This document shows, one piece after another, positions 1 to 64,000 of a DNA stretch of 64,000 nucleotides. The notes under the pieces are model-generated. The model was given only the letters and a program-made list of their open reading frames with translations. It was not told the DNA's origin and made no database searches. This DNA comes from Candidatus Latescibacterota bacterium (GTDB taxonomy: Bacteria; JAAXHH01), in NCBI GenBank assembly GCA_022823465.1, contig JAJEHX010000012.1, positions 1 through 64,000 on the forward strand. The letters run 5' to 3'. Within the stretch, counting starts at the first letter, position 1; the number at the start of each line of letters is the position of its first letter. Made by a program: the position numbers and the translations under genes.

Positions 1-1
1 G

Positions 2-91
2 CCTCCTCCTTCTCGATGGGGATAGGTCTTTGGGGGAACTGCCACTTTCCAAAGATAACCCCCGTATACCGAGTACGGAGGAGGTCTTTTT
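2..91 (+). terminator. Nested stem-loop ending in a U-run (terminator or end of a structured RNA)
   Basis: Four pairings nest inside one another: CCTCCTCC at 2-9 with GGAGGAGG at 77-84, CTCG 12-15 with CGAG 70-73, GGGG 18-21 with CCCC 60-63, and CTTTGG 28-33 with CCAAAG 49-54. The closing stem is followed by TCTTTTTAT, so on the plus strand this looks like an elaborate intrinsic terminator or the end of a structured RNA. The gene it would serve lies before the window. No known riboswitch or ncRNA family was recognised. The pairing was read by eye; no folding was run. Confidence 0.4.
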
Positions 92-202
92 ATAAACAGG
101 TCAATACATAAGGTCTAAATATCATCGATTTTTCCTGCCTCGTTTGACGGCGGGATCCGAAAGTTGTTGTAAACGGGCAGGTTGCGTGGCATGCCGGACG
201 GC

Positions 203-285
203 GAGGTAAGGCAACGAGCTACCGGACTATGAGGTCTTAGGCGACGAGGTAATGCAACGTGGTGCTGGACTACTAAGTATCAGGC
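203..285. repeat. Degenerate tandem repeat, about 43-bp period
   Basis: Two units, 203-242 and 246-285, both begin GAGGTAA.GCAACG and agree at about 30 of 40 positions. A third, more decayed copy may follow. The rest of 1-401 shows no coding potential. Confidence 0.4.
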
Positions 286-350
286 GAAGAAGCATTGCGG
301 GACCAGGTTCGGCGAAGCGGTGTTTGGCGACGCGGCACTAGTCGAAATCG

Positions 351-382
351 GTGATTGTACAATTGTACAATTGTACAATCAC
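351..382. repeat. Perfect 32-bp palindrome with three tandem TGTACAAT units
   Basis: The left half GTGATTGTACAATTGT is the exact reverse complement of the right half ACAATTGTACAATCAC, with no spacer. It contains TGTACA three times at 8-bp spacing. It lies 19 bp beyond the stop of the minus-strand esterase gene and is much more AT-rich than its surroundings. With no U-run on either side it is not a standard terminator. A binding site for a dimeric or oligomeric regulator, or a small repetitive palindrome, are both possible. Confidence 0.6.
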
Positions 383-401
383 TGCCCCGATCCCGCCCGT
401 G

Positions 402-2417
402 TCATCCCCCAGGTCCCTCGACCACCCAGTCGATGACCTGACGGATATCGGCGGGTTTGCGTTGCGTTCGAAGGCGGTCCGTCGCGCCGGCGGCGTGGTA
501 GGCGTCTTCCGTGTCATCGGGGTCTAGCGCGGGTCCGGCGTTGTGCAGATAGAGGTCGGCGGGCGTTGCGAGCGCCGCGGCCGTGGACAGGCCGCCCAGA
601 CGCCGGATCATGGGTATGAACAGATTCTTCTCGTACGCCTCGTCGTCGTCGACGTCGAAACGGTCCAGGTCGATCACGGCCCGGACGATCTGAGGGCAGA
701 GCCCGCAGGCCAGCAGGCTCCACGGCCCCGCGGCACCGATGCCGACGAGGCTGACCGAGGAAAACCCGCTGCGCCGCCGGAGACAGGCTACCGCCGTAAC
801 GACGTCCCTGACGCGGTTCGCGGTGACCGTACGGTTGTAGGTGGTGTGGTAGGCGAAGGACGAGGTATCCATCTCTCCTTCCGCCTCGCCGGTCAGGAAA
901 ACGTCCACCGCGTGGACCACCAGGCCCCTGCCCATCAATTGCTGGATGAGGCGGCCAGGTACCTGTCCGTCGTCCCCGGTCAGCGCCGTCCGCCCGTCGG
1001 GGTGGACGACCAGCACGGCGCCCCGGGCGTCGCCCGCCGGGCGAAACTCGGTAACGGGTATCCGTTCGCCCGCGTCTTGCCAACCGATGTATCCCTGCCG
1101 GACCGTACCGGAGTCGGTCTTGCGCAGTCCCAGCCACGCTTCCACGAGATCCTCACCCTGGAGTCCCGGCGTCCCGATAGCCGACCGAAATCCGGTCGAC
1201 ATGGCCTGCCGGAACCTGCGCAGCGACCTGGCGTCGTCAGGCTTCATCGTATTGAGCTGTTTTCGAACCCGTTCGATCCAGGTGCTCGTCAGGCCGTCCT
1301 CGTCGACCCAGAGGTCCGGTTCGTCGTCTGCCGTGACCGCCAGCATCTTTTCCGGGGGTTCCACTTCGACGGGCCTGTCTTTGAATCGATCCCCATCCTC
1401 CCGTCCATCCTCCCGTCCGTCTTCCTCCAGCACCCACCTGCCGAACCAGGCGTATACGGCCTCACGGCTCGCGGCATTGTAGTTGTGTCCCGCGTCAATC
1501 TGCGTTTCCGCCAGGCATTCCTCGGCATCGTAGAGCGCGTAGACGGCCCGGATGGCCGGATACTCCAGCACGGGCGTGTTGACCGTCCAGTCCCCGGTGG
1601 CCGATACCAGCAGGAGCGGACGCGGCGCGGCCAGGGCGGCGATTTCCATGTTGTTCGTGTCGATGCGCAGATTGGGGCCGTTTTCGCAGACACAGCCGCC
1701 CTGCATGTGTGCCGATACCATGTTGACGGGCGCGGCGGCCTTCACCCGGTCGTCTACTGCGGTGAGCATGAAGGTCTGCGTGCCGCCGCCGGAGGCCCCG
1801 GTACAGGCGATGCGGCTGTTGTCCACGTCCGGCAGCGACTGGAGGAAATCGATGGAACGCATGCCGTTCCAGAGCTGCAGTCCCATGAGGCTGAGTCCCC
1901 AGAGCTGCTTCCGGTTGTCGCCGAACGTCCGGTGCGCCAGTTGGGTGCTGTCGTTGTAGCCGGCCATGGACCAGGCGAAGGCCACGTAACCCTGCCGGGC
2001 GAAGTTGATGCACCGCGCGGGTATCGAACCGTCGGGCTCGTGGTTCAGCCGGCCCTCCTCCCAGTGGCCATGGGGATTCAGGATGGCCGGAAAGGGGCCT
2101 TCGGGACCGGGCGTGTTTTCGGCGCCGGCGGGGCGGTACAGGTTGCCCGTCAGGTAGAATCCGGGCAGGCTCTGGAATCGTACGTTCTCGATACTGTAGC
2201 CCTCCCGTTCGACCCGGCGGATGATCTCCGCGTTCAACGGGCTCCTGGCGGGGTTCGGCCAGAGTCCCATGCTGACTAGGATATGCTCCCTCAGCGCCCG
2301 GGCGCGTTTCTCCCAGGCTTCCTTCGTGGCCGGCGCGACGAATTCGCAGGGCAGGTTCAGGTGGCGTATCTCCGTCCTCCGGCGATCGACGGGCGGCAGG
2401 GGGTCATAGCTGTGCAT
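402..2417 (-). CDS. Two-domain alpha/beta hydrolase, acetyl-xylan-esterase-like
   Basis: The first half (about residues 30-330) is an alpha/beta hydrolase. It contains NPHGHWEEG in the oxyanion region, the nucleophile elbow TGASGGGTQ, and a late DAGHNYN that supplies the histidine. This matches acetyl-xylan-esterase/dienelactone-hydrolase-type enzymes, which remove acyl groups from carbohydrates. A DGRED repeat linker (12-nt DNA repeat) leads to a second hydrolase-like half (about 430-670) with VVHPDGR but no clear GxSxG nucleophile, so that half may be inactive. No signal peptide is visible, suggesting a cytoplasmic enzyme. It lies 99 bp after the sugar isomerase gene on the same strand and is probably its operon partner. 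The substrate is unknown. Confidence 0.8.
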   Translation of the reverse strand: MHSYDPLPPVDRRRTEIRHLNLPCEFVAPATKEAWEKRARALREHILVSMGLWPNPARSPLNAEIIRRVEREGYSIENVRFQSLPGFYLTGNLYRPAGAENTPGPEGPFPAILNPHGHWEEGRLNHEPDGSIPARCINFARQGYVAFAWSMAGYNDSTQLAHRTFGDNRKQLWGLSLMGLQLWNGMRSIDFLQSLPDVDNSRIACTGASGGGTQTFMLTAVDDRVKAAAPVNMVSAHMQGGCVCENGPNLRIDTNNMEIAALAAPRPLLLVSATGDWTVNTPVLEYPAIRAVYALYDAEECLAETQIDAGHNYNAASREAVYAWFGRWVLEEDGREDGREDGDRFKDRPVEVEPPEKMLAVTADDEPDLWVDEDGLTSTWIERVRKQLNTMKPDDARSLRRFRQAMSTGFRSAIGTPGLQGEDLVEAWLGLRKTDSGTVRQGYIGWQDAGERIPVTEFRPAGDARGAVLVVHPDGRTALTGDDGQVPGRLIQQLMGRGLVVHAVDVFLTGEAEGEMDTSSFAYHTTYNRTVTANRVRDVVTAVACLRRRSGFSSVSLVGIGAAGPWSLLACGLCPQIVRAVIDLDRFDVDDDEAYEKNLFIPMIRRLGGLSTAAALATPADLYLHNAGPALDPDDTEDAYHAAGATDRLRTQRKPADIRQVIDWVVEGPGG

Positions 2418-2516
2418 GGAGGGCTCCGATGGATAGACGGGATGCCGGTTCAGGCGGTTCGGTGTATTGGCGCGGCCGGCGCGTCGAGCCGCCGAGTGCG
2501 TATTGGCTCGGCCGGA

Positions 2517-3446
2517 TCAGGATACGTTCCAGGGCCCGGTGGGCCGCTGGTATTCCGCGCCGGCGGGCGGCAGGAACTGGCGAAGGTGGCGGCCGCCCAG
2601 GGCGAATCCGGCCAGGCCGGGCATGCCGCGGTCCTCGTTCTCGACGCAGAGCACGTAGTCGTAACCCGACTCGACCAGGGCGCCGATGACCGTCCCCCAG
2701 TTGAGCTGGCCCCGTCCAGGGACGCGGTACTGCCACCACGAGTTTCCGATGATGCCCTGGCGGAACAGCATGCGCCTGCTCACCTCGGCGTCCTTGACGT
2801 CCGCGTAGACCCACTTGCCCGCGAACATGCGGATGGCGTCCTCGGCGGGCAGGATCATCATCCACAGCCAGTGGGAGGGGTCGCAGGACAGGCCCAGGTG
2901 ATCGGAAGGGACCGCGTCCAAGACCCGTTCCCACATCTCCGGATTGCAGGCGATGTTGCCCATCCGCACGGCCCCGTCCAGGGCGATGGTGACGCCGTGG
3001 TCTTCGGCCAGCTTCACCAGGGGTTCGTAGCGCTTCCTGAAGCGTTCCACCAGTTCCCGGGAACGGTCGCCCGGGTTGCCGGGGGGCGACGAGAACTGTC
3101 CGTAGAAATGCCAGCCCACGGGGCTGCCGGCATGGGTGACGACTACCGGCGCGCCCAGGGCCGAGGCCGCCAGGATGGCCTTGCGCAGGCGTTCTTCCGC
3201 GGCGTCCGCCTGTTCCGCGTCGTCGTCCAGGAGGTTGTTGTGTGCCGACAGCGCGGCAAGGTAGATGCCGTGTTCTTTCAGGGTGTCGTTGACTTCGTCG
3301 GGTCCGTCCGCGAGGATGCGATCCGGATCGACGGCGCCGCCGGCCGAGAGGCGCACCGCGTCGAAGCCATTCTCCTTCGACCATCGGGCGCATTCCTCCA
3401 GGGACCAGGCATCCCCTCCCGCGCTTGTGAAAAAGCTGAGATCCAT
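2517..3446 (-). CDS. Sugar phosphate isomerase/epimerase family TIM barrel
   Basis: A 309-residue protein of the xylose-isomerase-like TIM-barrel superfamily (AP_endonuc_2). Family landmarks include VVVTHAGSP in the middle, the GLSCDPSHW metal-site region, WVYADVKDAEV and the late CVENEDRGMPG. These enzymes bind a divalent metal through Glu, Asp and His and isomerise or epimerise sugars or inositol derivatives. It starts with MDLSFFTSAGG and has no signal peptide. It sits between the cupin and esterase genes, both on the same strand, so a sugar or sugar-ester catabolic unit is likely. The exact substrate cannot be read from sequence. Confidence 0.85.
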   Translation of the reverse strand: MDLSFFTSAGGDAWSLEECARWSKENGFDAVRLSAGGAVDPDRILADGPDEVNDTLKEHGIYLAALSAHNNLLDDDAEQADAAEERLRKAILAASALGAPVVVTHAGSPVGWHFYGQFSSPPGNPGDRSRELVERFRKRYEPLVKLAEDHGVTIALDGAVRMGNIACNPEMWERVLDAVPSDHLGLSCDPSHWLWMMILPAEDAIRMFAGKWVYADVKDAEVSRRMLFRQGIIGNSWWQYRVPGRGQLNWGTVIGALVESGYDYVLCVENEDRGMPGLAGFALGGRHLRQFLPPAGAEYQRPTGPWNVS

Positions 3447-3517
3447 AGATAGTCCGCCCTGTTTCCCTTCGTTCCTGCGACGCCCCTTACTCCGCTGCGC
3501 GTTATTCTGCTGTTGCC

Positions 3518-3591
3518 TTACTCCGATGCCGGCCCGTAGCGATCCGTCGGCGCCCTACTCCTCGGCCGCCCCATACCGATCCGTCGGCGTC
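3518..3591. repeat. Tandem 37-bp duplication of the cupin gene 3' end, stop codon included
   Basis: 3555-3591 encodes the last 12 codons of the cupin (TPTDRYGAAEE plus stop). 3518-3554 directly beyond it is a second copy, matching at 29 of 37 positions and reading APTDRYGPASE plus stop in the same frame. It lies in the spacer before the isomerase gene. Confidence 0.7.
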
Positions 3592-3917
3592 TTCACAAGT
3601 TGGAGCGAGGGTATATAACCTTCCTTTTCGATGTAGTAGTGGGCGTGCTCATGACATCCGGGGGGCTTCGTCCCGTCCACGACATTGATCGTGAAGTCTT
3701 CGCTGTTCCGCCCGTCGCTGCCGTGTTCGAAACCCGCGGGGATCATCCAGACGTCGCCTGCTTCCAGCACGAAGTCTTCCCGGTTGCCGTCGTGATCGAT
3801 CCAGAAACCCGTCCCGCTTCCTTTCAGGATCAGCCAGGTCTCGTCGTGGTCGTGGAAGTGTTTTTCGCAGGTGGGCAGGAGGAAGCCACCTTTTAAGAGG
3901 GCCTTGTGGTGGGCCAT
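3555..3917 (-). CDS. Small cupin-domain protein
   Basis: A 120-residue single-domain cupin. Motif 1 contains HFHDHDETWLILKG, a His-x-His-x-His-Glu-type metal site. Motif 2 contains DVWMIPAGFEHG, giving the last histidine. Such proteins bind Fe, Mn or Zn and act as sugar isomerases, dioxygenases or sensors. It is the first gene of a minus-strand group with the isomerase and esterase, and an AAAGGA Shine-Dalgarno lies just before ATG. The last 12 codons are tandemly duplicated beyond the stop. Function beyond a metal-binding cupin is not determinable. Confidence 0.8.
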   Translation of the reverse strand: MAHHKALLKGGFLLPTCEKHFHDHDETWLILKGSGTGFWIDHDGNREDFVLEAGDVWMIPAGFEHGSDGRNSEDFTINVVDGTKPPGCHEHAHYYIEKEGYIPSLQLVKTPTDRYGAAEE

Positions 3918-4145
3918 TTGGGAGTCCTTTCGTGTATATACGACAGATCAAGCCCGTTGGAAGTAATGGTTTACTAACGGAGGTCAGATGTGACCAAAGT
4001 ACAAATAACCATATGGTTCAGCAAGGATCATAAGCGTGGCGAGGCGAGAGCAGTAGGATGCATTTGTACCGCGTCCCTGGCAGGGTCGCGCCACCCAGGC
4101 GTTCCCAGTGAAGACAAGTGCTCGTTGCTTACGCTATCGACCTGG

Positions 4146-5339
4146 TTACATCCCGGGATCCGGGTGGGAAGGAGGGTCTTTCATCTCAAAGATGGAACTG
4201 ACATCGTTAAACCGAAGCACCTTGGCATCAGGCAGATCGGGCGTAAGGTCTCCCGCATAGACGATGTACCCCTTCTGCGCGGAGGACGCGATTTTCCGGA
4301 ATTGCGTAATTCCTTTAACGAACTCCGGATGGAAGGTCATGGCCGATTTGATCTCTATAGGGATCAACTGCCGGTTCTGCCTGAACAGCAGGTCCACTTC
4401 GTTGCCCCGGTTGTCGCGGTAGAAGTAGAGTTCGGGTTCTTTCCCCGCATTGAGTCTGGATTTCAAAGCCTCGATGACGACCATGTTCTCAAAGAGATTG
4501 CCGATCAGTGGGTCTCTGCCGGTGTGCGTGGGCGATTCGATTCCGAGCAGGTAGGAGACCAGTCCGACCTCGGTAAAATAGATCTTCGGCGATTTGATGA
4601 TGCGTTTGCCGAAGTTCTCGAAGTATGGATTCAACCTGAAGATGGCGTGCGACGCTTCGAGTACCGATAACCATTCCTTCAGCGTGGTGCTCGATACTCC
4701 CAGGTCACTGGCCAGGGAATTGAGATTCAGTACCTGGCCGACCCGCCCGGCCAACAGACGCATGAAATGTTCGAAATCCGTCAGCCGTCTGATGTTAATC
4801 ATTTGTCTGATGTCGCGTTCGATGTAAGTTTGGAAGTAACCGCTGTAAAGTCTAGTCGGGTCTACTTTTTCGTTGTAGAGACGAGGCATGAATCCCTGGT
4901 GGATGTACTCGTCACGCGCACAAGTGATGCCGGCCGCCTTGAGTTCCGATATCGACAGGGGCAGCAGGCGCAAGAGGGCGGTGCGGCCGGCCAGAGACTG
5001 GGTAACCGCTTCCTGCGATCGCATCTGGTGGCTGTCCGTGAGAATGAACTGCCCGCGTTTCCGGCTGTTGTCGGCGAGGACCTGGATGACGGACAGCAGT
5101 TCGGGTACGCGCTGGATTTCATCGATTATGACGGGCGGTGGAAACTGTGAGAAAAACGCGTGGGGATCGCTCGTGGCAAGCAGGCGTATTTCGGGCGCTT
5201 CCAGGTTCGCGTAGGTGTGGTCCGGGAATTGCATACGCGCCAGCGTGGTCTTTCCGGCCTGGCGCGGACCGATGATAGTCACAACGGGGAACTCTGCCGC
5301 TGTCGCCGACAACTCGCTGGAGATTTGTCTTGAAATCAT
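4146..5339 (-). CDS. AAA+ ATPase of the DUF4143 type
   Basis: The protein has 397 residues when started at MISRQISSEL. The N-terminal ATPase contains the Walker A motif GPRQAGKTTLA, the Walker B VIIDEIQRVP and a sensor region ILTDSHQ (most relatives have TGS). The C-terminal part, with NEVDLLFRQ and IEIKSAMTF, is the DUF4143 nuclease-like domain (E-x-D...E-I-K). These stand-alone proteins are common in bacteria and archaea and often horizontally transferred; their role is unresolved. An in-frame ATG at 5402 would add 21 residues, but it lies upstream of the promoter -10 at 5381-5386, so 5339 is preferred. Base composition is visibly less GC-rich than the neighbours, suggesting acquisition. 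Confidence 0.85.
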   Translation of the reverse strand: MISRQISSELSATAAEFPVVTIIGPRQAGKTTLARMQFPDHTYANLEAPEIRLLATSDPHAFFSQFPPPVIIDEIQRVPELLSVIQVLADNSRKRGQFILTDSHQMRSQEAVTQSLAGRTALLRLLPLSISELKAAGITCARDEYIHQGFMPRLYNEKVDPTRLYSGYFQTYIERDIRQMINIRRLTDFEHFMRLLAGRVGQVLNLNSLASDLGVSSTTLKEWLSVLEASHAIFRLNPYFENFGKRIIKSPKIYFTEVGLVSYLLGIESPTHTGRDPLIGNLFENMVVIEALKSRLNAGKEPELYFYRDNRGNEVDLLFRQNRQLIPIEIKSAMTFHPEFVKGITQFRKIASSAQKGYIVYAGDLTPDLPDAKVLRFNDVSSIFEMKDPPSHPDPGM

Positions 5340-5380
5340 GGCCCCGATTCCGGTTCTTATGAATTCACCTGCACGATACA

Positions 5381-5409
5381 AATATACTGTGATTCGGTAC
5401 AATTTTCAA
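5381..5409 (-). promoter_or_regulatory. Sigma-70-type promoter of the ATPase gene
   Basis: Read on the minus strand: -35 TTGAAA (plus 5404-5409), 17-bp spacer, -10 TATATT (plus 5381-5386). The predicted start point is near 5374, about 35 nt before the ATG at 5339. Confidence 0.6.
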
Positions 5410-5430
5410 GTTCAACTTGAATTCTGTACC
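5396..5430. promoter_or_regulatory. Imperfect 35-bp dyad overlapping the -35 box (candidate operator)
   Basis: The dyad is centred on C5413. The arms read GGTACA..., match at 14 of 17 positions, and have a continuous core TTCAAGTT/AACTTGAA. It fully covers the -35 box of the minus-strand ATPase promoter, the usual place for a repressor. It lies 63 bp upstream of the plus-strand metallohydrolase start, so it could affect both genes. Confidence 0.5.
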
Positions 5431-5492
5431 GGATGTGCGTTTCAAAACACCAGAAGCCTCACCGTTGTTTGAAGCGGAAAGGGCGGCCTCCC

Positions 5493-7985
5493 ATGCCAGA
5501 CTACCAGCCCCTCGACCTGTCGTCCCTGTGCAATGCCGGCCTCCAGATCCTGAACGAAAAACCCAATACGCCCATCGGCGAACAGTCCTTCCGCGGCCTG
5601 CCCTTCCAGATAAACGATGACCCGTCGAACTGCTTCATCGCGTTCGGAGAACACTCCGGCGCCGCCAGCGCTCCGGACAGTGTCACGATCCCCATCAACA
5701 GTTCCGCGACGGGTCTCATCCTTGCCCACCGGCTGCTTGAATCCGACCTGATGGAAGGCGGCCAGTTGGGGAAACCCGTGGCGGATTACTTGTTCCGGCT
5801 GGCAGGGGGCGAAGAGGTACGTGTGCCCATTCGCGAGCGTTTTGAAATCGCCCACATTTCCCTGGGCGGCAAGCCTTTTGTCGCCCTTCCGGATCAGGGC
5901 CAGGTGAAGATGCGGCGCCACCGCGGGAACTGGGGCGATATGGGCCGGCGTCAGACCGAAGTTACGGGCGACTATTCCCGGGGATACTTCCTCTGGGCCT
6001 GGCGGAACCCCCATCCCGACCGCGAGATCGAATCGCTGGAGGTGATACCGGCCGGGCCTCCTTTCATTATCGCCGGTCTTACGGTTTCCCATGCGAACGA
6101 GCATCCCTTCGTCCGCCAGGGGAAGCGCGAGGCGCGCCTGATCCTGACCGATCCGGAAGACGCCGAAAAGCCCTTCGATCTGAGCGTGGACGTGGACCGG
6201 GGCGTCGCCTCCTACGTCCATCCCCTGCCCGAGGCTTCGGCCGATGATTTCGTCGACGATGATTTCGCGGGGTGGGGCGAGACGCAAAACCCGAAGTCGA
6301 GTCCGGCCTACGTCGAGGTCGCCGCTATCCCTTCGGCCACGGTGACGGTGAAGCAGGGCGAGGAAAAGGTGGGCGAGGTCAAATGGGGCGATGTCGAGGA
6401 GAAGAAGGTGGTAGAGACGCCTCGGATGAAGGTGGAACTCATGGACCGGGGCCGGAACTGGGTGAATGTCACCGTCCTGGACGACGATACGGGCAGGCCG
6501 GTCCCCTGTCGCGTCCACTTCCGCTCGCCGGAAGGCATACCCTACCAGCCGTATGGGCACCACAACCAGGTCAACTCCAACCTGGACACCTGGCATATCG
6601 ACATCGGCGGGGACCTGCGGCTCGGGCAGATCACCTACGCGTACATAGACGGCAAGTGCCAGGGGTGGCTGCCCCGCGGCGAGGTGATCGTGGACGTGGC
6701 GCGGGGATTCGAGTACGAGCCGCTGCGGACCCGGGTGAAGATCGAGCCGGGGCAGCAGGAGCTGACTCTGCGGCTCAAGCGCTGGGTGAACATGAACGCC
6801 CAGGGCTGGTACAGCGGCGATTCCCACGTCCATTTCCTTTCCACCCAGGGCAGCCACACCGAATCCCAGGGCGAGGACCTGAACATCGTGAACCTGCTCC
6901 CCTCGCAGTGGGGCAATCTCTTTACCAACACGGAAGATTTCACGGGCCGGCCGAGTATCTCGCAGGACGGGAACAACATCGTCTACGTCGGCCAGGAGAA
7001 CCGGCAGCACTTCCTGGGCCACCTCATCCTCTGGGGACTCAAGGAACCGGTCATGCCCTGGTGCAGCGACGGTCCCGGCGAGGCGGAGCTGGGCGGCACG
7101 CTGGAGATCACCATGAGCGACTGGGCGGACCAGTGCCACGCCCAGGGCGGCTCGGTCATCATCCCCCATCTCCCGAACCCGAACGGCGAGCCCGCCGCGC
7201 TGATCGCCACGGGCCGCGTGGACGGCGTGGAGATGCTGCGGCACCAGCCTTTCAATCACATCGAATACTACCGCTACCTGAACTGCGGCTACAAGCTGCC
7301 GCTGGTGGGCGGCACGGACAAGATGAGCAGCGACGTGCCCGTCGGGCTGTATCGCACCTACGCCTACATGCCCGACCAGGACTTCACTTATGACAACTGG
7401 TGCAACGCCGTGTCGAAGGGACGGACCTTCCACAGCGGCGGTCCCATCATCCACCTGTCCGTGGACGGGCACGATGTCGGCGATACCGTCCAGGTGTCGG
7501 GTCCCGGAACGGTGGAGGTCCAGGCCTGGTCGGAGAGCATCTTCCCGATCCATACGCTGGAGATCGTCCGGGGCGGGCGAGTCGTGGCTACCACGGAGGA
7601 CCGAAATGGCACGCGGCGGCTGGAACTTAAGGCGCGGGTGAAGGTGGACGGGCACACGTGGCTGGCGGCCCGGTGCGCGGGGCCGGATTACACGAGCGTG
7701 CCCCATCACGACGGCTGGGGCCGGGGGATCTTCGCCCACACCTCGCCGATCTACGTGGCCTGCGGAGGCGAGTGGTGGATGTTCGACAGGGACGCGGCCC
7801 AGTACATGCTCACCCTGATCGACGGCGACCTGCAGTATATCCGCCGCACCGCGGCGAGGCACGAACCCGGCACCGCCACGCACCATCACGGCGAGGAAGA
7901 CCACCTCGCCTACCTGGAGCGTCCCTTCGTCGAGGCCCGGGAGGCGATCCACCGGAGGATGCATCAACTGGGGATACCGCATTGA
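5493..7985 (+). CDS. CehA/McbA family (PHP-like) metallohydrolase
   Basis: An 830-residue protein. The C-terminal half has the metal-binding landmarks of CehA/McbA-type PHP hydrolases: YSGDSHVHF, later GGSVIIPHLPN and LVGGTDKMSS, each supplying His or Asp ligands. The N-terminal half is beta-rich and unassigned. A late HHHGEEDH stretch could bind metal or be a linker. CehA and McbA are known for carbaryl hydrolysis, but most relatives are uncharacterised, so the substrate is open. No signal peptide is seen. MPDYQPLDLSS at 5493 is chosen as the start; an in-frame ATG at 5433 would add 20 basic residues immediately after the dyad. Its last 14 codons recur beyond the stop. Confidence 0.75.
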   Translation: MPDYQPLDLSSLCNAGLQILNEKPNTPIGEQSFRGLPFQINDDPSNCFIAFGEHSGAASAPDSVTIPINSSATGLILAHRLLESDLMEGGQLGKPVADYLFRLAGGEEVRVPIRERFEIAHISLGGKPFVALPDQGQVKMRRHRGNWGDMGRRQTEVTGDYSRGYFLWAWRNPHPDREIESLEVIPAGPPFIIAGLTVSHANEHPFVRQGKREARLILTDPEDAEKPFDLSVDVDRGVASYVHPLPEASADDFVDDDFAGWGETQNPKSSPAYVEVAAIPSATVTVKQGEEKVGEVKWGDVEEKKVVETPRMKVELMDRGRNWVNVTVLDDDTGRPVPCRVHFRSPEGIPYQPYGHHNQVNSNLDTWHIDIGGDLRLGQITYAYIDGKCQGWLPRGEVIVDVARGFEYEPLRTRVKIEPGQQELTLRLKRWVNMNAQGWYSGDSHVHFLSTQGSHTESQGEDLNIVNLLPSQWGNLFTNTEDFTGRPSISQDGNNIVYVGQENRQHFLGHLILWGLKEPVMPWCSDGPGEAELGGTLEITMSDWADQCHAQGGSVIIPHLPNPNGEPAALIATGRVDGVEMLRHQPFNHIEYYRYLNCGYKLPLVGGTDKMSSDVPVGLYRTYAYMPDQDFTYDNWCNAVSKGRTFHSGGPIIHLSVDGHDVGDTVQVSGPGTVEVQAWSESIFPIHTLEIVRGGRVVATTEDRNGTRRLELKARVKVDGHTWLAARCAGPDYTSVPHHDGWGRGIFAHTSPIYVACGGEWWMFDRDAAQYMLTLIDGDLQYIRRTAARHEPGTATHHHGEEDHLAYLERPFVEAREAIHRRMHQLGIPH

Positions 7986-8036
7986 CGTGATTGAGCGATC
8001 CACCGGAGGATACTCCAACCGGGGATCCCGCACTGA
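7944..8036. repeat. Tandem 51-bp duplication of the metallohydrolase 3' end, stop codon included
   Basis: 7944-7985 encodes AIHRRMHQLGIPH plus stop. 7995-8036, 51 bp later, encodes AIHRRILQPGIPH plus stop and matches at 36 of 42 positions. The 9-nt spacer CGTGATTGA separates them. The second copy lies in the spacer before the nitrilase gene. Confidence 0.8.
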
Positions 8037-8127
8037 CGAGTAGAAGTCTAATCTCGAAACATTGAAATGCTCTGAAATCCTTTACAGCTCGCATTTTAAT
8101 CACGAGTAAAACACGAGGATAAACACG

Positions 8128-8991
8128 ATGAGTACTAAGCAAACAGTCCGTATCGGATGTGTCCAGACGCCGGCCGCGGAGACCTTCGACGAGGCCATCG
8201 AGGTCGGCTGCCGCCTGGCTGGTGACGCGGTGGACGCCGGGGCCGAGTTTGTGTGCCTGCCGGAGTATTGCGGCGGGCTCAAGACCGATGGCGGGGCGCT
8301 GACGCCCCCTGCGGCGCCGGAGGCGAGCCATCCCGTGCTCGCGGCCCTGCGGGAATTCGCCCGCGACGCCGGCGTGTGGACGCTCATCGGGTCCGTGGCG
8401 GTGGAAGGACTCGACGATCGTCTCATCAACCGCGGTTTCCTGGTGGACGACCTGGGGGAAATCCGGGCACGCTATGACAAGATACACATGTTCGACGTCG
8501 ATTTTTCCAGGACCGAGCGGTATCGCGAATCGGACGTGATCTCGCCGGGTGACACGGCCGTGGTCGTCGACACCCCCTGGGGAGGCCTGGGCATGTCCAC
8601 CTGCTACGATCTACGCTTTCCCCATCTCTACCGGTCGCTGGCCCAGGCCGGCGCCGAGATGCTCGCGGTGCCGGCGGCGTTCACGAAGACGTCGGGACAG
8701 GCCCACTGGCACGTGCTGAACCGGGCCCGTGCGATAGAGAACGGCACCGTGCTGGTGGCCCCCTGCGCCGCCGGTTCGATACCGGGCGGCGGCGAAGTAT
8801 ACGGCCACTCGCTCATCATTTCACCCTGGGGCGAGGTCCTGGCCGACGGCGGTGAGGGCGTAGGTGTCATCATAGCCGACGTGGACATGGATAGCGTCGC
8901 CAGCGCGCGCGGGCGCGTGCCGAGCCTGCAACACGACCGTCCGTTCAATTTGGCTGCGAAGTCCGGGAAGGACCGGCGCTCGGTTGCGTGA
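8128..8991 (+). CDS. Carbon-nitrogen hydrolase, Nit1/deaminated-glutathione-amidase-like
   Basis: A 287-residue nitrilase-superfamily amidase with a full Glu-Lys-Cys triad: Glu in CLPEYCGG, Lys in YDKIHMFDVD, Cys in MSTCYDLRFPHLYR. The segments following the Cys (AGAEMLAVPAAFT, AHWHVLNRARAIEN) are very like the Nit1/YbeM group that hydrolyses deaminated glutathione, a metabolite-repair reaction; other omega-amidase-type substrates are possible. It is cytoplasmic, with no signal peptide. It starts a plus-strand run with the phosphatase, hydrolase and rmuC genes. Just after its stop, GGTTGCGTG recurs in a weak tandem echo. Confidence 0.88.
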   Translation: MSTKQTVRIGCVQTPAAETFDEAIEVGCRLAGDAVDAGAEFVCLPEYCGGLKTDGGALTPPAAPEASHPVLAALREFARDAGVWTLIGSVAVEGLDDRLINRGFLVDDLGEIRARYDKIHMFDVDFSRTERYRESDVISPGDTAVVVDTPWGGLGMSTCYDLRFPHLYRSLAQAGAEMLAVPAAFTKTSGQAHWHVLNRARAIENGTVLVAPCAAGSIPGGGEVYGHSLIISPWGEVLADGGEGVGVIIADVDMDSVASARGRVPSLQHDRPFNLAAKSGKDRRSVA

Positions 8992-9113
8992 GTCGCCCCA
9001 GGTTGCGTGGTCTGCGCCGGGAGACAGACGCATGTGATCACGGTCGACACGGCACCACGACGCGTGTGGTCCGGTTGACCCGGTCCGATCATACATTTAC
9101 GGAGCGTTTCCCG

Positions 9114-9611
9114 GTGAAAGAACTGATCCTGGTGCGGCATGCCAAGTCGAGTTGGAAGGATCCCACGCTTTCAGATCATGAAAGGCCGTTGAACAAGCGT
9201 GGGAAGCGGGATGCGCCGGAAATGGGTGAGCGACTGGCTCGTGCTGGATTCAGGCCGGATCTGTTCATTTCGAGTTCCGCCGTCCGGGCACTGGAGACGG
9301 CACGGACCATCGCCGGCAAAGTCAGTTATCCCCGTAAGGACATACAGGTGGAGGATCGTCTCTACCATGCGGGCGTCAACGAACTGATCGGTGTGATCAG
9401 GGATGTGGATGATTCCGTCGTAAACCTGGCGATATTCGGACACAATCCCGGATTGACTGACCTGGCGAATCGCCTTGGGCCTCGTGAGATCCTCAATCTT
9501 CCCACCTGTGCCGTATTGCATCTCAGGTTCTACTTTGACGCCTGGTCAGGCCTGGAAGAAGCATCCGGTGAAGAAGTGGAGTACGATTTTCCCAAGAAGA
9601 TTTCGACTTAA
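9114..9611 (+). CDS. SixA-like histidine phosphatase
   Basis: A 165-residue protein starting at GTG (KELILVRHAKSSW), with GGAG nine bases upstream. RHAKSSW is the phosphohistidine-forming RHG-type motif of the branch-2 SixA group, and IFGHNPGLTDL carries the second catalytic histidine. SERPLN/RG-type landmarks (HERPLNKRG, SSAVRALETA) complete the fold. SixA in E. coli dephosphorylates a phosphohistidine protein; here the substrate is unknown. An upstream extension of the frame to 8988 overlaps the nitrilase end and has no family similarity, so it was rejected. Confidence 0.85.
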   Translation: MKELILVRHAKSSWKDPTLSDHERPLNKRGKRDAPEMGERLARAGFRPDLFISSSAVRALETARTIAGKVSYPRKDIQVEDRLYHAGVNELIGVIRDVDDSVVNLAIFGHNPGLTDLANRLGPREILNLPTCAVLHLRFYFDAWSGLEEASGEEVEYDFPKKIST

Positions 9612-9667
9612 GAGTCTGTTCAATGCGTGTCGTGCGAATCGAAGTTAGGGAATGGCAGGAGGATTAA

Positions 9668-10342
9668 ATGGCTGTGGAAACGAAGGACCTGAAGTTCACC
9701 GCGACGGAAGAAAAGGGCGAGGTGTCGGCCATCCTGGCGAAACCAGGCGGACCGGACGGCGCGAAGGCTTTGCTGGTGCTGGGCCACGGTTCGGGAACGA
9801 ACATGCGGCACGGCTTCATGCAGGAACTGAGCGACGCGTTGAATGGCGCGGGGATCGCCACGTTCCGTTTCAACTATCCTTATTCCGAGAAGGGCGGCGG
9901 CGGGATGGACGGCGAGAAGGTGCGCCTTGCCACGGTGCGGGCCGCCGTCGAGACCGCGAAGACGGAAGCGGACGGCCTGCCGGTTTTCGCCGGCGGACAT
10001 TCCATGAGCGGCCGCATGTTCTCGATGGCCTGTGCCAACGCGCCGATCGAAGGGCTTCGGGGCATCGTCTTCGTCGCCTTCCCGCTGCACGCGGGCAAGC
10101 CGAATACGGATCGGGCCGAGCACTTGAAGGACGTGGACGTGCCCATGCTGTTCCTGTCGGGCCAGCGGGACAAGATGGCCGATCTCGCGCTATTGCAACC
10201 GGTCGTGGACGCCCTTGAGCACGCGACGCTGCACGTCGTCGATACGGCGGATCACGGATTCAAGGTGCTCAAGCGCCGGAATACCGACGAACCCGTCATG
10301 GAGGAACTGGCGAGAGTGGCATCGGAATGGATGCTGAAGTAA
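9668..10342 (+). CDS. Small alpha/beta hydrolase, TEX30/KANL3-like
   Basis: A 224-residue serine-hydrolase fold. VLGHGSGTNMRH holds the oxyanion segment, GGHSMSGRMFS the nucleophile serine, LSGQRDKMAD the acid, and DTADHGFKVL the histidine. The compact layout matches the TEX30/KANL3-type (dienelactone-hydrolase-related) proteins, whose bacterial members are largely uncharacterised. It is cytoplasmic. It lies 56 bp after the SixA-like gene and 48 bp before rmuC, in one direction, so co-transcription is likely. Substrate unknown. Confidence 0.8.
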   Translation: MAVETKDLKFTATEEKGEVSAILAKPGGPDGAKALLVLGHGSGTNMRHGFMQELSDALNGAGIATFRFNYPYSEKGGGGMDGEKVRLATVRAAVETAKTEADGLPVFAGGHSMSGRMFSMACANAPIEGLRGIVFVAFPLHAGKPNTDRAEHLKDVDVPMLFLSGQRDKMADLALLQPVVDALEHATLHVVDTADHGFKVLKRRNTDEPVMEELARVASEWMLK

Positions 10343-10390
10343 GCGCAGGCCCCTCGGATTACTCCTTGATGTAGCCGCTTCTTTTCAGGT

Positions 10391-11794
10391 ATGTTAGCGT
10401 CCATGGACACATTGACCCTCATACTGCTCATCGCTTTTTTTGCCAGCTTGGCAACGGCAATCGGCGTGCTGATTTGGAGTTTGAAAAACAGCAACAGGAT
10501 AAGCACGCTCAGCGGCGAGAAGGCGGGTATGGAGAAAGAACTCGTTGTCGTACATGAGCAACTCGCCGAAGCCCAGAAAGCACTCGATGAGGTTCGGAAG
10601 CTGGAGATCGAACGGGCCGAGCTGAGTCAGAAACTTGCAAACGCGCAAGAACGCATCGGCGATCGCGACGAGGTGGAGAAGCGGTTCAGAGATTCCTTCA
10701 AAGCGCTATCGTCGGAAGTGCTGAAGTCCCAGCAGGAGTCCTTCAAAGAGAGCGCGGAGGAAACCTTGAAAGCCCGGCAGGAGGCGGTGGAGAAACTGGT
10801 CAAACCGCTGTCGGAGAAGATCGAGTCGCTGGACAAGGCCCGGGCCGAGAATGCGGGTGAATTCCGTACGCAGATGCTGAATCTCATGCAGACCAACAAG
10901 GAACTCGCCGGCGAGGCCCAGACGCTGTCTAACGCGCTCAAGCGGCCCGACGTGCGCGGCCGCTGGGGGGAGACCCAGCTCGAACGGGTGCTGGAACTGT
11001 CGGGCTTGCGGAAGGACATCGATTTCACCGTGCAGGATTCTTTCAACGCGGAAGGTGAGCGGCTCAGGACGGACGTGATCGTCCATCTGCCCCATGAGCG
11101 CACCGTGATTCTCGATTCGAAGGTTTCGCTGTCCGCCCTGATGGACGCATTCGAATCGAAGGACGAGGAGGCTAAGTCACAGGCGCTCGACCTTCACGTC
11201 ACCCAGGTCAAGACCCATATCGACTCCCTGGCCAAAAAGGAGTATTGGAACGTCCTCGCCTCGACGCCGGACATGGTGGTGATGGTCATGCCCGAATTCG
11301 CCTTCCTGCCCGCTATCGAACGGGAACCGGGGCTGACTGAGCGCGCGCTGGAAAAAAACGTAATCATCGTCACGCCGCCCGCCCTGCTGGCCCTGCTCAA
11401 GGCCGTGGAGATGTCCTGGCAGCAGATCAAGGTCGCCGAAACGGCTCGGGAAATCAGCGACCTGGGCAAGGAGATGCATGAGCGGCTGGCCGTATTTGCC
11501 GGGCACTATGTCGCGGTCGGGAAGGCGCTGGGACAGGCCATAGACCGGTACAATCGAGGTGTTGGATCGTGGGATTCGCGCGTGGCCACTTCCGCGCAGA
11601 AATTCCCCGAGTTGAATGTGCCGGTCACGCGTGAATTACCGGAAGTGACGCCGGTGGAAGGCGTCCCGCATGCCATTCAGAAGCTGACGGACGGCCAGGA
11701 CGGTCGGGACGGCCACATCGAGAGCGAGGATAAGCCCCAGACGCGAGCGGATGAAGACGAAGTGGAAGAGAAACAGCAGCGTCTGAAAACGTAG
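10391..11794 (+). CDS. rmuC: DNA recombination protein RmuC
   Basis: A 467-residue protein with the RmuC layout: an N-terminal membrane anchor (about residues 5-27), a long coiled coil (about 30-190), then the conserved core with RPDVRGRWGETQLERVLELSG, the acidic DVIVHLPHERTVILDSK nuclease-like segment, and PEFAFLPAIE. RmuC limits recombination between short inverted repeats in E. coli and belongs to the PD-(D/E)XK-like nucleases. The C-terminal tail is charged and variable. An alternative ATG four codons in (10403) is equally plausible. Confidence 0.92.
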   Translation: MLASMDTLTLILLIAFFASLATAIGVLIWSLKNSNRISTLSGEKAGMEKELVVVHEQLAEAQKALDEVRKLEIERAELSQKLANAQERIGDRDEVEKRFRDSFKALSSEVLKSQQESFKESAEETLKARQEAVEKLVKPLSEKIESLDKARAENAGEFRTQMLNLMQTNKELAGEAQTLSNALKRPDVRGRWGETQLERVLELSGLRKDIDFTVQDSFNAEGERLRTDVIVHLPHERTVILDSKVSLSALMDAFESKDEEAKSQALDLHVTQVKTHIDSLAKKEYWNVLASTPDMVVMVMPEFAFLPAIEREPGLTERALEKNVIIVTPPALLALLKAVEMSWQQIKVAETAREISDLGKEMHERLAVFAGHYVAVGKALGQAIDRYNRGVGSWDSRVATSAQKFPELNVPVTRELPEVTPVEGVPHAIQKLTDGQDGRDGHIESEDKPQTRADEDEVEEKQQRLKT

Positions 11795-11866
11795 AACGTA
11801 GCTGCATGGTCCTCATTTCGGTTCACAATGCCTTCTTCGACCGGGACTTTCCACGAAGGCTCGATG

Positions 11867-12073
11867 ATGAAAATCAATCACTTTGAAGACACGGACACCC
11901 TGCACATCGTATTCACAGGAAATGCAGCGGTAGAGACGCGGGAAATGTCCGAAGACGTCTATATAGATCTTGATGAGCATGGCCATCTCGTTTCCATGAC
12001 CATTGAGCACGCCGAAATTAACGCGAACATCCTGGAATTCGCGTTTGCGCGAAGGACGAAAGCCAGCGCCTGA
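11867..12073 (+). CDS. DUF2283 domain protein
   Basis: A 68-residue protein. The pattern of a beta-rich start with DTLHIVF, then ETREMSEDVYIDLDEHGHLVSM, is the DUF2283 signature; its function is unknown. The start at the second of two adjacent ATGs gives a seven-base spacing from GAAGG; the frame reaches back to 11828 without support. It is the last gene of the plus-strand group and ends 9 bp from the end of the convergent RraA-like gene. Confidence 0.7.
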   Translation: MKINHFEDTDTLHIVFTGNAAVETREMSEDVYIDLDEHGHLVSMTIEHAEINANILEFAFARRTKASA

Positions 12074-12082
12074 CAGTCCTTC

Positions 12083-12967
12083 CTACCACGTCCTCTCCTT
12101 CAGCAGGTCCTGGATGGCTTCCTTCGGGACGGGCAACTCGTCCATGCGTCCCTCCAGCCATTCCGAGAAATCCGCCTCCATCTCGTCCGTCCATCGGTCG
12201 TCGATCTGGCCGGGCGTATACTTGCCTTCCCGTAGCCGCTGCTTGCCGAACATGTCCCTCAGTTGGACGAGTTCGGAGGTCTTCACCACCGTCTCCGCCA
12301 GGTGGGGCGGGATGAAGACGACGCCCTCGCGTTTGCCCAGGACCACGTCGCCCGGCATGACCGTGGCCTGGCCGATGCGTATTGCCGTGTTGACGCCCAG
12401 GAGCATGATCGTCGGCGAGGCGTAGGAAGGATGCCAGCCCCGGACGAAGCAGGCGAAGTCGGCCAGTTCCTCGATGCCTTCCAGGTCGCGGACCGACCCG
12501 TCGAAGACGACCCCGTTCCCCGAATTGGCGTAGATGGCCGTGGCCAGGTTGTCGCCGATGATGGGCCCCTCGTCTACCTTGCCGTAGGTGTCCGCCACGT
12601 AGACGTCGCCCGGCACCAGCATGTCGATGGGCCAGGAGATCTGGTCGCCGATGCAGCCGTGGGCGGCGCCCTTCGCTTCCATCACCGTGCGCATGGCGGG
12701 GCGCCGGGGCATGTACATGGCCGTCACCGCCCGTCCCACGAGGGTCTTGCCGGGATGGGTACGCTGCCAACCGCCCTCGTACTGGTATTCGTAGCCCGCG
12801 CCGCGCATCACGCCCCAGGCCTGGGTGATGGATACGTTTTTCGTCCGCTCGATGATCCCGTCCGGCACCTTCGGCCGGCCGTCGGCAAAGCGTTCGCCGT
12901 CCCAGTCCGGCGTGTATTCGATGAGTTCCTCTGGGGTCAGGTTCAGCGGGCAGAATTTACCGGACAT
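12083..12967 (-). CDS. RraA family protein (HMG aldolase/oxaloacetate decarboxylase-like fold)
   Basis: A 294-residue RraA-family protein. The core landmarks are present: GDNLATAIYANSG, then GVVFDGSVRDLEGIEE with the arginine and aspartate used for substrate and metal, and VMPGDVVLGKREGVV. Members include 4-hydroxy-4-methyl-2-oxoglutarate aldolases and the RNase E inhibitor RraA. This one carries extra N- and C-terminal segments common in uncultured-clade proteins near sugar-acid genes, so a metabolic role is more likely than RNase control. Start supported by GAGGAG five bases before ATG. A 16-bp tandem satellite lies directly upstream. Confidence 0.85.
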   Translation of the reverse strand: MSGKFCPLNLTPEELIEYTPDWDGERFADGRPKVPDGIIERTKNVSITQAWGVMRGAGYEYQYEGGWQRTHPGKTLVGRAVTAMYMPRRPAMRTVMEAKGAAHGCIGDQISWPIDMLVPGDVYVADTYGKVDEGPIIGDNLATAIYANSGNGVVFDGSVRDLEGIEELADFACFVRGWHPSYASPTIMLLGVNTAIRIGQATVMPGDVVLGKREGVVFIPPHLAETVVKTSELVQLRDMFGKQRLREGKYTPGQIDDRWTDEMEADFSEWLEGRMDELPVPKEAIQDLLKERTW

Positions 12968-12981
12968 GGGGGCTCCTCGGA

Positions 12982-13077
12982 TATGACGCTAGTCTGAAAT
13001 GCCGCAGGTCTGAAATGACACTAATCTGAAATTACGGCGGTCGGACTTGACGACGGTCGACAATGACGCCGGAGATT
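12982..13077. repeat. Six-unit degenerate 16-bp tandem array upstream of the RraA-like gene
   Basis: Contiguous 16-nt units begin at 12982, 12998, 13014, 13030, 13046 and 13062, with a consensus near AATGACGCNGGTCTGA. The array starts 14 bp upstream of the minus-strand start codon at 12967, so any nearby promoter would lie in or behind it. It is non-coding. Confidence 0.65.
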
Positions 13078-13160
13078 TTACGCCATGGCGTGACTGACGC
13101 TGTCCATGCCGGAAACAGCGGATCGGCACCGGCCTGCGGCATTCGTAACGGTTTCAGTGC

Positions 13161-13994
13161 TCACGTGAACTGCCCATGATCCCACTGCCAGAAAGAGAGA
13201 CGCACGTCCCCGGTTTTCACGGCCAGCGCCCCGATGTAGTCCGGTCCGGGGTCGATACTTGCCATGGACCATCGTTGCGCGTCGGAGACGTCCCAGTGCG
13301 TGGCCAAAAGCTCGGCCGGTTCGTCGGGACCGACGGTAACGTCGAACTGGTCGAGGGGGCAGGACAGGCCCTGGCCGATGGCCTTGACGAAGGCCTCTTT
13401 CCGCGTCCAGCAGGCCAGGAAGGCGTGGTCGCGGCGGTAAGGCGGCATGGCCGCCAGCGCGTTGTACTCCCGGTCTGAAAAAAAGCGGTGGGCGATCTTC
13501 AGGCGGTCGACGATCGCGCGCCGGTGAAGGTATTCCACGTCCACCCCCACGGGTTGGCCGGCAGTCAGCGCGTAAACGGCCAGGTCGTGGGAATGGGATA
13601 CGTTAAACGCGGGGGAAGTCGCGGGTCGGGCGAGGCGGGGCTTGCCGTATTCGGTATAGCTGAAACGCAGATCGGCCGGCGCTTCGGAAACGTACCGCGC
13701 CAGGATGTTTCGCAGGACGGCGCGGGCGATGGTGTATCGGTCCCGGGCGCTTCGCACGACGAAACGCTTCGCCCGGGCCAGTTCGTCCGGGGAAAGGAAG
13801 CGTTCGAGCTCCCGGGTCCGCCCTGAAGGCAGATCGAGAGAAGCGCGCCAGAGGTGGACCTGGCCGGGGACAAGCCGCCGTTCCGCGTCGGACTGCGTCT
13901 CCGCGTCGGACTGCGTCTCCACGCCGGACTGCCACTCCGCTTCGGAGGGCGCCGTCCGCCACATCCCTTCGTTCCTGGGGCCTTCACCGTTCAT
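13161..13994 (-). CDS. 4'-phosphopantetheinyl transferase, Sfp/Gsp type
   Basis: A 277-residue Sfp-type enzyme that loads the phosphopantetheine arm of CoA onto carrier proteins. The magnesium and CoA motifs are intact: PAFNVSHSHDLAVYAL, then GVDVEYLHRR, and WTRKEAFVKAIGQGL. Ahead of the catalytic part is an N-terminal stretch with a TQSDAE repeat encoded by 18-nt DNA repeats. The start overlaps the end of the amidohydrolase gene by 11 bp, so translation may be coupled. A later start at 13964 is possible. No polyketide or non-ribosomal peptide genes are nearby, so the partner carrier is elsewhere. Confidence 0.9.
   Translation of the reverse strand: MNGEGPRNEGMWRTAPSEAEWQSGVETQSDAETQSDAERRLVPGQVHLWRASLDLPSGRTRELERFLSPDELARAKRFVVRSARDRYTIARAVLRNILARYVSEAPADLRFSYTEYGKPRLARPATSPAFNVSHSHDLAVYALTAGQPVGVDVEYLHRRAIVDRLKIAHRFFSDREYNALAAMPPYRRDHAFLACWTRKEAFVKAIGQGLSCPLDQFDVTVGPDEPAELLATHWDVSDAQRWSMASIDPGPDYIGALAVKTGDVRLSFWQWDHGQFT
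13884..13937. repeat. Three 18-nt in-frame tandem repeats within the transferase gene
   Basis: Units at 13884, 13902 and 13920. The first two are identical (CGCGTCGGACTGCGTCTC) and the third is diverged. They encode TQSDAE repeats in a non-conserved N-terminal segment. Confidence 0.7.
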
Positions 13995-15705
13995 ATGCGA
14001 CTTTGCCGCCGACCACGGTCAGGTCCACCTTCGCATCCCGGATCTCCTCGGGCGCCATGGTGGTCAGGTCCCGGTCCAGGATCACGAAATCCGCGAGTTT
14101 CCCGGGTTCCAGCGAGCCCTTGAGGTCTTCCTCGTAGGAGGCGTAGGCGGCGTCGATGGTGTAGCCCCGCAGGGCTTCCTCCACGGTGATCTTCTGCTCC
14201 GGCACCCAGCCGTCCGGGTTCCGGTCGTCCAGCGTACGCCGTGTAACCGCCGCGTAGATGCCTTCGATGGGCGTCGCGGGCGCCACGGACCAGTCGCTGC
14301 CCAGGGCGAGGCGTGCGCCGTTGTCCAGCAGCGAGCGGAAGGCGTAGGTCGTCTTGATCCGCTCGGGACCGATGACCTTCTCCGCCCACCTGCCGTCGTC
14401 GATGGCGTGGTAGGGCTGCATGCTGGGTATGATCCCCAGGGCGGCGAACCGCGCGATGTCGGCCGGATCGATGTGCTGGGCGTGCTCGATTCGGAAGCGG
14501 CGGTCCCGGGGACCGTGCTCCGCCGCCACCCGTTCGAAGATATCGAGTTGCATCCGGATGGCCCGGTCTCCGATGGCGTGGACCATCACGTGCAGGCCCG
14601 CCTTATCGGCCCCGGAGGTCCAGGCGTACAGGTCTTCTTCGGTGCTGATGAGCAGGCCCGTATCGTCCGGCGCGTCGGTAAAGGGTTCCATGAAGGCGGC
14701 CGTGTGGGACCCCAGCGAGCCGTCCACGAAGCCTTTGAGTCCGCCCAGACGCACCCACTCGTCCCCCCGGCCGGTGGAGTCGATCCGTGCTTCGAGCTTC
14801 TGCCAGTCCCACAGCGGAATGGCGGCGTAGATACGGGTTTTCATCCGGCCTTCGTTTCGCGCCCGTTCGAAGACCTCCACGTTACTCCAGGATCCCATGT
14901 CGTGGACCGACGTGACCCCCTGGCCCGCCACGTAGTCCATCGCGGCGTCCAGGGCCCGGTCCTTCAACTCGTCGGGCGGATCGGGAATGACCCGGTCGAC
15001 GAGGTACATGGCGTTGTCCTTCAGGATGCCCGCGGGTTCGCCGTCGTCATACCTTTCGATGGTGCCGCCGTCAACCTCCTCTGTATCCCGCGTCACCCCC
15101 GCGGCGATCAGCGCGGCCGTATTGGCCAGCGCCATGTGCCCGTCGAGCCGGTTGACCCAGACCGGGTTGTCCGTCGTGACCGAATCGATCCAGTCCCGGC
15201 GCGGAAGCACTCCGCCCCACTGTTCGTGGTCCCAGTCGCCGCCGAGAATCCAGACGCCCGGTTCCAGGTCCCGGGCGAATTCGGCGATGCGATTGATGAA
15301 CGCCTGCGGGGTCGGCGCGTCCCGCAACAGGACGGACGACAGGTTGAACCCGCCCGATATGAAGTGCACGTGGGTGTCGATGAAGCCCGGGGTAACGAGG
15401 CGGCCGGCGCCTTCGATCTCGGTCGTCTCGCCAGTGACATACGCCTCGATTTCCTCGTTTTCACCCACCGCCAGGATGCGCTCGCCCGAAACAGCGACGG
15501 CTTCCGCCCAGGGCCGGGCATCGTCTCCGGTCCAGACGCGCGCGTCCCGGACGATCAGGGAGGCCGGTTCGGAAGATTGCGAGCAGCTTGTCAGCAGAAC
15601 CAGCGCCGGCAGCAGGAACAGTGTTGGCAGCAGGAACAGTGCCGGCAGACGGGAAAGCGGCGCGGTAGCCGCGGTTATGATAGCCGCGGATGTGGATCTT
15701 AACAT
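13984..15705 (-). CDS. Lipoprotein amidohydrolase, YtcJ-like
   Basis: A 573-residue amidohydrolase-superfamily enzyme of the YtcJ/NfdA type. GFIDTHVHF gives the HxH metal pair, MVHAIGDRAI and RIEHAQHI give further histidines, and ALGSDWSVAP the catalytic aspartate. N-terminal residues form a hydrophobic signal ending LLTSCSQ, a lipobox, so the protein should be exported and lipid-anchored. Relatives hydrolyse N-formyl or other amides; the substrate here is unknown. The signal hydrophobic core is built from two 18-nt DNA repeats (15608-15643). Its 3' end overlaps the transferase start. Confidence 0.9.
   Translation of the reverse strand: MLRSTSAAIITAATAPLSRLPALFLLPTLFLLPALVLLTSCSQSSEPASLIVRDARVWTGDDARPWAEAVAVSGERILAVGENEEIEAYVTGETTEIEGAGRLVTPGFIDTHVHFISGGFNLSSVLLRDAPTPQAFINRIAEFARDLEPGVWILGGDWDHEQWGGVLPRRDWIDSVTTDNPVWVNRLDGHMALANTAALIAAGVTRDTEEVDGGTIERYDDGEPAGILKDNAMYLVDRVIPDPPDELKDRALDAAMDYVAGQGVTSVHDMGSWSNVEVFERARNEGRMKTRIYAAIPLWDWQKLEARIDSTGRGDEWVRLGGLKGFVDGSLGSHTAAFMEPFTDAPDDTGLLISTEEDLYAWTSGADKAGLHVMVHAIGDRAIRMQLDIFERVAAEHGPRDRRFRIEHAQHIDPADIARFAALGIIPSMQPYHAIDDGRWAEKVIGPERIKTTYAFRSLLDNGARLALGSDWSVAPATPIEGIYAAVTRRTLDDRNPDGWVPEQKITVEEALRGYTIDAAYASYEEDLKGSLEPGKLADFVILDRDLTTMAPEEIRDAKVDLTVVGGKVAYER
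15608..15643. repeat. Two 18-nt repeats encoding part of a lipoprotein signal peptide
   Basis: GGCAGCAGGAACAGTGTT at 15608-15625 and GGCAGCAGGAACAGTGCC at 15626-15643 match at 16 of 18 positions. On the coding (minus) strand they give the LFLLP repeats of the hydrophobic core. Confidence 0.65.
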
Positions 15706-15799
15706 GCGGTACTCCTCAGGTTTTCATTATCACTCCGCCACGTTCCACCACAGTGCGGAATGATCCGGCCGCACTTCGGAAGATCTCCCGGCCTGTCGC

Positions 15800-16939
15800 T
15801 TACCAGTCGGCTACGCTGCCGTCCGTTTCGTAGAAGTGTTCGCCGCCCAGTTCTTCCTGGTACGGCGCCCGTTCGCTTACGGCCTTCTCGTCGATTTCGA
15901 TCCCCAGTCCCGGTTTGTCGGGCAGCTCGATATGCCCGTCGACGACCTGCCAGTTCTCCGTCAAAATATCCCCGCCGAGCGCCCAGTCGACCTGTTCCTG
16001 GGCGAGGAAATTGGGAATCACGGCGTCCACGTGCATGCAGGACGTGAAGGCTACGGGGCCGATGGCGCAATGGGGGAGGACATGGACGTAATAAACCTCC
16101 GCCATGTTGGCGATCTTCTTGAGTTCCGTGATGCCGCCGGCGTGGGACCCGTCCGGCTGGATGTAGGCCGCCGCCTGTTTCTCGAAGATCTGGCGGAACT
16201 CCCAGCGGCTGAGCAGCCGTTCGCCCGTGGCGATGGGGAAGGTGACGTGATCCGAAACGAGCTTGAGGGCGTCGACGTTCTCCTGCGGTACCGGCTCCTC
16301 CACGAACATGGGCCGCATGTCTTTGATCTCGTGGCAGATCTCGATTGCCAGGGCTGGGGTCATCTTGCCGTGAAAGTCGAAGGCGAGTTCCACGTCCGGG
16401 CCCGCCCATTCCCGCATGAGATACGCGCATTCGACGAATTGGTCGATGGCGGCGGGCGGCTCATGGCCGCGCCACTTGCCCCCCGGGCCCGTCTTGAAGG
16501 CCGTGTATCCGCTCTTCCGCAGCATGTCCAGCCGCTTTCTGGCGGCGGCCTGTCCTTCGTCGGTGAGGTTCCCGATGCCCCAGTGGGCGTATACGCGGAT
16601 GCGATCGCGCACCGCGCCGCCCAGGAGCTTGTAGACCGGGACGCCGTAGTGCTTGCCCGCGATATCCCAGAGCGCCTGGTCGACGCCGGATATGGCGGTC
16701 ATGAGGATGGCGCCGCCCCGGAAGAAGGCCGACCGGTACATGTGCTGCCAGTGGTGCTCGATGCGCAGGGGATCCTTGCCGACCAGGTAGTCCGCGAGTT
16801 CCCTGACCGCGCCTTCCACGCTTTCGGGCTTTCCTTCGAGCGTGGTTTCACCCCAGCCGTCCAGCCCCGTGTCCGTGGTGATCTTGACGAGCCGGGTACG
16901 GTGGCGGGGAAAGAACTGTTCGACGGAAGCGATTTTCAT
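15800..16939 (-). CDS. Enolase-superfamily dehydratase, D-galactonate dehydratase-like
   Basis: A 379-residue mandelate-racemase/muconate-lactonising-type protein. AFDFHGKM carries the first metal aspartate with a nearby histidine, FVEEPVPQEN the second acid, ATGERLLSR the third, and VLPHCAIGPVAF the general-base histidine seen in GalD (D-galactonate dehydratase). The length and these motifs fit dehydration of a sugar acid to a 2-keto-3-deoxy acid. Other substrates in the group (gluconate, arabinonate and others) cannot be excluded. Cytoplasmic. The RraA-like, kinase-like and mannonate dehydratase genes elsewhere in the window fit sugar-acid use. Confidence 0.88.
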   Translation of the reverse strand: MKIASVEQFFPRHRTRLVKITTDTGLDGWGETTLEGKPESVEGAVRELADYLVGKDPLRIEHHWQHMYRSAFFRGGAILMTAISGVDQALWDIAGKHYGVPVYKLLGGAVRDRIRVYAHWGIGNLTDEGQAAARKRLDMLRKSGYTAFKTGPGGKWRGHEPPAAIDQFVECAYLMREWAGPDVELAFDFHGKMTPALAIEICHEIKDMRPMFVEEPVPQENVDALKLVSDHVTFPIATGERLLSRWEFRQIFEKQAAAYIQPDGSHAGGITELKKIANMAEVYYVHVLPHCAIGPVAFTSCMHVDAVIPNFLAQEQVDWALGGDILTENWQVVDGHIELPDKPGLGIEIDEKAVSERAPYQEELGGEHFYETDGSVADW

Positions 16940-17049
16940 GACAACCCGGATTCCGGGAGAACTTCCACGCTAAGAGAATGTCCGGGACGTCGGACCGACG
17001 GGCGGTCCGGCCCCTGACCTGGATGACGGATCCGGAAGGGAGGATTGGA

Positions 17050-17751
17050 TCATCTGCCGAAGAGCTGCCCCGGATCGATGGATTCAATGGCGTATCCGGC
17101 CGGGACGACGAAGATCGACGGGTCGACGGCCTGGGGTTTCACCTCGGTTGCCGTAAGGGTCATGGTCATGGACGTACCGGGGAACGACGTGGTGATCTTA
17201 AGTGGAAAGCCGGACAGCCCCTCGGTCCAGAAGGGCATGGTGTCCTTTAATGCGCCCCCCAGCGAAGTGCCCAGGTCCAGTTGAATTGCCTCGGTGACCC
17301 ACATGTACTGAATCATCCTGCCGGACGGATTGGTACGGGTGATCTTGTACTTCTTGCACTCGTACCCGGCTATGGCGATCGTTTCGTTTTCGTCCACAAT
17401 GACCGGCGCGACCCGTTCTTTGAGGTTTACGTCCGCGACGATCTGGTAGGCCTTGTTGTTCATGTGGCTGATGACGTATCCGCGGCCCGTCGACCCGTCG
17501 ATCACGACTTCGCCCATCGTCAGGCCTATCATGCCGCCCCGCATGAGGATTTTCGTCTGGTTGCCCTTGAAGTAGAGCCGGTACGACTCCGGCACCAGCA
17601 TGGCCAACCGGGCCCGGTCCTGCATGTCGCCGCCGTTGAACTCCACGTTGAAATGGAGGTTTCCTTCAAAGGCGTTCCCGGCCGGTAGGCCCCAGGCGAA
17701 GGGCGCCGGGACGGCGCACAGAAGCACGAAGACCGCCGCGTATCGTGTCAC
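17050..17751 (-). CDS. Secreted DUF4412 protein
   Basis: A 233-residue protein starting at GTG with a signal peptide (TRYAAVFVLLCAVPAP). The rest is a beta-rich DUF4412-type domain: KYKITRTNPSGR and MTLTATEVKPQAVDPSIFVVPAGY are the kind of closing segment typical of the family. The function of DUF4412 is unknown; members are periplasmic or outer-membrane-associated. An ATG at 17826 in the same frame overlaps the cytochrome gene and adds basic residues before the signal, so the GTG, 46 bp after the cytochrome stop, is preferred. Likely in one transcript with the cytochrome. Confidence 0.7.
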   Translation of the reverse strand: MTRYAAVFVLLCAVPAPFAWGLPAGNAFEGNLHFNVEFNGGDMQDRARLAMLVPESYRLYFKGNQTKILMRGGMIGLTMGEVVIDGSTGRGYVISHMNNKAYQIVADVNLKERVAPVIVDENETIAIAGYECKKYKITRTNPSGRMIQYMWVTEAIQLDLGTSLGGALKDTMPFWTEGLSGFPLKITTSFPGTSMTMTLTATEVKPQAVDPSIFVVPAGYAIESIDPGQLFGR

Positions 17752-17797
17752 GTTTTTTGACCCCGCAAGGTTGGAAGGTTTGCGCAGAGTATGGCGC

Positions 17798-18169
17798 CTA
17801 GTCCTCGGATATGATGGCGAGTTCACCGGCGTGACAGGTGTAACAGGTTACGGGTTGCAGGTTCTCTTTGTTCATGACGTTCTTGTTGATGGCCGCAACC
17901 TGCTCGTTGACCTGTTCTACGAGTTTGATGAACTCGCGTCCGATCAGCTTCGTTTCCTTTTCGTCGCTGGAATAATCTTTCAAATTGTGGCAGTAGACAC
18001 ACTTCTCCCCGATGCCGCTGCTGACCGACTTCATGTAGTCGCGGATTTCCCGGGTGGAAAGATCCGTCAGGACCTGAACGTTCTTGGGGGCGCGCTGGGC
18101 GTCTACGCTAACGTCGAGCAGGACGGTCATCACGAAGCACGCGGCAATCACCGGTATGATCCGTTTCAT
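17798..18169 (-). CDS. Exported dihaem c-type cytochrome, reaction-centre-subunit-like
   Basis: A 123-residue protein with a signal peptide and two CxxCH haem sites, CVYCH and CYTCH. The segment MKSVSSGIGEKCVYCHN resembles the photosynthetic reaction centre cytochrome c subunit family (PF02276), short non-photosynthetic versions of which occur in Acidobacteria, Gemmatimonadota and relatives. It presumably carries electrons in the periplasm. AAGGAG lies just before the ATG at 18169; the frame is open to 18193. It is followed closely by the DUF4412 gene. Confidence 0.85.
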   Translation of the reverse strand: MKRIIPVIAACFVMTVLLDVSVDAQRAPKNVQVLTDLSTREIRDYMKSVSSGIGEKCVYCHNLKDYSSDEKETKLIGREFIKLVEQVNEQVAAINKNVMNKENLQPVTCYTCHAGELAIISED

Positions 18170-18539
18170 CGCGACTCCTTTCGTCATGGGCATTACGGGC
18201 GTGATGCGCGTCGCCGGGCAAGTTATCCGCCCGACGGGCGGTTCGGGAAACTTAAGGTATGCGCCGTTGCACTGTCAAGACCTTTCACATCGGTCGTCCC
18301 ATGAGGCCGGCAGGTATTTTCAGCGCGCCTCGACGCCCCGTGATCCGCGTTGTCCAAGCCGGACCGGATCCGCCCGTCCGCCGGCCTTATTTGTGTTGAC
18401 AGTTCCGCGCGATTACCGTTTCAATACCGGATATACGGTCCGGTATCGAAGACGTCCGCATAGAGGCCTTCCCAGGCGTTCAATCCGGACGGATCGTATC
18501 TACCGATTTGTTTGAACACCCCACCTGGAATCCGCCGTG
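18170..18539. other. Divergent intergenic region, 370 bp
   Basis: Separates the minus-strand cytochrome from the plus-strand VWA gene. It holds a candidate minus-strand promoter (18249-18278), a TTGACA at 18396-18401 without a convincing partner, and a stem-loop ATACCGG...CCGGTAT near 18424-18446. No coding sequence is apparent. Confidence 0.5.
18249..18278 (-). promoter_or_regulatory. Candidate promoter of the cytochrome gene
   Basis: Minus strand: TTGACA (plus 18273-18278), 18-bp spacer, TAAGTT (plus 18249-18254). The start point would be near 18242, about 70 nt before the ATG at 18169. Confidence 0.4.
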
Positions 18540-20849
18540 ATGGATTCGATTTTAGGCGCGCTCGGTTTGATCGGCGCGTCTGAGCACCTGGCTTTCAGAA
18601 CCCCGATCCCGTTCTGGGGCATCGCGCTGCTTGCCGTGGCCGTGGCCGGGCTCGTGATCCTGTTCTACCGCCGCATGCCCGTGGCGGTGTCGCCAGGAAT
18701 GAAAACGGTGTTTACCGCGCTGAAGATCCTGCCCCTGCTGCTGGTCGTTTTCTGTCTCATGGAACCCGTCATCGTAAAGTCCGAGGTATCCCCCCGGCAA
18801 GGGTTCCTGTTGTTGCTGTTCGATGACTCCGGGAGCATGGGCATTCAGGACGGCGGGCGGGGCCTGACCCGCGTGGAAGCGGTAAGGCGCCTGTTTCGGG
18901 ACGATGGACTGCTGGAAGAACTGTCCAGCCTGTTCAGGGTAAGGACCTACCGTTTCGCGGCTCGGACTGAACGGGTTGAAGATATAGGGGAACTGGACGC
19001 ATCCGGGGTGGCGACGGATATGGCGGGCGCCCTCGGCCAGGCGGCCGGCGAGTTCCGGGACCTGCCCGTGGCCGCCGTCGTGCTCGTGACGGACGGCGCG
19101 GACAACGCAAGCACGGGAACGGACGAGTTGGCAAATGCGGCCGCCTACCTCGAATCGCAGAACACGCCGGTCTATACCGTGGGGGTCGGCGAGGAGCGGA
19201 TCGCCCGGGATGTCGAGATACTCAAGGTGGCCGCGTCGGACAGGGTGACGGAGGGGACGATTACCGACCTGGTGGTCACCCTGCGAAGTTCGGGATATGA
19301 CGGGCGGTCGATCGACCTGAACATCAGGGAGGGCGGACGCGTCGTACAGACGGTGCCTGTTCGCCTTGGCCGGGACGGCGACATCCAGCGCGTCCGGGTG
19401 TTTCTGTCGCCGGAATCGCCGGGCATTCTCGAATACTCGGCGGAAGTCGCCCCGCAGAACGCGGAGACGATCGCGGAGAACAACACGCAGGCCTTCCTGC
19501 TGGACAACCGGTCCAGAACGGGCCGGGTCCTGTACGTGGAAGGATATCCCCGCAGGGAATTCAAGTTCATCCGGCGGGCCCTGGACGAAGACCCCCGGAT
19601 CGACATGGTCTCGATGGTCAGGATCTCTCCGGACGGGCGGATCTACCGGCAGGGCATCCGGGATCCGAATCGGGAACTGTCGGATGGGTACCCCCGAAGC
19701 CGCGCGGAGTTGTTTTCATACGACGCCGTCGTGTTCGGAGATATCGAGGCGGCCTGGTTCACGCCCGAGCAGCTGCGGCTCACCGAGGCTTTTGTAAGCG
19801 ATCGCGGCGGCGGCTTCCTCATGATCGGCGGCCTGAATTCTTTCCGGGAAGGCGGCTACGCGGGAACGCCGATAGAGGACGTGCTCCCCGTCCGGCTCAC
19901 CGGCGGGAACTGGGCCATGGGCATCGTCGACCATGCCTTTCGCCTGGAGCCGGCCGAGGAAGGCATCAACCATCCGTTGCTACGTTTCGGATCGACCCAG
20001 GAGGAAAACAGGGCGATCTGGGACGGCCTGCCGGAACTGATCGGTTACAACCGTGTGGGAGGGGTCAAGCCCGGCGCCTCCGTGCTTGCGATCGATCCGG
20101 GGGCCGACGTGCTGGAAGGGTCGAATGTGCTCCTGGCCGCGCAGCGTTACGGTAAAGGGCGGTCCATGGCCTTCACCGGTTTCAGCACGTGGCGCTGGCA
20201 GATGCATCTTCCGTCGGAAGACCAGTCGCACGAACGCTTCTGGCGTCAGATGATCCGCTGGGCCGCACTCTATGCGCCAGGACGGGTTGCGGTCGCAACG
20301 GACAAGTCGAATTACAGCGGTCATGAGCCGGTCATCATCGAAAGCCGCCTGTTCGACCGGGAATTCGAACCGGTCGACGGCGCCGGCGTCTGGGCCCATG
20401 TAACCGGCCCCACCGGCCGGTCGCAGGCCGTACCGCTCGAGTGGTCCCTCGGGAAAGGCGGTCTGTATCGGGGCGAGTACCGTCCTGAACTGGGCGGCGT
20501 GCACAGGGTCGAAGTGTCGTTCCGCCCGGACCGCCCGCCCGGTTCGGTCCGTTCCGATGAAGAAGGTCTGCTGCGGGACCAGACCGGGTTTACCGTGGCC
20601 CCGTCGGCCGCCGAATTCACGAACGCGGAGCTTCACGCGGAAGACCTCGAGAGGCTGGCCGGATCCACGGGCGGCGCATACCTGCCTCTGTCCGAAGCGG
20701 ACCGGCTGACGGAAATGATCCGGCCCGTCGAGGATACCGCTACGTCGACGCGTGAAAGAGACCTGCGGGACACCCCTTTCCTGTTTGCGGCCATTCTGCT
20801 CTTTCTGGGCGCCGAGTGGTTTCTGAGGCGCCATAAAGGACTGTCGTGA
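18540..20849 (+). CDS. Membrane protein with VWA and glutamine-amidotransferase-like domains
   Basis: A 769-residue protein. Two N-terminal membrane segments (about residues 25-45 and 55-80) are followed by a VWA domain with LLFDDSGSMGI (the MIDAS DxSxS) and VLVTDGADNAS. A class I glutamine-amidotransferase-like domain follows (about 330-560; RVLYVEGYPRREFKFIRRAL, GGGFLMIGGLNSFREGGY), without an obvious catalytic Cys. A last membrane helix (FLFAAILLFLGAEWFL) precedes a short basic tail. Such proteins occur with MoxR/BatA-type envelope operons, but none is here. The stop overlaps the start of the next gene by one base, so the two are translationally coupled. Confidence 0.85.
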   Translation: MDSILGALGLIGASEHLAFRTPIPFWGIALLAVAVAGLVILFYRRMPVAVSPGMKTVFTALKILPLLLVVFCLMEPVIVKSEVSPRQGFLLLLFDDSGSMGIQDGGRGLTRVEAVRRLFRDDGLLEELSSLFRVRTYRFAARTERVEDIGELDASGVATDMAGALGQAAGEFRDLPVAAVVLVTDGADNASTGTDELANAAAYLESQNTPVYTVGVGEERIARDVEILKVAASDRVTEGTITDLVVTLRSSGYDGRSIDLNIREGGRVVQTVPVRLGRDGDIQRVRVFLSPESPGILEYSAEVAPQNAETIAENNTQAFLLDNRSRTGRVLYVEGYPRREFKFIRRALDEDPRIDMVSMVRISPDGRIYRQGIRDPNRELSDGYPRSRAELFSYDAVVFGDIEAAWFTPEQLRLTEAFVSDRGGGFLMIGGLNSFREGGYAGTPIEDVLPVRLTGGNWAMGIVDHAFRLEPAEEGINHPLLRFGSTQEENRAIWDGLPELIGYNRVGGVKPGASVLAIDPGADVLEGSNVLLAAQRYGKGRSMAFTGFSTWRWQMHLPSEDQSHERFWRQMIRWAALYAPGRVAVATDKSNYSGHEPVIIESRLFDREFEPVDGAGVWAHVTGPTGRSQAVPLEWSLGKGGLYRGEYRPELGGVHRVEVSFRPDRPPGSVRSDEEGLLRDQTGFTVAPSAAEFTNAELHAEDLERLAGSTGGAYLPLSEADRLTEMIRPVEDTATSTRERDLRDTPFLFAAILLFLGAEWFLRRHKGLS

Positions 20850-21979
20850 TGAGCCGAAAATCAGGTATCTCCGCGGGGTTGCTGGTTGGCTGTCTGCTGG
20901 TTTCGTTGCCGTCTTCGGCACAGCCGGCTGGTCAGCCATTGGCACAGTCGGCCGATCCCTCGCTGCGGGCCCCCGCTACGCGGCCGGCCGATTCATCGCG
21001 GGAATCGACCGCACCGCCGACCGGCATGGACACAGGTCCGTCTTTCGGTGTGCAATACGGCCTGGTCATCGCGGGCCTCGGCGGCGAAAAGAAGTACGTG
21101 GACCGGAACCTGGCCTGGGCCCTTGGTTTCTGCGACGTGTTGAAATCCGACCATGGTTTCTCGGAAGACCGGCTGATCCTTCTGGTCGAGGATCCGGCCG
21201 CGGTGGGCGGGCCGCGGGCCGTGAAATCCACGCTTGAGGAGATTCAAAGCGCTCTGGCCGGCCTGGCCCTTCTCGTTCGCCCCGAAGACGACCTGTTCAT
21301 CCTGCTGATCGGCCATGGCAGCGCCACGGGAAAAGGCGCCAGGTTGAATATCCCCGGTCCCGATCTGACGGCGGAATTGCTCGGCGACGCGCTCGGCGAA
21401 ATCCGGGGGCGTTACACGGTCGTGGTGAACGGCGCGAGTGCCAGCGCCCCTTTCATCGAAGCCCTCAGCGGGCCGGGCCGGGTGATCGTGACGGCGACCA
21501 AGAGCGGCAGCGAACGTCTGTCCACGGTCTTCCCGGAGCACCTGCTCGCTTCGTTGGAGGGGGAGGCGGGCGATCTGGACAAGAACGGGCGGGTCTCCGT
21601 GCTGGAGTCTTTTGTCTACGCGAAGAACAAGACGGCGGAATGGTACGCCGGCCAGGGGCTGCTGGCCACCGAACATCCCCTGCTGGACGACAACGGCGAC
21701 GGAAGGGGCACCCGGGAGCCGGGGCCCGGCGGTACGGACGGGGCGCTGGCCGGCAGGGTGTACTTCGGCCGCCGATCGGTACCTGCCCTGACGACCGGTT
21801 CGCCCGGGGAACGGTCTTTGCGGGCGCGGATGGAGGAGTTGCGATGGTTGATCGATGAGCTCAAAACCAGGAAGAACGAATTGGATCCGGAGGAATACGC
21901 GGCGGATATGGAGGACCTGCTGATCGAACTGGCACGGGCGGGCAGGCGACTCAGAACGCTGGAAGACAATCCGCCGTGA
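20849..21979 (+). CDS. Secreted caspase-fold (C13-like) protein lacking the catalytic cysteine
   Basis: A 376-residue protein with a signal peptide ending near SSAQ. A caspase/legumain-like core follows: GLVIAGLGG, then LLIGHGS with the histidine (H156). At the position where C13 peptidases have a Cys (ACESG-like) this protein has NGASASAP (194-201), so the nucleophile seems absent. An EF-hand-like loop DLDKNGRVSVLE (about 242-253) and DDNGDGRG suggest calcium binding. The C-terminus is helical and charged. It is translationally coupled to the VWA protein by a TGATG overlap. Likely a pseudo-enzyme or binding module; function unknown. Confidence 0.75.
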   Translation: MSRKSGISAGLLVGCLLVSLPSSAQPAGQPLAQSADPSLRAPATRPADSSRESTAPPTGMDTGPSFGVQYGLVIAGLGGEKKYVDRNLAWALGFCDVLKSDHGFSEDRLILLVEDPAAVGGPRAVKSTLEEIQSALAGLALLVRPEDDLFILLIGHGSATGKGARLNIPGPDLTAELLGDALGEIRGRYTVVVNGASASAPFIEALSGPGRVIVTATKSGSERLSTVFPEHLLASLEGEAGDLDKNGRVSVLESFVYAKNKTAEWYAGQGLLATEHPLLDDNGDGRGTREPGPGGTDGALAGRVYFGRRSVPALTTGSPGERSLRARMEELRWLIDELKTRKNELDPEEYAADMEDLLIELARAGRRLRTLEDNPP

Positions 21980-21996
21980 CACGTTCCGTCTTGTCC

Positions 21997-22024
21997 TTGA
22001 CGCATGGATCAGAGCCGTTAACAT
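21997..22024 (+). promoter_or_regulatory. Candidate promoter of the eno operon
   Basis: TTGACG (21997-22002), 16-bp spacer, TAACAT (22019-22024). The start point would be near 22031, about 145 nt before the eno start. Confidence 0.4.
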
Positions 22025-22065
22025 ATTGAACGGCTGAAGTGGCGCATGGCGTTGGGGTGGCGTAG

Positions 22066-23463
<1,398 letters not shown>

Positions 23464-23477
23464 CCGGGAGAGTCGTC

Positions 23478-23906
23478 ATGGCCGATACGAACCCTATCAA
23501 AGGCGGAGCCGCCGGAGGCGAGGCCGCCCCTGTGTTCGAGTCCGGGCGGCGCAGGCGAACCGGAAAGAGCAACCGCCTGAGGTGGATTATCCTTGGCGTG
23601 ATCGCCATCGTGTTCGGTTATCTCTATATCGGAGGCAGTTACGGCTGGTACAACATGTGGAAACTCAGGAAGCAGCGTGCCGACCTGCAGGCCGAGCTCA
23701 AGGAACTGGAATCCCGGAACCGGGACCTGACCGGCGAACTGGAACTGCTGGGAGGCGATGCCGAGGCCGATGAACGGACGCGCTTCGAGCTGGAGAGACT
23801 GGCCCGGGAGGAGCACGGCATGGCCCGGGAAGACGAGCTGATTTACCGATTCCCCGCGGAAGAAGGGGATACGACCGAAGTCGAGTCGCCAGATCCCGCC
23901 CCCTGA
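23478..23906 (+). CDS. ftsB: FtsB/DivIC-family septum protein
   Basis: A 142-residue bitopic membrane protein with a charged, cytoplasmic N-terminus, one membrane helix (RWIILGVIAIVFGYLYI, about residues 34-50), and a coiled coil of QRADLQAELKELESRNRDL followed by RFELERLAREEHGMAREDE. This layout and the position directly after eno match FtsB/DivIC, a partner of FtsL and FtsQ in the divisome. The N-terminal tail is longer than in E. coli FtsB. GGGAG eight bases before ATG supports the start. It is the second gene of an eno-ftsB-recO-kinase operon. Confidence 0.85.
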   Translation: MADTNPIKGGAAGGEAAPVFESGRRRRTGKSNRLRWIILGVIAIVFGYLYIGGSYGWYNMWKLRKQRADLQAELKELESRNRDLTGELELLGGDAEADERTRFELERLAREEHGMAREDELIYRFPAEEGDTTEVESPDPAP

Positions 23907-23939
23907 AGCGGAATTTCCCCCGGAACCTCCGGGCCTCCC

Positions 23940-24734
23940 ATGGCCATTCAATCCTCGGAAGCCATCGTACTCAACCGGATCCCGCTGGGGGATACCAGTC
24001 TCCTGGTCACGGTGTACGCGCGGGCATTCGGAAAGGTCAAGCTCGTGGCCCGCGGAGCGCGGCGTCCGAAGAGCAGGATGGCGTCCTCTCTGCAGCCTTT
24101 CTGCGTGATCACGGTATCGTACAACCGCCGCGAAAACCGTGAATTGCAGAATCTATCCAAGGCCGAGGCAGGGCTCTTCTTCAGACACATCGGGGAAGAC
24201 CTTACGAAGGTGGGCTATGCCAGCGCCGTTTGCGAACTGGTGAACAGGCTGGTCCTCGGCGAAGAACCCGGCGAGGAGCTCTTCGGACTGATCATCCGCA
24301 CGCTGGACGCCATCGACCGTTTGTCGGCGGAAGCCTGCGAAATGCTGTTCTGGCGGTTTCAGCTCGAATTCGCCGACGTTTACGGCACGGGTCCGGAGTT
24401 CTCGTCCTGCATGGGATGCGGGAGGCGTCCGGAGGAAGCGTCGGTCCGTTTCAGTCCGTCCCTGGGCGGGATTCTGTGCCGCGACTGCCAGGTCCAGGCC
24501 GACCAGGACAGCGAGGCGATGCAACTCTCCCTGGGCACCACACGGCTGTTGTCCCGTGTGCGCGAAGTGCCGCTGGACCATCTGCCCAGGTTGAAGCCCG
24601 TCAGGACGTCCCGCCAGGAGATTAAGCGCGCGATCCGCGCTTTCTATCTGTACCAGATGGACGACGGACGGGAGTTGAAGTCGTTGAAGTTCCTGGAATC
24701 GATCGAGGCAGACGGCAAGGAGAACCGGCGATGA
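23940..24734 (+). CDS. recO: DNA repair protein RecO
   Basis: A 264-residue RecO: an N-terminal OB fold (EAIVLNRIPLGDTSLLVTVY, VKLVARGARRPKS), a helical middle with FWRFQLEFADVYG, and a four-cysteine zinc site (CMGC near residue 160, CRDC near 183). RecO works with RecR and RecF to load RecA on gapped DNA. The last four bases overlap the kinase gene (ATGA), suggesting coupling. Confidence 0.93.
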   Translation: MAIQSSEAIVLNRIPLGDTSLLVTVYARAFGKVKLVARGARRPKSRMASSLQPFCVITVSYNRRENRELQNLSKAEAGLFFRHIGEDLTKVGYASAVCELVNRLVLGEEPGEELFGLIIRTLDAIDRLSAEACEMLFWRFQLEFADVYGTGPEFSSCMGCGRRPEEASVRFSPSLGGILCRDCQVQADQDSEAMQLSLGTTRLLSRVREVPLDHLPRLKPVRTSRQEIKRAIRAFYLYQMDDGRELKSLKFLESIEADGKENRR

Positions 24735-25729
24735 GGGAAAATGGAACCAGGTACGACGTAGTAGCCTGGGGCGAGGGCTTTCTGCGCCTTTCCCCGAGCG
24801 GGCGGGAGCGGTTCGAGCAGGCCGGGGGTTTCGGCGTATCCGTGGCCGGCGGCGCCCTGGAAACGGCGGTGGCCCTTGCGCGGCTCGGCCTCCGGACGGC
24901 GTGGCTGTCCGTCGTGGGTGACACGCCCCTGGGCATGAAGCTGGTCAACAAGGTCCGGGAGCACGGAGCGGACACGGAACAGGTGGTACGGATACCGGAC
25001 GGACGCACCGGGCTGTGTTACACCGAGACGGGCAGCGCGCCCAGGCCGACCCGGTCCTGGTACGACATGGGCGACACCGCCTTTCGTTCAGCCCGCCCCG
25101 GCACCGAGGACTGGTCTGTCGCCCGTGAAACGGCGGTCTTTCACCTGGATCTCACGGTGCCCATGATCGATCCCGCCAACGCCGGACGACTGGAAGCCGC
25201 CCTCGAAACGGCGCGGGCAACAGACAGCCAGGTCAGTGTCCTGCTGGACGCGCCGGGCGGGGAGCCTCTCGACGCCGAGGTAAAAGGACGGGTGCTTGAT
25301 CTCGTGGAAACCGCGGACATCCTCATGGTGACGCTACGGGCCCTGGAGTCGATCTGGGGATTCGACGGACCGCTGGCCTCTGCGGCCGACGAGGCGCGGA
25401 CCAGATTCGGCGACAAGAAGACGGCGGTCGTGGAACACCGTTTCTCCGCTTCCCGGCCGGGTGTCTGGGACGGTATCGCGGTCTCGGATGCCGGAGCATC
25501 GTACAGCGGAAGCCCCGCCGAGGTGCACGTAATCGATTCCGACGGCGCGCTGGGCGCCTTTGCGGCCGGTTTCCTCTTCGGCTGCCTGCGGGAATGCACC
25601 GGTTCAGCCCTGAAGTACGGCAACGCGGCCGCGGCCCTGGCCTGCTCCGTGCCCGGGCCTTTGAACTGGTTCACCAGGCAGGACCTGGCGTCGCAGATCG
25701 AGGGAACCGGATCGGGACTGCAGCGTTAG
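24731..25729 (+). CDS. PfkB-family sugar kinase homologue with an altered catalytic motif
   Basis: A 332-residue ribokinase-like fold, closest in layout to 2-keto-3-deoxygluconate kinases: WGEGFLRLSP start, VAGGALETAVALARLG substrate region, then HLDLTVP and LLDAPGG. The PfkB signature that normally reads GAGD, with the catalytic Asp, reads GALG here (about residues 272-275, in VIDSDGALGAFAAG), so the general base is missing. The anion-hole glycines are also altered. It could be an inactive or regulatory homologue or use another base. Coupled to recO by a 4-bp overlap. Confidence 0.8.
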   Translation: MRENGTRYDVVAWGEGFLRLSPSGRERFEQAGGFGVSVAGGALETAVALARLGLRTAWLSVVGDTPLGMKLVNKVREHGADTEQVVRIPDGRTGLCYTETGSAPRPTRSWYDMGDTAFRSARPGTEDWSVARETAVFHLDLTVPMIDPANAGRLEAALETARATDSQVSVLLDAPGGEPLDAEVKGRVLDLVETADILMVTLRALESIWGFDGPLASAADEARTRFGDKKTAVVEHRFSASRPGVWDGIAVSDAGASYSGSPAEVHVIDSDGALGAFAAGFLFGCLRECTGSALKYGNAAAALACSVPGPLNWFTRQDLASQIEGTGSGLQR

Positions 25730-25873
25730 ATAAACCGAGAGGCGGATTTTCAACTTTTTTTGTCTTGAATCGAAGGAAAAGTGCATCCGAATTGTAGATA
25801 CTTAGATGGCGTCCTTATACCCGCGGGAAACCTCTTAGCAATTCGCCATGGACGACTCGTATCACAAAGGCAC

Positions 25874-25901
25874 TTGGTACCGGCGTCCGCCCCGGGATAA
25901 T
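25874..25901 (+). promoter_or_regulatory. Candidate promoter of a small peptide gene
   Basis: TTGGTA (25874-25879), 16-bp spacer, GATAAT (25896-25901). Transcription would start near 25907, just ahead of the Shine-Dalgarno at 25910-25916. Confidence 0.45.
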
Positions 25902-25923
25902 ACACACAAAAGGAGGCATGAAG

Positions 25924-26031
25924 ATGGCACCAGATATCCATGCAACGCGGTCCGCGACCGGACCGAAGGCCTTCGTCTCTGACGCCGGCGCGCAGTGCTC
26001 GTCTCCGGAGTGTTTTTGGCGCAGCCCCTGA
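25924..26031 (+). CDS. Candidate 35-residue peptide with two cysteines
   Basis: Not recognised as any known family. A strong AAGGAGG (25910-25916) sits seven bases before ATG 25924, and the ORF runs 35 codons to TGA. It reads MAPDIHATRS and onward, ending AQCSSPECFWRSP: a Cys-x4-Cys pair near the end. A promoter-like pair lies just upstream and a strong intrinsic terminator (26073-26102) just downstream, so it may be a complete transcription unit. Alternatives are a leader peptide of an attenuator for the next gene, or chance. The in-frame ATG at 25918 is too close to the Shine-Dalgarno. Confidence 0.45.
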   Translation: MAPDIHATRSATGPKAFVSDAGAQCSSPECFWRSP

Positions 26032-26072
26032 AACCCGGATTTGCAAAGGGGTGTTACGCACGTCCTCCGGAG

Positions 26073-26102
26073 CCGCGAGACAAGAGTCACGCGGTTTTTT
26101 TT
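26073..26102 (+). terminator. Intrinsic terminator before the sigma-like gene
   Basis: Stem CCGCGAGAC (26073-26081), loop AAGA, GTCACGCGG (26086-26094) with one mismatch, then eight T. It lies 40 bp upstream of the regulator start. The palindrome CTCCGGAG occurs at 26003-26010 and again at 26065-26072 abutting the stem, so an alternative fold that could affect termination is possible. Confidence 0.75.
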
Positions 26103-26141
26103 CTGTCCTTGAACGTATCGAACCGGAGGTAAAGTCAGTTC

Positions 26142-26570
26142 ATGTATAATCCTGAATTCTGGGAAATACGATTGGATCAGGTTGATTTGGAACAGTTTCC
26201 CAACGAAGCGAATATCTGGTACGAAACGGGGGAAGACCGGGTGCATCGGTACCAGCGCGAGGATCGGGTGGACGAACTGGCCGACGCGGTCTACGACTTT
26301 CTCTCCCAGTACCTGACCCGGAAGCAGTGCGAGGTCGTGGTGCTGTACTTCATCTACCAGAAGACCCAGCAGGAGGTCGCGGAGATCCTCGGCATCTCGC
26401 GCAGGGTCGTCAGCCAGCACCTGTTCGGAATCTGCCGGGACGGCAAGCATATCGGCGGCGCGGTCAACAAGCTGCGCAAGCTGTGCGCCCGGCACGGTAT
26501 AGACTTTCAACCGGAAGAGCAGGCCTTCGGCCCGGGAAACCATCATGGCCCTCTTGCCATATCCGCCTGA
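26142..26570 (+). CDS. Sigma-70 region-4-like helix-turn-helix protein
   Basis: A 142-residue protein. Its middle (about residues 57-115) reads as a sigma region 4 / LuxR-type helix-turn-helix: LTRKQCEVVVLYFIYQKTQQ, then EVAEILGISRRVVSQHLFG, then KHIGGAVNKLRKLC. There is no region 2, so it is not a complete sigma factor; it is probably a DNA-binding regulator that evolved from one or works with another subunit. The N-terminus (NPEFWEIRLDQVDLEQF) is acidic and unassigned. GGAGGT lies 11 bases before ATG. Strong terminators sit both upstream and downstream, isolating it. Confidence 0.75.
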   Translation: MYNPEFWEIRLDQVDLEQFPNEANIWYETGEDRVHRYQREDRVDELADAVYDFLSQYLTRKQCEVVVLYFIYQKTQQEVAEILGISRRVVSQHLFGICRDGKHIGGAVNKLRKLCARHGIDFQPEEQAFGPGNHHGPLAISA

Positions 26571-26602
26571 GAAGCAGTCCATTGTCCGAGACAACAAACA
26601 AA

Positions 26603-26632
26603 GCCGCCGGTTTCGAACTCCGGCGGCTTTTT
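26603..26632 (+). terminator. Intrinsic terminator after the sigma-like gene
   Basis: GCCGCCGG (26603-26610), 9-nt loop, CCGGCGGC (26620-26627), then five T. The stem is perfect. The next gene starts only 20 bp later. Confidence 0.9.
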
Positions 26633-26652
26633 AAATGAAAGCAATGGTTTTG

Positions 26653-27243
26653 ATGGATCCTGATCGATTCGCGGACGCAATAGAACGTATCGACGCCGCC
26701 AACGGCGCGGACCCGGAATCCGAAGAAGTCGACGGCCGGCCGGTTCCGAAGGCGCTTCTGTACGGACAGCGGATGTCCGCCTGCCTGGAAGACCTGGCGC
26801 CCGATGCGTCGGAAGCATTGCGGCTTGCCGTGCGATGCCAGCATATTCAAAGATGGAAGATACCCCGCGGCGATTTCCCCGTCGGCCGGCTCGGCTACCG
26901 GCAGTGGCGAACGGAACTGGCCTGGTACCATGCCCAGACCGCGGGGTCGATCCTGCGGGACGTCGGCTATGACGATGCCCTCGTGGAACGCGTGCAGTCC
27001 CTCGTCAGAAAAGAGCGCTTCAAGGTCGATCCCGAAGCGCAGACCGTCGAGGACGTGGCCTGCCTGGTGTTTCTCCGGTATTACCTGCCTGCTTTCGCGG
27101 AAAAGCACAGCGAGGAGAAACTGGTCGAAATACTGGCAAAGACCTGGAAGAAGATGTCCGACGGGGGGCGCGCGGCCGCGCTGGACATCGAGCTGTCTCC
27201 CGCGTTGAAATTCTTGCTGGACCGGGCGGTCCAGCGCACGTAA
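26653..27243 (+). CDS. DUF4202 protein
   Basis: A 196-residue protein starting MDPDRFADAIERIDAANGADP, the usual DUF4202 opening. Later segments AVRCQHIQRWKIPR, YRQWRTELAWYHAQ and CLVFLRYYLPAF match the family, which is helical, resembles HD-like phosphohydrolases by its histidines, and has no established function. In-frame ATGs at 26635 and 26644 exist, but 26635 abuts the terminator U-run and none has a Shine-Dalgarno. A promoter must lie inside the preceding gene or terminator, or transcription reads through. Confidence 0.8.
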   Translation: MDPDRFADAIERIDAANGADPESEEVDGRPVPKALLYGQRMSACLEDLAPDASEALRLAVRCQHIQRWKIPRGDFPVGRLGYRQWRTELAWYHAQTAGSILRDVGYDDALVERVQSLVRKERFKVDPEAQTVEDVACLVFLRYYLPAFAEKHSEEKLVEILAKTWKKMSDGGRAAALDIELSPALKFLLDRAVQRT

Positions 27244-27291
27244 CAGGGCCCGGAGCGAGTAATACGCAGACCAATACGGAGACCGGGATAC

Positions 27292-28644
27292 ATGGCCGGG
27301 CGGGAATCTCCCAACATCGTATTCGTTTTCGGCGATCAGCACAGGTGGTGCAGCACCGGGTTCGGCGGAAGCCGCCAGGTACAGACGCCTTACATGGACC
27401 GCCTGGCCGGCGAAGGCGTCGTATTCGACCTGGCGGTCGCCAACATCCCGGTCTGCACGCCCTGGCGGGCGGCCTTTCTGACCGGCCAGTACCCGTTGAC
27501 GACCGGCATGTTCATGAACGACGTCAGGTTGCCGGTGGACCGGCCGACCCTGGGCACGGCGCTGCGTGCGGCAGGTTATGACACGGCCTACATCGGGAAA
27601 TGGCATCTCGACGGTCCTTCCCGGGGCGGCTATACCCCGCCCGGACCGCGGAGGCAGGGATTCGATTTCTGGGCCGTGGGCAACTGCACCCACGATTACA
27701 TGCACTCTGTGTATTACCGGGATTCGGAGGATCCGCTCTACTGGAAGGGTTACGACGCGGAGGCCCAGACCTCCCTGGCCATCGATTACATACGGACCAG
27801 GAAAAAGGACCGTCCCTTCGCGCTGGTGCTTTCGTGGGGACCGCCTCATAATCCCTACGACGCCGTGCCCGGCCGCTATCTCGACCTGTATCCGCCGGAT
27901 GAAGTCGAGGTGCGTCCCAACTGTCCCGAACCCAGCCGCACGGACCTGGCGGGTTACTACGCCCATATAACGGCCCTGGACGAACAGCTGGCGCGGCTCG
28001 GAAGCGTCCTCGACGAACAGGGACTTACGGACAACACGGTTTTCGTCTATACCTCGGACCACGGCGACATGCTCGGGTCGCACGGACGCCAGCGCAAGCA
28101 GCACCCATGGGACGAGTCCATTCGCGTCCCCTTCGTCATGCGTTGTCCGGACCAGGCGTACGGGGGGCTTCGTATCGATACCCCCTTAAACGTGGTGGAC
28201 ATCATGCCGACGCTGCTCGGACTGGCCGGCGTTCCCGTCCCCGAGACCTGCGAGGGCCGCGACCATGGGCCGGCGGTACGCGGCGAGGCCTTTACGGGCA
28301 ACGAAGCCGCCTATATCATGAGCATCGCGCCTTTTTCGGAATACCGGGGCCAGCCCTGGCGGGGAATCCGGACCGGCAGGCATACCTACGTACGCAATCT
28401 CGATGGCCCATGGCTGCTGTATGACAACCGGGAAGATCCCTTCCAGATGCGGAACCTGGCCGGCAGTGCGGAACAGGCTGTCCTGCAGCGCCGGCTGGAC
28501 GATCAACTGCAGAAGGAAATGGCCCGGCGGTGCGACGCGCTGCTTACCGCGGACCACTACCTGGAACGTTTCGGCTATGAAGTGAACGAAGTCGGTGCGA
28601 TCCCTCACGACAACGCGGTTCGCCCGCCTGATCGACCCAGGTAG
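27292..28644 (+). CDS. Sulfatase, formylglycine (Cys) type
   Basis: A 450-residue type I sulfatase. GDQHRWCS opens the metal site; VCTPWRAAFLTG holds the CxPxR motif whose Cys55 is converted to formylglycine; IGKWHL and YTSDHGDMLGSHG give further active-site residues. It cleaves sulfate esters from carbohydrates or other substrates; the specificity is not readable. No signal peptide is visible: the catalytic domain starts at residue 8, so a cytoplasmic enzyme is implied. The gene lies 48 bp after the DUF4202 gene and 42 bp before the acetyltransferase fusion. Confidence 0.92.
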   Translation: MAGRESPNIVFVFGDQHRWCSTGFGGSRQVQTPYMDRLAGEGVVFDLAVANIPVCTPWRAAFLTGQYPLTTGMFMNDVRLPVDRPTLGTALRAAGYDTAYIGKWHLDGPSRGGYTPPGPRRQGFDFWAVGNCTHDYMHSVYYRDSEDPLYWKGYDAEAQTSLAIDYIRTRKKDRPFALVLSWGPPHNPYDAVPGRYLDLYPPDEVEVRPNCPEPSRTDLAGYYAHITALDEQLARLGSVLDEQGLTDNTVFVYTSDHGDMLGSHGRQRKQHPWDESIRVPFVMRCPDQAYGGLRIDTPLNVVDIMPTLLGLAGVPVPETCEGRDHGPAVRGEAFTGNEAAYIMSIAPFSEYRGQPWRGIRTGRHTYVRNLDGPWLLYDNREDPFQMRNLAGSAEQAVLQRRLDDQLQKEMARRCDALLTADHYLERFGYEVNEVGAIPHDNAVRPPDRPR

Positions 28645-28686
28645 CCGGACCATAGCGGGAACTGATTGATACAAAGAGGAGACACG

Positions 28687-31600
28687 ATGGCGGAAGAAGC
28701 CAATCTGCGGCTGATCGACCCCGTACGGGATGCCGCCGCCCTCGCCGAGATGTGGAACGAGAGCGACCTGGAATGGCCCGGCACGTGGAGCAACGGCGTG
28801 CCCGTGACGGCGCGGGATATCCGGGACTGGCACGAACGGGAGGAGTATACCGCGGTCTTCGTGTGGGACGAGGAGGAGCGGATCGGCGGATACTGTTCCC
28901 TGGTATACGACAAGGACGACGACGAGGCCCTGTACCTCGCGCTGCTGAACGTCTCACCGCGTTTCCAGGGCAGGAGTATCGGCCGGCGGATGCTCGTCCG
29001 GTCCGTTGAGAAGACCATCGAGGACAAGAAGGCTCACGTCGACCTCGATACCTGGTCAGGGAACGTGAAGGCGATGGCGCCGTACAAGCGGACGGGCTTC
29101 TTCTGGGATACCGGGGGTTGGCCGCTGATGCGCAATTATATGCCGGCGATCCTTGCGATGCCGTGTACACGATACTTCTTCGATCGGCACGACTGGTATA
29201 AGTCTCTCCAGAGGCAGATCGACCAGCGTCCCGATGAGGAAGAGTGGGAAGGGCTGCGGGTTTTCACCTACCGGTTTTCGGCCGAAGGCCGGGAGGAATT
29301 GACGGTCCGGGTGGACCGCGAGGCGCGGCACGTCGTCTCGGTGGAGACCGCGGAGTTGTCTGTATCGGCGACGGTGGACGACATCCAGCCGGTGCGAGGC
29401 GGTCAGACCACCCTGCGGTGGAGACTGCAGAACCGGAGAGACAGGCCGGTCGCCTTTGCGTTGACGGCAAAGGAGGCTGGCGATCTGTCCATCGACTGCC
29501 ACCATCAGAAGACGTTGGGACCCGGTGAGACATTTACCCTCGAGGCGCCGGTAAGCGTATCGGCAAAGGCCGGGGCCGTGGCCAGGGACAAAACCGCGCC
29601 GCGGGTCCGCACCACGATTCGTTGGGACGATCTTCCCATCGAGCTCGCCACGGGTATTCGCCCGCGGGTCGAGATGTCTGTTTCCATCGATCCCGAGGAG
29701 ATCACCCTGGCGCCCGGCACGCCGCGGCCTGTCCGCGTGATGCTGCGCAGCCAGCTGCCCGATGACGTCGAAGCACAGGTCCGCGTCACGGTTTCAGACG
29801 GCCTCTCGGCGGACCGGAGCGCACATTCCGTCGCGGTGCCCGCCCGGGGTTACGGAGCATTCGAAACGGTCCTCGAGGCGGACAGGCCGGGTGTTTTCGA
29901 ATTGACCCTTTCGGGCCGCGTGGCATGGAAGGACAGAACGGTCGACCTGGCAGATGCGAAGCATGCCGTCTTCGCGCTGGAACCGGGCGGACTGCTGTAT
30001 CACCAGGACGGCGCGGTACGGTTCGAGAACGAAATCTACAGGGCGACCCTGGAGGCCGGGGGCGGCCAGTTGAAGATCAGGGACCGGGCCACCGGAAGGT
30101 ATCTGGGCACGGAAGGCGCGCGCCCCATACCGCCGAAGTGGCCCAGCGAATACAGCGAGTCGGACTTCAGGCTGAAAGCCGAAGGGGACGGACACGGCGT
30201 GGTCCTCACGGCGACCTTTGCACCGAAGAAAACCCCCGGCCTGGTCTTCAGCCGGATCATCCGGTTGAACGCCGGACCGGTTGTTTCGGTGGACCACGTG
30301 GTGGAAAACACCGGGTTCGACCCCCGTACCTTTCGCCTCTACCAGTTCGTGACGAACGGGGGGTCGGAGTCTACGACGCTGACGCTGCCGCTCCGGGAAG
30401 GGATGCTGAGGGCGCCATGCGCCGACCGTCCCGCGCCGGACGACCACGACTTCAAGCGCGGTGATTCATTCGCAGAGACGTGGGGCGCTTTTGAAATGCC
30501 CCACGGGACGATCGGGATCCTCTGGCCCGGCGGCCTGGACGAAATCGAATGGAACGGATTCGAATTCCAGTCGGTGAGCCGGGAGACGGCCTGCGCGCCG
30601 CAGTCGCGCGTAACCCTTGACCGCCTTCGTCTCTTCGTCGGCGACGGCGGCTGGCAGGGTGTGCGCCGCGTATGGCGGCGAATGAACGGGCGCCAGGCCA
30701 GCGAGCTCGACCCGGTCCCGCCGGTCCTGGGCGAATTCGAGGTGTCGACCGATCCGCCGATGGCCGTGGTCACCGGGGAAGAGACCGAGATCCGGTTCCG
30801 CGTAGCGCAATGGAAGACCCGGAAGGCCAGCGGGACCGTCACCTTCGACATGCCCGACGGCTGGCGCTGCGATCCCATGTGGGTTTCATTCTCGGAAATC
30901 GACTGGAAACATCCCTTCACCGGCTCGGTGCGATTGGCCACGTCCCGGCCACCGGGCGTATACAACGGCCGGATAGTGCTCGAAGGCGCGGACCGCAACG
31001 TCGAGGCCGATTTGCCCCTCGTTCGTCTGGGAGACGGGTCGGCCGTGGGGGTGGAGGAGGGCGAATCCTCGGGCCACAGGATATTCACCATGCTGAATCG
31101 ACGGTTCGAAATCGATGTGGTCCCGTCCTTTCTCGGCACTGTGAGCGCAATCCGGGACGCGGGAAGCGAACGCAACCACCTGGCATCGGCATTTCCGGAA
31201 CCCAGGGTTTTCGGACCGGATTACCCCTGGTACGGCGGTCTACAACCGGAAATCGAGGTGGACAGGATGTCCCCGACGGCCTCGCTCGAAGACGAGACGT
31301 TCACGGCGGAGACGGTTTCCCGCAAAGACGGGCGCGGCATCGAATGGACCGGCGTTCGCCAGCGGGCGGCGCTCTCCCTTGAAGAGACCCGCGGACTGAC
31401 CCTGGAACTCGATACGCTGACCCTGGGCGGAAGCCCGGTGATCAAGCTGGTATGGAGACTTGTGAACGGTGGGGACGCGTCTCGCCGGCTGGGCGCAGGG
31501 TGGAATCTCTTTTTGCAGCCCGATGGCGAGTCGCACGACACTGTCCTGTTCTCGGCGGACTACGAGCGGAAGCGGCAGGCCGACTGGTATTTCCGCCACC

Positions 31601-31833
31601 ATGCCGGTCATTGGGCCGCTGCCGCCAATCCGCGAACCGGACGAACTTTCGTGCTCGTATCGCCCTTGAAAGTCATCAGGCTGGACAGTTGGGGCACCAG
31701 CGGAGGACACTTCAGACTGAATACGAAGTCCGAGGTGCCCGCCCACGGCGTCAAGGAAGTGACTGCGTACCTGGTCCTGGCCGACTCCAGGGAAGAAGCG
31801 CGACGGTACGCGGTGTTGAAGGATCTGCAGTGA
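28687..31833 (+). CDS. GNAT acetyltransferase fused to a large beta-rich, glycosidase-associated-like region
   Basis: A 1048-residue protein. Residues about 8-165 are a GNAT domain with the acetyl-CoA loop QGRSIGRRM (94-102) and a closing APYKRTGFF. The remaining ~880 residues have no signal peptide and are rich in beta strands: an Ig-like region (GGQTTLRWRLQNRR; APGTPRPVRVML), then segments resembling mutarotase-like or glycosidase-accessory domains (VRFENEIYRATLEAGGGQL; RIFTMLNRRFEIDV). No glycosidase catalytic motif was recognised. AGAGGAG supports ATG 28687; the frame opens at 28666. It directly follows a sulfatase, hinting at a carbohydrate-related role. Confidence 0.7.
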   Translation: MAEEANLRLIDPVRDAAALAEMWNESDLEWPGTWSNGVPVTARDIRDWHEREEYTAVFVWDEEERIGGYCSLVYDKDDDEALYLALLNVSPRFQGRSIGRRMLVRSVEKTIEDKKAHVDLDTWSGNVKAMAPYKRTGFFWDTGGWPLMRNYMPAILAMPCTRYFFDRHDWYKSLQRQIDQRPDEEEWEGLRVFTYRFSAEGREELTVRVDREARHVVSVETAELSVSATVDDIQPVRGGQTTLRWRLQNRRDRPVAFALTAKEAGDLSIDCHHQKTLGPGETFTLEAPVSVSAKAGAVARDKTAPRVRTTIRWDDLPIELATGIRPRVEMSVSIDPEEITLAPGTPRPVRVMLRSQLPDDVEAQVRVTVSDGLSADRSAHSVAVPARGYGAFETVLEADRPGVFELTLSGRVAWKDRTVDLADAKHAVFALEPGGLLYHQDGAVRFENEIYRATLEAGGGQLKIRDRATGRYLGTEGARPIPPKWPSEYSESDFRLKAEGDGHGVVLTATFAPKKTPGLVFSRIIRLNAGPVVSVDHVVENTGFDPRTFRLYQFVTNGGSESTTLTLPLREGMLRAPCADRPAPDDHDFKRGDSFAETWGAFEMPHGTIGILWPGGLDEIEWNGFEFQSVSRETACAPQSRVTLDRLRLFVGDGGWQGVRRVWRRMNGRQASELDPVPPVLGEFEVSTDPPMAVVTGEETEIRFRVAQWKTRKASGTVTFDMPDGWRCDPMWVSFSEIDWKHPFTGSVRLATSRPPGVYNGRIVLEGADRNVEADLPLVRLGDGSAVGVEEGESSGHRIFTMLNRRFEIDVVPSFLGTVSAIRDAGSERNHLASAFPEPRVFGPDYPWYGGLQPEIEVDRMSPTASLEDETFTAETVSRKDGRGIEWTGVRQRAALSLEETRGLTLELDTLTLGGSPVIKLVWRLVNGGDASRRLGAGWNLFLQPDGESHDTVLFSADYERKRQADWYFRHHAGHWAAAANPRTGRTFVLVSPLKVIRLDSWGTSGGHFRLNTKSEVPAHGVKEVTAYLVLADSREEARRYAVLKDLQ

Positions 31834-31853
31834 TCCCGCCCGGGCTGGCGGGA
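31834..31853. other. Stem-loop between convergent genes
   Basis: TCCCGCC (31834-31840), 6-nt loop, GGCGGGA (31847-31853), a perfect 7-bp stem directly after the fusion gene's TGA. No U-run on either strand; it may still slow or end transcription. Confidence 0.35.
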
Positions 31854-31889
31854 ATGTCCGGTAGGTAAAGTGTGATCAGCCGGACTGTG

Positions 31890-32690
31890 TCATCCCGGCT
31901 GTCCGTTCGAGCCCCACAGATCCGGGTTTTCCGTCAGAATCTCGGGACCGTCGGACAGGATGGCGACTGTATGCTCGAAATGGGCGGACAGCCGTCCGTC
32001 CGCGGTGGAAGTCGTCCATTCGTCGTCGTGGACCCTGATCCGCTCCCCACCCGCGCACACCATGGGTTCGATGGCGATGACCATGCCCGGCTTGAGCCGG
32101 ATGCCGCGCTGAGGCCTGCCGTGATTGGGGACCTGCGGCTCCTCCCAGAGACTGCGGCCGATCCCGTGTCCGCACAGGTCCCGCACGACCGAGTACCCGT
32201 GGGACTCCGCGTGTTGCTGCACCGCGTGGCCAATGTCGCCTATGCGGTTTCCCGCCTTCGCTTCCTCGATCCCCTTGAATACCGAAGCCCGGGTGACGTC
32301 CAGCAGCCGCCGCGTTTCCGGCGAAATACGGCCGACGGGGAAGGTAAAGGCCGTATCGCCGTGGTATCCGTCGATGATCATGGCGAAATCGAGACTGAGG
32401 ATGTCTCCCTCCTCGACCTTGCGCCGCGGACTCGGGATGCCGTGTACGATCTCATCGTTGATGGACGCGCATATCGTGGCGGGAAAGGGCGGATGGAAGT
32501 TGGGCCGGTATCCCAGGAAGGAGGAGGTGCCTCCGAAGTCCCGGATCATTTTGCGGGCGATCTTGTCCAGTTCGGAGGTGGCGACGCCCGGTTTGACGGC
32601 TTCCCCCATGCGCTGCAGCGTCGCCGTCGCGGCCTGGCCGCTGCGGCGAATGGTCTCGATCTGTTTTTCCGTCTTGAGAATGATGCCCAT
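31890..32690 (-). CDS. map: Type I methionine aminopeptidase
   Basis: A 266-residue enzyme that removes the initiator methionine from new proteins. The five metal ligands are in place: LSLDFAM (Asp), GDTAFTFPV (Asp), CGHGIGRSLWEEP (His), IAIEPMV (Glu) and HFEHTVAI (Glu); INDEIVHGIP supplies the substrate histidine. Length and the absence of an N-terminal zinc extension indicate the simple bacterial type I. It is divergent from the aldolase gene across a 303-bp spacer. Confidence 0.95.
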   Translation of the reverse strand: MGIILKTEKQIETIRRSGQAATATLQRMGEAVKPGVATSELDKIARKMIRDFGGTSSFLGYRPNFHPPFPATICASINDEIVHGIPSPRRKVEEGDILSLDFAMIIDGYHGDTAFTFPVGRISPETRRLLDVTRASVFKGIEEAKAGNRIGDIGHAVQQHAESHGYSVVRDLCGHGIGRSLWEEPQVPNHGRPQRGIRLKPGMVIAIEPMVCAGGERIRVHDDEWTTSTADGRLSAHFEHTVAILSDGPEILTENPDLWGSNGQPG

Positions 32691-32993
32691 AATATGGTGC
32701 CCATATTCTTAATCACATGAAAACCGGCCAACGCAGACAACGAATGCGCGGTGCGTCGACGAATGCGCGGCACGGTCAGGCACGCGCTTGACTGACGCGA
32801 CCCGAAACGCACCATGCATGATACAGGAAAAGGGGATGTAGTCAAGGGCATTCACCCCGGCACGGTCCTTGAAATATCTTGTCCCGCACCCGGGTGTCGT
32901 GTATGTTCTGTCGCGGAAATGGCCCCGTTTTTGGCGGCCGTCATGGCAATTGAGCGTATTCACCAGATAACCAGGAGCGTTCTGAACAGGATT
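32691..32993. other. Divergent intergenic region, 303 bp
   Basis: Between map (minus) and the aldolase (plus). Relatively AT-richer near map. The plus frame is open back to 32814, but its residues resemble no conserved protein, so 32994 was preferred as the aldolase start. No strong promoter pair or hairpin was identified. Confidence 0.4.
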
Positions 32994-33989
32994 ATGGACC
33001 AATCAGCTCTCAACGAAGCGCCGGCGCGAAAGTGGCTGACCTATCGTCCGGAGATCAAGCTCATTGACTGCACGATACGGGACGGCGGCCTGATGAACGA
33101 CCACCGTTTCGAAGCGGATACCGTCAGGGCGGTCTACCAGGCCTGCGTCGCCGGCGGAATCGACTACATGGAAATCGGCTACATCAACTCGCGGCAGATC
33201 TTTTCCCCCGATGAGCACGGACCGTGGAAGTTCTGCGCCGAAGAGGACATCCGCGGCATCGTGGGCGACAACGGCACGCCCCTTAAGCTGGCGGCCATGG
33301 CCGACGCGGAGAAATCCGATTACGAGACCGATATTCTGCCCTCCGATGAAAGCGTGCTGGACATGATTCGGGTCGCCACCTACATCCACCAGATCCCGCT
33401 GGCGCTGGACATGATACGGGACGCCCACGAAAAGGGTTACGAGACCACGTTGAACCTGATGGCGGCTTCGACGGTTCCCGAAAGCGAGATGGACGAGGCG
33501 CTTTCCATGCTGGCCGAATCCGATGTGGACGCCATCTACGTGGTGGACAGCTTCGGCGCGTTGTACAGCGAACAGGTCGAAGCGCTCGTGGACAAGTTCC
33601 TTAACGCCCTGCAGTCCACGGACAAGCAGGTAGGCATCCACGCCCACAACAACCAGCAACTGGCCTTCGCCAACACGATCCAGGCGCTGATCCGAGGGGC
33701 GAACTACCTGGACGCCAGCCTGGCCGGTCTCGGCCGCGGCGCGGGCAACTGTCCCATGGAACTGATCGTCGGATTCCTTCACAACCCGAAATTCCGCCTG
33801 CGGCCTTTGCTGGAATGCATCCAGTACGACGTCGAGCCGATGCGGGCCGAACTGATGTGGGGATTCGATCTTCCCTACATGATCACGGGCCTGATGAACC
33901 AGCACCCCCGGGCGGGCATGCGGTTCAACGCGGCGAAGGAAAGGGGCAGCATGGCCAGGTTCTACGACGAGATGGAGGACGCCGGGTAA
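32994..33989 (+). CDS. DRE-TIM metallolyase (HMGL-like aldolase)
   Basis: A 331-residue TIM barrel with the family start IKLIDCTIRDGG (the DRDGG-like metal/substrate motif) and GIHAHNNQQLAFANT (His-x-His ligands), plus ASLAGLGRGAGNCPMEL. The superfamily includes 4-hydroxy-2-oxovalerate aldolase, HMG-CoA lyase, and isopropylmalate/homocitrate synthases; this short member fits the aldolase group. The reaction cannot be fixed. It leads a plus-strand run toward the M20 peptidase and acyl-CoA dehydrogenase. In-frame ATGs at 32943 and 32814 are alternatives. Confidence 0.85.
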   Translation: MDQSALNEAPARKWLTYRPEIKLIDCTIRDGGLMNDHRFEADTVRAVYQACVAGGIDYMEIGYINSRQIFSPDEHGPWKFCAEEDIRGIVGDNGTPLKLAAMADAEKSDYETDILPSDESVLDMIRVATYIHQIPLALDMIRDAHEKGYETTLNLMAASTVPESEMDEALSMLAESDVDAIYVVDSFGALYSEQVEALVDKFLNALQSTDKQVGIHAHNNQQLAFANTIQALIRGANYLDASLAGLGRGAGNCPMELIVGFLHNPKFRLRPLLECIQYDVEPMRAELMWGFDLPYMITGLMNQHPRAGMRFNAAKERGSMARFYDEMEDAG

Positions 33990-34085
33990 CCCGGCACAGG
34001 GCGCCCCGATGTCCACGGACCCGTTTATCCCGGGTCCCGTTACTATTCGCCACGCACCGGCACCGCACAAGCCACCCGTGAGCCC

Positions 34086-35360
34086 ATGATCACCCCGCTG
34101 GAACAGCGTATCGTGGAACAGGTAGAGGCCATCCGCGAGGACATGCTGGGGTTTTTGCGGGAACTGATACGCATTCCCTCCGTCAATCCTCCGGGCGACG
34201 GATACCTGCCCTGCGCCCGGCTGGTGGGCGACCGGTTGAAGGCGCTGGGTTTCGAAACCCGATACGTAACCGCCGAGCACCATCCGGACCATTCCGCGGA
34301 ACACCCCCGCGTAAACGTCGTCGGCCGTCTTCCAGGCCGGTCTCCGATGCCGACGCTTCACTTCAACGGCCACACCGACGTGGTACCGGCGGGCGAGGGC
34401 TGGACGGTCGATCCCTTCGGCGGGGCGGTAAAGGACGGCAGGATCTACGGACGCGGCGCGTGCGACATGAAGGGCGGAATCGCCGCCGCGCTCTTCGCGG
34501 TTGCCGCGGTGCGCGAGGCCGGCGTCGCCCTGCGCGGAAGCCTCGAGTTCAGCGCGACGGTGGACGAGGAAACCGGCGGGTTCGCCGGCATGGACCACCT
34601 CGCCCGAGAGGGCCTGATATCCCCGGAACGGACGTCGTACGTGATCATCCCCGAACCCTTCGGCCCGGGGCGCATCTGCCTGGGACACCGCGGGGTCTAC
34701 TGGTTCCGGATCGACACCACCGGCCGCACCGCCCATGGCAGCATGCCCTTTCTGGGCGTCAGCGCCATCGGCCAGATGGAGCGGGTGCTGCGACAGATCG
34801 AATCAACCCTCGTGCCGGCGCTTCGCAAGCGCGCCACGGACATGCCGGTCGATCCCCCGGGCGCCCGCCACGCGACGATCAACGTGAACGGGATTACGGG
34901 AGGTCAGACGGACGGCGGCGTGGGTTCGCCGTGCGTGGCCGACCGGTGCTCCGCCGTCTTCGACCGCCGTTTCCTGAAAGAGGAGTCCTTTGACGAAGTG
35001 AAAAGAGAAATCGAAGCCCTGATCGACGGTCTCGCCGAGGCAGACGGGGATTTCAGCGCGGAACTTACCGACCTGATGGTCGTTCATCCGGTCGAGACCG
35101 ATCCCGACGCCGAGTTGGTCGGGACGGCGGCCCGGACGATCGAGGATCTCACGGGCGCCCCGGCGGACTACGTGGCCAGCCCGGGCACCTACGACCACAA
35201 ACACGTGTACAACACGGGACGGGTGAAGCAGTGTATCGCCTACGGGCCCGGACTGCTGCATCTCGCCCACCAGCCCGATGAATACTGCGAGATCGATCAT
35301 CTCGTGCAGAGCTGCAAGGTCATGGCGGTCACCGCGGTCCGGTTGCTTGGCGTAAACTGA
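34086..35360 (+). CDS. M20 family metallopeptidase/deacylase (ArgE/DapE-like)
   Basis: A 424-residue di-zinc hydrolase of the ArgE/DapE/ACY1 type. FNGHTDVVP gives the first His and catalytic Asp, [11 protein letters not shown] the bridging Asp, and [10 protein letters not shown] the catalytic and ligand Glu pair. [11 protein letters not shown]-like RTAHGSMPF marks the dimerisation lid. Substrates are N-acyl amino acids, di-peptides or related amides; identity is not determined. It lies 12 bp before the acyl-CoA dehydrogenase gene, so the two are probably co-transcribed. Confidence 0.88.
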
Positions 35361-35372
35361 AGAGGAGAACCG

Positions 35373-36530
35373 ATGGAATTCGCCTTAAGCAGCGACCAGG
35401 TCATGATGCGGGACACCGCCCGGCGGATCGCTGAAGAAAAGTTGAAACCCCACGCCCGGGACATCGACGAGCGCGAGGCCGTACATTACGAAACGATCCG
35501 GGAGCTCGGCGAGATGGGCTTCATGGCCATGATGGTCCCCGAGGAGTACGGCGGCGCGGGACTGGATACGATAAGCTACGTGCTGGCCGTGGAGGAGTTC
35601 TCCCGGGTGTGCGCGTCGACCGGCGTATGCGTCTCCGTCAACAACTCCCTTTTCGCCGACGGCGTCTACGCCTTCGGGACCGAAGACCAGCGGAAGACCT
35701 ACCTGCCGTCCCTCGGTCGCGGCGCGGCGCAGGCCTGCCTCGCGCTGACCGAGCCCGGCGCCGGCACGGACGTGGGTTCGACGGCCACGTCGGCGCTGAA
35801 GGACGGGACCGATTATGTCGTCAACGGCAAGAAGCACTTCGTGACCAACGGCGGTTTCGCGGATTACCTCCTCGTCCTGGTGACCACCGCCCCCGGCACC
35901 GGCCACCGCGGCCTCAGCATGCTCCTCGTGGAAAAGGACACGCCGGGATTCGCCGTCGGCCGCCAGGAACAGAAGCTCGGAATCCGGGGTTCCGATACCA
36001 GCGAACTGCTTTTCGAGGATTGCCGCGTGCCGGAGACTAATCTGTTGGGCGAGGAAGGCCGGGGCCTGAACATCGCGCTGTCCATTCTGAACGGCGGCCG
36101 CATCGGAATCGCGGCCCAGGCCCTGGGTATCGCGCAGGGCGCCTACGACGCCTCCGTGCGGTACGCAAAGGAGCGGATCCAGTTCGGCAAGCCCATCGCC
36201 GAATTCCAGGCGATCGCCTTCAAGCTGGCCGAAATGGCCACCGAACTCGAGGCGGCCCGCCTCATGACCTACCGGGCCGCGTGGCTCAAGGATGCCGGCC
36301 AGGATTATATCACGGCCTCGTCCATGGCCAAGCTATACGCGTCGGAAGCGTCGATACGGATCACGAACGAAGCCATCCAGATCCACGGCGGCTACGGGTA
36401 CATCCGCGACTTCGACGTGGAACGATTCTACCGGGACGCGCGGATCACCACCCTCTACGAAGGCACCTCCGAAGCCCAGAAGATCGTCATCTCGCGCAAC
36501 ATTCTCAAGTCGGACGGTGCCGGGTCTTAG
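35373..36530 (+). CDS. Acyl-CoA dehydrogenase
   Basis: A 385-residue flavin enzyme that introduces the alpha-beta double bond in acyl-CoA during fatty or branched-chain acid oxidation. CLALTEPGAGTDVGS and YVVNGKKHFVTNG are the FAD-binding segments, and LYEGTSEAQKIVISRNIL holds the catalytic glutamate in the position of short-chain types. AGAGGAG precedes the ATG. The chain-length preference is not clear; the butyryl/short-chain group fits best. Confidence 0.95.
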   Translation: MEFALSSDQVMMRDTARRIAEEKLKPHARDIDEREAVHYETIRELGEMGFMAMMVPEEYGGAGLDTISYVLAVEEFSRVCASTGVCVSVNNSLFADGVYAFGTEDQRKTYLPSLGRGAAQACLALTEPGAGTDVGSTATSALKDGTDYVVNGKKHFVTNGGFADYLLVLVTTAPGTGHRGLSMLLVEKDTPGFAVGRQEQKLGIRGSDTSELLFEDCRVPETNLLGEEGRGLNIALSILNGGRIGIAAQALGIAQGAYDASVRYAKERIQFGKPIAEFQAIAFKLAEMATELEAARLMTYRAAWLKDAGQDYITASSMAKLYASEASIRITNEAIQIHGGYGYIRDFDVERFYRDARITTLYEGTSEAQKIVISRNILKSDGAGS

Positions 36531-36650
36531 ACCTTCAGACGCCGCATCCGATGCGAAGAAGCCCCGCGCGGGCATGGTTTTGCCTTGACAAGTTACCAAA
36601 CTGACGTAGGGTATATTGACACGTGTGCGTAGCATATTGCACAGCGCTTA

Positions 36651-36679
36651 TTGACAGGTGCGGCCAGCGGCCATATATT
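36651..36679 (+). promoter_or_regulatory. Consensus-like sigma-70 promoter of the topoisomerase operon
   Basis: TTGACA (36651-36656), exactly 17 bp, TATATT (36674-36679). Two further TTGACA copies lie at 36585-36590 and 36616-36621 without well-spaced -10 boxes. The start point near 36686 leaves a leader of about 88 nt before the ATG at 36774. Confidence 0.75.
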
Positions 36680-36773
36680 GTGCCAACTACATGGCCTGGC
36701 ACGACATGTTCTAATGCGTACGCGGCTTGGAATATGTCGTTCGACGTAATCTTGCGCAACCGGGGCAGGACCT

Positions 36774-38768
36774 ATGGCCACACAAAACGGATCGGGCAAC
36801 GGTAAGGACCGCCACACCCAGCTCGACCTGCTTACGCAGTCTGAAGAGACGGCGAACAGTGGTTCCGGAAACGGGAACGGCTCGCGCGGGAGCGGCGTTG
36901 CGTCGAACGGAAGCGCGGCCAAATCGGAAAACGGCGCGCGACCGGATGAAGGCAATGGATCCCCTGCCGCGGCGGAGACGGCCGTCTACGACGAAAGCAA
37001 GGTCAAGACCCTCTCGTCCCTGGAACACATCCGGCTCCGGACCGGCATGTATATCGGCCGGCTCGGAAGCGGCAGCGATCCGGAAGACGGCATCTACGTC
37101 CTCCTGAAGGAAGTGATCGACAACGCCGTGGACGAATTCATCATGGGCCATGGCCGGAAGATCGACGTGACCATCGAGGACAACCGCGTCCGCGTCCGCG
37201 ATTTCGGCCGCGGGATTCCCCTCGGCAAGGTCGTGGAGTGCACCTCCATCATCAACACGGGCGCCAAGTACAACGACGAAGTCTTTCAGTTCAGCGTCGG
37301 GCTGAACGGCGTCGGCGCCAAGGCGGTCAACGCGCTCTCCGTGGATTTCCGGGTCGTGGCGTACCGGAACGGGAAATACGCGGAGGCGGTGTACGAGCGG
37401 GGACAGCTACTCGGCCAGGACGAGGGCGATTCGGACGAGCCGGACGGCACCTATGTCGAATTCCTGCCCGACGAGGAGATCTTCGGGGAATACGCTTTTC
37501 AGCCGGATTATGTGGAACGCCGCATGTGGAACTACGCCTGCCTGAACAGCGGCCTCCGCATGATCTTCAACAAGAAGCGTTTCGTTTCCCGGTACGGACT
37601 GCTGGATTTCCTGAAGGCCGAGGTGGGGGAGCAAATCCTCTACGAGCCCTCCTATCACAAGAGCCAGTACATCGAGTTCTCCTTCACGCACACCACCAAT
37701 TACGGCGAAACGCTCTTCTCCTTCGTGAACGGCCAGTATACCGCGGACGGCGGGTCCCACCAGAGCGCTTTTCGCGAAGGCATGCTCAAGGGCGTCAACG
37801 AGTACTTCAAGAAGAGCTACGGAGGCGTGGACGTGCGGGAATCCATTGCCGGAGCCATCGCCATCAAGCTCAAGGAACCGATTTTCGAATCCCAGACCAA
37901 GAACAAGCTGGGCAATACGGAGATCCGGGGCTGGCTGGTTTCGGAGATTCGCAGCGCCGTAGTGGACTTTCTGCACAAGAACCAGGAGTCCGCCCAGAAG
38001 ATACAGGAGAAGATCACTCAGAACGAGCGCCTCAGGAAAGAGCTGAACGCGGTCAAGAAGGAAGCCCGGGAGGCGGCCCGGCGCATCGCCATCAAGATCC
38101 CCAACTTCAAGGACTGCAAGTACCACTTCGGCCACGCCAAACACGGCGAGGAGTCCTCCATCTTCATCACCGAAGGACCCTCGGCCGCCGGTTCGATGGT
38201 CTCGGCGCGGGACCCGCTGACCCAGGCGATCTTCGGGCTGAAGGGCGTGCCGCTGAACGTCTTCTCCCGCACGCGGGCCGCCATCTACAAGAACGAGGAG
38301 CTGTACAACCTCATGATGGCCCTCGGCATCGAGGAGGGGATGTCCAATCTTCGGTTCAACAAGGTGATCATCGCGACGGACGCCGATTACGACGGCTACC
38401 ACATACGCAACCTCCTGATGACCTTCTTCCTGAGTTATTTCGAGGACATGGTGCTCGCGGGCCACGTCCACATCCTGGAAACGCCGCTCTTCCGGGTACG
38501 CAATACGAAGGAGACCGCGTACTGCTACAGCGAGAAAGAACGCAACGCGGCCTTAGGCCGGATACGGGGCGCGGAGGTGACCCGGTTCAAGGGGCTGGGC
38601 GAGATCTCGCCGAGTGAATTCGGTCAGTTCATCGGGCCCGACATGCGGCTCGTGAAGGTCAATGTCCGTTCCATCCACAGCATACCGGAAACCTTGACTT
38701 TCTACATGGGCAAGAACACGCCCGAGCGCAGGGAATACATCGTGGAAAACCTGCTGGACGAAGTATAG
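36774..38768 (+). CDS. Type II topoisomerase subunit B (ParE/GyrB-like)
   Basis: A 664-residue ATPase subunit. Motifs: EVIDNAVDEF (GHKL N-box), RVRDFGRGIPLGK, NGVGAKAVNAL, and the TOPRIM residues FITEGPSAAGSM and DADYDGYHI. The first ~78 residues are a low-complexity Gly/Asn/Ser-rich tail absent from most relatives. It is followed after 7 bp by the A subunit. The pair resembles topoisomerase IV more than gyrase because both are short; a separate gyrase cannot be excluded elsewhere. A consensus-like promoter lies upstream. Confidence 0.9.
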   Translation: MATQNGSGNGKDRHTQLDLLTQSEETANSGSGNGNGSRGSGVASNGSAAKSENGARPDEGNGSPAAAETAVYDESKVKTLSSLEHIRLRTGMYIGRLGSGSDPEDGIYVLLKEVIDNAVDEFIMGHGRKIDVTIEDNRVRVRDFGRGIPLGKVVECTSIINTGAKYNDEVFQFSVGLNGVGAKAVNALSVDFRVVAYRNGKYAEAVYERGQLLGQDEGDSDEPDGTYVEFLPDEEIFGEYAFQPDYVERRMWNYACLNSGLRMIFNKKRFVSRYGLLDFLKAEVGEQILYEPSYHKSQYIEFSFTHTTNYGETLFSFVNGQYTADGGSHQSAFREGMLKGVNEYFKKSYGGVDVRESIAGAIAIKLKEPIFESQTKNKLGNTEIRGWLVSEIRSAVVDFLHKNQESAQKIQEKITQNERLRKELNAVKKEAREAARRIAIKIPNFKDCKYHFGHAKHGEESSIFITEGPSAAGSMVSARDPLTQAIFGLKGVPLNVFSRTRAAIYKNEELYNLMMALGIEEGMSNLRFNKVIIATDADYDGYHIRNLLMTFFLSYFEDMVLAGHVHILETPLFRVRNTKETAYCYSEKERNAALGRIRGAEVTRFKGLGEISPSEFGQFIGPDMRLVKVNVRSIHSIPETLTFYMGKNTPERREYIVENLLDEV

Positions 38769-38775
38769 GACCTCC

Positions 38776-40785
38776 ATGGCCTACGCCGATATCCTTTTCG
38801 ACGACTACTACCTGAAGTACGCCTCCTATTTCATCAAGGACCGGGCGATCCCTGAAATCGACGACGGGCTCAAGCCCGTCCAGCGGCGCATCCTCCATAC
38901 CCTGTTCGAGATGGACGACGGGAAGTTTCACAAGGTCGCCAACCTGGTCGGACAGACCATGCGGTACCATCCCCACGGGGACCAGTCCATCTTCGGGTCG
39001 CTGGTCAATCTGGCCAACAAGGACATGTTCATCGAGAAGCAGGGCAATTTCGGTTCGATCCTGACCGGCGACCCCGCCTCCGCGGCCCGGTACATCGAAT
39101 GTCGGCTGACCCCCCTTGCCAGGGACGTGCTGCACGATCCGGAAATCACCGAATACGTGGATTCCTACGACGGCCGCAACAGGGAGCCCGTGGCCTTTCC
39201 GGCGAAGATCCCCGTCCTCCTCGCCCTGGGCGCCGAAGGCATCGCCTCGAGCATGGCGACCCGGATCCTGCCCCACAATCTCATCGAGCTCATGGAGGCC
39301 CAGATAGCCTGCCTCCGGGACGAGCCCTTCGAGGTCCTGCCCGACTTTCCCACGGGGGGCCTGGTGGACGTCTCGGAATATAACGACGGCAACGGTAAGG
39401 TAATGGTTCGCGCCCACCTGGACGTCCGGGACCCCAAGCGCATTGTCATCCGCCAGTTGCCCTTTGGTTCGACGACCGAGAGCCTCATCGCCTCCATCGA
39501 GTCGGCGGCGAAGAAGAACAAGCTGAAGATCGCAGGCATATCCGACTTCACGGCGGACGAGGTGGAAATCGAGATCCGGCTCGCCCGGGGCGTGCATTCC
39601 GACGAAACCGTGGACGCCCTGTACGCCTTCACCGACTGCGAATCTTCCATCTCCACGAATATCCTGGTCATCCGGGCGGGGCATCCATGCATCCTGCCCG
39701 TGTCCGACGTGCTGGGGCACAATACGCAGCGGCTTCTGGAGATCCTCGAAGCGGAACTGAAGATCGAACGGAAACAGTTGCACGCGAAACTGCGCGCGAA
39801 GACGCTGGAACAGCTCTTCATCAAGGAGCGGATCTACAAGCGCATCGAGGAAATCCGGGAACAGGAAAAGATCCACGAAGCGGTCCGGGCGGGATTCGAA
39901 CCCTTTGCGTCCAGGGTGAAAGACCTGGCTTCCGAGGATATCGATACACTGCTCAAGGTGCCCATCCGCCGGATTTCCCTGTACGACATCAACCGGTCCA
40001 ACGAGGAGATGAAGGGTATCCGGAACCGCCTGCGCGAGATCAGGGATCACCTGGGTAGTCTTTCGGCCTACGCGGTCACGCTGCTGGAAGGGCTCATTGA
40101 CCAGTACCGCGAAGCTTTTCCGCGCCGTACGACCATCACGTCCTTCAAGCGGGTGGACGCCCGGGAGGCGGCGCAGCGGAATCTCGCGCTCAGGTACGAC
40201 CGGAACACGGGTTACCTGGGATACGAACTCGGCAGCGGCGACACCCTTTTCAACGTATCCCCCTACGACCGGGTGCTCGTGATCCGCAAGACAGGCGCCT
40301 ATGCCCTGCACGACGAGATCGAACGGCTTTTCGTGGACAAGGGCATGCTGTACTGCGGATTCGTCGATCCCGATCTGGTCTTTACGATGGTCTACCGGGA
40401 CAAAAACGCCCACCCCTGCGTCAAGCGTTGCAAGCTGGACAAATTCATCCTGAACAGGGGATATGAACTCGTGCCCGAGGGCTGCCGCATCCTCCACCTG
40501 ACCACGGACCCCGATGTCATGGCGACCGTCACCTACAAGCCCACGCCCCGCATGCGGGTACTCGAGGAAGAATTCGACCTCTCCCTTTATCCGGTGCGGG
40601 GAAACCGGGCCAAGGGCATCCGGCTGGCCCCCAAGGCGCTTAAGGGCGTGAAGCTGTCCAGGAAACCCGATCGGCTCGACGGGCCGGAACAGAGGGAAGA
40701 ACCCGGCCAGACGGACCTCCCGTCGATCCCGAACGGTGCGGATCCGACCGGCCCTTCGGAGGATCCCGCGAAAGGAACGGACTGA
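38776..40785 (+). CDS. Type II topoisomerase subunit A (ParC/GyrA-like), short form
   Basis: A 669-residue DNA-cleaving subunit. DGLKPVQRRIL opens the winged-helix region, PHGDQSIFGSLV follows, and ASAARYIECRLTPLA holds the active-site tyrosine. The C-terminal part is much shorter than in GyrA or long ParC and shows no GyrA-box, so the DNA-wrapping pinwheel seems reduced to a fragment. Wrapping-dependent supercoiling is thus unlikely; decatenation/relaxation is inferred. The stop is one base from the mannonate dehydratase start. Confidence 0.9.
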   Translation: MAYADILFDDYYLKYASYFIKDRAIPEIDDGLKPVQRRILHTLFEMDDGKFHKVANLVGQTMRYHPHGDQSIFGSLVNLANKDMFIEKQGNFGSILTGDPASAARYIECRLTPLARDVLHDPEITEYVDSYDGRNREPVAFPAKIPVLLALGAEGIASSMATRILPHNLIELMEAQIACLRDEPFEVLPDFPTGGLVDVSEYNDGNGKVMVRAHLDVRDPKRIVIRQLPFGSTTESLIASIESAAKKNKLKIAGISDFTADEVEIEIRLARGVHSDETVDALYAFTDCESSISTNILVIRAGHPCILPVSDVLGHNTQRLLEILEAELKIERKQLHAKLRAKTLEQLFIKERIYKRIEEIREQEKIHEAVRAGFEPFASRVKDLASEDIDTLLKVPIRRISLYDINRSNEEMKGIRNRLREIRDHLGSLSAYAVTLLEGLIDQYREAFPRRTTITSFKRVDAREAAQRNLALRYDRNTGYLGYELGSGDTLFNVSPYDRVLVIRKTGAYALHDEIERLFVDKGMLYCGFVDPDLVFTMVYRDKNAHPCVKRCKLDKFILNRGYELVPEGCRILHLTTDPDVMATVTYKPTPRMRVLEEEFDLSLYPVRGNRAKGIRLAPKALKGVKLSRKPDRLDGPEQREEPGQTDLPSIPNGADPTGPSEDPAKGTD

Positions 40786-40786
40786 C

Positions 40787-41779
40787 ATGACCCTGGAAAT
40801 GCGCATCGGCCTCGGCCAGTTCAACGTGCTCACCGATGAGAAACTCGCCTACATCAAGCAGCTCGGCGCCGATGATTTCCTCATGAACACGCCGCAATTG
40901 CCTGGGGACGAGCGCTGGGAGCTGGAAGACCTGGTCGACCTCAAACGGCGGGCGGACAACGCCGAACTGCGGCTCATGTGCCTGGAGAACGTGCCGGTTT
41001 CCTTCTACGACAAGGCCATGCTGGGGCTGCCGGGCCGCGACGGCCAGATCGAAAACATGAAATACACCATTCGGAACATGGGCCGGGCCGGTATCCCCAT
41101 CCTGGGGTACCACTGGATGCCGAGCGCCGTATGGCGCACGCCGGACCCCGCCGTACTCCGGGGCGGCGCGACGGCCACGCGGTTCGATTTCGAGGCGCAC
41201 AGGGACGTGGCGCCCACGCACGGCAGGGTATTCACGGCGGATGAGATGTGGGAGCACTACGCATACTACATGTCGCGGATCCTGCCGGTCGCCGAGGAAA
41301 ACAATGTCAGGCTCGCCCTGCATCCCGACGACCCGCCCGTGCCCATGCTGGGCGGCGTGGCCCGGCTGTTCTGCAGCTTCGAGGGGTTCAAGCGCGCCAT
41401 GGATACCTTTGACAGCCCGTACCACGGGCTGGATTTCTGCATGGGCTGCTGGTCGGAGATGGGCGGTCATGACTACGTGATAGACGCCGTGCGCCATTTC
41501 GGCGGCCGGGGCAAGATCATCTACGTCCATTTCCGCGACGTGCAGGGCAACGTCCCCTGCTTCAACGAATGCTTCATCAACGAGGGCAACGTCGATCCCT
41601 ACGAAGTCATGCGGACGCTGAAGGAGGTCGGGTTCACCGGGTTCATGATCACCGACCACGTACCCAGTTTCGTGGATGATACCGACTGGAACCACCGCGG
41701 CCGCGCCTATGCCATCGGCTACATGACCGCCATGCTGGAGATGGTGAACAAGCTGCAGTCCGCTCCGGCAGGCGCCTAG
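40787..41779 (+). CDS. uxuA: Mannonate dehydratase
   Basis: A 330-residue TIM barrel of the UxuA family, converting D-mannonate to 2-keto-3-deoxygluconate in hexuronate use. RLALHPDDPPVPMLGG, LDFCMGCWSEM, YVHFRDVQG and FMITDHVPSF carry the metal-site His, Cys and Asp residues. Start ATG at 40787 is preceded by AAAGGA and sits one base after the topoisomerase stop. It is shorter than E. coli UxuA, like many non-enterobacterial forms. The last codons overlap the convergent DUF5916 gene on CTAG. Confidence 0.88.
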   Translation: MTLEMRIGLGQFNVLTDEKLAYIKQLGADDFLMNTPQLPGDERWELEDLVDLKRRADNAELRLMCLENVPVSFYDKAMLGLPGRDGQIENMKYTIRNMGRAGIPILGYHWMPSAVWRTPDPAVLRGGATATRFDFEAHRDVAPTHGRVFTADEMWEHYAYYMSRILPVAEENNVRLALHPDDPPVPMLGGVARLFCSFEGFKRAMDTFDSPYHGLDFCMGCWSEMGGHDYVIDAVRHFGGRGKIIYVHFRDVQGNVPCFNECFINEGNVDPYEVMRTLKEVGFTGFMITDHVPSFVDDTDWNHRGRAYAIGYMTAMLEMVNKLQSAPAGA

Positions 41780-44454
41780 AGCGAAAACCAGTAGTTGAAT
41801 TTCAGCAGGAAGATGTTCGAGGGATAGGTGTCGAACAGGTCGTTCAGGTCCTGCCCCGCAGAAAACGCGCCCGTGCCGCCCGAGCGGCTGCGCTGCTGCT
41901 GCCACACGAGGAACAGGGTCGAGCCCGGCGTATATTCCCACCGCAAAACCAGGTTGGACCGGAATTGGCGAAAGTTGAAGTCGGGATCGTCGAAGGTGTA
42001 ATCCGTCTGCCCGTCCAGATCCTCATCCACGCGGTAAGCCCCGTCTGAATCGTCGTACGCCAGCTGATCGTCTGAAAACAGTTCGAATCGGTCGCCGTAC
42101 CGGCCGGCCCGCGGGTCCGTTATACGCTTGAAACGAGCGTACCGGCCGGCTGATATGTAAGGCCGGCCATAGTACTGGATAGACATGTTGTTGGTGATGC
42201 TGTAGTTGAGCCGGATACTGATCCCCAACGTCTTCTGGTCGACGCGGCCCAGCAAGTACCGGTCCGCCTGGTCCGCCATGTCCGCGTCGCCGAACGATTC
42301 ATTGGACACGTACTGCATCTCGTTCCAGTTGGCGTCGAAGAAGGGGTTGATGCGGATATTCATGGCGTTACTTGGCCGGTAGCGCATGGACAGGTACACC
42401 CAACTCGAGCGCCCCGCGTCGTCGCGTAGGCGGTTGTGTCCCCCTCCAATGCCGAAACTGACCTTCTTGCGCCCATCGGTGTCGACATCGACGTTGAATT
42501 CCACGTTGCCTGGCGTTTTCAGGGCCGGTCCGCCGCGCAGGGCGGTGGTGGACAGGCCGGTTATCTCCGACATCATGCTAAACCAAACCCACCAGTAGTT
42601 GTTGAACTGCCCGCCCCCGTTGATGTTGCCGCCCAGGAATTTCCGCTCCCGGCCGAAGTTGAACCCCTGCCACTGGTTTATGAATACATTGTACGCGCGG
42701 AAGATCCGATTCGGTTTTTCCGACCGGTAACCGAACCAGCTGTTCTGCATGAATACGTCGGCCTGGCGCAGGAATCCCACGTCGTTCAGTTCGAGGCCCG
42801 GAGAGCGCCAGGTACCGGAGATCCCCATGTTCCACGGGCTGTTGCCCGAACGGCCTATGCCGAAGCTCCCGCCATGGCCGCTCAGGGCGGTCAGCGTGGA
42901 ATCGAGCGCTACATAGGAGGCGTCGGGACGCTGGTAGTACCGCGCGGAGTTGCGCTGCACGCGGGTAATCGCTTCCGGTTCGCCCCGGATATGGCTGAAC
43001 GACAGGCTCGCGTTGAGCCAGTAGGTCCGGTCGCTCCACTGGTGGCGGAAGTCGATCCCGCCCGTGTAGGCCGCCCGGTTGAGGAAATCGAAGTGGGCCC
43101 TGTTGTTGTTACGGTTGGTCGCCGTGAGCATCGTGCCCAGTGACGTGCCCCCGTCGTTGAAATCCTGCTGCAAGCGCGCGACCAGGTAGTTGGTCAGCGG
43201 TTCCACGGACTCCTCGCTCCGCACGCCCTCCGTGTCTATCCGGGCGGCGGCTTCCGAGGTGACCGCGTCCACGATGCCGATGGACAGGCCGCCCGGTGTC
43301 TTGCCGGTGATCTTCGCGGCGGCGAGTATGGGGGTATTCCGGGGCATATCCATGGTCTGGCCGTCCGAGAGATCCGGATTCCGCTGGGGGGACCGGCCGA
43401 TACGCCGCGAGTAGAACAACTGGTCGTTCCGGAAAGGGCCGCCGCCGCCGACGCCGAACTCGGTGATATTCTTCCCTTCGACGAAAAGGGGCCGGCGTTC
43501 CTCGAAAAACAGCTCGAAGGCCGACAGGTTGACCCGCGAAGGGTCCGCCTCAACCTGGCCGAAGTCCGGGTTCACGGCCAGATCCATGGTCAGGTTGCCG
43601 GCGAGGCCGATCTTGCCGTCCAGTCCGATGCGTCCGGCGGCGCTCTGACCGTCGCGAAAGGGATTTTGCGCTTCGGCCTGGAATCGGTTGAGGTCACCCA
43701 CCACATAGGGAAGTACCTCGATCCGGTGGGAAGACTCGATCCCTTCCAGTCCGCGCAGTTCTCCGAAGAGGCTGACCCAGCCCGGCGAATTCCTGTGGAT
43801 GTGCTGCCAACCTGAACGCTCCTCGCGGCGGTAGAGCCTTCTTTGTACCTGGAGGCCCCATACCTGTCCCTCCTCGCCGGAGAACCGCAGCTGGCTCAGG
43901 GGGATGCGCATCTCGGCAAGCCATCCCTCTTCGTCGATGGTGGACGCGCCGTACCATACGGGATCCCAGCTCGCGTCCCAGTCGTTGCCGTCGTTCGATA
44001 TGGCTTCGTCGCCCCGGCCGCCGGAGGCGGTCAGCGTAAAGGAAAAGGCCGTGCGCTTGTCGTGATAGCTGTCGAAATGGATTTCCACCCAGTCGTTGTC
44101 CCAGTCGTCCCGCCTGGTTACGCGGCTGGTAATCCGGTCCGGTTCGGTATCAAAGGCACGGATCAGCACGTAGAGGTTGTGATCATCGAAAATGATCTTG
44201 AAAGCCGTCTGCTGAGAGGGTTCCCCGCCATCGTCGGGATCCAGTTGGGTAAAGCCGCCGGACCATTCGACGTCGTCCCAGGCCGGATCGTCGCCTCTGC
44301 CGTCGATGTCCGGGGGCTGCGACACGATGTGCCTTGTGTTGTAAACCCGTTTTTCCGGCGCCGGCTGGCGCGCCTCCGATTCCACGGGTGCGAGTGCGAG
44401 TATGGGTATGATCGAAAGGGCCTTGATCCACCGAATCAGTCTTGCCATATGCAA
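41776..44454 (-). CDS. DUF5916 outer-membrane protein with CBM9-like N-terminus
   Basis: An 892-residue exported protein: a signal peptide (LIRWIKALSIIPILALAP), then a CBM9-like, sugar-binding-type domain (about 40-240; DPAWDDVEWSGGF, YVLIRAFD, DDWVEIHFDSYHDK-type pattern), then the DUF5916 beta-barrel (about 240-892) ending FLLKFNYWFSL with a terminal aromatic cluster. The function of the family is unknown; it occurs in FCB-group and related bacteria. AGGAGG lies seven bases before a TTG (44454) and 13 before ATG (44448); either may start it. Its stop shares CTAG with mannonate dehydratase. Confidence 0.88.
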   Translation of the reverse strand: MHMARLIRWIKALSIIPILALAPVESEARQPAPEKRVYNTRHIVSQPPDIDGRGDDPAWDDVEWSGGFTQLDPDDGGEPSQQTAFKIIFDDHNLYVLIRAFDTEPDRITSRVTRRDDWDNDWVEIHFDSYHDKRTAFSFTLTASGGRGDEAISNDGNDWDASWDPVWYGASTIDEEGWLAEMRIPLSQLRFSGEEGQVWGLQVQRRLYRREERSGWQHIHRNSPGWVSLFGELRGLEGIESSHRIEVLPYVVGDLNRFQAEAQNPFRDGQSAAGRIGLDGKIGLAGNLTMDLAVNPDFGQVEADPSRVNLSAFELFFEERRPLFVEGKNITEFGVGGGGPFRNDQLFYSRRIGRSPQRNPDLSDGQTMDMPRNTPILAAAKITGKTPGGLSIGIVDAVTSEAAARIDTEGVRSEESVEPLTNYLVARLQQDFNDGGTSLGTMLTATNRNNNRAHFDFLNRAAYTGGIDFRHQWSDRTYWLNASLSFSHIRGEPEAITRVQRNSARYYQRPDASYVALDSTLTALSGHGGSFGIGRSGNSPWNMGISGTWRSPGLELNDVGFLRQADVFMQNSWFGYRSEKPNRIFRAYNVFINQWQGFNFGRERKFLGGNINGGGQFNNYWWVWFSMMSEITGLSTTALRGGPALKTPGNVEFNVDVDTDGRKKVSFGIGGGHNRLRDDAGRSSWVYLSMRYRPSNAMNIRINPFFDANWNEMQYVSNESFGDADMADQADRYLLGRVDQKTLGISIRLNYSITNNMSIQYYGRPYISAGRYARFKRITDPRAGRYGDRFELFSDDQLAYDDSDGAYRVDEDLDGQTDYTFDDPDFNFRQFRSNLVLRWEYTPGSTLFLVWQQQRSRSGGTGAFSAGQDLNDLFDTYPSNIFLLKFNYWFSL

Positions 44455-44907
44455 CGTGTTGCCTCCTGCAGTCTTCCCGCTGATTGTGAACTTCCCGAAC
44501 CGTGTTGCTTCTATGACTTGAGGCCCGTGCGAATGGTTGCGTTTTTTTCCGTGTCGAACTTCCGCCAGGGCGCTTCCGACTCAGGCGTTATTTCATACAT
44601 CCTCGTGGAAGTCCTTATTCACAAAACCTGTCCGCTTATTCCCCGGGATGGATGCACCGGTCCGCCTGGACCACCTGGTCCGCCCGGCACGCTTGACCCA
44701 CCTGGTCCGCCCGGCACGCCCGGTTCCGCAGCAACCGCCCGGGCCGCCCACGGCAACCGCCCATTATAGTCCGCGCGCGCCGCCGAATATACTTTTGCCA
44801 TAACGGAAACACGGCTGCATATTACCGATGTAACGCAGGACCTGCGAACCGCGCATCGGCGGAAGAGGCCGCCCGCGCCCGCACCCCGCTTTACGCGGAG
44901 AGTCCAC
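44455..44907. other. Divergent intergenic region, 453 bp
   Basis: Between the DUF5916 (minus) and sulfatase (plus) genes. It contains an eight-unit 9-nt repeat array (44657-44728). TATACT near 44789 is a possible -10 without a good -35. No coding sequence is evident. Confidence 0.5.
44657..44728. repeat. Non-coding 9-nt repeat array, eight units
   Basis: Consecutive 9-mers from 44657 such as CTGGTCCGC (three units counting a CCGGTCCGC variant) and CCGGCACGC (two). The CTGGTCCGC unit is the reverse complement, in cyclic shift, of the GGCGGACCA unit found in the downstream sulfatase. Confidence 0.75.
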
Positions 44908-46476
44908 ATGCCCGGTGGTCGACCGAACGTACTCTTCATCATGACCGACCAGATGCGTGCGGACTGCATGTCCTGCGCCGGCCATCCCGTGGTCAGGACG
45001 CCCCACCTGGATGAGCTTGCCGGCGATGGCGTCCTGTTCCGGCGGGCCTACGTGCAGTCGGCGGTCTGCGGTCCGAGCCGCATGTGCTTCTACACGGGAC
45101 GGTACCCCCACGCCAACCGCTCGCCCTGGAACGAGGTCCCCCTGCCCGCGGACGAGAAGACGATAGGGCATTACTTCGGTGACGCGGGCTACAGGGCGGC
45201 CTTGTGCGGAAAGACGCACTACACCCCGGATCCGCTCGACGATCCGCTGGCCCAGCCCGCCGAAGGCATCCGGCGCGCGACGCTGGCCGGTCTGGAGACC
45301 TGGGAATTGAACGACGGCCGGGGCGAAGGGTGGCTGGCGCATCTGAGAAGCGCCGGATATCCCGACGAAGTCGTACGCGACCCGTTCTCCGTGGACGCGC
45401 CCCCGGACGCCGACCGGGATCACGCCGCCTATCCGACGCGCTTCAGGAGAGAGGACAGCGATACCGCGTTCATGACGGACCGCGCCATGGCCTTCATGGC
45501 GGATGCCGCTGGACCGCCTGGACCGCCTGGGTCGCCTGGGTCGCCCTGGTTTCTCCACCTCTCCTATTTCAAGCCCCATCTGCCCATCGTGGCGCCCTAT
45601 CCGTACAACGCGCTGTACGATCCCGCCGATTCCCCCGCGCCGAACCGGTCTCCGGAGGAACTGGCGCGGCCCCATCCCTTTCACGTCCCCTTCCGCATAG
45701 AACGCAAGGGCGTGGAGTATGACGACGAGGCAGTGTGGCGCCAGCGAAGGGCCACGTACTATGGCTTGATCACGGAGATCGACGATCACCTGGGCAGGCT
45801 GTTCCGCTTCATGAAGGACCGCGGGCTCTGGGAGGACACGCTGATCATCTTCACGTCGGATCACGGCGAATACGTGGGCGACCACTGGATGTTCGAAAAG
45901 GAACTCTTCTACGACGAGGCGTACAACGTCCCCTTCATCGTCCGCGATCCCCGGTCCTGCGCCGACGGAACGCGCGGCGCGGTGATGGACGATTTCGTCG
46001 AATCCCTCGATGTCCTTCCGACCTGCATGGACGTGTGCGGGCTAGGCGGACCAGGCGGACCGGGCGGACCGGGCGGACCGGACGCGCCGGCGGTTCTGCA
46101 GGGCCGGTCTCTCGCTCCCCTCCTGCGGGGGGAACGGCCGGACGACTGGCGCACGGAGGTACACGCGGACTGGGATTTCCGGTTTTACTGGACGCCGAAG
46201 AAACTCGGTATCCCGCCGGAGAGGTGCCGGGGCTGGATGGTACGGGACGACCGGTTCAAGTACTGGCATTTCAACGGCATGCCGGACGTGCTGTTCGACC
46301 TGGAAGCGGATCCTGGAGAGCTTCGCAACGTAGCCGGCGATCCACGCTACGCGGGGGCGGTCCGGGATCTTCGCGTGAGGCTCATGGACTGGCGGATGTC
46401 GAACGAGGACGTGAGCCGGGTCGCGTGGACCTATGGGCGCCGTCCCGGATTCGGGCGCAATCCCTTCGTGGCGTGA
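44908..46476 (+). CDS. Sulfatase with collagen-like Gly-Pro inserts
   Basis: A 522-residue type I sulfatase. IMTDQMRADC opens the metal site; SAVCGPSRMCFYTGRYP carries the CxPSR motif (Cys54 to formylglycine); TSDHGEYVGDH completes the site. No signal peptide, so a cytoplasmic location is implied. Two collagen-like stretches interrupt the fold: GPPGPPGSPGSP (about 202-213) and GGPGGPGGPGGP (about 380-391), each coded by a 9-nt DNA array absent from the other sulfatase in the window. These should lie in surface loops. Substrate unknown. Confidence 0.92.
   Translation: MPGGRPNVLFIMTDQMRADCMSCAGHPVVRTPHLDELAGDGVLFRRAYVQSAVCGPSRMCFYTGRYPHANRSPWNEVPLPADEKTIGHYFGDAGYRAALCGKTHYTPDPLDDPLAQPAEGIRRATLAGLETWELNDGRGEGWLAHLRSAGYPDEVVRDPFSVDAPPDADRDHAAYPTRFRREDSDTAFMTDRAMAFMADAAGPPGPPGSPGSPWFLHLSYFKPHLPIVAPYPYNALYDPADSPAPNRSPEELARPHPFHVPFRIERKGVEYDDEAVWRQRRATYYGLITEIDDHLGRLFRFMKDRGLWEDTLIIFTSDHGEYVGDHWMFEKELFYDEAYNVPFIVRDPRSCADGTRGAVMDDFVESLDVLPTCMDVCGLGGPGGPGGPGGPDAPAVLQGRSLAPLLRGERPDDWRTEVHADWDFRFYWTPKKLGIPPERCRGWMVRDDRFKYWHFNGMPDVLFDLEADPGELRNVAGDPRYAGAVRDLRVRLMDWRMSNEDVSRVAWTYGRRPGFGRNPFVA
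45511..45546. repeat. In-frame 9-nt array, four units (Gly-Pro-Pro / Gly-Ser-Pro)
   Basis: GGACCGCCT twice, then GGGTCGCCT and GGGTCGCCC. It encodes a collagen-like insert in the sulfatase. Confidence 0.75.
46045..46080. repeat. In-frame 9-nt array, four units (Gly-Gly-Pro)
   Basis: GGCGGACCA followed by three identical GGCGGACCG units. It encodes GGPGGPGGPGGP. Confidence 0.8.
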
Positions 46477-46519
46477 CTCATCGCGTATCTCTTTCGCAGC
46501 ACGTGGTACCGGAGACGAA

Positions 46520-47368
46520 ATGAGCCGGTTCTTTTTCCTCGCCAGGCGATTTGTCGCCGGGGAATCCCTCGAAGCCGCGGTCGAAGTCGTCCGGACGTTG
46601 AACGGCGCGGGGCTCGACGTCACGTTGAACATGCTCGGCGAAGGAACCCGGGAGCGGGAAAAGGCGGAAGACGCCGTAAGGCAGTATCTCGTCATGCTGG
46701 ACCTGATCCGGGACGGCGCGCTAAAGGCCAATATCTCCGTCAAACTCACCCACCTGGGGCTGGATATAGACGAAGATTACTGCGTGAGCAACCTGTACCG
46801 GATTCTGGAAGCCGCGAAGGAGAAGGACGTCTTCATCCGGCTGGATATGGAAGGGTCGCCCCATACGCAGCAGACCTTAGACATCTTTTACGACCTGTAC
46901 GACAGTTACAAGAACACCGGCGTGGTGATCCAGGCCATGTTGCTGCGCAGTCCCCACGACATCTTCGTGCTCAACAAGATCGGCGCCCGCGTGCGGCTGT
47001 GCAAGGGATCCTACCGCGAACCCTCCGATCTGGCCCTGCAGCGGATGCCCAACATACGCGGCGCGTTTCTTTCGATGGCGGAACAGCTCCTGCAGGACGG
47101 CCACTTTCCCGCTTTCGCGACGCACGACGACTACCTGATCGAGGGCGTCGCCAGGTACGCCGAGCGTCTGGAGGTTCCGAAGGACGGCTTCGAGTTCCAG
47201 ATGCTGTACGGACTGCGGCCCGGTTACCAGCGGGAAATGCGCAGACAGGGCTACCGCATGCGGATCTACGTGCCCTTCGGTACGGAGTGGATGCCCTATT
47301 TCTACCGGCGGCTCCGGGAACGCAGGGAAAACGTATGGTTCGTCCTGCGGAACCTGGTCAGGCGCTGA
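46520..47368 (+). CDS. Proline dehydrogenase
   Basis: A 282-residue stand-alone FAD-dependent TIM barrel that oxidises proline to pyrroline-5-carboxylate. Landmarks are LKANISVKLTHLGL, FIRLDMEGSPHT, ARVRLCKGSYREP and the closing YFYRRLRERRENV substrate-binding motif. The length fits the monofunctional PutA-like (PRODH) form. GGAG lies five bases before ATG 46520; the frame opens earlier at 46433 inside the sulfatase end. No P5C dehydrogenase is in the window. Confidence 0.9.
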   Translation: MSRFFFLARRFVAGESLEAAVEVVRTLNGAGLDVTLNMLGEGTREREKAEDAVRQYLVMLDLIRDGALKANISVKLTHLGLDIDEDYCVSNLYRILEAAKEKDVFIRLDMEGSPHTQQTLDIFYDLYDSYKNTGVVIQAMLLRSPHDIFVLNKIGARVRLCKGSYREPSDLALQRMPNIRGAFLSMAEQLLQDGHFPAFATHDDYLIEGVARYAERLEVPKDGFEFQMLYGLRPGYQREMRRQGYRMRIYVPFGTEWMPYFYRRLRERRENVWFVLRNLVRR

Positions 47369-47537
47369 GACCGGCTCCCGACCGGTTGACCGGGCCGTAT
47401 GCTCCGGCTCTTTCCTTTTTGCGGTAACATATCCCTCCCATACGGGGTCTAAAGTAGCAGGCGCGATGACCTCACAACCTTCGTTCGACGGGGTCCATCG
47501 CAAAGAAACTTCGGTCACCTGGATGGGGAGGTGCGTC

Positions 47538-48407
47538 ATGTTTACGCTCGCGTACAGAGTCCTTGCCGCTGTCACCGTACTCACCTTGCTGCCTGGCGAT
47601 CTGACGGGTTCTCCCGGGGACGCCTTCGCCAAGGTCAGGCATTACGCTAAAACAGTCGCCTTCGAACCGGGCGGCCACCTGGACATAAAAACCGGCAGGG
47701 GCAGCCTTGAACTGTCGTCATGGGACCGTAACGAGGTGGAGATCGTCGCCCGTATCGAGTCGCCCTTCGATATCAACCCCGAATACGCAAGTGAGATCGT
47801 AACGGCGCTGCGAATCGAAGTGGAGGGATCCGGCCGATCGTTGCGGATACGGTCCGACTACGACGAAATCCCCGCCTACAAACGCTGGTTCATCAGTATC
47901 CGGCACCTCCCCTACGTCCACTACGAAATCCGAACGCCGCGCCGTATCCATCTGGCGCTGGACGTCCGCCATACAGATACGAGGATCGAGGACGTGGAAG
48001 GCGCGATTCGTGTCCATGCGCATTACAGCGAGGTAACGGGCACGGACTGGACGGGTCCGGTGCGCCTCGACATGGATCATGGCATGCTTCGGCTGTCGGA
48101 ACTGGAAGGCACCGTCGAACTGGACGCGAAACACGCGGACGTACGCATGGAAGCAACGCGACTCAGCGGCGATACGCGGATACGCGCGCACCGTGGCCTG
48201 ACGGAACTGTACCTGCCCCGCTATCAGGGACTCGACCTCTACTCCGATGTCAGCCACCAGAGCGAACTGGATTCCGAATTCGAGATATCGACCCGGGTTT
48301 TCAGGCATGAAGAAGGCATCATAGCCGGCACGATCAACGGGGGCGGCTCATTGCTCGAACTCCGCGGCGACCACACCAGATTCCAATTGAGAAAGCGCGA
48401 TCCCTAA
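47538..48407 (+). CDS. Exported DUF4097-like beta-repeat protein
   Basis: A 289-residue protein with a signal peptide (MFTLAYRVLAAVTVLTLLPG). It then shows the repeating beta-strand pattern of DUF4097/adhesin-like proteins: HLDIKTGRGSLELSSWDRNE, RIHLALDVRHTDTRIEDVEG, LRLSELEGTVELDAKHADVR. This resembles a right-handed beta-helix or sheet stack. Family function is unknown. GGGGAGG six bases before ATG 47538 fixes the start; the frame is open from 47466. Confidence 0.7.
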   Translation: MFTLAYRVLAAVTVLTLLPGDLTGSPGDAFAKVRHYAKTVAFEPGGHLDIKTGRGSLELSSWDRNEVEIVARIESPFDINPEYASEIVTALRIEVEGSGRSLRIRSDYDEIPAYKRWFISIRHLPYVHYEIRTPRRIHLALDVRHTDTRIEDVEGAIRVHAHYSEVTGTDWTGPVRLDMDHGMLRLSELEGTVELDAKHADVRMEATRLSGDTRIRAHRGLTELYLPRYQGLDLYSDVSHQSELDSEFEISTRVFRHEEGIIAGTINGGGSLLELRGDHTRFQLRKRDP

Positions 48408-48523
48408 TCCGGTTGCGACGTACGCGCCGCTTACCCGACTCGCCTTGAAAATCATCCGCTGATATCCACGCCGGATCACACCACTCTTCCTTCACAACCC
48501 GCCCGTCCGCCGTTCCGGTACAA

Positions 48524-48559
48524 GGTCCGGGCGGTCCGGGCGGTCTGGGCGGTCTGGAT
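48524..48559. repeat. Non-coding 9-nt array, four units
   Basis: GGTCCGGGC twice, GGTCTGGGC, GGTCTGGAT. One base (A to T) from the GGACCGGGC repeated inside the sulfatase at 46045-46080. Confidence 0.75.
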
Positions 48560-48654
48560 ACGTCATGTCCGCGGTGCAGCGGTGTATATGTCCGCTGCGC
48601 TGCGGGGTATTGCGACCTATTGCGGCCCTGGCGGCGCGATCCGCGGTATAATCA

Positions 48655-48684
48655 TTGACAATGCCGCCGGTGTTACATCATAAT
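48655..48684 (+). promoter_or_regulatory. Candidate promoter of the zinc-ribbon/tsaD operon
   Basis: TTGACA (48655-48660), 18-bp spacer, CATAAT (48679-48684). Start point near 48691, about 65 nt before the ATG at 48756. Confidence 0.55.
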
Positions 48685-48755
48685 CTGAAAACCAAAACGC
48701 GGTACATGGCCTTCGTTTCATCGAGTCAACCCCTGGGACGGGAGAAGCATTCGCT

Positions 48756-48947
48756 ATGGATTTGACTTTTCCGTTGTGTCAGAAATGCGAGGAGGGCGTG
48801 TTGATTCCGCTCTCCGACTATGGCCGGGACGGCGCGACGATCGAGTACAAGGCCTGGGCGTGTACCAATCCGGAATGTGGTTTCAACATTCGCATCGACA
48901 ACGGCGATATCAGTTACGGAAGACCCATGGCGCAGTCTCATAAGTGA
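48756..48947 (+). CDS. Small zinc-ribbon protein
   Basis: A 63-residue protein with CQKC near the start and CTNPEC about 28 residues later, a four-Cys zinc-ribbon pattern of the kind seen in small housekeeping and ribosome-associated proteins. The ends are polar with no membrane segment. Function not recognised. It lies 15 bp before tsaD and shares its candidate promoter, so co-expression with tRNA modification is likely. Confidence 0.7.
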   Translation: MDLTFPLCQKCEEGVLIPLSDYGRDGATIEYKAWACTNPECGFNIRIDNGDISYGRPMAQSHK

Positions 48948-48962
48948 GCAGATGGGGGTGCC

Positions 48963-50000
48963 GTGCTCATCCTCGGAATCGATACTTCCTGTGACGAAAC
49001 CGCGGCCGCCGTCGTGCGCGACGAGACGACCGTCCAGTCCAACGTCATTTCCTCGCAGGGCATACACCAGGAGTATGGAGGCGTCGTACCGGAACTGGCC
49101 TCCCGGGCGCATCTGACCCTGCTTCTGCCCGCCATCGAATCCGCCCTGCAACAGGCTTCCTGCGAACCGGACGACCTGGATGCCCTTGCCGTGACCTATG
49201 GCCCCGGACTCTCGGGATGCCTGCTGATCGGACTTTCCACGGTCAAATCCATCGCGCTGGCGCTCGACAAGCCGCTGGTAGGCGTGAACCACATCGAAGG
49301 CCATGTGTTCGCCGGACGCCTGGCGGGCACCCGCCTCGACCCGCCTTTCATCGCGCTCGTCGTTTCCGGGGGCCACACCCAGCTTGTGCACGTCGAGGAC
49401 TGGGGCCGGTACCGCATCCTGGGCAATACCCGCGATGACGCGGCCGGCGAGGCCTTCGACAAGGTTGCCAGGTTGATGAGGATCGGGTATCCAGGCGGCC
49501 CGGTCATCGACCGGCTGTCGCGGAACGGCGATCCGGAGTTCCTGGACTTTCCCCGGACGTACCTTGACCCGCAGGGTTTCGAGTTCAGCTTCAGCGGCCT
49601 CAAGAACGCGGTGCGTATGTACCTGTCGAAGCGATCCGAAGACGAAATAGACCGCGACCAGGCCCATATCGCCGCCGCCTTCCAGGAAGCCGTCGTAGAC
49701 GTCCTGGTAGACAAGTCCACCGCCGCGGCGTTGGCCGCGGGCGCAGATACCATATTGATCACGGGCGGGGTGGCCTGCAACAGCCGCCTGCGCGAGCGGA
49801 TGACCGTAAAGGGCGCAGAGCGGGGCATCGACGTGGTCTATCCCCCGCCCATCCTGTGTACGGACAACGGCGCCATGATCGCGGCGGCCGGCGCCTATCG
49901 TTTCAGGATGGGGCAACGGGACGGCCTGTCGCTTTCCGTCCATCCCCGCGCGCGCCTGTGCGGCTCGAACGGCTCAAACGGCTCGAAGGGGGCCGACTGA
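48963..50000 (+). CDS. tsaD: tRNA N6-threonylcarbamoyladenosine transferase TsaD
   Basis: A 345-residue protein that transfers the threonylcarbamoyl group to A37 of ANN-decoding tRNAs. It starts at GTG with LILGIDTSCDETAAAVV. NHIEGHVFAG carries the metal histidines, VSGGHTQLV and GEAFDKVARL the ATP site, and ITGGVACNSRLRERM the C-terminal nucleotide motif. The last residues GSNGSNGSKGAD come from a 9-nt array (49962-49988) outside the conserved core. Confidence 0.96.
   Translation: MLILGIDTSCDETAAAVVRDETTVQSNVISSQGIHQEYGGVVPELASRAHLTLLLPAIESALQQASCEPDDLDALAVTYGPGLSGCLLIGLSTVKSIALALDKPLVGVNHIEGHVFAGRLAGTRLDPPFIALVVSGGHTQLVHVEDWGRYRILGNTRDDAAGEAFDKVARLMRIGYPGGPVIDRLSRNGDPEFLDFPRTYLDPQGFEFSFSGLKNAVRMYLSKRSEDEIDRDQAHIAAAFQEAVVDVLVDKSTAAALAAGADTILITGGVACNSRLRERMTVKGAERGIDVVYPPPILCTDNGAMIAAAGAYRFRMGQRDGLSLSVHPRARLCGSNGSNGSKGAD
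49962..49988. repeat. In-frame 9-nt array at the tsaD 3' end, three units
   Basis: GGCTCGAAC, GGCTCAAAC, GGCTCGAAG, encoding GSN-GSN-GSK. A separate 9-nt sequence from the GGACC type. Confidence 0.7.
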
Positions 50001-50046
50001 CCGGGAGTTTACGATTCCGGTCGAATCGGAAGACATTTCGGAGACC

Positions 50047-51372
50047 GTGATACCTGCCATGAACCGGTTAGCGTCCTATTTCAGATTTGACGAATTGAAC
50101 ACGAACTGGCGCGCCGAAGCGACCGGCGGTTTGACCACGTTCATGACGATGGCCTACATCGTTGTGGTGAACCCGGGCATACTCTCGGAAGCGATGGGCG
50201 AAGCGCTTTTCGGGGAACTGCTTTTTGTGACGTGCGTATCCGCGGCGGCCGGCACGTTGTTGATGGCGCTTCTGGCGAACTATCCCTTTGCCCTGGCGCC
50301 CGGCATGGGCCTCAACGCCTTTTTTACCTATACGATTGTGCTCGGGATGGGCGTGGACTGGCGTGTTGCCCTCGCCGTGGTGCTGGCCTCGGGGCTCCTG
50401 TTCCTTTTGCTCACGGTGCTGCGGGTGCGGGAGGCGATCATTACGGCGGTTCCGGGACCGCTGAAACGCGCGACGGCTGCAGGTATCGGGCTCTTCATCG
50501 CTTTTGTCGGACTAAGGAACGCGGGCATCATCGTGGACAATCCGGCCACGCTGGTCGGCCTGGGCGACGTACGCTCCTGGACGGCGGCGCTTACGCTGGC
50601 CGGACTGCTGGGCACCGCCGTGATGCTTGCGCGGGGAATCCGCGGGGCGATCCTGCTGGGCGTCGCCGGCGTCGCGCTGCTCGCCATGATTGTCGGAGTG
50701 GCGCCGTGGCCGTCCGGTGTGGTCAGCTTACCCGTCTGGCCCGCAAGCCTCTTCGGCGAAGCCGTGGTCAACCTGCCTTTGATGCTGGAATCGGCCATGC
50801 TGCATCTCGTGTTCGCCTTTCTGTTTGTAGACCTCTTCGATACCATGGGCACGCTGGTCGGGCTGTCGGAACGTTCGGGATACCTGGACGCCCAGGGCCG
50901 GCTGCCCCGGGCCAACCGCGCCCTGCTTGCGGATTCCTTCGGGACGGTTTTCGGCAGTGTTTGGGGCTCGTCGACCGTGACGACCTATATCGAAAGCGCG
51001 ACGGGGATATCGTCGGGCGCGCGATCGGGATTCGCCGGCCTGGTTGTCGCCGTCCTGTTCCTCGGCGCCCTGTTTCTGACGCCCCTGGTGGAGTCGATTC
51101 CGGTCTTTGCCACCGCGCCCGCCCTGGTCGTCACGGGTGTGCTTATGATGGCCTCGGCCGCGCAGGTCAAGTGGAGCGACGCCTCGGAGGCGGTCCCCGT
51201 CTTCCTGACGCTGGTCGCGATTCCGTTGACTTTCAGCATTGCCGACGGCCTGGCCGTCGGATTCGTCGCCTATCCGGTCATAAAGCGACTGAGCGGCAGG
51301 GGAGGCGAAGTGCATCCGCTCGTCGACGTGCTGGCCCTTGTCTTTATCGCACGGTACGTATTCTTGACGTGA
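50047..51372 (+). CDS. NCS2-family purine permease (AzgA-like)
   Basis: A 441-residue membrane transporter with about 12-14 hydrophobic segments. WRAEATGGLTTFMTMAYIVVV, PGMGLNAFFTYT, and DLFDTMGTLVGLSERSGYLD are the NCS2/AzgA landmarks for proton-coupled purine-base uptake (adenine, guanine or hypoxanthine); ESATGISSGARSGF follows. A GTG start at 50047 with a short spacing or ATG at 50059 are both possible. Confidence 0.9.
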   Translation: MIPAMNRLASYFRFDELNTNWRAEATGGLTTFMTMAYIVVVNPGILSEAMGEALFGELLFVTCVSAAAGTLLMALLANYPFALAPGMGLNAFFTYTIVLGMGVDWRVALAVVLASGLLFLLLTVLRVREAIITAVPGPLKRATAAGIGLFIAFVGLRNAGIIVDNPATLVGLGDVRSWTAALTLAGLLGTAVMLARGIRGAILLGVAGVALLAMIVGVAPWPSGVVSLPVWPASLFGEAVVNLPLMLESAMLHLVFAFLFVDLFDTMGTLVGLSERSGYLDAQGRLPRANRALLADSFGTVFGSVWGSSTVTTYIESATGISSGARSGFAGLVVAVLFLGALFLTPLVESIPVFATAPALVVTGVLMMASAAQVKWSDASEAVPVFLTLVAIPLTFSIADGLAVGFVAYPVIKRLSGRGGEVHPLVDVLALVFIARYVFLT

Positions 51373-51437
51373 GTGCTCGACTACAGGCCCGTATCACCGG
51401 CCTCCAATCGCCACCAGATATCGCAGGGAGGATCATC

Positions 51438-54272
51438 ATGCGAATCACCAGTGTTGTTTTGCTTCTACTGTTCAGCGTATGGCCCGTGGCGGCCCAGGAA
51501 ACCGGCGGCCTGTCGGGCAAGGTGGCAGCCGAAGACGGGACGGCGTTACTCGGCGCCAACATCGTCGTCAGGGGGACCGCTACCGAAGCACTGCGGGGAA
51601 CGACGACCGACGGAGATGGGGCGTACCGTATCGATGGCCTGCCGCCGGGCGACTACGAGGTCACAGCGTCCTATCTCGGCTACGAATCGGTCACCATGGC
51701 CGGCGTGGCAGTCCGAGCCGGTGAAACCACGAGGCTGGACGTCGGCCTTGCGGCTACGACGCTGATCGGCCAGCAGGTCGTGGTTTCCGCGTCGCGCAAA
51801 CAGGAGAAGCTGCTCGACGCGCCGGCTTCCATATCCGTGGTCGAACTGGACGAGATCATGAACCGGCCGGCCCTGTCGGCAACCGACTATATAAAGGACC
51901 TGGCCGGCGTGGACCAGGCCAAGGTGGGCGTTTCTCAGAGCTCCACCGTGATCCGGGGATTCAACCGCACGTTTACCGGATCCCTCCTGCAGATGGTGGA
52001 CAACCGGATCGCGCGCATCGCCTCGCTCCGGCTCAACATGGGCAGTTCCATTCCCCTTACGAGCGAGGACATACAGCGCATCGAGGTCGTCCGCGGGCCG
52101 GGTTCCGCCCTTTACGGCCCTAACAGCGCCAATGGGGTCATGCACATCGTGACCCGTTCACCCATCGGTTCGGAGGGCAACGCGTTTTCCCTGTACGGCG
52201 GCGAGCGCAGTATGCGCAAAGCGACCTTTCGGCACGCCAGCAGCGTCGATGGTAAAATAGGATTCAAGGTTTCGGGCGAGTACTCGAAAGCCCGAGAATG
52301 GGAATACGAAGACCCCGCGGAGGTCATTCCACGGGACAACGACAACGAACGCCTGCTCGGGGAGATCCGGATTGACCTTCGTCCGACCGACGACCTGTCC
52401 ATCATCGGATCGGCCGGATATTCCCGGATCAAAGCCATCCAGATGACCGGGCAGGGCGCGGCCCAGGCCGTCGACTGGTCTACCCGGTTCTTTCAGGCCC
52501 GCTCGCAGTACAAGGGGTGGTTCGCGCAGATCTTTCTCAACATGAACGACGCGGGCGATACCAAGCTCCTCCGGACCACCCAGCCGATCGTGGATACCTC
52601 GAGATTGACCGTGATGCAGCTTCAGCACAATTTCGGGCTGGGCGACCGGCAGCAGTTCACCTATGGAGCGGACGTGTTGCTGACCCGGCCCAACACCGGG
52701 AATACGACCCACGGCCAATTCGAAGACAACGACAATCTGGACGAATACGGGTTGTACCTGCAAAGCGAGACTAACCTGAACGACCAGGTCAGCCTGATGC
52801 TGGCCGGCCGGCTGGACAATCACAGCAAGATCGAAGACCCGGTATTCTCGCCCCGGGCGGCCCTGGTAATCAAGCCCTCGACGGAGAGTACGCTCAGGCT
52901 GACGTACAACCGGGCGTTTGGCACGCCCAGTTCGGTGCATTACTTTCTCGATCTGATAGCGGGTTCCGACCCCTTCGGTCTGGGCATGAATTTCGCCCCG
53001 TTGGGTTTGGGACCGGACCGCACCATCGATCTGCGCACGCAGGGCGTCAACTCGCAGTTCACGTTCCGGCGGGGAGACAACGGCCTGCCCATGTACCGTT
53101 CGCCTTTTGCCCCGGTGGCGGGACTGCCCGCGGACACGTACCTCCCCATGAACGACCCGGCGAGCACCAATCTCCTCTGGGGCGTGGCCCGCGGGGCCGT
53201 GCTGGCTCAGCTTACGCCACAACTCCAGGCGCTGGCGACCCCCCTCATCACGCAACTGTTGATCGCGCGTGGCCTCCCGGCCGAAACGGCCGCGCAATTG
53301 GCGGGTCAGCAGGCGACCCAACTGGCCGCCGCGTTCCCGGGCGTCATTCCGTCCGCGCTGCCGGGACTCACGAATTCCCTGGGCGTACTCGACACGGGTA
53401 CGGGTACGTTCAACCCGGTCGCTCCGTCCTCGGTCAGGGACGTGGACCCGATGAGACCGTCCATCACCGAGACGTTCGAAGTGGGTTACAAGGGTGTCGT
53501 CGGCAACAGGCTGGTGCTGACCGCGGACTTCTATCGCAACAAGATCCACGACTTCATCAGTTCCATACACATCGTGACCCCCAACGTGTTCCTCGATCCC
53601 GGTCCGCTGGCCACGGCCCTGGGAGCCGGCATCGCGCAGCAGCTGGCCGACCCGGCGAACGCGCAACTTGCCCAGGTCGCCGCGGCGCTCGACGATCCCG
53701 CACTGGGCCTGGGCGGCAACGGGAATGGATCGCCAGTGGACGAACTGGCGGGGATCTTCGTGAGCACGGCGGCCATGATACCCTTCGGCACGGTGACTCC
53801 GGAGGAGGCCTCGGACCCCAATGCCGTGATGCTGACCTACCGCAACTTCGGAGAAGTTTCGTACTACGGAGCGGACATCGGATTCTCGTTCTATCCCAGT
53901 GACGTGTGGAACCTGTCGGGAAGTTACTCCTATATCAACACGAACCTCTTCGAGAACGTGGACGGCATCGACGACATACCTTTGAACGCGCCGCGTCACA
54001 AGTTGTCCCTGGCGTTGGGCCTGAAGCCGCCCGGCACGCCGCTCAATCTCGGCGCGCGCATGCGTTACCGCGGCGATTTTGAAATGGCCGACGGCGTCTA
54101 CGTCGGTGACGTGGAATCCCATGCCGTCGTGGACGTGAGCGCTTCCTATGAATTTTCGAAGGTCACGTTGAGCGTGGAGGCCAGCAATCTGCTCAACAAG
54201 GAGTACCAGGCCTTCGTCGGGGCGCCGATGATCGGGCGCCTGGTCATGGCGGGTCTGGCGGTGCGTTTCTGA
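51438..54272 (+). CDS. TonB-dependent outer-membrane receptor (first of a tandem pair)
   Basis: A 944-residue protein. Signal peptide MRITSVVLLLLFSVWPVAAQ; a carboxypeptidase-regulatory-like beta domain (about 22-105; SGKVAAEDGTALLGANIVV, YRIDGLPPGDYEV); a plug (DAPASISVVELDEI, IEVVRGPGSALYGPNSANGV); then a barrel ending LVMAGLAVRF with the terminal Phe. No SusD partner adjoins it, so a SusC-type role is unlikely; the ligand is not known. GGGAGG before ATG 51438 fixes the start; the same frame is open far upstream across the permease only by chance. Paralogous to the next gene. Confidence 0.93.
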   Translation: MRITSVVLLLLFSVWPVAAQETGGLSGKVAAEDGTALLGANIVVRGTATEALRGTTTDGDGAYRIDGLPPGDYEVTASYLGYESVTMAGVAVRAGETTRLDVGLAATTLIGQQVVVSASRKQEKLLDAPASISVVELDEIMNRPALSATDYIKDLAGVDQAKVGVSQSSTVIRGFNRTFTGSLLQMVDNRIARIASLRLNMGSSIPLTSEDIQRIEVVRGPGSALYGPNSANGVMHIVTRSPIGSEGNAFSLYGGERSMRKATFRHASSVDGKIGFKVSGEYSKAREWEYEDPAEVIPRDNDNERLLGEIRIDLRPTDDLSIIGSAGYSRIKAIQMTGQGAAQAVDWSTRFFQARSQYKGWFAQIFLNMNDAGDTKLLRTTQPIVDTSRLTVMQLQHNFGLGDRQQFTYGADVLLTRPNTGNTTHGQFEDNDNLDEYGLYLQSETNLNDQVSLMLAGRLDNHSKIEDPVFSPRAALVIKPSTESTLRLTYNRAFGTPSSVHYFLDLIAGSDPFGLGMNFAPLGLGPDRTIDLRTQGVNSQFTFRRGDNGLPMYRSPFAPVAGLPADTYLPMNDPASTNLLWGVARGAVLAQLTPQLQALATPLITQLLIARGLPAETAAQLAGQQATQLAAAFPGVIPSALPGLTNSLGVLDTGTGTFNPVAPSSVRDVDPMRPSITETFEVGYKGVVGNRLVLTADFYRNKIHDFISSIHIVTPNVFLDPGPLATALGAGIAQQLADPANAQLAQVAAALDDPALGLGGNGNGSPVDELAGIFVSTAAMIPFGTVTPEEASDPNAVMLTYRNFGEVSYYGADIGFSFYPSDVWNLSGSYSYINTNLFENVDGIDDIPLNAPRHKLSLALGLKPPGTPLNLGARMRYRGDFEMADGVYVGDVESHAVVDVSASYEFSKVTLSVEASNLLNKEYQAFVGAPMIGRLVMAGLAVRF

Positions 54273-54294
54273 GGGACTGGCCGGTTAAAACCGC

Positions 54295-54322
54295 TTGACA
54301 AATCGGCATATGTTCATATTCT
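54295..54322 (+). promoter_or_regulatory. Candidate promoter of the second TonB receptor
   Basis: TTGACA (54295-54300), 16-bp spacer, TATTCT (54317-54322), in a short AT-rich segment. TATAAG at 54322-54327 is an alternative -10 with poorer spacing. Confidence 0.5.
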
Positions 54323-54441
54323 ATAAGTAATTATGTAACATGAACTCATCGATCGCGCCGACGCGAAATCCAGATCGAAATCGTGTCGGCGCCGGATCCC
54401 TGCTTTCTCACGACGCATGCATATGGGAAGGAACCGTCCAG

Positions 54442-57216
54442 ATGCGACTGGCAGGCGTTCTTCTGGCCATGATCATGACGGTTATGCCGACAGCGGCCCA
54501 GGAGACGGGCAGCCTGGCCGGCCGGGTTGCATCGGATAGGGGAGAAGCCCTCCTCGGAGCCAACATCGCGGTCAAAGGCCCCGCGATCGCAGTGTTGCGG
54601 GGCACGACGAGCGATGACCGGGGAATGTACCGTGTAGACGGCCTTCCCGCCGGCGAGTACGAAGTCACCGCTTCCTTCCTGGGATACGAGGCGGCGAGCG
54701 CCACCCGTGTCGTCATCAGGGAAGGCGAGCGCACGGTAAGGGATTTCAGCCTTGCCTCCACGGCGCTCGTGGGCCAGCAGGTCGTGGTATCCGCTTCCCG
54801 GAAGCAGGAGAAGGCGCTGGACGCCCCGGCATCCGTCGAAGTGGTCGAGATGAAGGATATCCGGGATTCCCAGGCGCTGTCCGTCAACGAGCACATCAAG
54901 AACCTCAGCGGCGTGGACCACGCGAAGACGGGCATCGTACAGGCCAGCACGGTGATCCGCGGCTTCAACAAAGCGCTCTCGGGTCTCCTGCTTACGATGG
55001 TGGACAACCGGATCGCGCGGATCCCTTCGCTGCGCATCAATTCCTTCCACGTCATTCCCATCACCAGCGAGGATATCGAACGCATCGAGATCGTCCGCGG
55101 TCCCGGTTCGGCGCTCTACGGCCCCAACAGCTCCAATGGCGTGATGCACATCATCTCCCGGTCCCCCTTCGGATCGGAAGGTAACTTCGTGTCTCTCTCC
55201 GGGGGGGAACGCAGCCTCAGGAAGGCGTCCTTCCGGCATGCCAGCAGCGTAAACGACATGATCGGACTCAAGGTTTCGGGGAAGTACCTGAAGGCCCGGG
55301 ACTGGGAATACGACGACCCAAACGAAATCGTGCCGCGCAATCTCGACGTCGAGGGCCAGTACGGGGAAATCAGGGTCGACGTCCGTCCTTCGGAAGATCT
55401 GACCTTCATCACCTCGGCGGGGTATTCCAAGAGCTCCAGCATCCAGATGACGGGCCAGGGATCGGCCCAGGGCAAAGACTGGGTGTATGGTTACCTCCAG
55501 GGCCGGATGTTGTACAAGGGCTGGTTCGGCCAGTTCTTCTACAACAAGAGCGACGCGGGGGAAACCCAGTTGCTTCGCACAGGCGACGGCGTGGTGGACA
55601 AGTCGTCGTTGACTGTGATGCAGTTGCAGAACACCTCGGACGTCGGACTGCGCCAGCAGTTCATTTACGGCGTGGACCTGTTTCTGACCCGTCCGCGCAC
55701 GGAAGGAACCATCCACGGCAGCTACGAAGACGATGACGACACCAACGAATACGGGGTATACCTCCAGAGCGAGACCCGGTTCACCGACCAGGTGAGCCTG
55801 ATGCTCGCCGGCCGGCTGGACCGGCACAGCAGGTTGGATAACCCCGTATTCTCGCCGCGTGCGGCGGTGGTTATGAAGCCCAATCCGGAAAATACGTTCA
55901 GGGTCACCTACAACAGGGCGTTCAACACGCCCACGGTTACCACCATGTCGCTGGATCTCAGGGCGGTTAACGACGCATTCGGATTCGGCGACCTTTTCGG
56001 AGGACTGGGCCTGGGACCGGACAACACGATCGATATCCGGTCGTACGGCGCGCGCAATCCTTTCACCTTTCGGCGCGACGAGACCGGCCGGCCCATGTAC
56101 CGATCGCCCTTCGCCACCGTGGCCGGGCTTTCCAGGGACACCTACCTTCGTCTCGACGATCCGGTGGCCAACAATATGCTGTGGGGGGCCGCGAGGGAAC
56201 TCGTGGTCGCGGAGTTGATCAAACAACTGGGCGACGACAGCGGCGGCCTCGTCACCCCTGAACTGGCGGCCCAGTTCACCGGCGTGATACCCGAACATCT
56301 CGAAGGCCTGACGAACAACCTGCAGCTGCTCAACCCGGAAACGCAGGGTTTCGATCCGTACGACGTCTCGGCGGTCCAGGACATCGACAAGATACGGCCG
56401 ACCATCACGCAGACCCTCGAGTTCGGATACAAGGGTGTCGTCCGGAACAATCTGGTCCTCGCGGCCGACTTCTACCGTACGCAGATGAACGACTACACCC
56501 TGCCGCTCTGGATCGTCACGCCCTCGGTGTTTATCGACGAAGGTTCCCTCCGAAGCGCCTTGAGCCAGGGCATCGCCGACTACCTGGCGGACCCTGAGAA
56601 CATGCAACTGGCCGCCCTCATCGGGTTGCTCGATACGCCGCTTTTTGGCGGCAACGAGAATGGCGACCACACGGACGAGGTCGACGGGTACATTGCCGAT
56701 ATCGCGGAAGGCGCGGCGATGATTCCCTTCGGTACCGTTACGCCCGAGCAGGCGTCCGACCCGACGGCGGTGGCCCTGACCTATAGGAATTTCGGCGACG
56801 TCACGGTTTACGGCGCCGATCTTGGATTTTCTTATTTTCCCTCCCGGTCCTGGCATCTCACGGGCAGTTATTCGTATATACACCGGAACTTGTTCGAGAA
56901 CGTGGAGAACCTCGGCGACGTCCCGTTGAACTCCCCGAAGCACAAATTCAGCGGAGGCGTTACGTTCCGCCCCTCCGGGATGCCCCTGACCCTGGGCGGC
57001 AAGGTCAGTCACCGCGGCGCCTTCCCGATGCTGGACGGCGTGTACGCGGGCCCCGTTGACTCCTACACCCTGTTGGACGTCAACGCCGCCTACGAGTTTT
57101 CCGCGATCACCTTCAGCGTGGAAGCCAGCAACCTGCTGAACACGAAATACCGGGCCTTCGTCGGCGCACCGGAAATCGGCCGTCTGCTTTCGGCAGGCGT
57201 GGCCGTCCGGTTCTGA
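54442..57216 (+). CDS. TonB-dependent outer-membrane receptor (second of a tandem pair)
   Basis: A 924-residue paralogue of the previous gene with the same order of parts: signal peptide (MRLAGVLLAMIMTVMPTAAQ), regulatory-like domain (RVASDRGEALLGANIAVKG; YRVDGLPAGEYEVTASFLGY), plug (DAPASVEVVEMKDI; IEIVRGPGSALYGPNSSNGV) and a barrel ending LLSAGVAVRF. Differences concentrate in mid-barrel loops (around residues 500-640), which usually set ligand choice. It has its own candidate promoter and a terminator after it, so the two can be regulated apart. GGAAGG lies ten bases before ATG. Confidence 0.93.
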   Translation: MRLAGVLLAMIMTVMPTAAQETGSLAGRVASDRGEALLGANIAVKGPAIAVLRGTTSDDRGMYRVDGLPAGEYEVTASFLGYEAASATRVVIREGERTVRDFSLASTALVGQQVVVSASRKQEKALDAPASVEVVEMKDIRDSQALSVNEHIKNLSGVDHAKTGIVQASTVIRGFNKALSGLLLTMVDNRIARIPSLRINSFHVIPITSEDIERIEIVRGPGSALYGPNSSNGVMHIISRSPFGSEGNFVSLSGGERSLRKASFRHASSVNDMIGLKVSGKYLKARDWEYDDPNEIVPRNLDVEGQYGEIRVDVRPSEDLTFITSAGYSKSSSIQMTGQGSAQGKDWVYGYLQGRMLYKGWFGQFFYNKSDAGETQLLRTGDGVVDKSSLTVMQLQNTSDVGLRQQFIYGVDLFLTRPRTEGTIHGSYEDDDDTNEYGVYLQSETRFTDQVSLMLAGRLDRHSRLDNPVFSPRAAVVMKPNPENTFRVTYNRAFNTPTVTTMSLDLRAVNDAFGFGDLFGGLGLGPDNTIDIRSYGARNPFTFRRDETGRPMYRSPFATVAGLSRDTYLRLDDPVANNMLWGAARELVVAELIKQLGDDSGGLVTPELAAQFTGVIPEHLEGLTNNLQLLNPETQGFDPYDVSAVQDIDKIRPTITQTLEFGYKGVVRNNLVLAADFYRTQMNDYTLPLWIVTPSVFIDEGSLRSALSQGIADYLADPENMQLAALIGLLDTPLFGGNENGDHTDEVDGYIADIAEGAAMIPFGTVTPEQASDPTAVALTYRNFGDVTVYGADLGFSYFPSRSWHLTGSYSYIHRNLFENVENLGDVPLNSPKHKFSGGVTFRPSGMPLTLGGKVSHRGAFPMLDGVYAGPVDSYTLLDVNAAYEFSAITFSVEASNLLNTKYRAFVGAPEIGRLLSAGVAVRF

Positions 57217-57276
57217 CGAACCGGCCCGGAACGTTTCCTCCAAACAGCGTAGCGCATTGGCGGACAGACAGAACGG

Positions 57277-57302
57277 CGGGCCTGCCCCGGGCCCGTTTTT
57301 TT
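57277..57302 (+). terminator. Intrinsic terminator after the TonB receptor
   Basis: Stem CGGGCC (57277-57282), 7-nt loop, GGCCCG (57290-57295), then seven T. Confidence 0.85.
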
Positions 57303-57501
57303 CATTTACCCGGTTTCCGGGAATAGAAACCCACCCTCGATGGTCTAACGGGATACCGTCGTCTTCCAGCCCCGGGTTATACGTCGCGATCTTCATTATA
57401 TCGAAACCAAGTCGGCGGATTTTCGTGCAATCCAGTATAGACGTGCGCCGGATGCCCATCATTCAGTCCTCGGCATGGGTACGCGAATGGTCCAAATTGG
57501 C

Positions 57502-57530
57502 TTGACACGGGGAGCGTCGGGCGGTAAGAT
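57502..57530 (+). promoter_or_regulatory. Consensus-like sigma-70 promoter
   Basis: TTGACA (57502-57507), 17-bp spacer, TAAGAT (57525-57530). Start point near 57537, about 19 nt before ATG 57556, with AAGGAG at 57543-57548. Confidence 0.75.
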
Positions 57531-57555
57531 GGATCCATCTTCAAGGAGACTCCAG

Positions 57556-60500
57556 ATGCTACATCGGTTTCGGTATTTGCTGGCGGTCCTGTGCCTGCTG
57601 GCCACGCCGGCCGCGGTCCTCGCCCAGGGGGACTACTTCGGCCGGAACAAGGTCCAGTACCGGGATTTCAAGTGGGAGATCATATCCACGCCCCACTTCG
57701 AGATCTATTACTACCAGGGGGAAGAAGAAGCCGCCTACGATGCCGCCAGGATGGCCGAGCGGTCGTACAACCGGTTGAGCCGCATACTCCGGCACCGGTT
57801 CAGCGACAAGGTCCCGATCATCTTCTACGCCTCCCATACCGACTTCCAGCAGACCAATGTCCTGTCCGGTTTCATCAGCGAGGGCACCGGCGGCGTGACG
57901 GAATTCAACAAGAACCGCATATTGCTTCCCTTTACCGGGTCGTACGCGGAACTGGAGCACGTGCTCACCCACGAGCTCGTTCACGCCTTCCAGGGAGACG
58001 TACTCTACGGCGCCGGTCCCGGTGTGTCCATCCTGAACCCTATGGCTTTCGTCGCACCCCTCTGGTTCATGGAGGGCATGGCGGAATACCTGTCTTTGGG
58101 CGGTATCGACGCGTATACCCACATGTGGCTTCGGGACGCCGCGCTGCAAGGTTACCTTCCCCCGACCATACCGGCAATGGACTACAGTTTCGGCGTGTAT
58201 CGGTTCGGCCAGGCTCTCTTTGCCTACATCGGGGACCGGTACGGGGATCGCAAGATCGGCGAGATACTCCGCAAGACGGGACGCATGCGAAACGTGAACG
58301 AAGCCTTCCGTTCCTCCATAGGCAAGGACATCGAGAAGCTGTCCGACGAGTGGAACGAGCACGTGCGCAAGACCTACCTTCCGCAGATCAAGGATTACGA
58401 GAAACCCCAGGCCTTCGCCCGGCAACTGACCGACGTCCGGGAATCCCGGGCGGGCCTGCACCTCGCTCCGGCGATTTCGCCGCGGGGCGACAAGCTCGTT
58501 TTCATCTCGAACAAAAGCCTTTACAACGACATCTATCTCGCTTCCGCCATCAATGGCGAGGTCATCTCGAAACTAGTCGAAGGGGAACGATCGGCCGATT
58601 TCGAGTCGCTCCGGTTTTTCTCCACGTCCATCTCCTGGTCGCCCGATGAGCAGTTCATCGCCTTCCCGGCGAAGGTGGGGGCGCGGGACGCCCTGTACGT
58701 CATGGACGTCAGGAAGAAGAAGGTGATCAGGCGTATCAAGGTGGACCTGGACGGCGCCACGTCGCCGAGCTGGTCGCCCGACGGGAGCAAGCTGGTCTTC
58801 GTCGGTCTCCAGGGCGGGCAGTCCGATCTGTACGTGGTGGACGCCACGGGCGGCAACCTGAAGGCCCTTACCCGGGACAGGTACACGGACCGCGATCCGG
58901 TATGGTCGCCCGACGGCAAGAAGATCGCCTTCTCCACCGACCGGGGCGATGTGACCAATTTCAGGACGCTCACCTTCGGATACCAGCAACTCGCGCTCTA
59001 CGACCTGGCCACGGGAACGGTCGAAAAGATTCCCGGCCAGATCGGCAAGGGGATATCGCCACAATGGTCCGCCGACGGCGAGAAGATCGCCTTCATATCG
59101 GACCGCACCGGCATTTCCAATATTTTCATCTGGGACTCGAAGTCCAGGGAGACCTACCAGATTACCAATATCCTGACCGGGGTGACCAACATTACGGCCG
59201 CCGGTCCCGCCATCACCTGGGCGCAGAAGGCGGACCGCCTGATCTTTTCCTCCCTGTCCTGGGGAGGGTTCGACCTGTTCGCCATCACCGATCCGGCGTC
59301 GCTGATGAAAGAACCCTACGATCACGACGAGGCGGCGACGCCCGGTGCGGCGCCGTTGGGACAGCAACTAGCCCCGCCCCGGAGGACCGAACCTTCGGAA
59401 GAAACCGCTGCCGCCGGGGATGGCGAAGCGTCTTCGCCGGACACCACCGTGGCGATCGCCGATAGCCTGTCTGCCACGCCGTCCACATCGCCGGACGCCT
59501 CGACCGGTACCGGGCAATCGAATTCAAACGCTGAGCGGGAGAAGGTAAGCACGGTCCAGACCGTGCTTACGGCGCCTCCCGATACGACGTCCGCAAAGGA
59601 TGCAACGACGCCGGATGAAGCACCCGATGAGACGAAAAGTACCGAACTCCTTCAGGAACCGGAGTTTCCTTTCGGACCCGTCACGGGCGGCATCGGACCG
59701 GGGGGCGAATTGCCCGACACGACCGCCTGGATCGACGGCACGTTCAAGAAGAAGAAGTACTCCCCCCGTTTCGGCCTCGATTATATCGGCGGAAACGCCG
59801 GTTACGCCACGAACGTCGGCCTGGTGGGCAGTTCCCTTCTGTCCTTCAGCGATATCCTGAACAACCACAAGATTCTTGTCGGCGCCAACGTTTTCGGTTC
59901 CCTGACGGATGCGAACCTGCTGCTTCAATACACCAACCTGACCCGGCGCGTCAACTGGAGCGTGGCCGCGTTTCAGTACAGTTACGACCTGTTCTACAAC
60001 TACCAGAGCCCCATCCTTACCCAGGTGACCACCCAGATCAACCGCGGCGTTCATCTCTTCATAAGCCGGCCTTTCAGCCAGTTCAGCCGCCTCGAACTGG
60101 GCGTCCAGGGGGTGCACAGGACCCGTGAACTGGTGGATGTGAGTTTCAATTACTTCGGCATCCGCCGGACCCGGCGCGGGAACCTCGGCAGCGTGAATTT
60201 CATTCAACCCAGCGTCGCCCTGGTCACCGATCACACCCTCTATGGCGTTACCGGTCCGATCGCCGGCGCCAGGGGCCGCGTGGAAGTGATACCGACCTTC
60301 GGCGAACTGCAGTTTACACGTGCGGTCATCGACTACCGAACGTACTTCAACGTGTTGCAGCGCTACGCTTTTGCCTTCCGTCTGTTCGGGTTGGCCAGCG
60401 AGGGGCGCGACCAGGAACTCTATCCCTTCGGAGGTCCCTATGACTTCCGCGGCGCCAACTACTGGTCCGTCTGGGGGAGCAAGGTCGCGATGGCCAACGC

Positions 60501-60969
60501 GGAGTTCCGGTTTCCACTGATCGAAGTGCTGGCCATGGGCTGGCCGCTTCCGCTGGCTTTCCAGCAGATTCGGGGCTCGCTATTCGTAGACGCGGGAAGC
60601 GCCTGGGACCAGAACACCAGCGCCGTGCAGGCCAACCAGTACGCGGGCTACCCCAACGTGGGAGAGTTCGTCGACGGCAGGCTGGTCAGGCCGAACGGAC
60701 TGGGACCGGGTACGATGGAGGAACTGGCGGGAGGGCCGATCGCCGTGGCCTATGGCATTGGTGCGCGGGCGCGCGTCGGCTTTCTGATCCTGAAGTTCGA
60801 CGTCGCCCGTCAGTTTGACCTGGGCAGGCGGCCGTCATGGTATAACGCCGAAAACCTACCCAACGTGCCCAGGGGACTGGAATCCGAGTTCCCGGGTACG
60901 CGTTCGTACCGTCTGAGGAATGCGCTGAACGATACCCAGTTCTTCTTTACGATAGGCGCCGATTTTTAG
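57556..60969 (+). CDS. Secreted fusion: peptidase-MA-like, TolB-type propeller and outer-membrane-barrel-like domains
   Basis: A 1137-residue protein. Signal peptide to about residue 24; a peptidase-MA-like domain with HELVH (139-143) and MEG (Glu173) as zinc ligands; a WD40-like/TolB-type propeller (about 310-590; repeats such as SWSPDGSKLVFVG, VWSPDGKKIAFSTD, QWSADGEKIAFISD); a low-complexity Thr/Ser/Pro/Glu linker (about 600-740); and a C-terminal barrel-like domain similar to surface-antigen/BamA-type ends, closing FFFTIGADF. It is likely anchored in the outer membrane with the protease/propeller part in the periplasm or outside. Substrate unknown. Confidence 0.85.
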   Translation: MLHRFRYLLAVLCLLATPAAVLAQGDYFGRNKVQYRDFKWEIISTPHFEIYYYQGEEEAAYDAARMAERSYNRLSRILRHRFSDKVPIIFYASHTDFQQTNVLSGFISEGTGGVTEFNKNRILLPFTGSYAELEHVLTHELVHAFQGDVLYGAGPGVSILNPMAFVAPLWFMEGMAEYLSLGGIDAYTHMWLRDAALQGYLPPTIPAMDYSFGVYRFGQALFAYIGDRYGDRKIGEILRKTGRMRNVNEAFRSSIGKDIEKLSDEWNEHVRKTYLPQIKDYEKPQAFARQLTDVRESRAGLHLAPAISPRGDKLVFISNKSLYNDIYLASAINGEVISKLVEGERSADFESLRFFSTSISWSPDEQFIAFPAKVGARDALYVMDVRKKKVIRRIKVDLDGATSPSWSPDGSKLVFVGLQGGQSDLYVVDATGGNLKALTRDRYTDRDPVWSPDGKKIAFSTDRGDVTNFRTLTFGYQQLALYDLATGTVEKIPGQIGKGISPQWSADGEKIAFISDRTGISNIFIWDSKSRETYQITNILTGVTNITAAGPAITWAQKADRLIFSSLSWGGFDLFAITDPASLMKEPYDHDEAATPGAAPLGQQLAPPRRTEPSEETAAAGDGEASSPDTTVAIADSLSATPSTSPDASTGTGQSNSNAEREKVSTVQTVLTAPPDTTSAKDATTPDEAPDETKSTELLQEPEFPFGPVTGGIGPGGELPDTTAWIDGTFKKKKYSPRFGLDYIGGNAGYATNVGLVGSSLLSFSDILNNHKILVGANVFGSLTDANLLLQYTNLTRRVNWSVAAFQYSYDLFYNYQSPILTQVTTQINRGVHLFISRPFSQFSRLELGVQGVHRTRELVDVSFNYFGIRRTRRGNLGSVNFIQPSVALVTDHTLYGVTGPIAGARGRVEVIPTFGELQFTRAVIDYRTYFNVLQRYAFAFRLFGLASEGRDQELYPFGGPYDFRGANYWSVWGSKVAMANAEFRFPLIEVLAMGWPLPLAFQQIRGSLFVDAGSAWDQNTSAVQANQYAGYPNVGEFVDGRLVRPNGLGPGTMEELAGGPIAVAYGIGARARVGFLILKFDVARQFDLGRRPSWYNAENLPNVPRGLESEFPGTRSYRLRNALNDTQFFFTIGADF

Positions 60970-61052
60970 GATAGCCCTGAACACCGGCCTGGCGGCCGCT
61001 ATATCCCCCGTCGATTCACCAACGCCTATACACGGAGACACGGCAGGTATAC

Positions 61053-61985
61053 ATGCATACGTCAGAAGAGATCAAGGCCTTAAGGGAGCAACACTATAAC
61101 GCCACGCTGACAGAAATCCATGAACTGAACCCCGAACTGTGGATCATCCGGGTGAAACCGGACGACGAACTCCCGCCGTACATGCCTGGACAGTACACGA
61201 CCCTCGGCCTGGGCGATTGGGAGCCCACCAACGATCCCGCCCATAACGAGGATGTAAACGAGAACCTCAAGACAAAGCTTATCCGCCGTGCCTATTCCAT
61301 GTCCTTTCCCATGTACGAGGACGACCCCGGCCAATTGCTGGAACCGGGGGACATGGATTACTACGAGTTTTACATTACGCTCGTGGCCCGTGACGGCGAA
61401 GAAGGCCAGGATCCTTCCCTCACGCCCAGGCTGTGGATGCTGAAGGAAGGCGACCGGCTCTTTATGGGACCCAAGGTGACGGGTCATTACACCCTGGAAC
61501 ACGTGACCCCGGACGACCAGGTCATCTTCGCCGCGACGGGCACCGGAGAGGCGCCCCACAACTGCATGATCGCCGATCTGATGCGGAACGGCCACAAGCC
61601 CGATATCATTTCGGTGGTCTGCGTGCGATATGCCCGGGACCTGGGTTACCAGGATACCAACGAGCGGCTGGAGCAACTTCACTCGAATTACCATTACATC
61701 ACGCTGACCACCCGGGAGTCGCACAACCTCGATCGCAAGGTGTATATACAAGACCTGGTAAGGACCGGGGAACTGGAAGAAAGGACCGGTATCGTCCTGA
61801 ATCCCGACAGGACCCACGTGTACATCTGTGGAAACCCCGACATGATCGGCGTGCCCAATTACACCAGGGAGGGCGACAAGTCCTATCCCTCGCCCACCGG
61901 CCTGGTCGAGCTGCTCGAATCGCGTGGATTCAAGGCGGATCATCGAAGAGACAAGGGAAACATACACTTCGAGGAATACTGGTAG
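61053..61985 (+). CDS. Ferredoxin-NADP(+)-reductase-like oxidoreductase
   Basis: A 310-residue FNR-fold flavoprotein. RAYSMSFP is the FAD-binding RxYS motif; FAATGTGEAPHNCMI and YICGNPDMIGV are the NADP-binding segments; the C-terminal FEEYW ends with an aromatic residue stacked on FAD as in FPR-type enzymes. It transfers electrons between NADPH and a ferredoxin or flavodoxin. The loop around 60-80 is longer than in E. coli FPR. The region just beyond its stop contains a repeated GGTAGCCGG (61981 and 62019). Confidence 0.88.
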   Translation: MHTSEEIKALREQHYNATLTEIHELNPELWIIRVKPDDELPPYMPGQYTTLGLGDWEPTNDPAHNEDVNENLKTKLIRRAYSMSFPMYEDDPGQLLEPGDMDYYEFYITLVARDGEEGQDPSLTPRLWMLKEGDRLFMGPKVTGHYTLEHVTPDDQVIFAATGTGEAPHNCMIADLMRNGHKPDIISVVCVRYARDLGYQDTNERLEQLHSNYHYITLTTRESHNLDRKVYIQDLVRTGELEERTGIVLNPDRTHVYICGNPDMIGVPNYTREGDKSYPSPTGLVELLESRGFKADHRRDKGNIHFEEYW

Positions 61986-62095
61986 CCGGAAGCCCGGCCG
62001 GTTTGCGGCGGGATAACAGGTAGCCGGCACCCCGGGTTTCCCGATCATTAAAAATGCCGGATCCGGGTCGCATCCTGTTCGACGAAGAGGCCGCC

Positions 62096-63067
62096 ATGCA
62101 GAAACTGACGCTGGATACGGATGGCAATCCGGAGGTATCCAGCGGGGCCATGCCTTCCTGCGGCGACGTGGAAGTGTTGCTCAAGGCACGGGCGTGTGTG
62201 CTGTCTCGCAGGCGCGTCGCCGATGGCGACGCCACACCGGTATCGGCCATACCGGCCAGGCCGACCGCAAACGGTCGCCATGTATCGGTGGGCCGGTGTT
62301 TCACGGGGATCATCGAGAAAGCCGGGGGGCGCGTGGAAGCGCTCACCCCGGGCGACCGGGTCGTTGCCTGTCATACCGACGGCGGTTTCTCCGAATACCA
62401 CAGCGTTCCCGCGTACCACGTCGTAAAATTGCCGGTCGGCATCAGTTTCGAAGAGGGCGCCATAGCCGCCCTGATGCCGGCGGTCCTGAACGGGATGGAG
62501 CGCGCGCAGGTGAAAGGCCGGTCGGTTTTCATCAGCGGCGCGGGGACCACCGGCCTGCTGAGTACGCAGATCGCGCGCATATCGGGCGCGACGACGATCA
62601 TCGCGGCGGACCTGCACGCGACGCGTCTTCAGCGCGCGCGGGACGCGGGCGCGGACACTGTGGTCAACATCTCCACGGAGGACGCCCACCGGCGCGTCAT
62701 GGACCAGACCGGCGGCCGGGGCGTGGATGTCTGTCTCGAGTGCGCCGGTAACGAAACTTCCTTTTTCCAATGTGCGGCGACGCTGCGCCCGGGCGGGAAG
62801 CTCGTCGTCCTCAAGCCTGTGACAAACCCCGTATCCATCGAAATGCGGGACTGGTCGGAACGATCGCTGCAACTGATCATGGGCCGGGAACAGCCCTTCG
62901 AAACCCCCTACCTGGTGGAACAGGGGTTGAAACTTGTGGGCATTGGCGCGGTGAGGCTGCGTCCCCTGCTGACCCATGTGTTTCCCGTCCACCGCATTGC
63001 CGAAGCCCTCGAACTGATCGATGGACAGCCGAACCTGGCCGTTGAAGTTGCGCTGATAAGGGCATAG
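62096..63067 (+). CDS. Medium-chain alcohol-dehydrogenase-family protein without zinc ligands
   Basis: A 323-residue MDR protein. The Rossmann part is clear: GRSVFISGAGTTGLLSTQIA, then ADLHATRLQRARDAGAD. The catalytic-domain Cys and Glu zinc ligands and the structural four-Cys lobe of zinc-type ADHs are missing (ACVLSRRRV stands where CGSDxH would be), so it likely acts as a zinc-free quinone-reductase-like oxidoreductase or is divergent. GAAGAGG supports ATG 62096; an in-frame ATG at 62054 is an alternative. Substrate unknown. Confidence 0.8.
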   Translation: MQKLTLDTDGNPEVSSGAMPSCGDVEVLLKARACVLSRRRVADGDATPVSAIPARPTANGRHVSVGRCFTGIIEKAGGRVEALTPGDRVVACHTDGGFSEYHSVPAYHVVKLPVGISFEEGAIAALMPAVLNGMERAQVKGRSVFISGAGTTGLLSTQIARISGATTIIAADLHATRLQRARDAGADTVVNISTEDAHRRVMDQTGGRGVDVCLECAGNETSFFQCAATLRPGGKLVVLKPVTNPVSIEMRDWSERSLQLIMGREQPFETPYLVEQGLKLVGIGAVRLRPLLTHVFPVHRIAEALELIDGQPNLAVEVALIRA

Positions 63068-63177
63068 GGATCGGCCATATCCGGACCCCGTAATGCTTGA
63101 CGCGGATACTTCCGGGTCCGTACTTTCATGCCGCCGGCCAAGGGACGCGAGACCGATAGAAAGGGAAAGAAAGCGCT

Positions 63178-63876
63178 TTGTCTTCCGAAGTCAGTATCCT
63201 GAATCTGATTCTGGATTCGGGCACCGTCGCCAAGTTCGTTATCATCGTCCTGCTGATCTTCTCTATCGTGTCATGGGCGATTATGGCGGAGCGTTGGCGG
63301 TACTTCCGCCGGGCCCAGTCGCAGTCCCGGCATTTCCTCGCTTTCTTTCAATCCCAGCGGGACTACAGCCAGGTTTATACCGTGGCTTCGAAGTGGCCCT
63401 GCAGTCCCGCCGCCGTTGTCTTCCGCGAGGTATACGAGAAGCACGAGTCGGTCTTCTCCCCTCCCGGCGGCAACGAAGACCGGTCGAAGGAAGTCGTCCA
63501 GGACCTGATGGAATCCATCTATCGCGACCTGCGGCTGGCCGCCCATCGGGAACTGGCCCGGTTCGAACAACGACTGCCCATACTGGCCACCGCGGGAAGC
63601 GTGTGCCCCTTTCTCGGCCTCTTCGGAACGGTATGGGGCGTAATGACCGCTTTTCTGGACATCAGTACCAAGGGCTCCACCAACATCGTGGTCGTGGCGC
63701 CCGGTATCGCGGAGGCATTGATCACGACGATCGCGGGCCTGGCCGTGGCCATCCCGGCCATGGTGGCGTACAACTACTTCGTGCAGCGGTCGAGGGACCT
63801 GGGCCTGGAGCTTGAAGATCTGGCCACCGCGGTCATGAACATCCTCCAGTTGCGGGGACGTCATGAATTCGTTTGA
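63178..63876 (+). CDS. tolQ: TolQ/ExbB/MotA-family proton channel
   Basis: A 232-residue inner-membrane protein with a TTG start. An N-terminal helix ([18 protein letters not shown]), a cytoplasmic loop, and two C-terminal helices ([40 protein letters not shown]) match TolQ/ExbB. With TolR it forms the proton-driven motor of the Tol-Pal envelope system. The stop overlaps the start of the next gene by 14 bp. TolQ is favoured over ExbB because this looks like the start of a Tol cluster, but the distinction is not firm. Confidence 0.88.
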
Positions 63877-64000
63877 TTTCAATAGCGCGGGTTCGCCCCG
63901 CGCCCTATCGGAAATCAACGTAACGGCGCTGGTCGACGTCATGACCGTGCTCCTGATCATCTTCATGATCACCACGCCGATGATTCAGAGCGGCGTCCAG
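63863..64000 (+). CDS. tolR: TolR/ExbD-family protein, truncated by the window end
   Basis: The first 46 codons are present: a short polar start ([10 protein letters not shown]), then [20 protein letters not shown] with the Asp essential for proton coupling, and [11 protein letters not shown], the TolR/ExbD signature. It overlaps the tolQ stop. The periplasmic part lies beyond the window. Confidence 0.9.

Follow-up and report, generated by a model that had tools for sequence, protein, structure and literature searches.

A probable uORF-dependent attenuator of transcription ahead of a single-copy sigma-region-4-like regulator of Candidatus Latescibacterota

Introduction

In Actinobacteria, the leader of whiB7/wblC combines an upstream open reading frame (uORF), a Rho-independent terminator and an antiterminator, and in mycobacteria the gene is switched on by drug-stalled ribosomes on the uORF (PMC10727445, PMC4128351). 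Amino-acid attenuators of the trp and ilvBNC type also possess a uORF, a terminator and an alternative antiterminator, and ribosome position decides the outcome (PMC10272879, PMC11857589). Attenuators that switch on a regulator are mostly known from a few cultured groups; the leader described here is found around one regulator family in barely studied phyla. No earlier description of this system was found in the open-licence literature, which is weak evidence of novelty.

The locus lies in a stretch of 64,000 nucleotides (hereafter the window; positions 1 to 64,000 of contig JAJEHX010000012.1, assembly GCA_022823465.1) from a Candidatus Latescibacterota genome of 3.86 Mb, and all features given below are on its forward strand. 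A preliminary description had proposed a small peptide gene with its own promoter and terminator, or else a leader, ahead of a regulator resembling sigma region 4.

Results

The regulator gene (26142-26570) codes for a protein of 142 aa in which Pfam, AlphaFold with Foldseek and an alignment of 50 sequences delimited a sigma-70 region-4 fold and an N-terminal segment, NPEFWEI...WYET. As originally stated, region 4 stands alone: Pfam Sigma70_r4 was matched with an E-value of 6.7e-9, the region-4 helix-turn-helix was present and no other sigma domain was found. The N-terminal part gave no sigma-2 match, and no WhiB domain with Fe-S cysteines was detected, the Pfam matches being to sigma region 4 or helix-turn-helix only. 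The AlphaFold model showed a confident core (residues ~40-120), and the best Foldseek matches of the regulator were sigma region 4 domains, with a probability of ~0.99 and weak E-values. The NPEFWEI...WYET segment is conserved in the whole family (alignment of 50) and had no match in Pfam or NCBIfam, and no named NCBIfam family was matched by the regulator above its cut-off. Judged by its domain content, it is not a complete sigma factor. The gene is closed, also as first reported, by a perfect intrinsic terminator (26603-26632; fold z = -3.8).

The named relatives that share this regulator are MAGs of Candidatus Latescibacterota; some were deposited as Gemmatimonadetes or Zixiibacteriota. Comparisons were made over 16 genomes of an order, which within this set is also the class and the phylum. 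The uORF region, two copies of the palindrome CTCCGGAG, a terminator and the regulator occurred together, once per genome, in 16/16 genomes, and a covariance model of the leader gave a single match in each of the 16, always directly before the regulator and nowhere else; the placement of a small ORF ahead of this gene was right. The upstream kinase gene (pfkB type) is shared within the genus only and the downstream DUF4202 gene within the family only. Since the neighbours are so limited while leader and regulator are found in 16/16 genomes, the leader goes with the regulator. An Rfam search of the window returned no leader or riboswitch match above the gathering score.

The uORF (25924-26031) comprises 35 codons for MAPDIHATRSATGPKAFVSDAGAQCSSPECFWRSP, with the end CSSPECFWRSP that had been pointed out, and the Shine-Dalgarno sequence AAGGAGG is at 25910-25916, well spaced as claimed, 7 nt before the ATG at 25924. 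A second in-frame ATG, at 25918, is 1 nt from the Shine-Dalgarno sequence and missing in the sister clade, so the ATG at 25924 was taken as the conserved start. The GGAGG is kept in 15/16 genomes and the frame is open in 15/16, a short uORF with a ribosome-binding site being found in the leader of the regulator in all genomes except G002. There (locus L006), a G to T change creates a TGA at codon 3, which may be real or an assembly error. The uORF spans 34-38 codons in 15 genomes and is reduced to 25 codons in G015; alignment gaps within it are multiples of three only, whereas those 3' of its stop are not. From the end of the uORF (26031) to the regulator there are 110 nt, and strict translational coupling through an overlapping stop and start, as implied by the idea of a translation-coupled leader, was thereby ruled out. 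A frameshift at CCC-TGA carrying ribosomes into the regulator was also rejected: although the window has an open +1 frame, 1-nt indels close this frame in L005 and others.

The promoter-like pair described at 25874-25901 did not withstand comparison. It amounts to one weak consensus match (9/12; 0.3 expected by chance) that the sister clade does not keep, having GGGTTGAAT in place of GGGATAAT, and it was discarded as not conserved. Between the end of the terminator behind the uORF and the ATG of the regulator, fewer than 40 nt are available in the window, without conserved promoter-like sequence, so the regulator is most likely expressed by read-through.

That terminator, described beforehand as strong, is present at 26072-26102 (GCCGCG-A-GAC-AAGA-GTC-A-CGCGGT followed by T8). 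It was recovered by folding and missed by a simple scanner owing to its internal A:A mismatch. An intrinsic terminator was found between uORF and regulator in 16/16 genomes, with 96.5% of cells paired, and it is conserved without covariation over these 16 genomes. When each leader was folded, several species favoured a terminator-free fold, in which an antiterminator was first seen. In this fold, the region up to and including the first CTCCGGAG copy (26003-26010) pairs with the second copy (26065-26072), both copies lying where they had been reported, and then, after a 2-nt bulge, with the 5' arm of the terminator. In the window, the 5' strand (25998-26010; CTCGT plus copy 1) occupies codons 25-29 of the uORF and the 3' strand (26065-26079) consists of copy 2, CC and GCGAG, the last being part of the terminator 5' arm. 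A hairpin, P2 (26024-26029 with 26047-26052), lies inside the antiterminator loop, and the uORF stop codon begins within this hairpin.

The antiterminator helix (25998-26010 with 26065-26079) had 96.9% of cells paired and contained two-sided changes. In most of the genus, 5'-UCUCGU-CUCCGGAG-3' pairs with 5'-CUCCGGAG-CC-GCGAGA-3'; UCCCGU faces GCGGGA in G013 and G014, and AUCCGC faces GCGGAU in G015, the three combinations being found in different families. P2 showed compensatory changes at 3 pairs. Over the 16 sequences, antiterminator and P2 together had 92% of cells paired and a covariation of 0.166, against 0.105 ± 0.011 in shuffles and reached in 0/500 of them; for the seven distinct antiterminator strand pairs alone, the observed covariation was reached in 3/500. 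As the shuffles keep relatedness in, and kinship links the 16 genomes (12 belong to a single genus), these values are support and not probabilities.

Folding of the nascent RNA before the terminator 3' arm is made gave the core of the antiterminator in every species (P 0.77-1.0) and its box or extension in 14/16 species (P >= 0.93); for the strand 25998-26010, pairing in nascent RNA had P near 1. With a ribosome masked over the 3' codons, the folds of L005, L008, L013, L015 and L016 went from terminator-poor to terminator-rich. By rough static energies, the gap between the two full folds ranged from -4.7 to +5.3 kcal/mol across species and was +1.2 in the window. The antiterminator of the window species is weaker, one box pair being lost (G25997 against A26080), and lies 1.2 kcal/mol above the terminator; its static folds gave a terminator probability near 1 with the ribosome present or absent. 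In G011 and in G001 the antiterminator box contains a mismatch. An antiterminator exclusive with the terminator and with one strand in the uORF was thus found, weak in the window species, and the earlier suggestion of attenuation in this leader was supported by the covariation of the antiterminator.

Substitution patterns differed between the uORF and the regulator. Across the genus, the uORF had dN of 0.11-0.33 and dS of 0.04-0.33, with dN >= dS in most comparisons, and 16, 14 and 9 variable sites at codon positions 1, 2 and 3; the regulator had dN of 0.05-0.07 and dS of 0.33-0.78 (dN/dS ~0.1), a sign of strong selection. No synonymous-rate bias indicative of purifying selection on the uORF was therefore found. 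Only the window species and the species closest to it have the CxxxxC motif; at this place the others have CC, C, C-W-C or none. The invariant S-P-E lies on CTCCGGAG, that is, on the antiterminator strand, and its synonymous positions are invariant in 15 genomes as well. What is conserved in the uORF is the frame, the final codons as nucleotides and the RNA. Conservation of the peptide frame in relatives that keep the regulator hence held as far as the open frame is concerned (15/16), but not as selection on the peptide. The proposal of a new small Cys-peptide gene was dropped on dN/dS and the varying number of Cys residues, together with the codon-3 TGA of G002 and the role of the S-P-E codons as antiterminator strand. 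Most likely, the uORF is a leader and no independent peptide gene. Since frame and Shine-Dalgarno sequence are kept, the peptide is unselected and G002 has a stop at codon 3, passage of the ribosome would matter more than the peptide; in G002 full translation is not kept, unless the stop is an assembly error. Attenuation through Cys codons was likewise rejected. The uORF has one or two of them at varying positions (G013 has none at the site), no conserved run whose stall would free the antiterminator was found, and a stall there covers the antiterminator strand, so that the wrong sign is predicted.

A conserved element, AAAGTGCATCCG, was located at 25778-25789, ~360 nt before the regulator, and GTGCATCC occurs 280-400 nt upstream of it in 16/16 genomes and also in most loci of a second phylum (G054-type). 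In one genus clade (L006, L007, L010, L012 and L021), GTGCATCC is duplicated in tandem with a 21-nt period, ~362-383 nt before the regulator. Within the G054 phylum, an extended version of the motif was found in 61 places, against none for the reversed control (45 genomes); it was present in 18/25 genomes with the regulator and 3/20 without it (Fisher P 2e-4, inflated by kinship), and the three motif-bearing genomes without it belong to genera where the regulator is common. G291-type loci have a related sequence, AAAGTRYGCAT, in place of GTGCATCC (17/27 loci, 0 on the other strand), and the recognition helix reads L[TS]QSTVSRHL in G291-type regulators as against ISRRVVSQHL. From these patterns, AAAGTGCATCCG is probably the operator of the regulator, which would then be autoregulated, and AAAGTATGCATA is a candidate counterpart that the G291-type regulator would bind. 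The regulator likely binds AAAGTGCATCCG-type sites and controls itself and a few other genes. A role of AAAGTGCATCCG as a common promoter of the genome was discarded, there being no enrichment of sites with one mismatch (26 versus 24 for the reversed control); its sole other exact copy in the genome is inside an apparent recX gene.

Further AAGTGCATCC-N5-TGTGTA sites were observed before or near genes for WD40-type beta-propellers and other genes in L137, L151 and L155 (G463), L143 (G054) and L147 (G396), and the genes at these sites form a candidate regulon. Away from the regulator, a 10-codon leader (MLSNQRRCDT or MLANQRWCDI, then stop) with a AAGTGCATCC site and a terminator was seen in L154 (G427, ~1500) and L148 (G410). 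One regulator-free copy adjoins a transposase-like gene, and such copies may represent a small RNA or peptide unit of their own.

When 384 genomes were searched, distant homologues of the regulator turned up in unrelated genomes, and focused searches found them in 65/85 genomes of one further phylum (that of G054) and 34/68 of another (that of G291). The layout recurs, as an independent case, in the G291 phylum: 25/27 loci examined have a terminator ahead of the regulator, with an ORF of 35-43 codons before it in the ten loci traced. The leaders of this phylum (20-150 nt upstream) matched their own terminator arm with a summed energy of -649.5 kcal/mol, versus -564 ± 13 kcal/mol for the arms of other leaders (P = 5e-5). 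The match was near-perfect in L104, L106, L123 and L125, falling in the final part of the uORF for the three whose ORF was traced. In this phylum, L041, L103, L105, L106, L109 and L116 have a second ORF, 43-51 codons long and overlapping the start of the regulator gene, which suggests an added translational coupling. The G054-phylum leader differs, having a 10-codon ORF (MLxNQRRC.. and stop), a long hairpin with terminator and then a second uORF that contains RRWCLCP; no antiterminator could be made out in this leader. In L069-L098, ~90 nt before the regulator, the RRWCLCP uORF is accompanied by a GGTGCC..GGYRCC stem beside a GCCTC:GAGG hairpin over the regulator Shine-Dalgarno sequence, possibly a translational version of the same switch.

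Discussion

On balance, the leader probably acts as a uORF-dependent transcription attenuator of a single-copy sigma-region-4-like regulator, and we infer the direction of the switch and its coupling to ribosome position as follows. A transcript started upstream of the uORF could adopt either of two exclusive folds, the antiterminator or the terminator at 26072-26102. A ribosome keeping pace would be on codons ~22-35 as the polymerase makes 26065-26102 and would cover the 5' strand of the antiterminator; the terminator would then form and the regulator would not be made. If translation of the uORF were slow, blocked early or absent, the 5' strand would be free, the antiterminator would form first and the polymerase would read on into the regulator. 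The uORF peptide would be a by-product, and the regulator, by binding the upstream AAAGTGCATCCG, would control its own transcription too.

An attenuator set by a ligand, an RNA-binding protein or nascent-peptide arrest (e.g., Pro-UGA) and not by general ribosome position appears rather unlikely, even though the uORF stop codon lies within the compensated hairpin P2, SPEC..W..P at the C-terminus is kept in the genus, a Pro-stop end is found in 14/16 genomes and a ribosome at the stop codon permits the antiterminator in the folds of L005, L008 and L013. Outside the genus the uORF ends differ (WCSA, GRPSP or PPPGRC), no Rfam family was matched, and the residues that are conserved fall on the strands of the antiterminator and of P2, which explains them without a peptide signal. 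Regulation might also operate on translation, with CCTCCGG (26064-26070, overlapping the second CTCCGGAG copy) blocking the regulator Shine-Dalgarno sequence CCGGAGG (26123-26129) unless copy 1 pairs with copy 2, an arrangement that could add to attenuation. We consider it improbable as the main switch: the 7-bp complementarity is retained in 95.5% of cells, the changes in G014 and G015 being compatible with wobble pairing, and RNAalifold picked the pairing, but it shows 0 two-sided changes and no covariation, a CCTCC run complements any Shine-Dalgarno sequence, and the terminator would end most transcripts beforehand.

It is very unlikely that the uORF is an independent small gene for a functional Cys-containing peptide with its own terminator, next to a regulator with its own promoter. 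Its good Shine-Dalgarno sequence, length-conserved frame and the terminator behind it would suit such a gene; against these stand the dN >= dS of most comparisons, Cys residues differing in number and spacing among species, the codon-3 stop of G002, a leader never seen without the regulator and a regulator lacking a conserved promoter. Most doubtful of all is that the CTCCGGAG repeats are DNA operators of a dimeric protein with incidental RNA pairing. Each copy is indeed an 8-bp palindrome, but in G013 and G015 one or both are no longer palindromic and the two still pair with each other as RNA, and the conserved pairing runs past the palindrome into the terminator arm, with compensatory changes.

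The attenuator reading has some wider implications. What looks like a gene for a small peptide can be a leader with an irrelevant product, and a leader sequence can be rebuilt by compensatory change in each lineage with the same logic retained. Besides a regulator amenable to testing, the locus provides candidates for an operator and a regulon in organisms in which almost no regulation is known.

Among known proteins, the regulator shares a helix-turn-helix fold and weak sequence similarity with sigma-70 region 4, the C-terminal domain of ECF sigma factors and YlxM (UPF0122), from which it differs in lacking region 2, in its own N-terminal NPEFWEI...WYET and in scoring below the NCBIfam cut-offs of the named families. 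Unlike amino-acid attenuators, the leader contains no run of regulatory codons, and its target is a regulator and not a biosynthetic operon. The antiterminator strand here is moreover within the uORF, so a late stall at Cys or Trp codons should favour termination. The proposed logic is that of whiB7 (PMC10727445, PMC4128351), known here from anatomy and conservation, whereas the regulator is sigma-region-4-like and not a WhiB Fe-S protein, the phyla are different and there is no sequence relation. We tentatively raise the possibility of a switch for translation stress that would resemble whiB7 in its logic without any sequence relation to it, built around an undescribed sigma-region-4-only family in at least three mostly uncultured phyla, in which ribosomes stalled on or missing from the uORF would turn the regulator on and, through AAAGTGCATCC-type sites, a small regulon.
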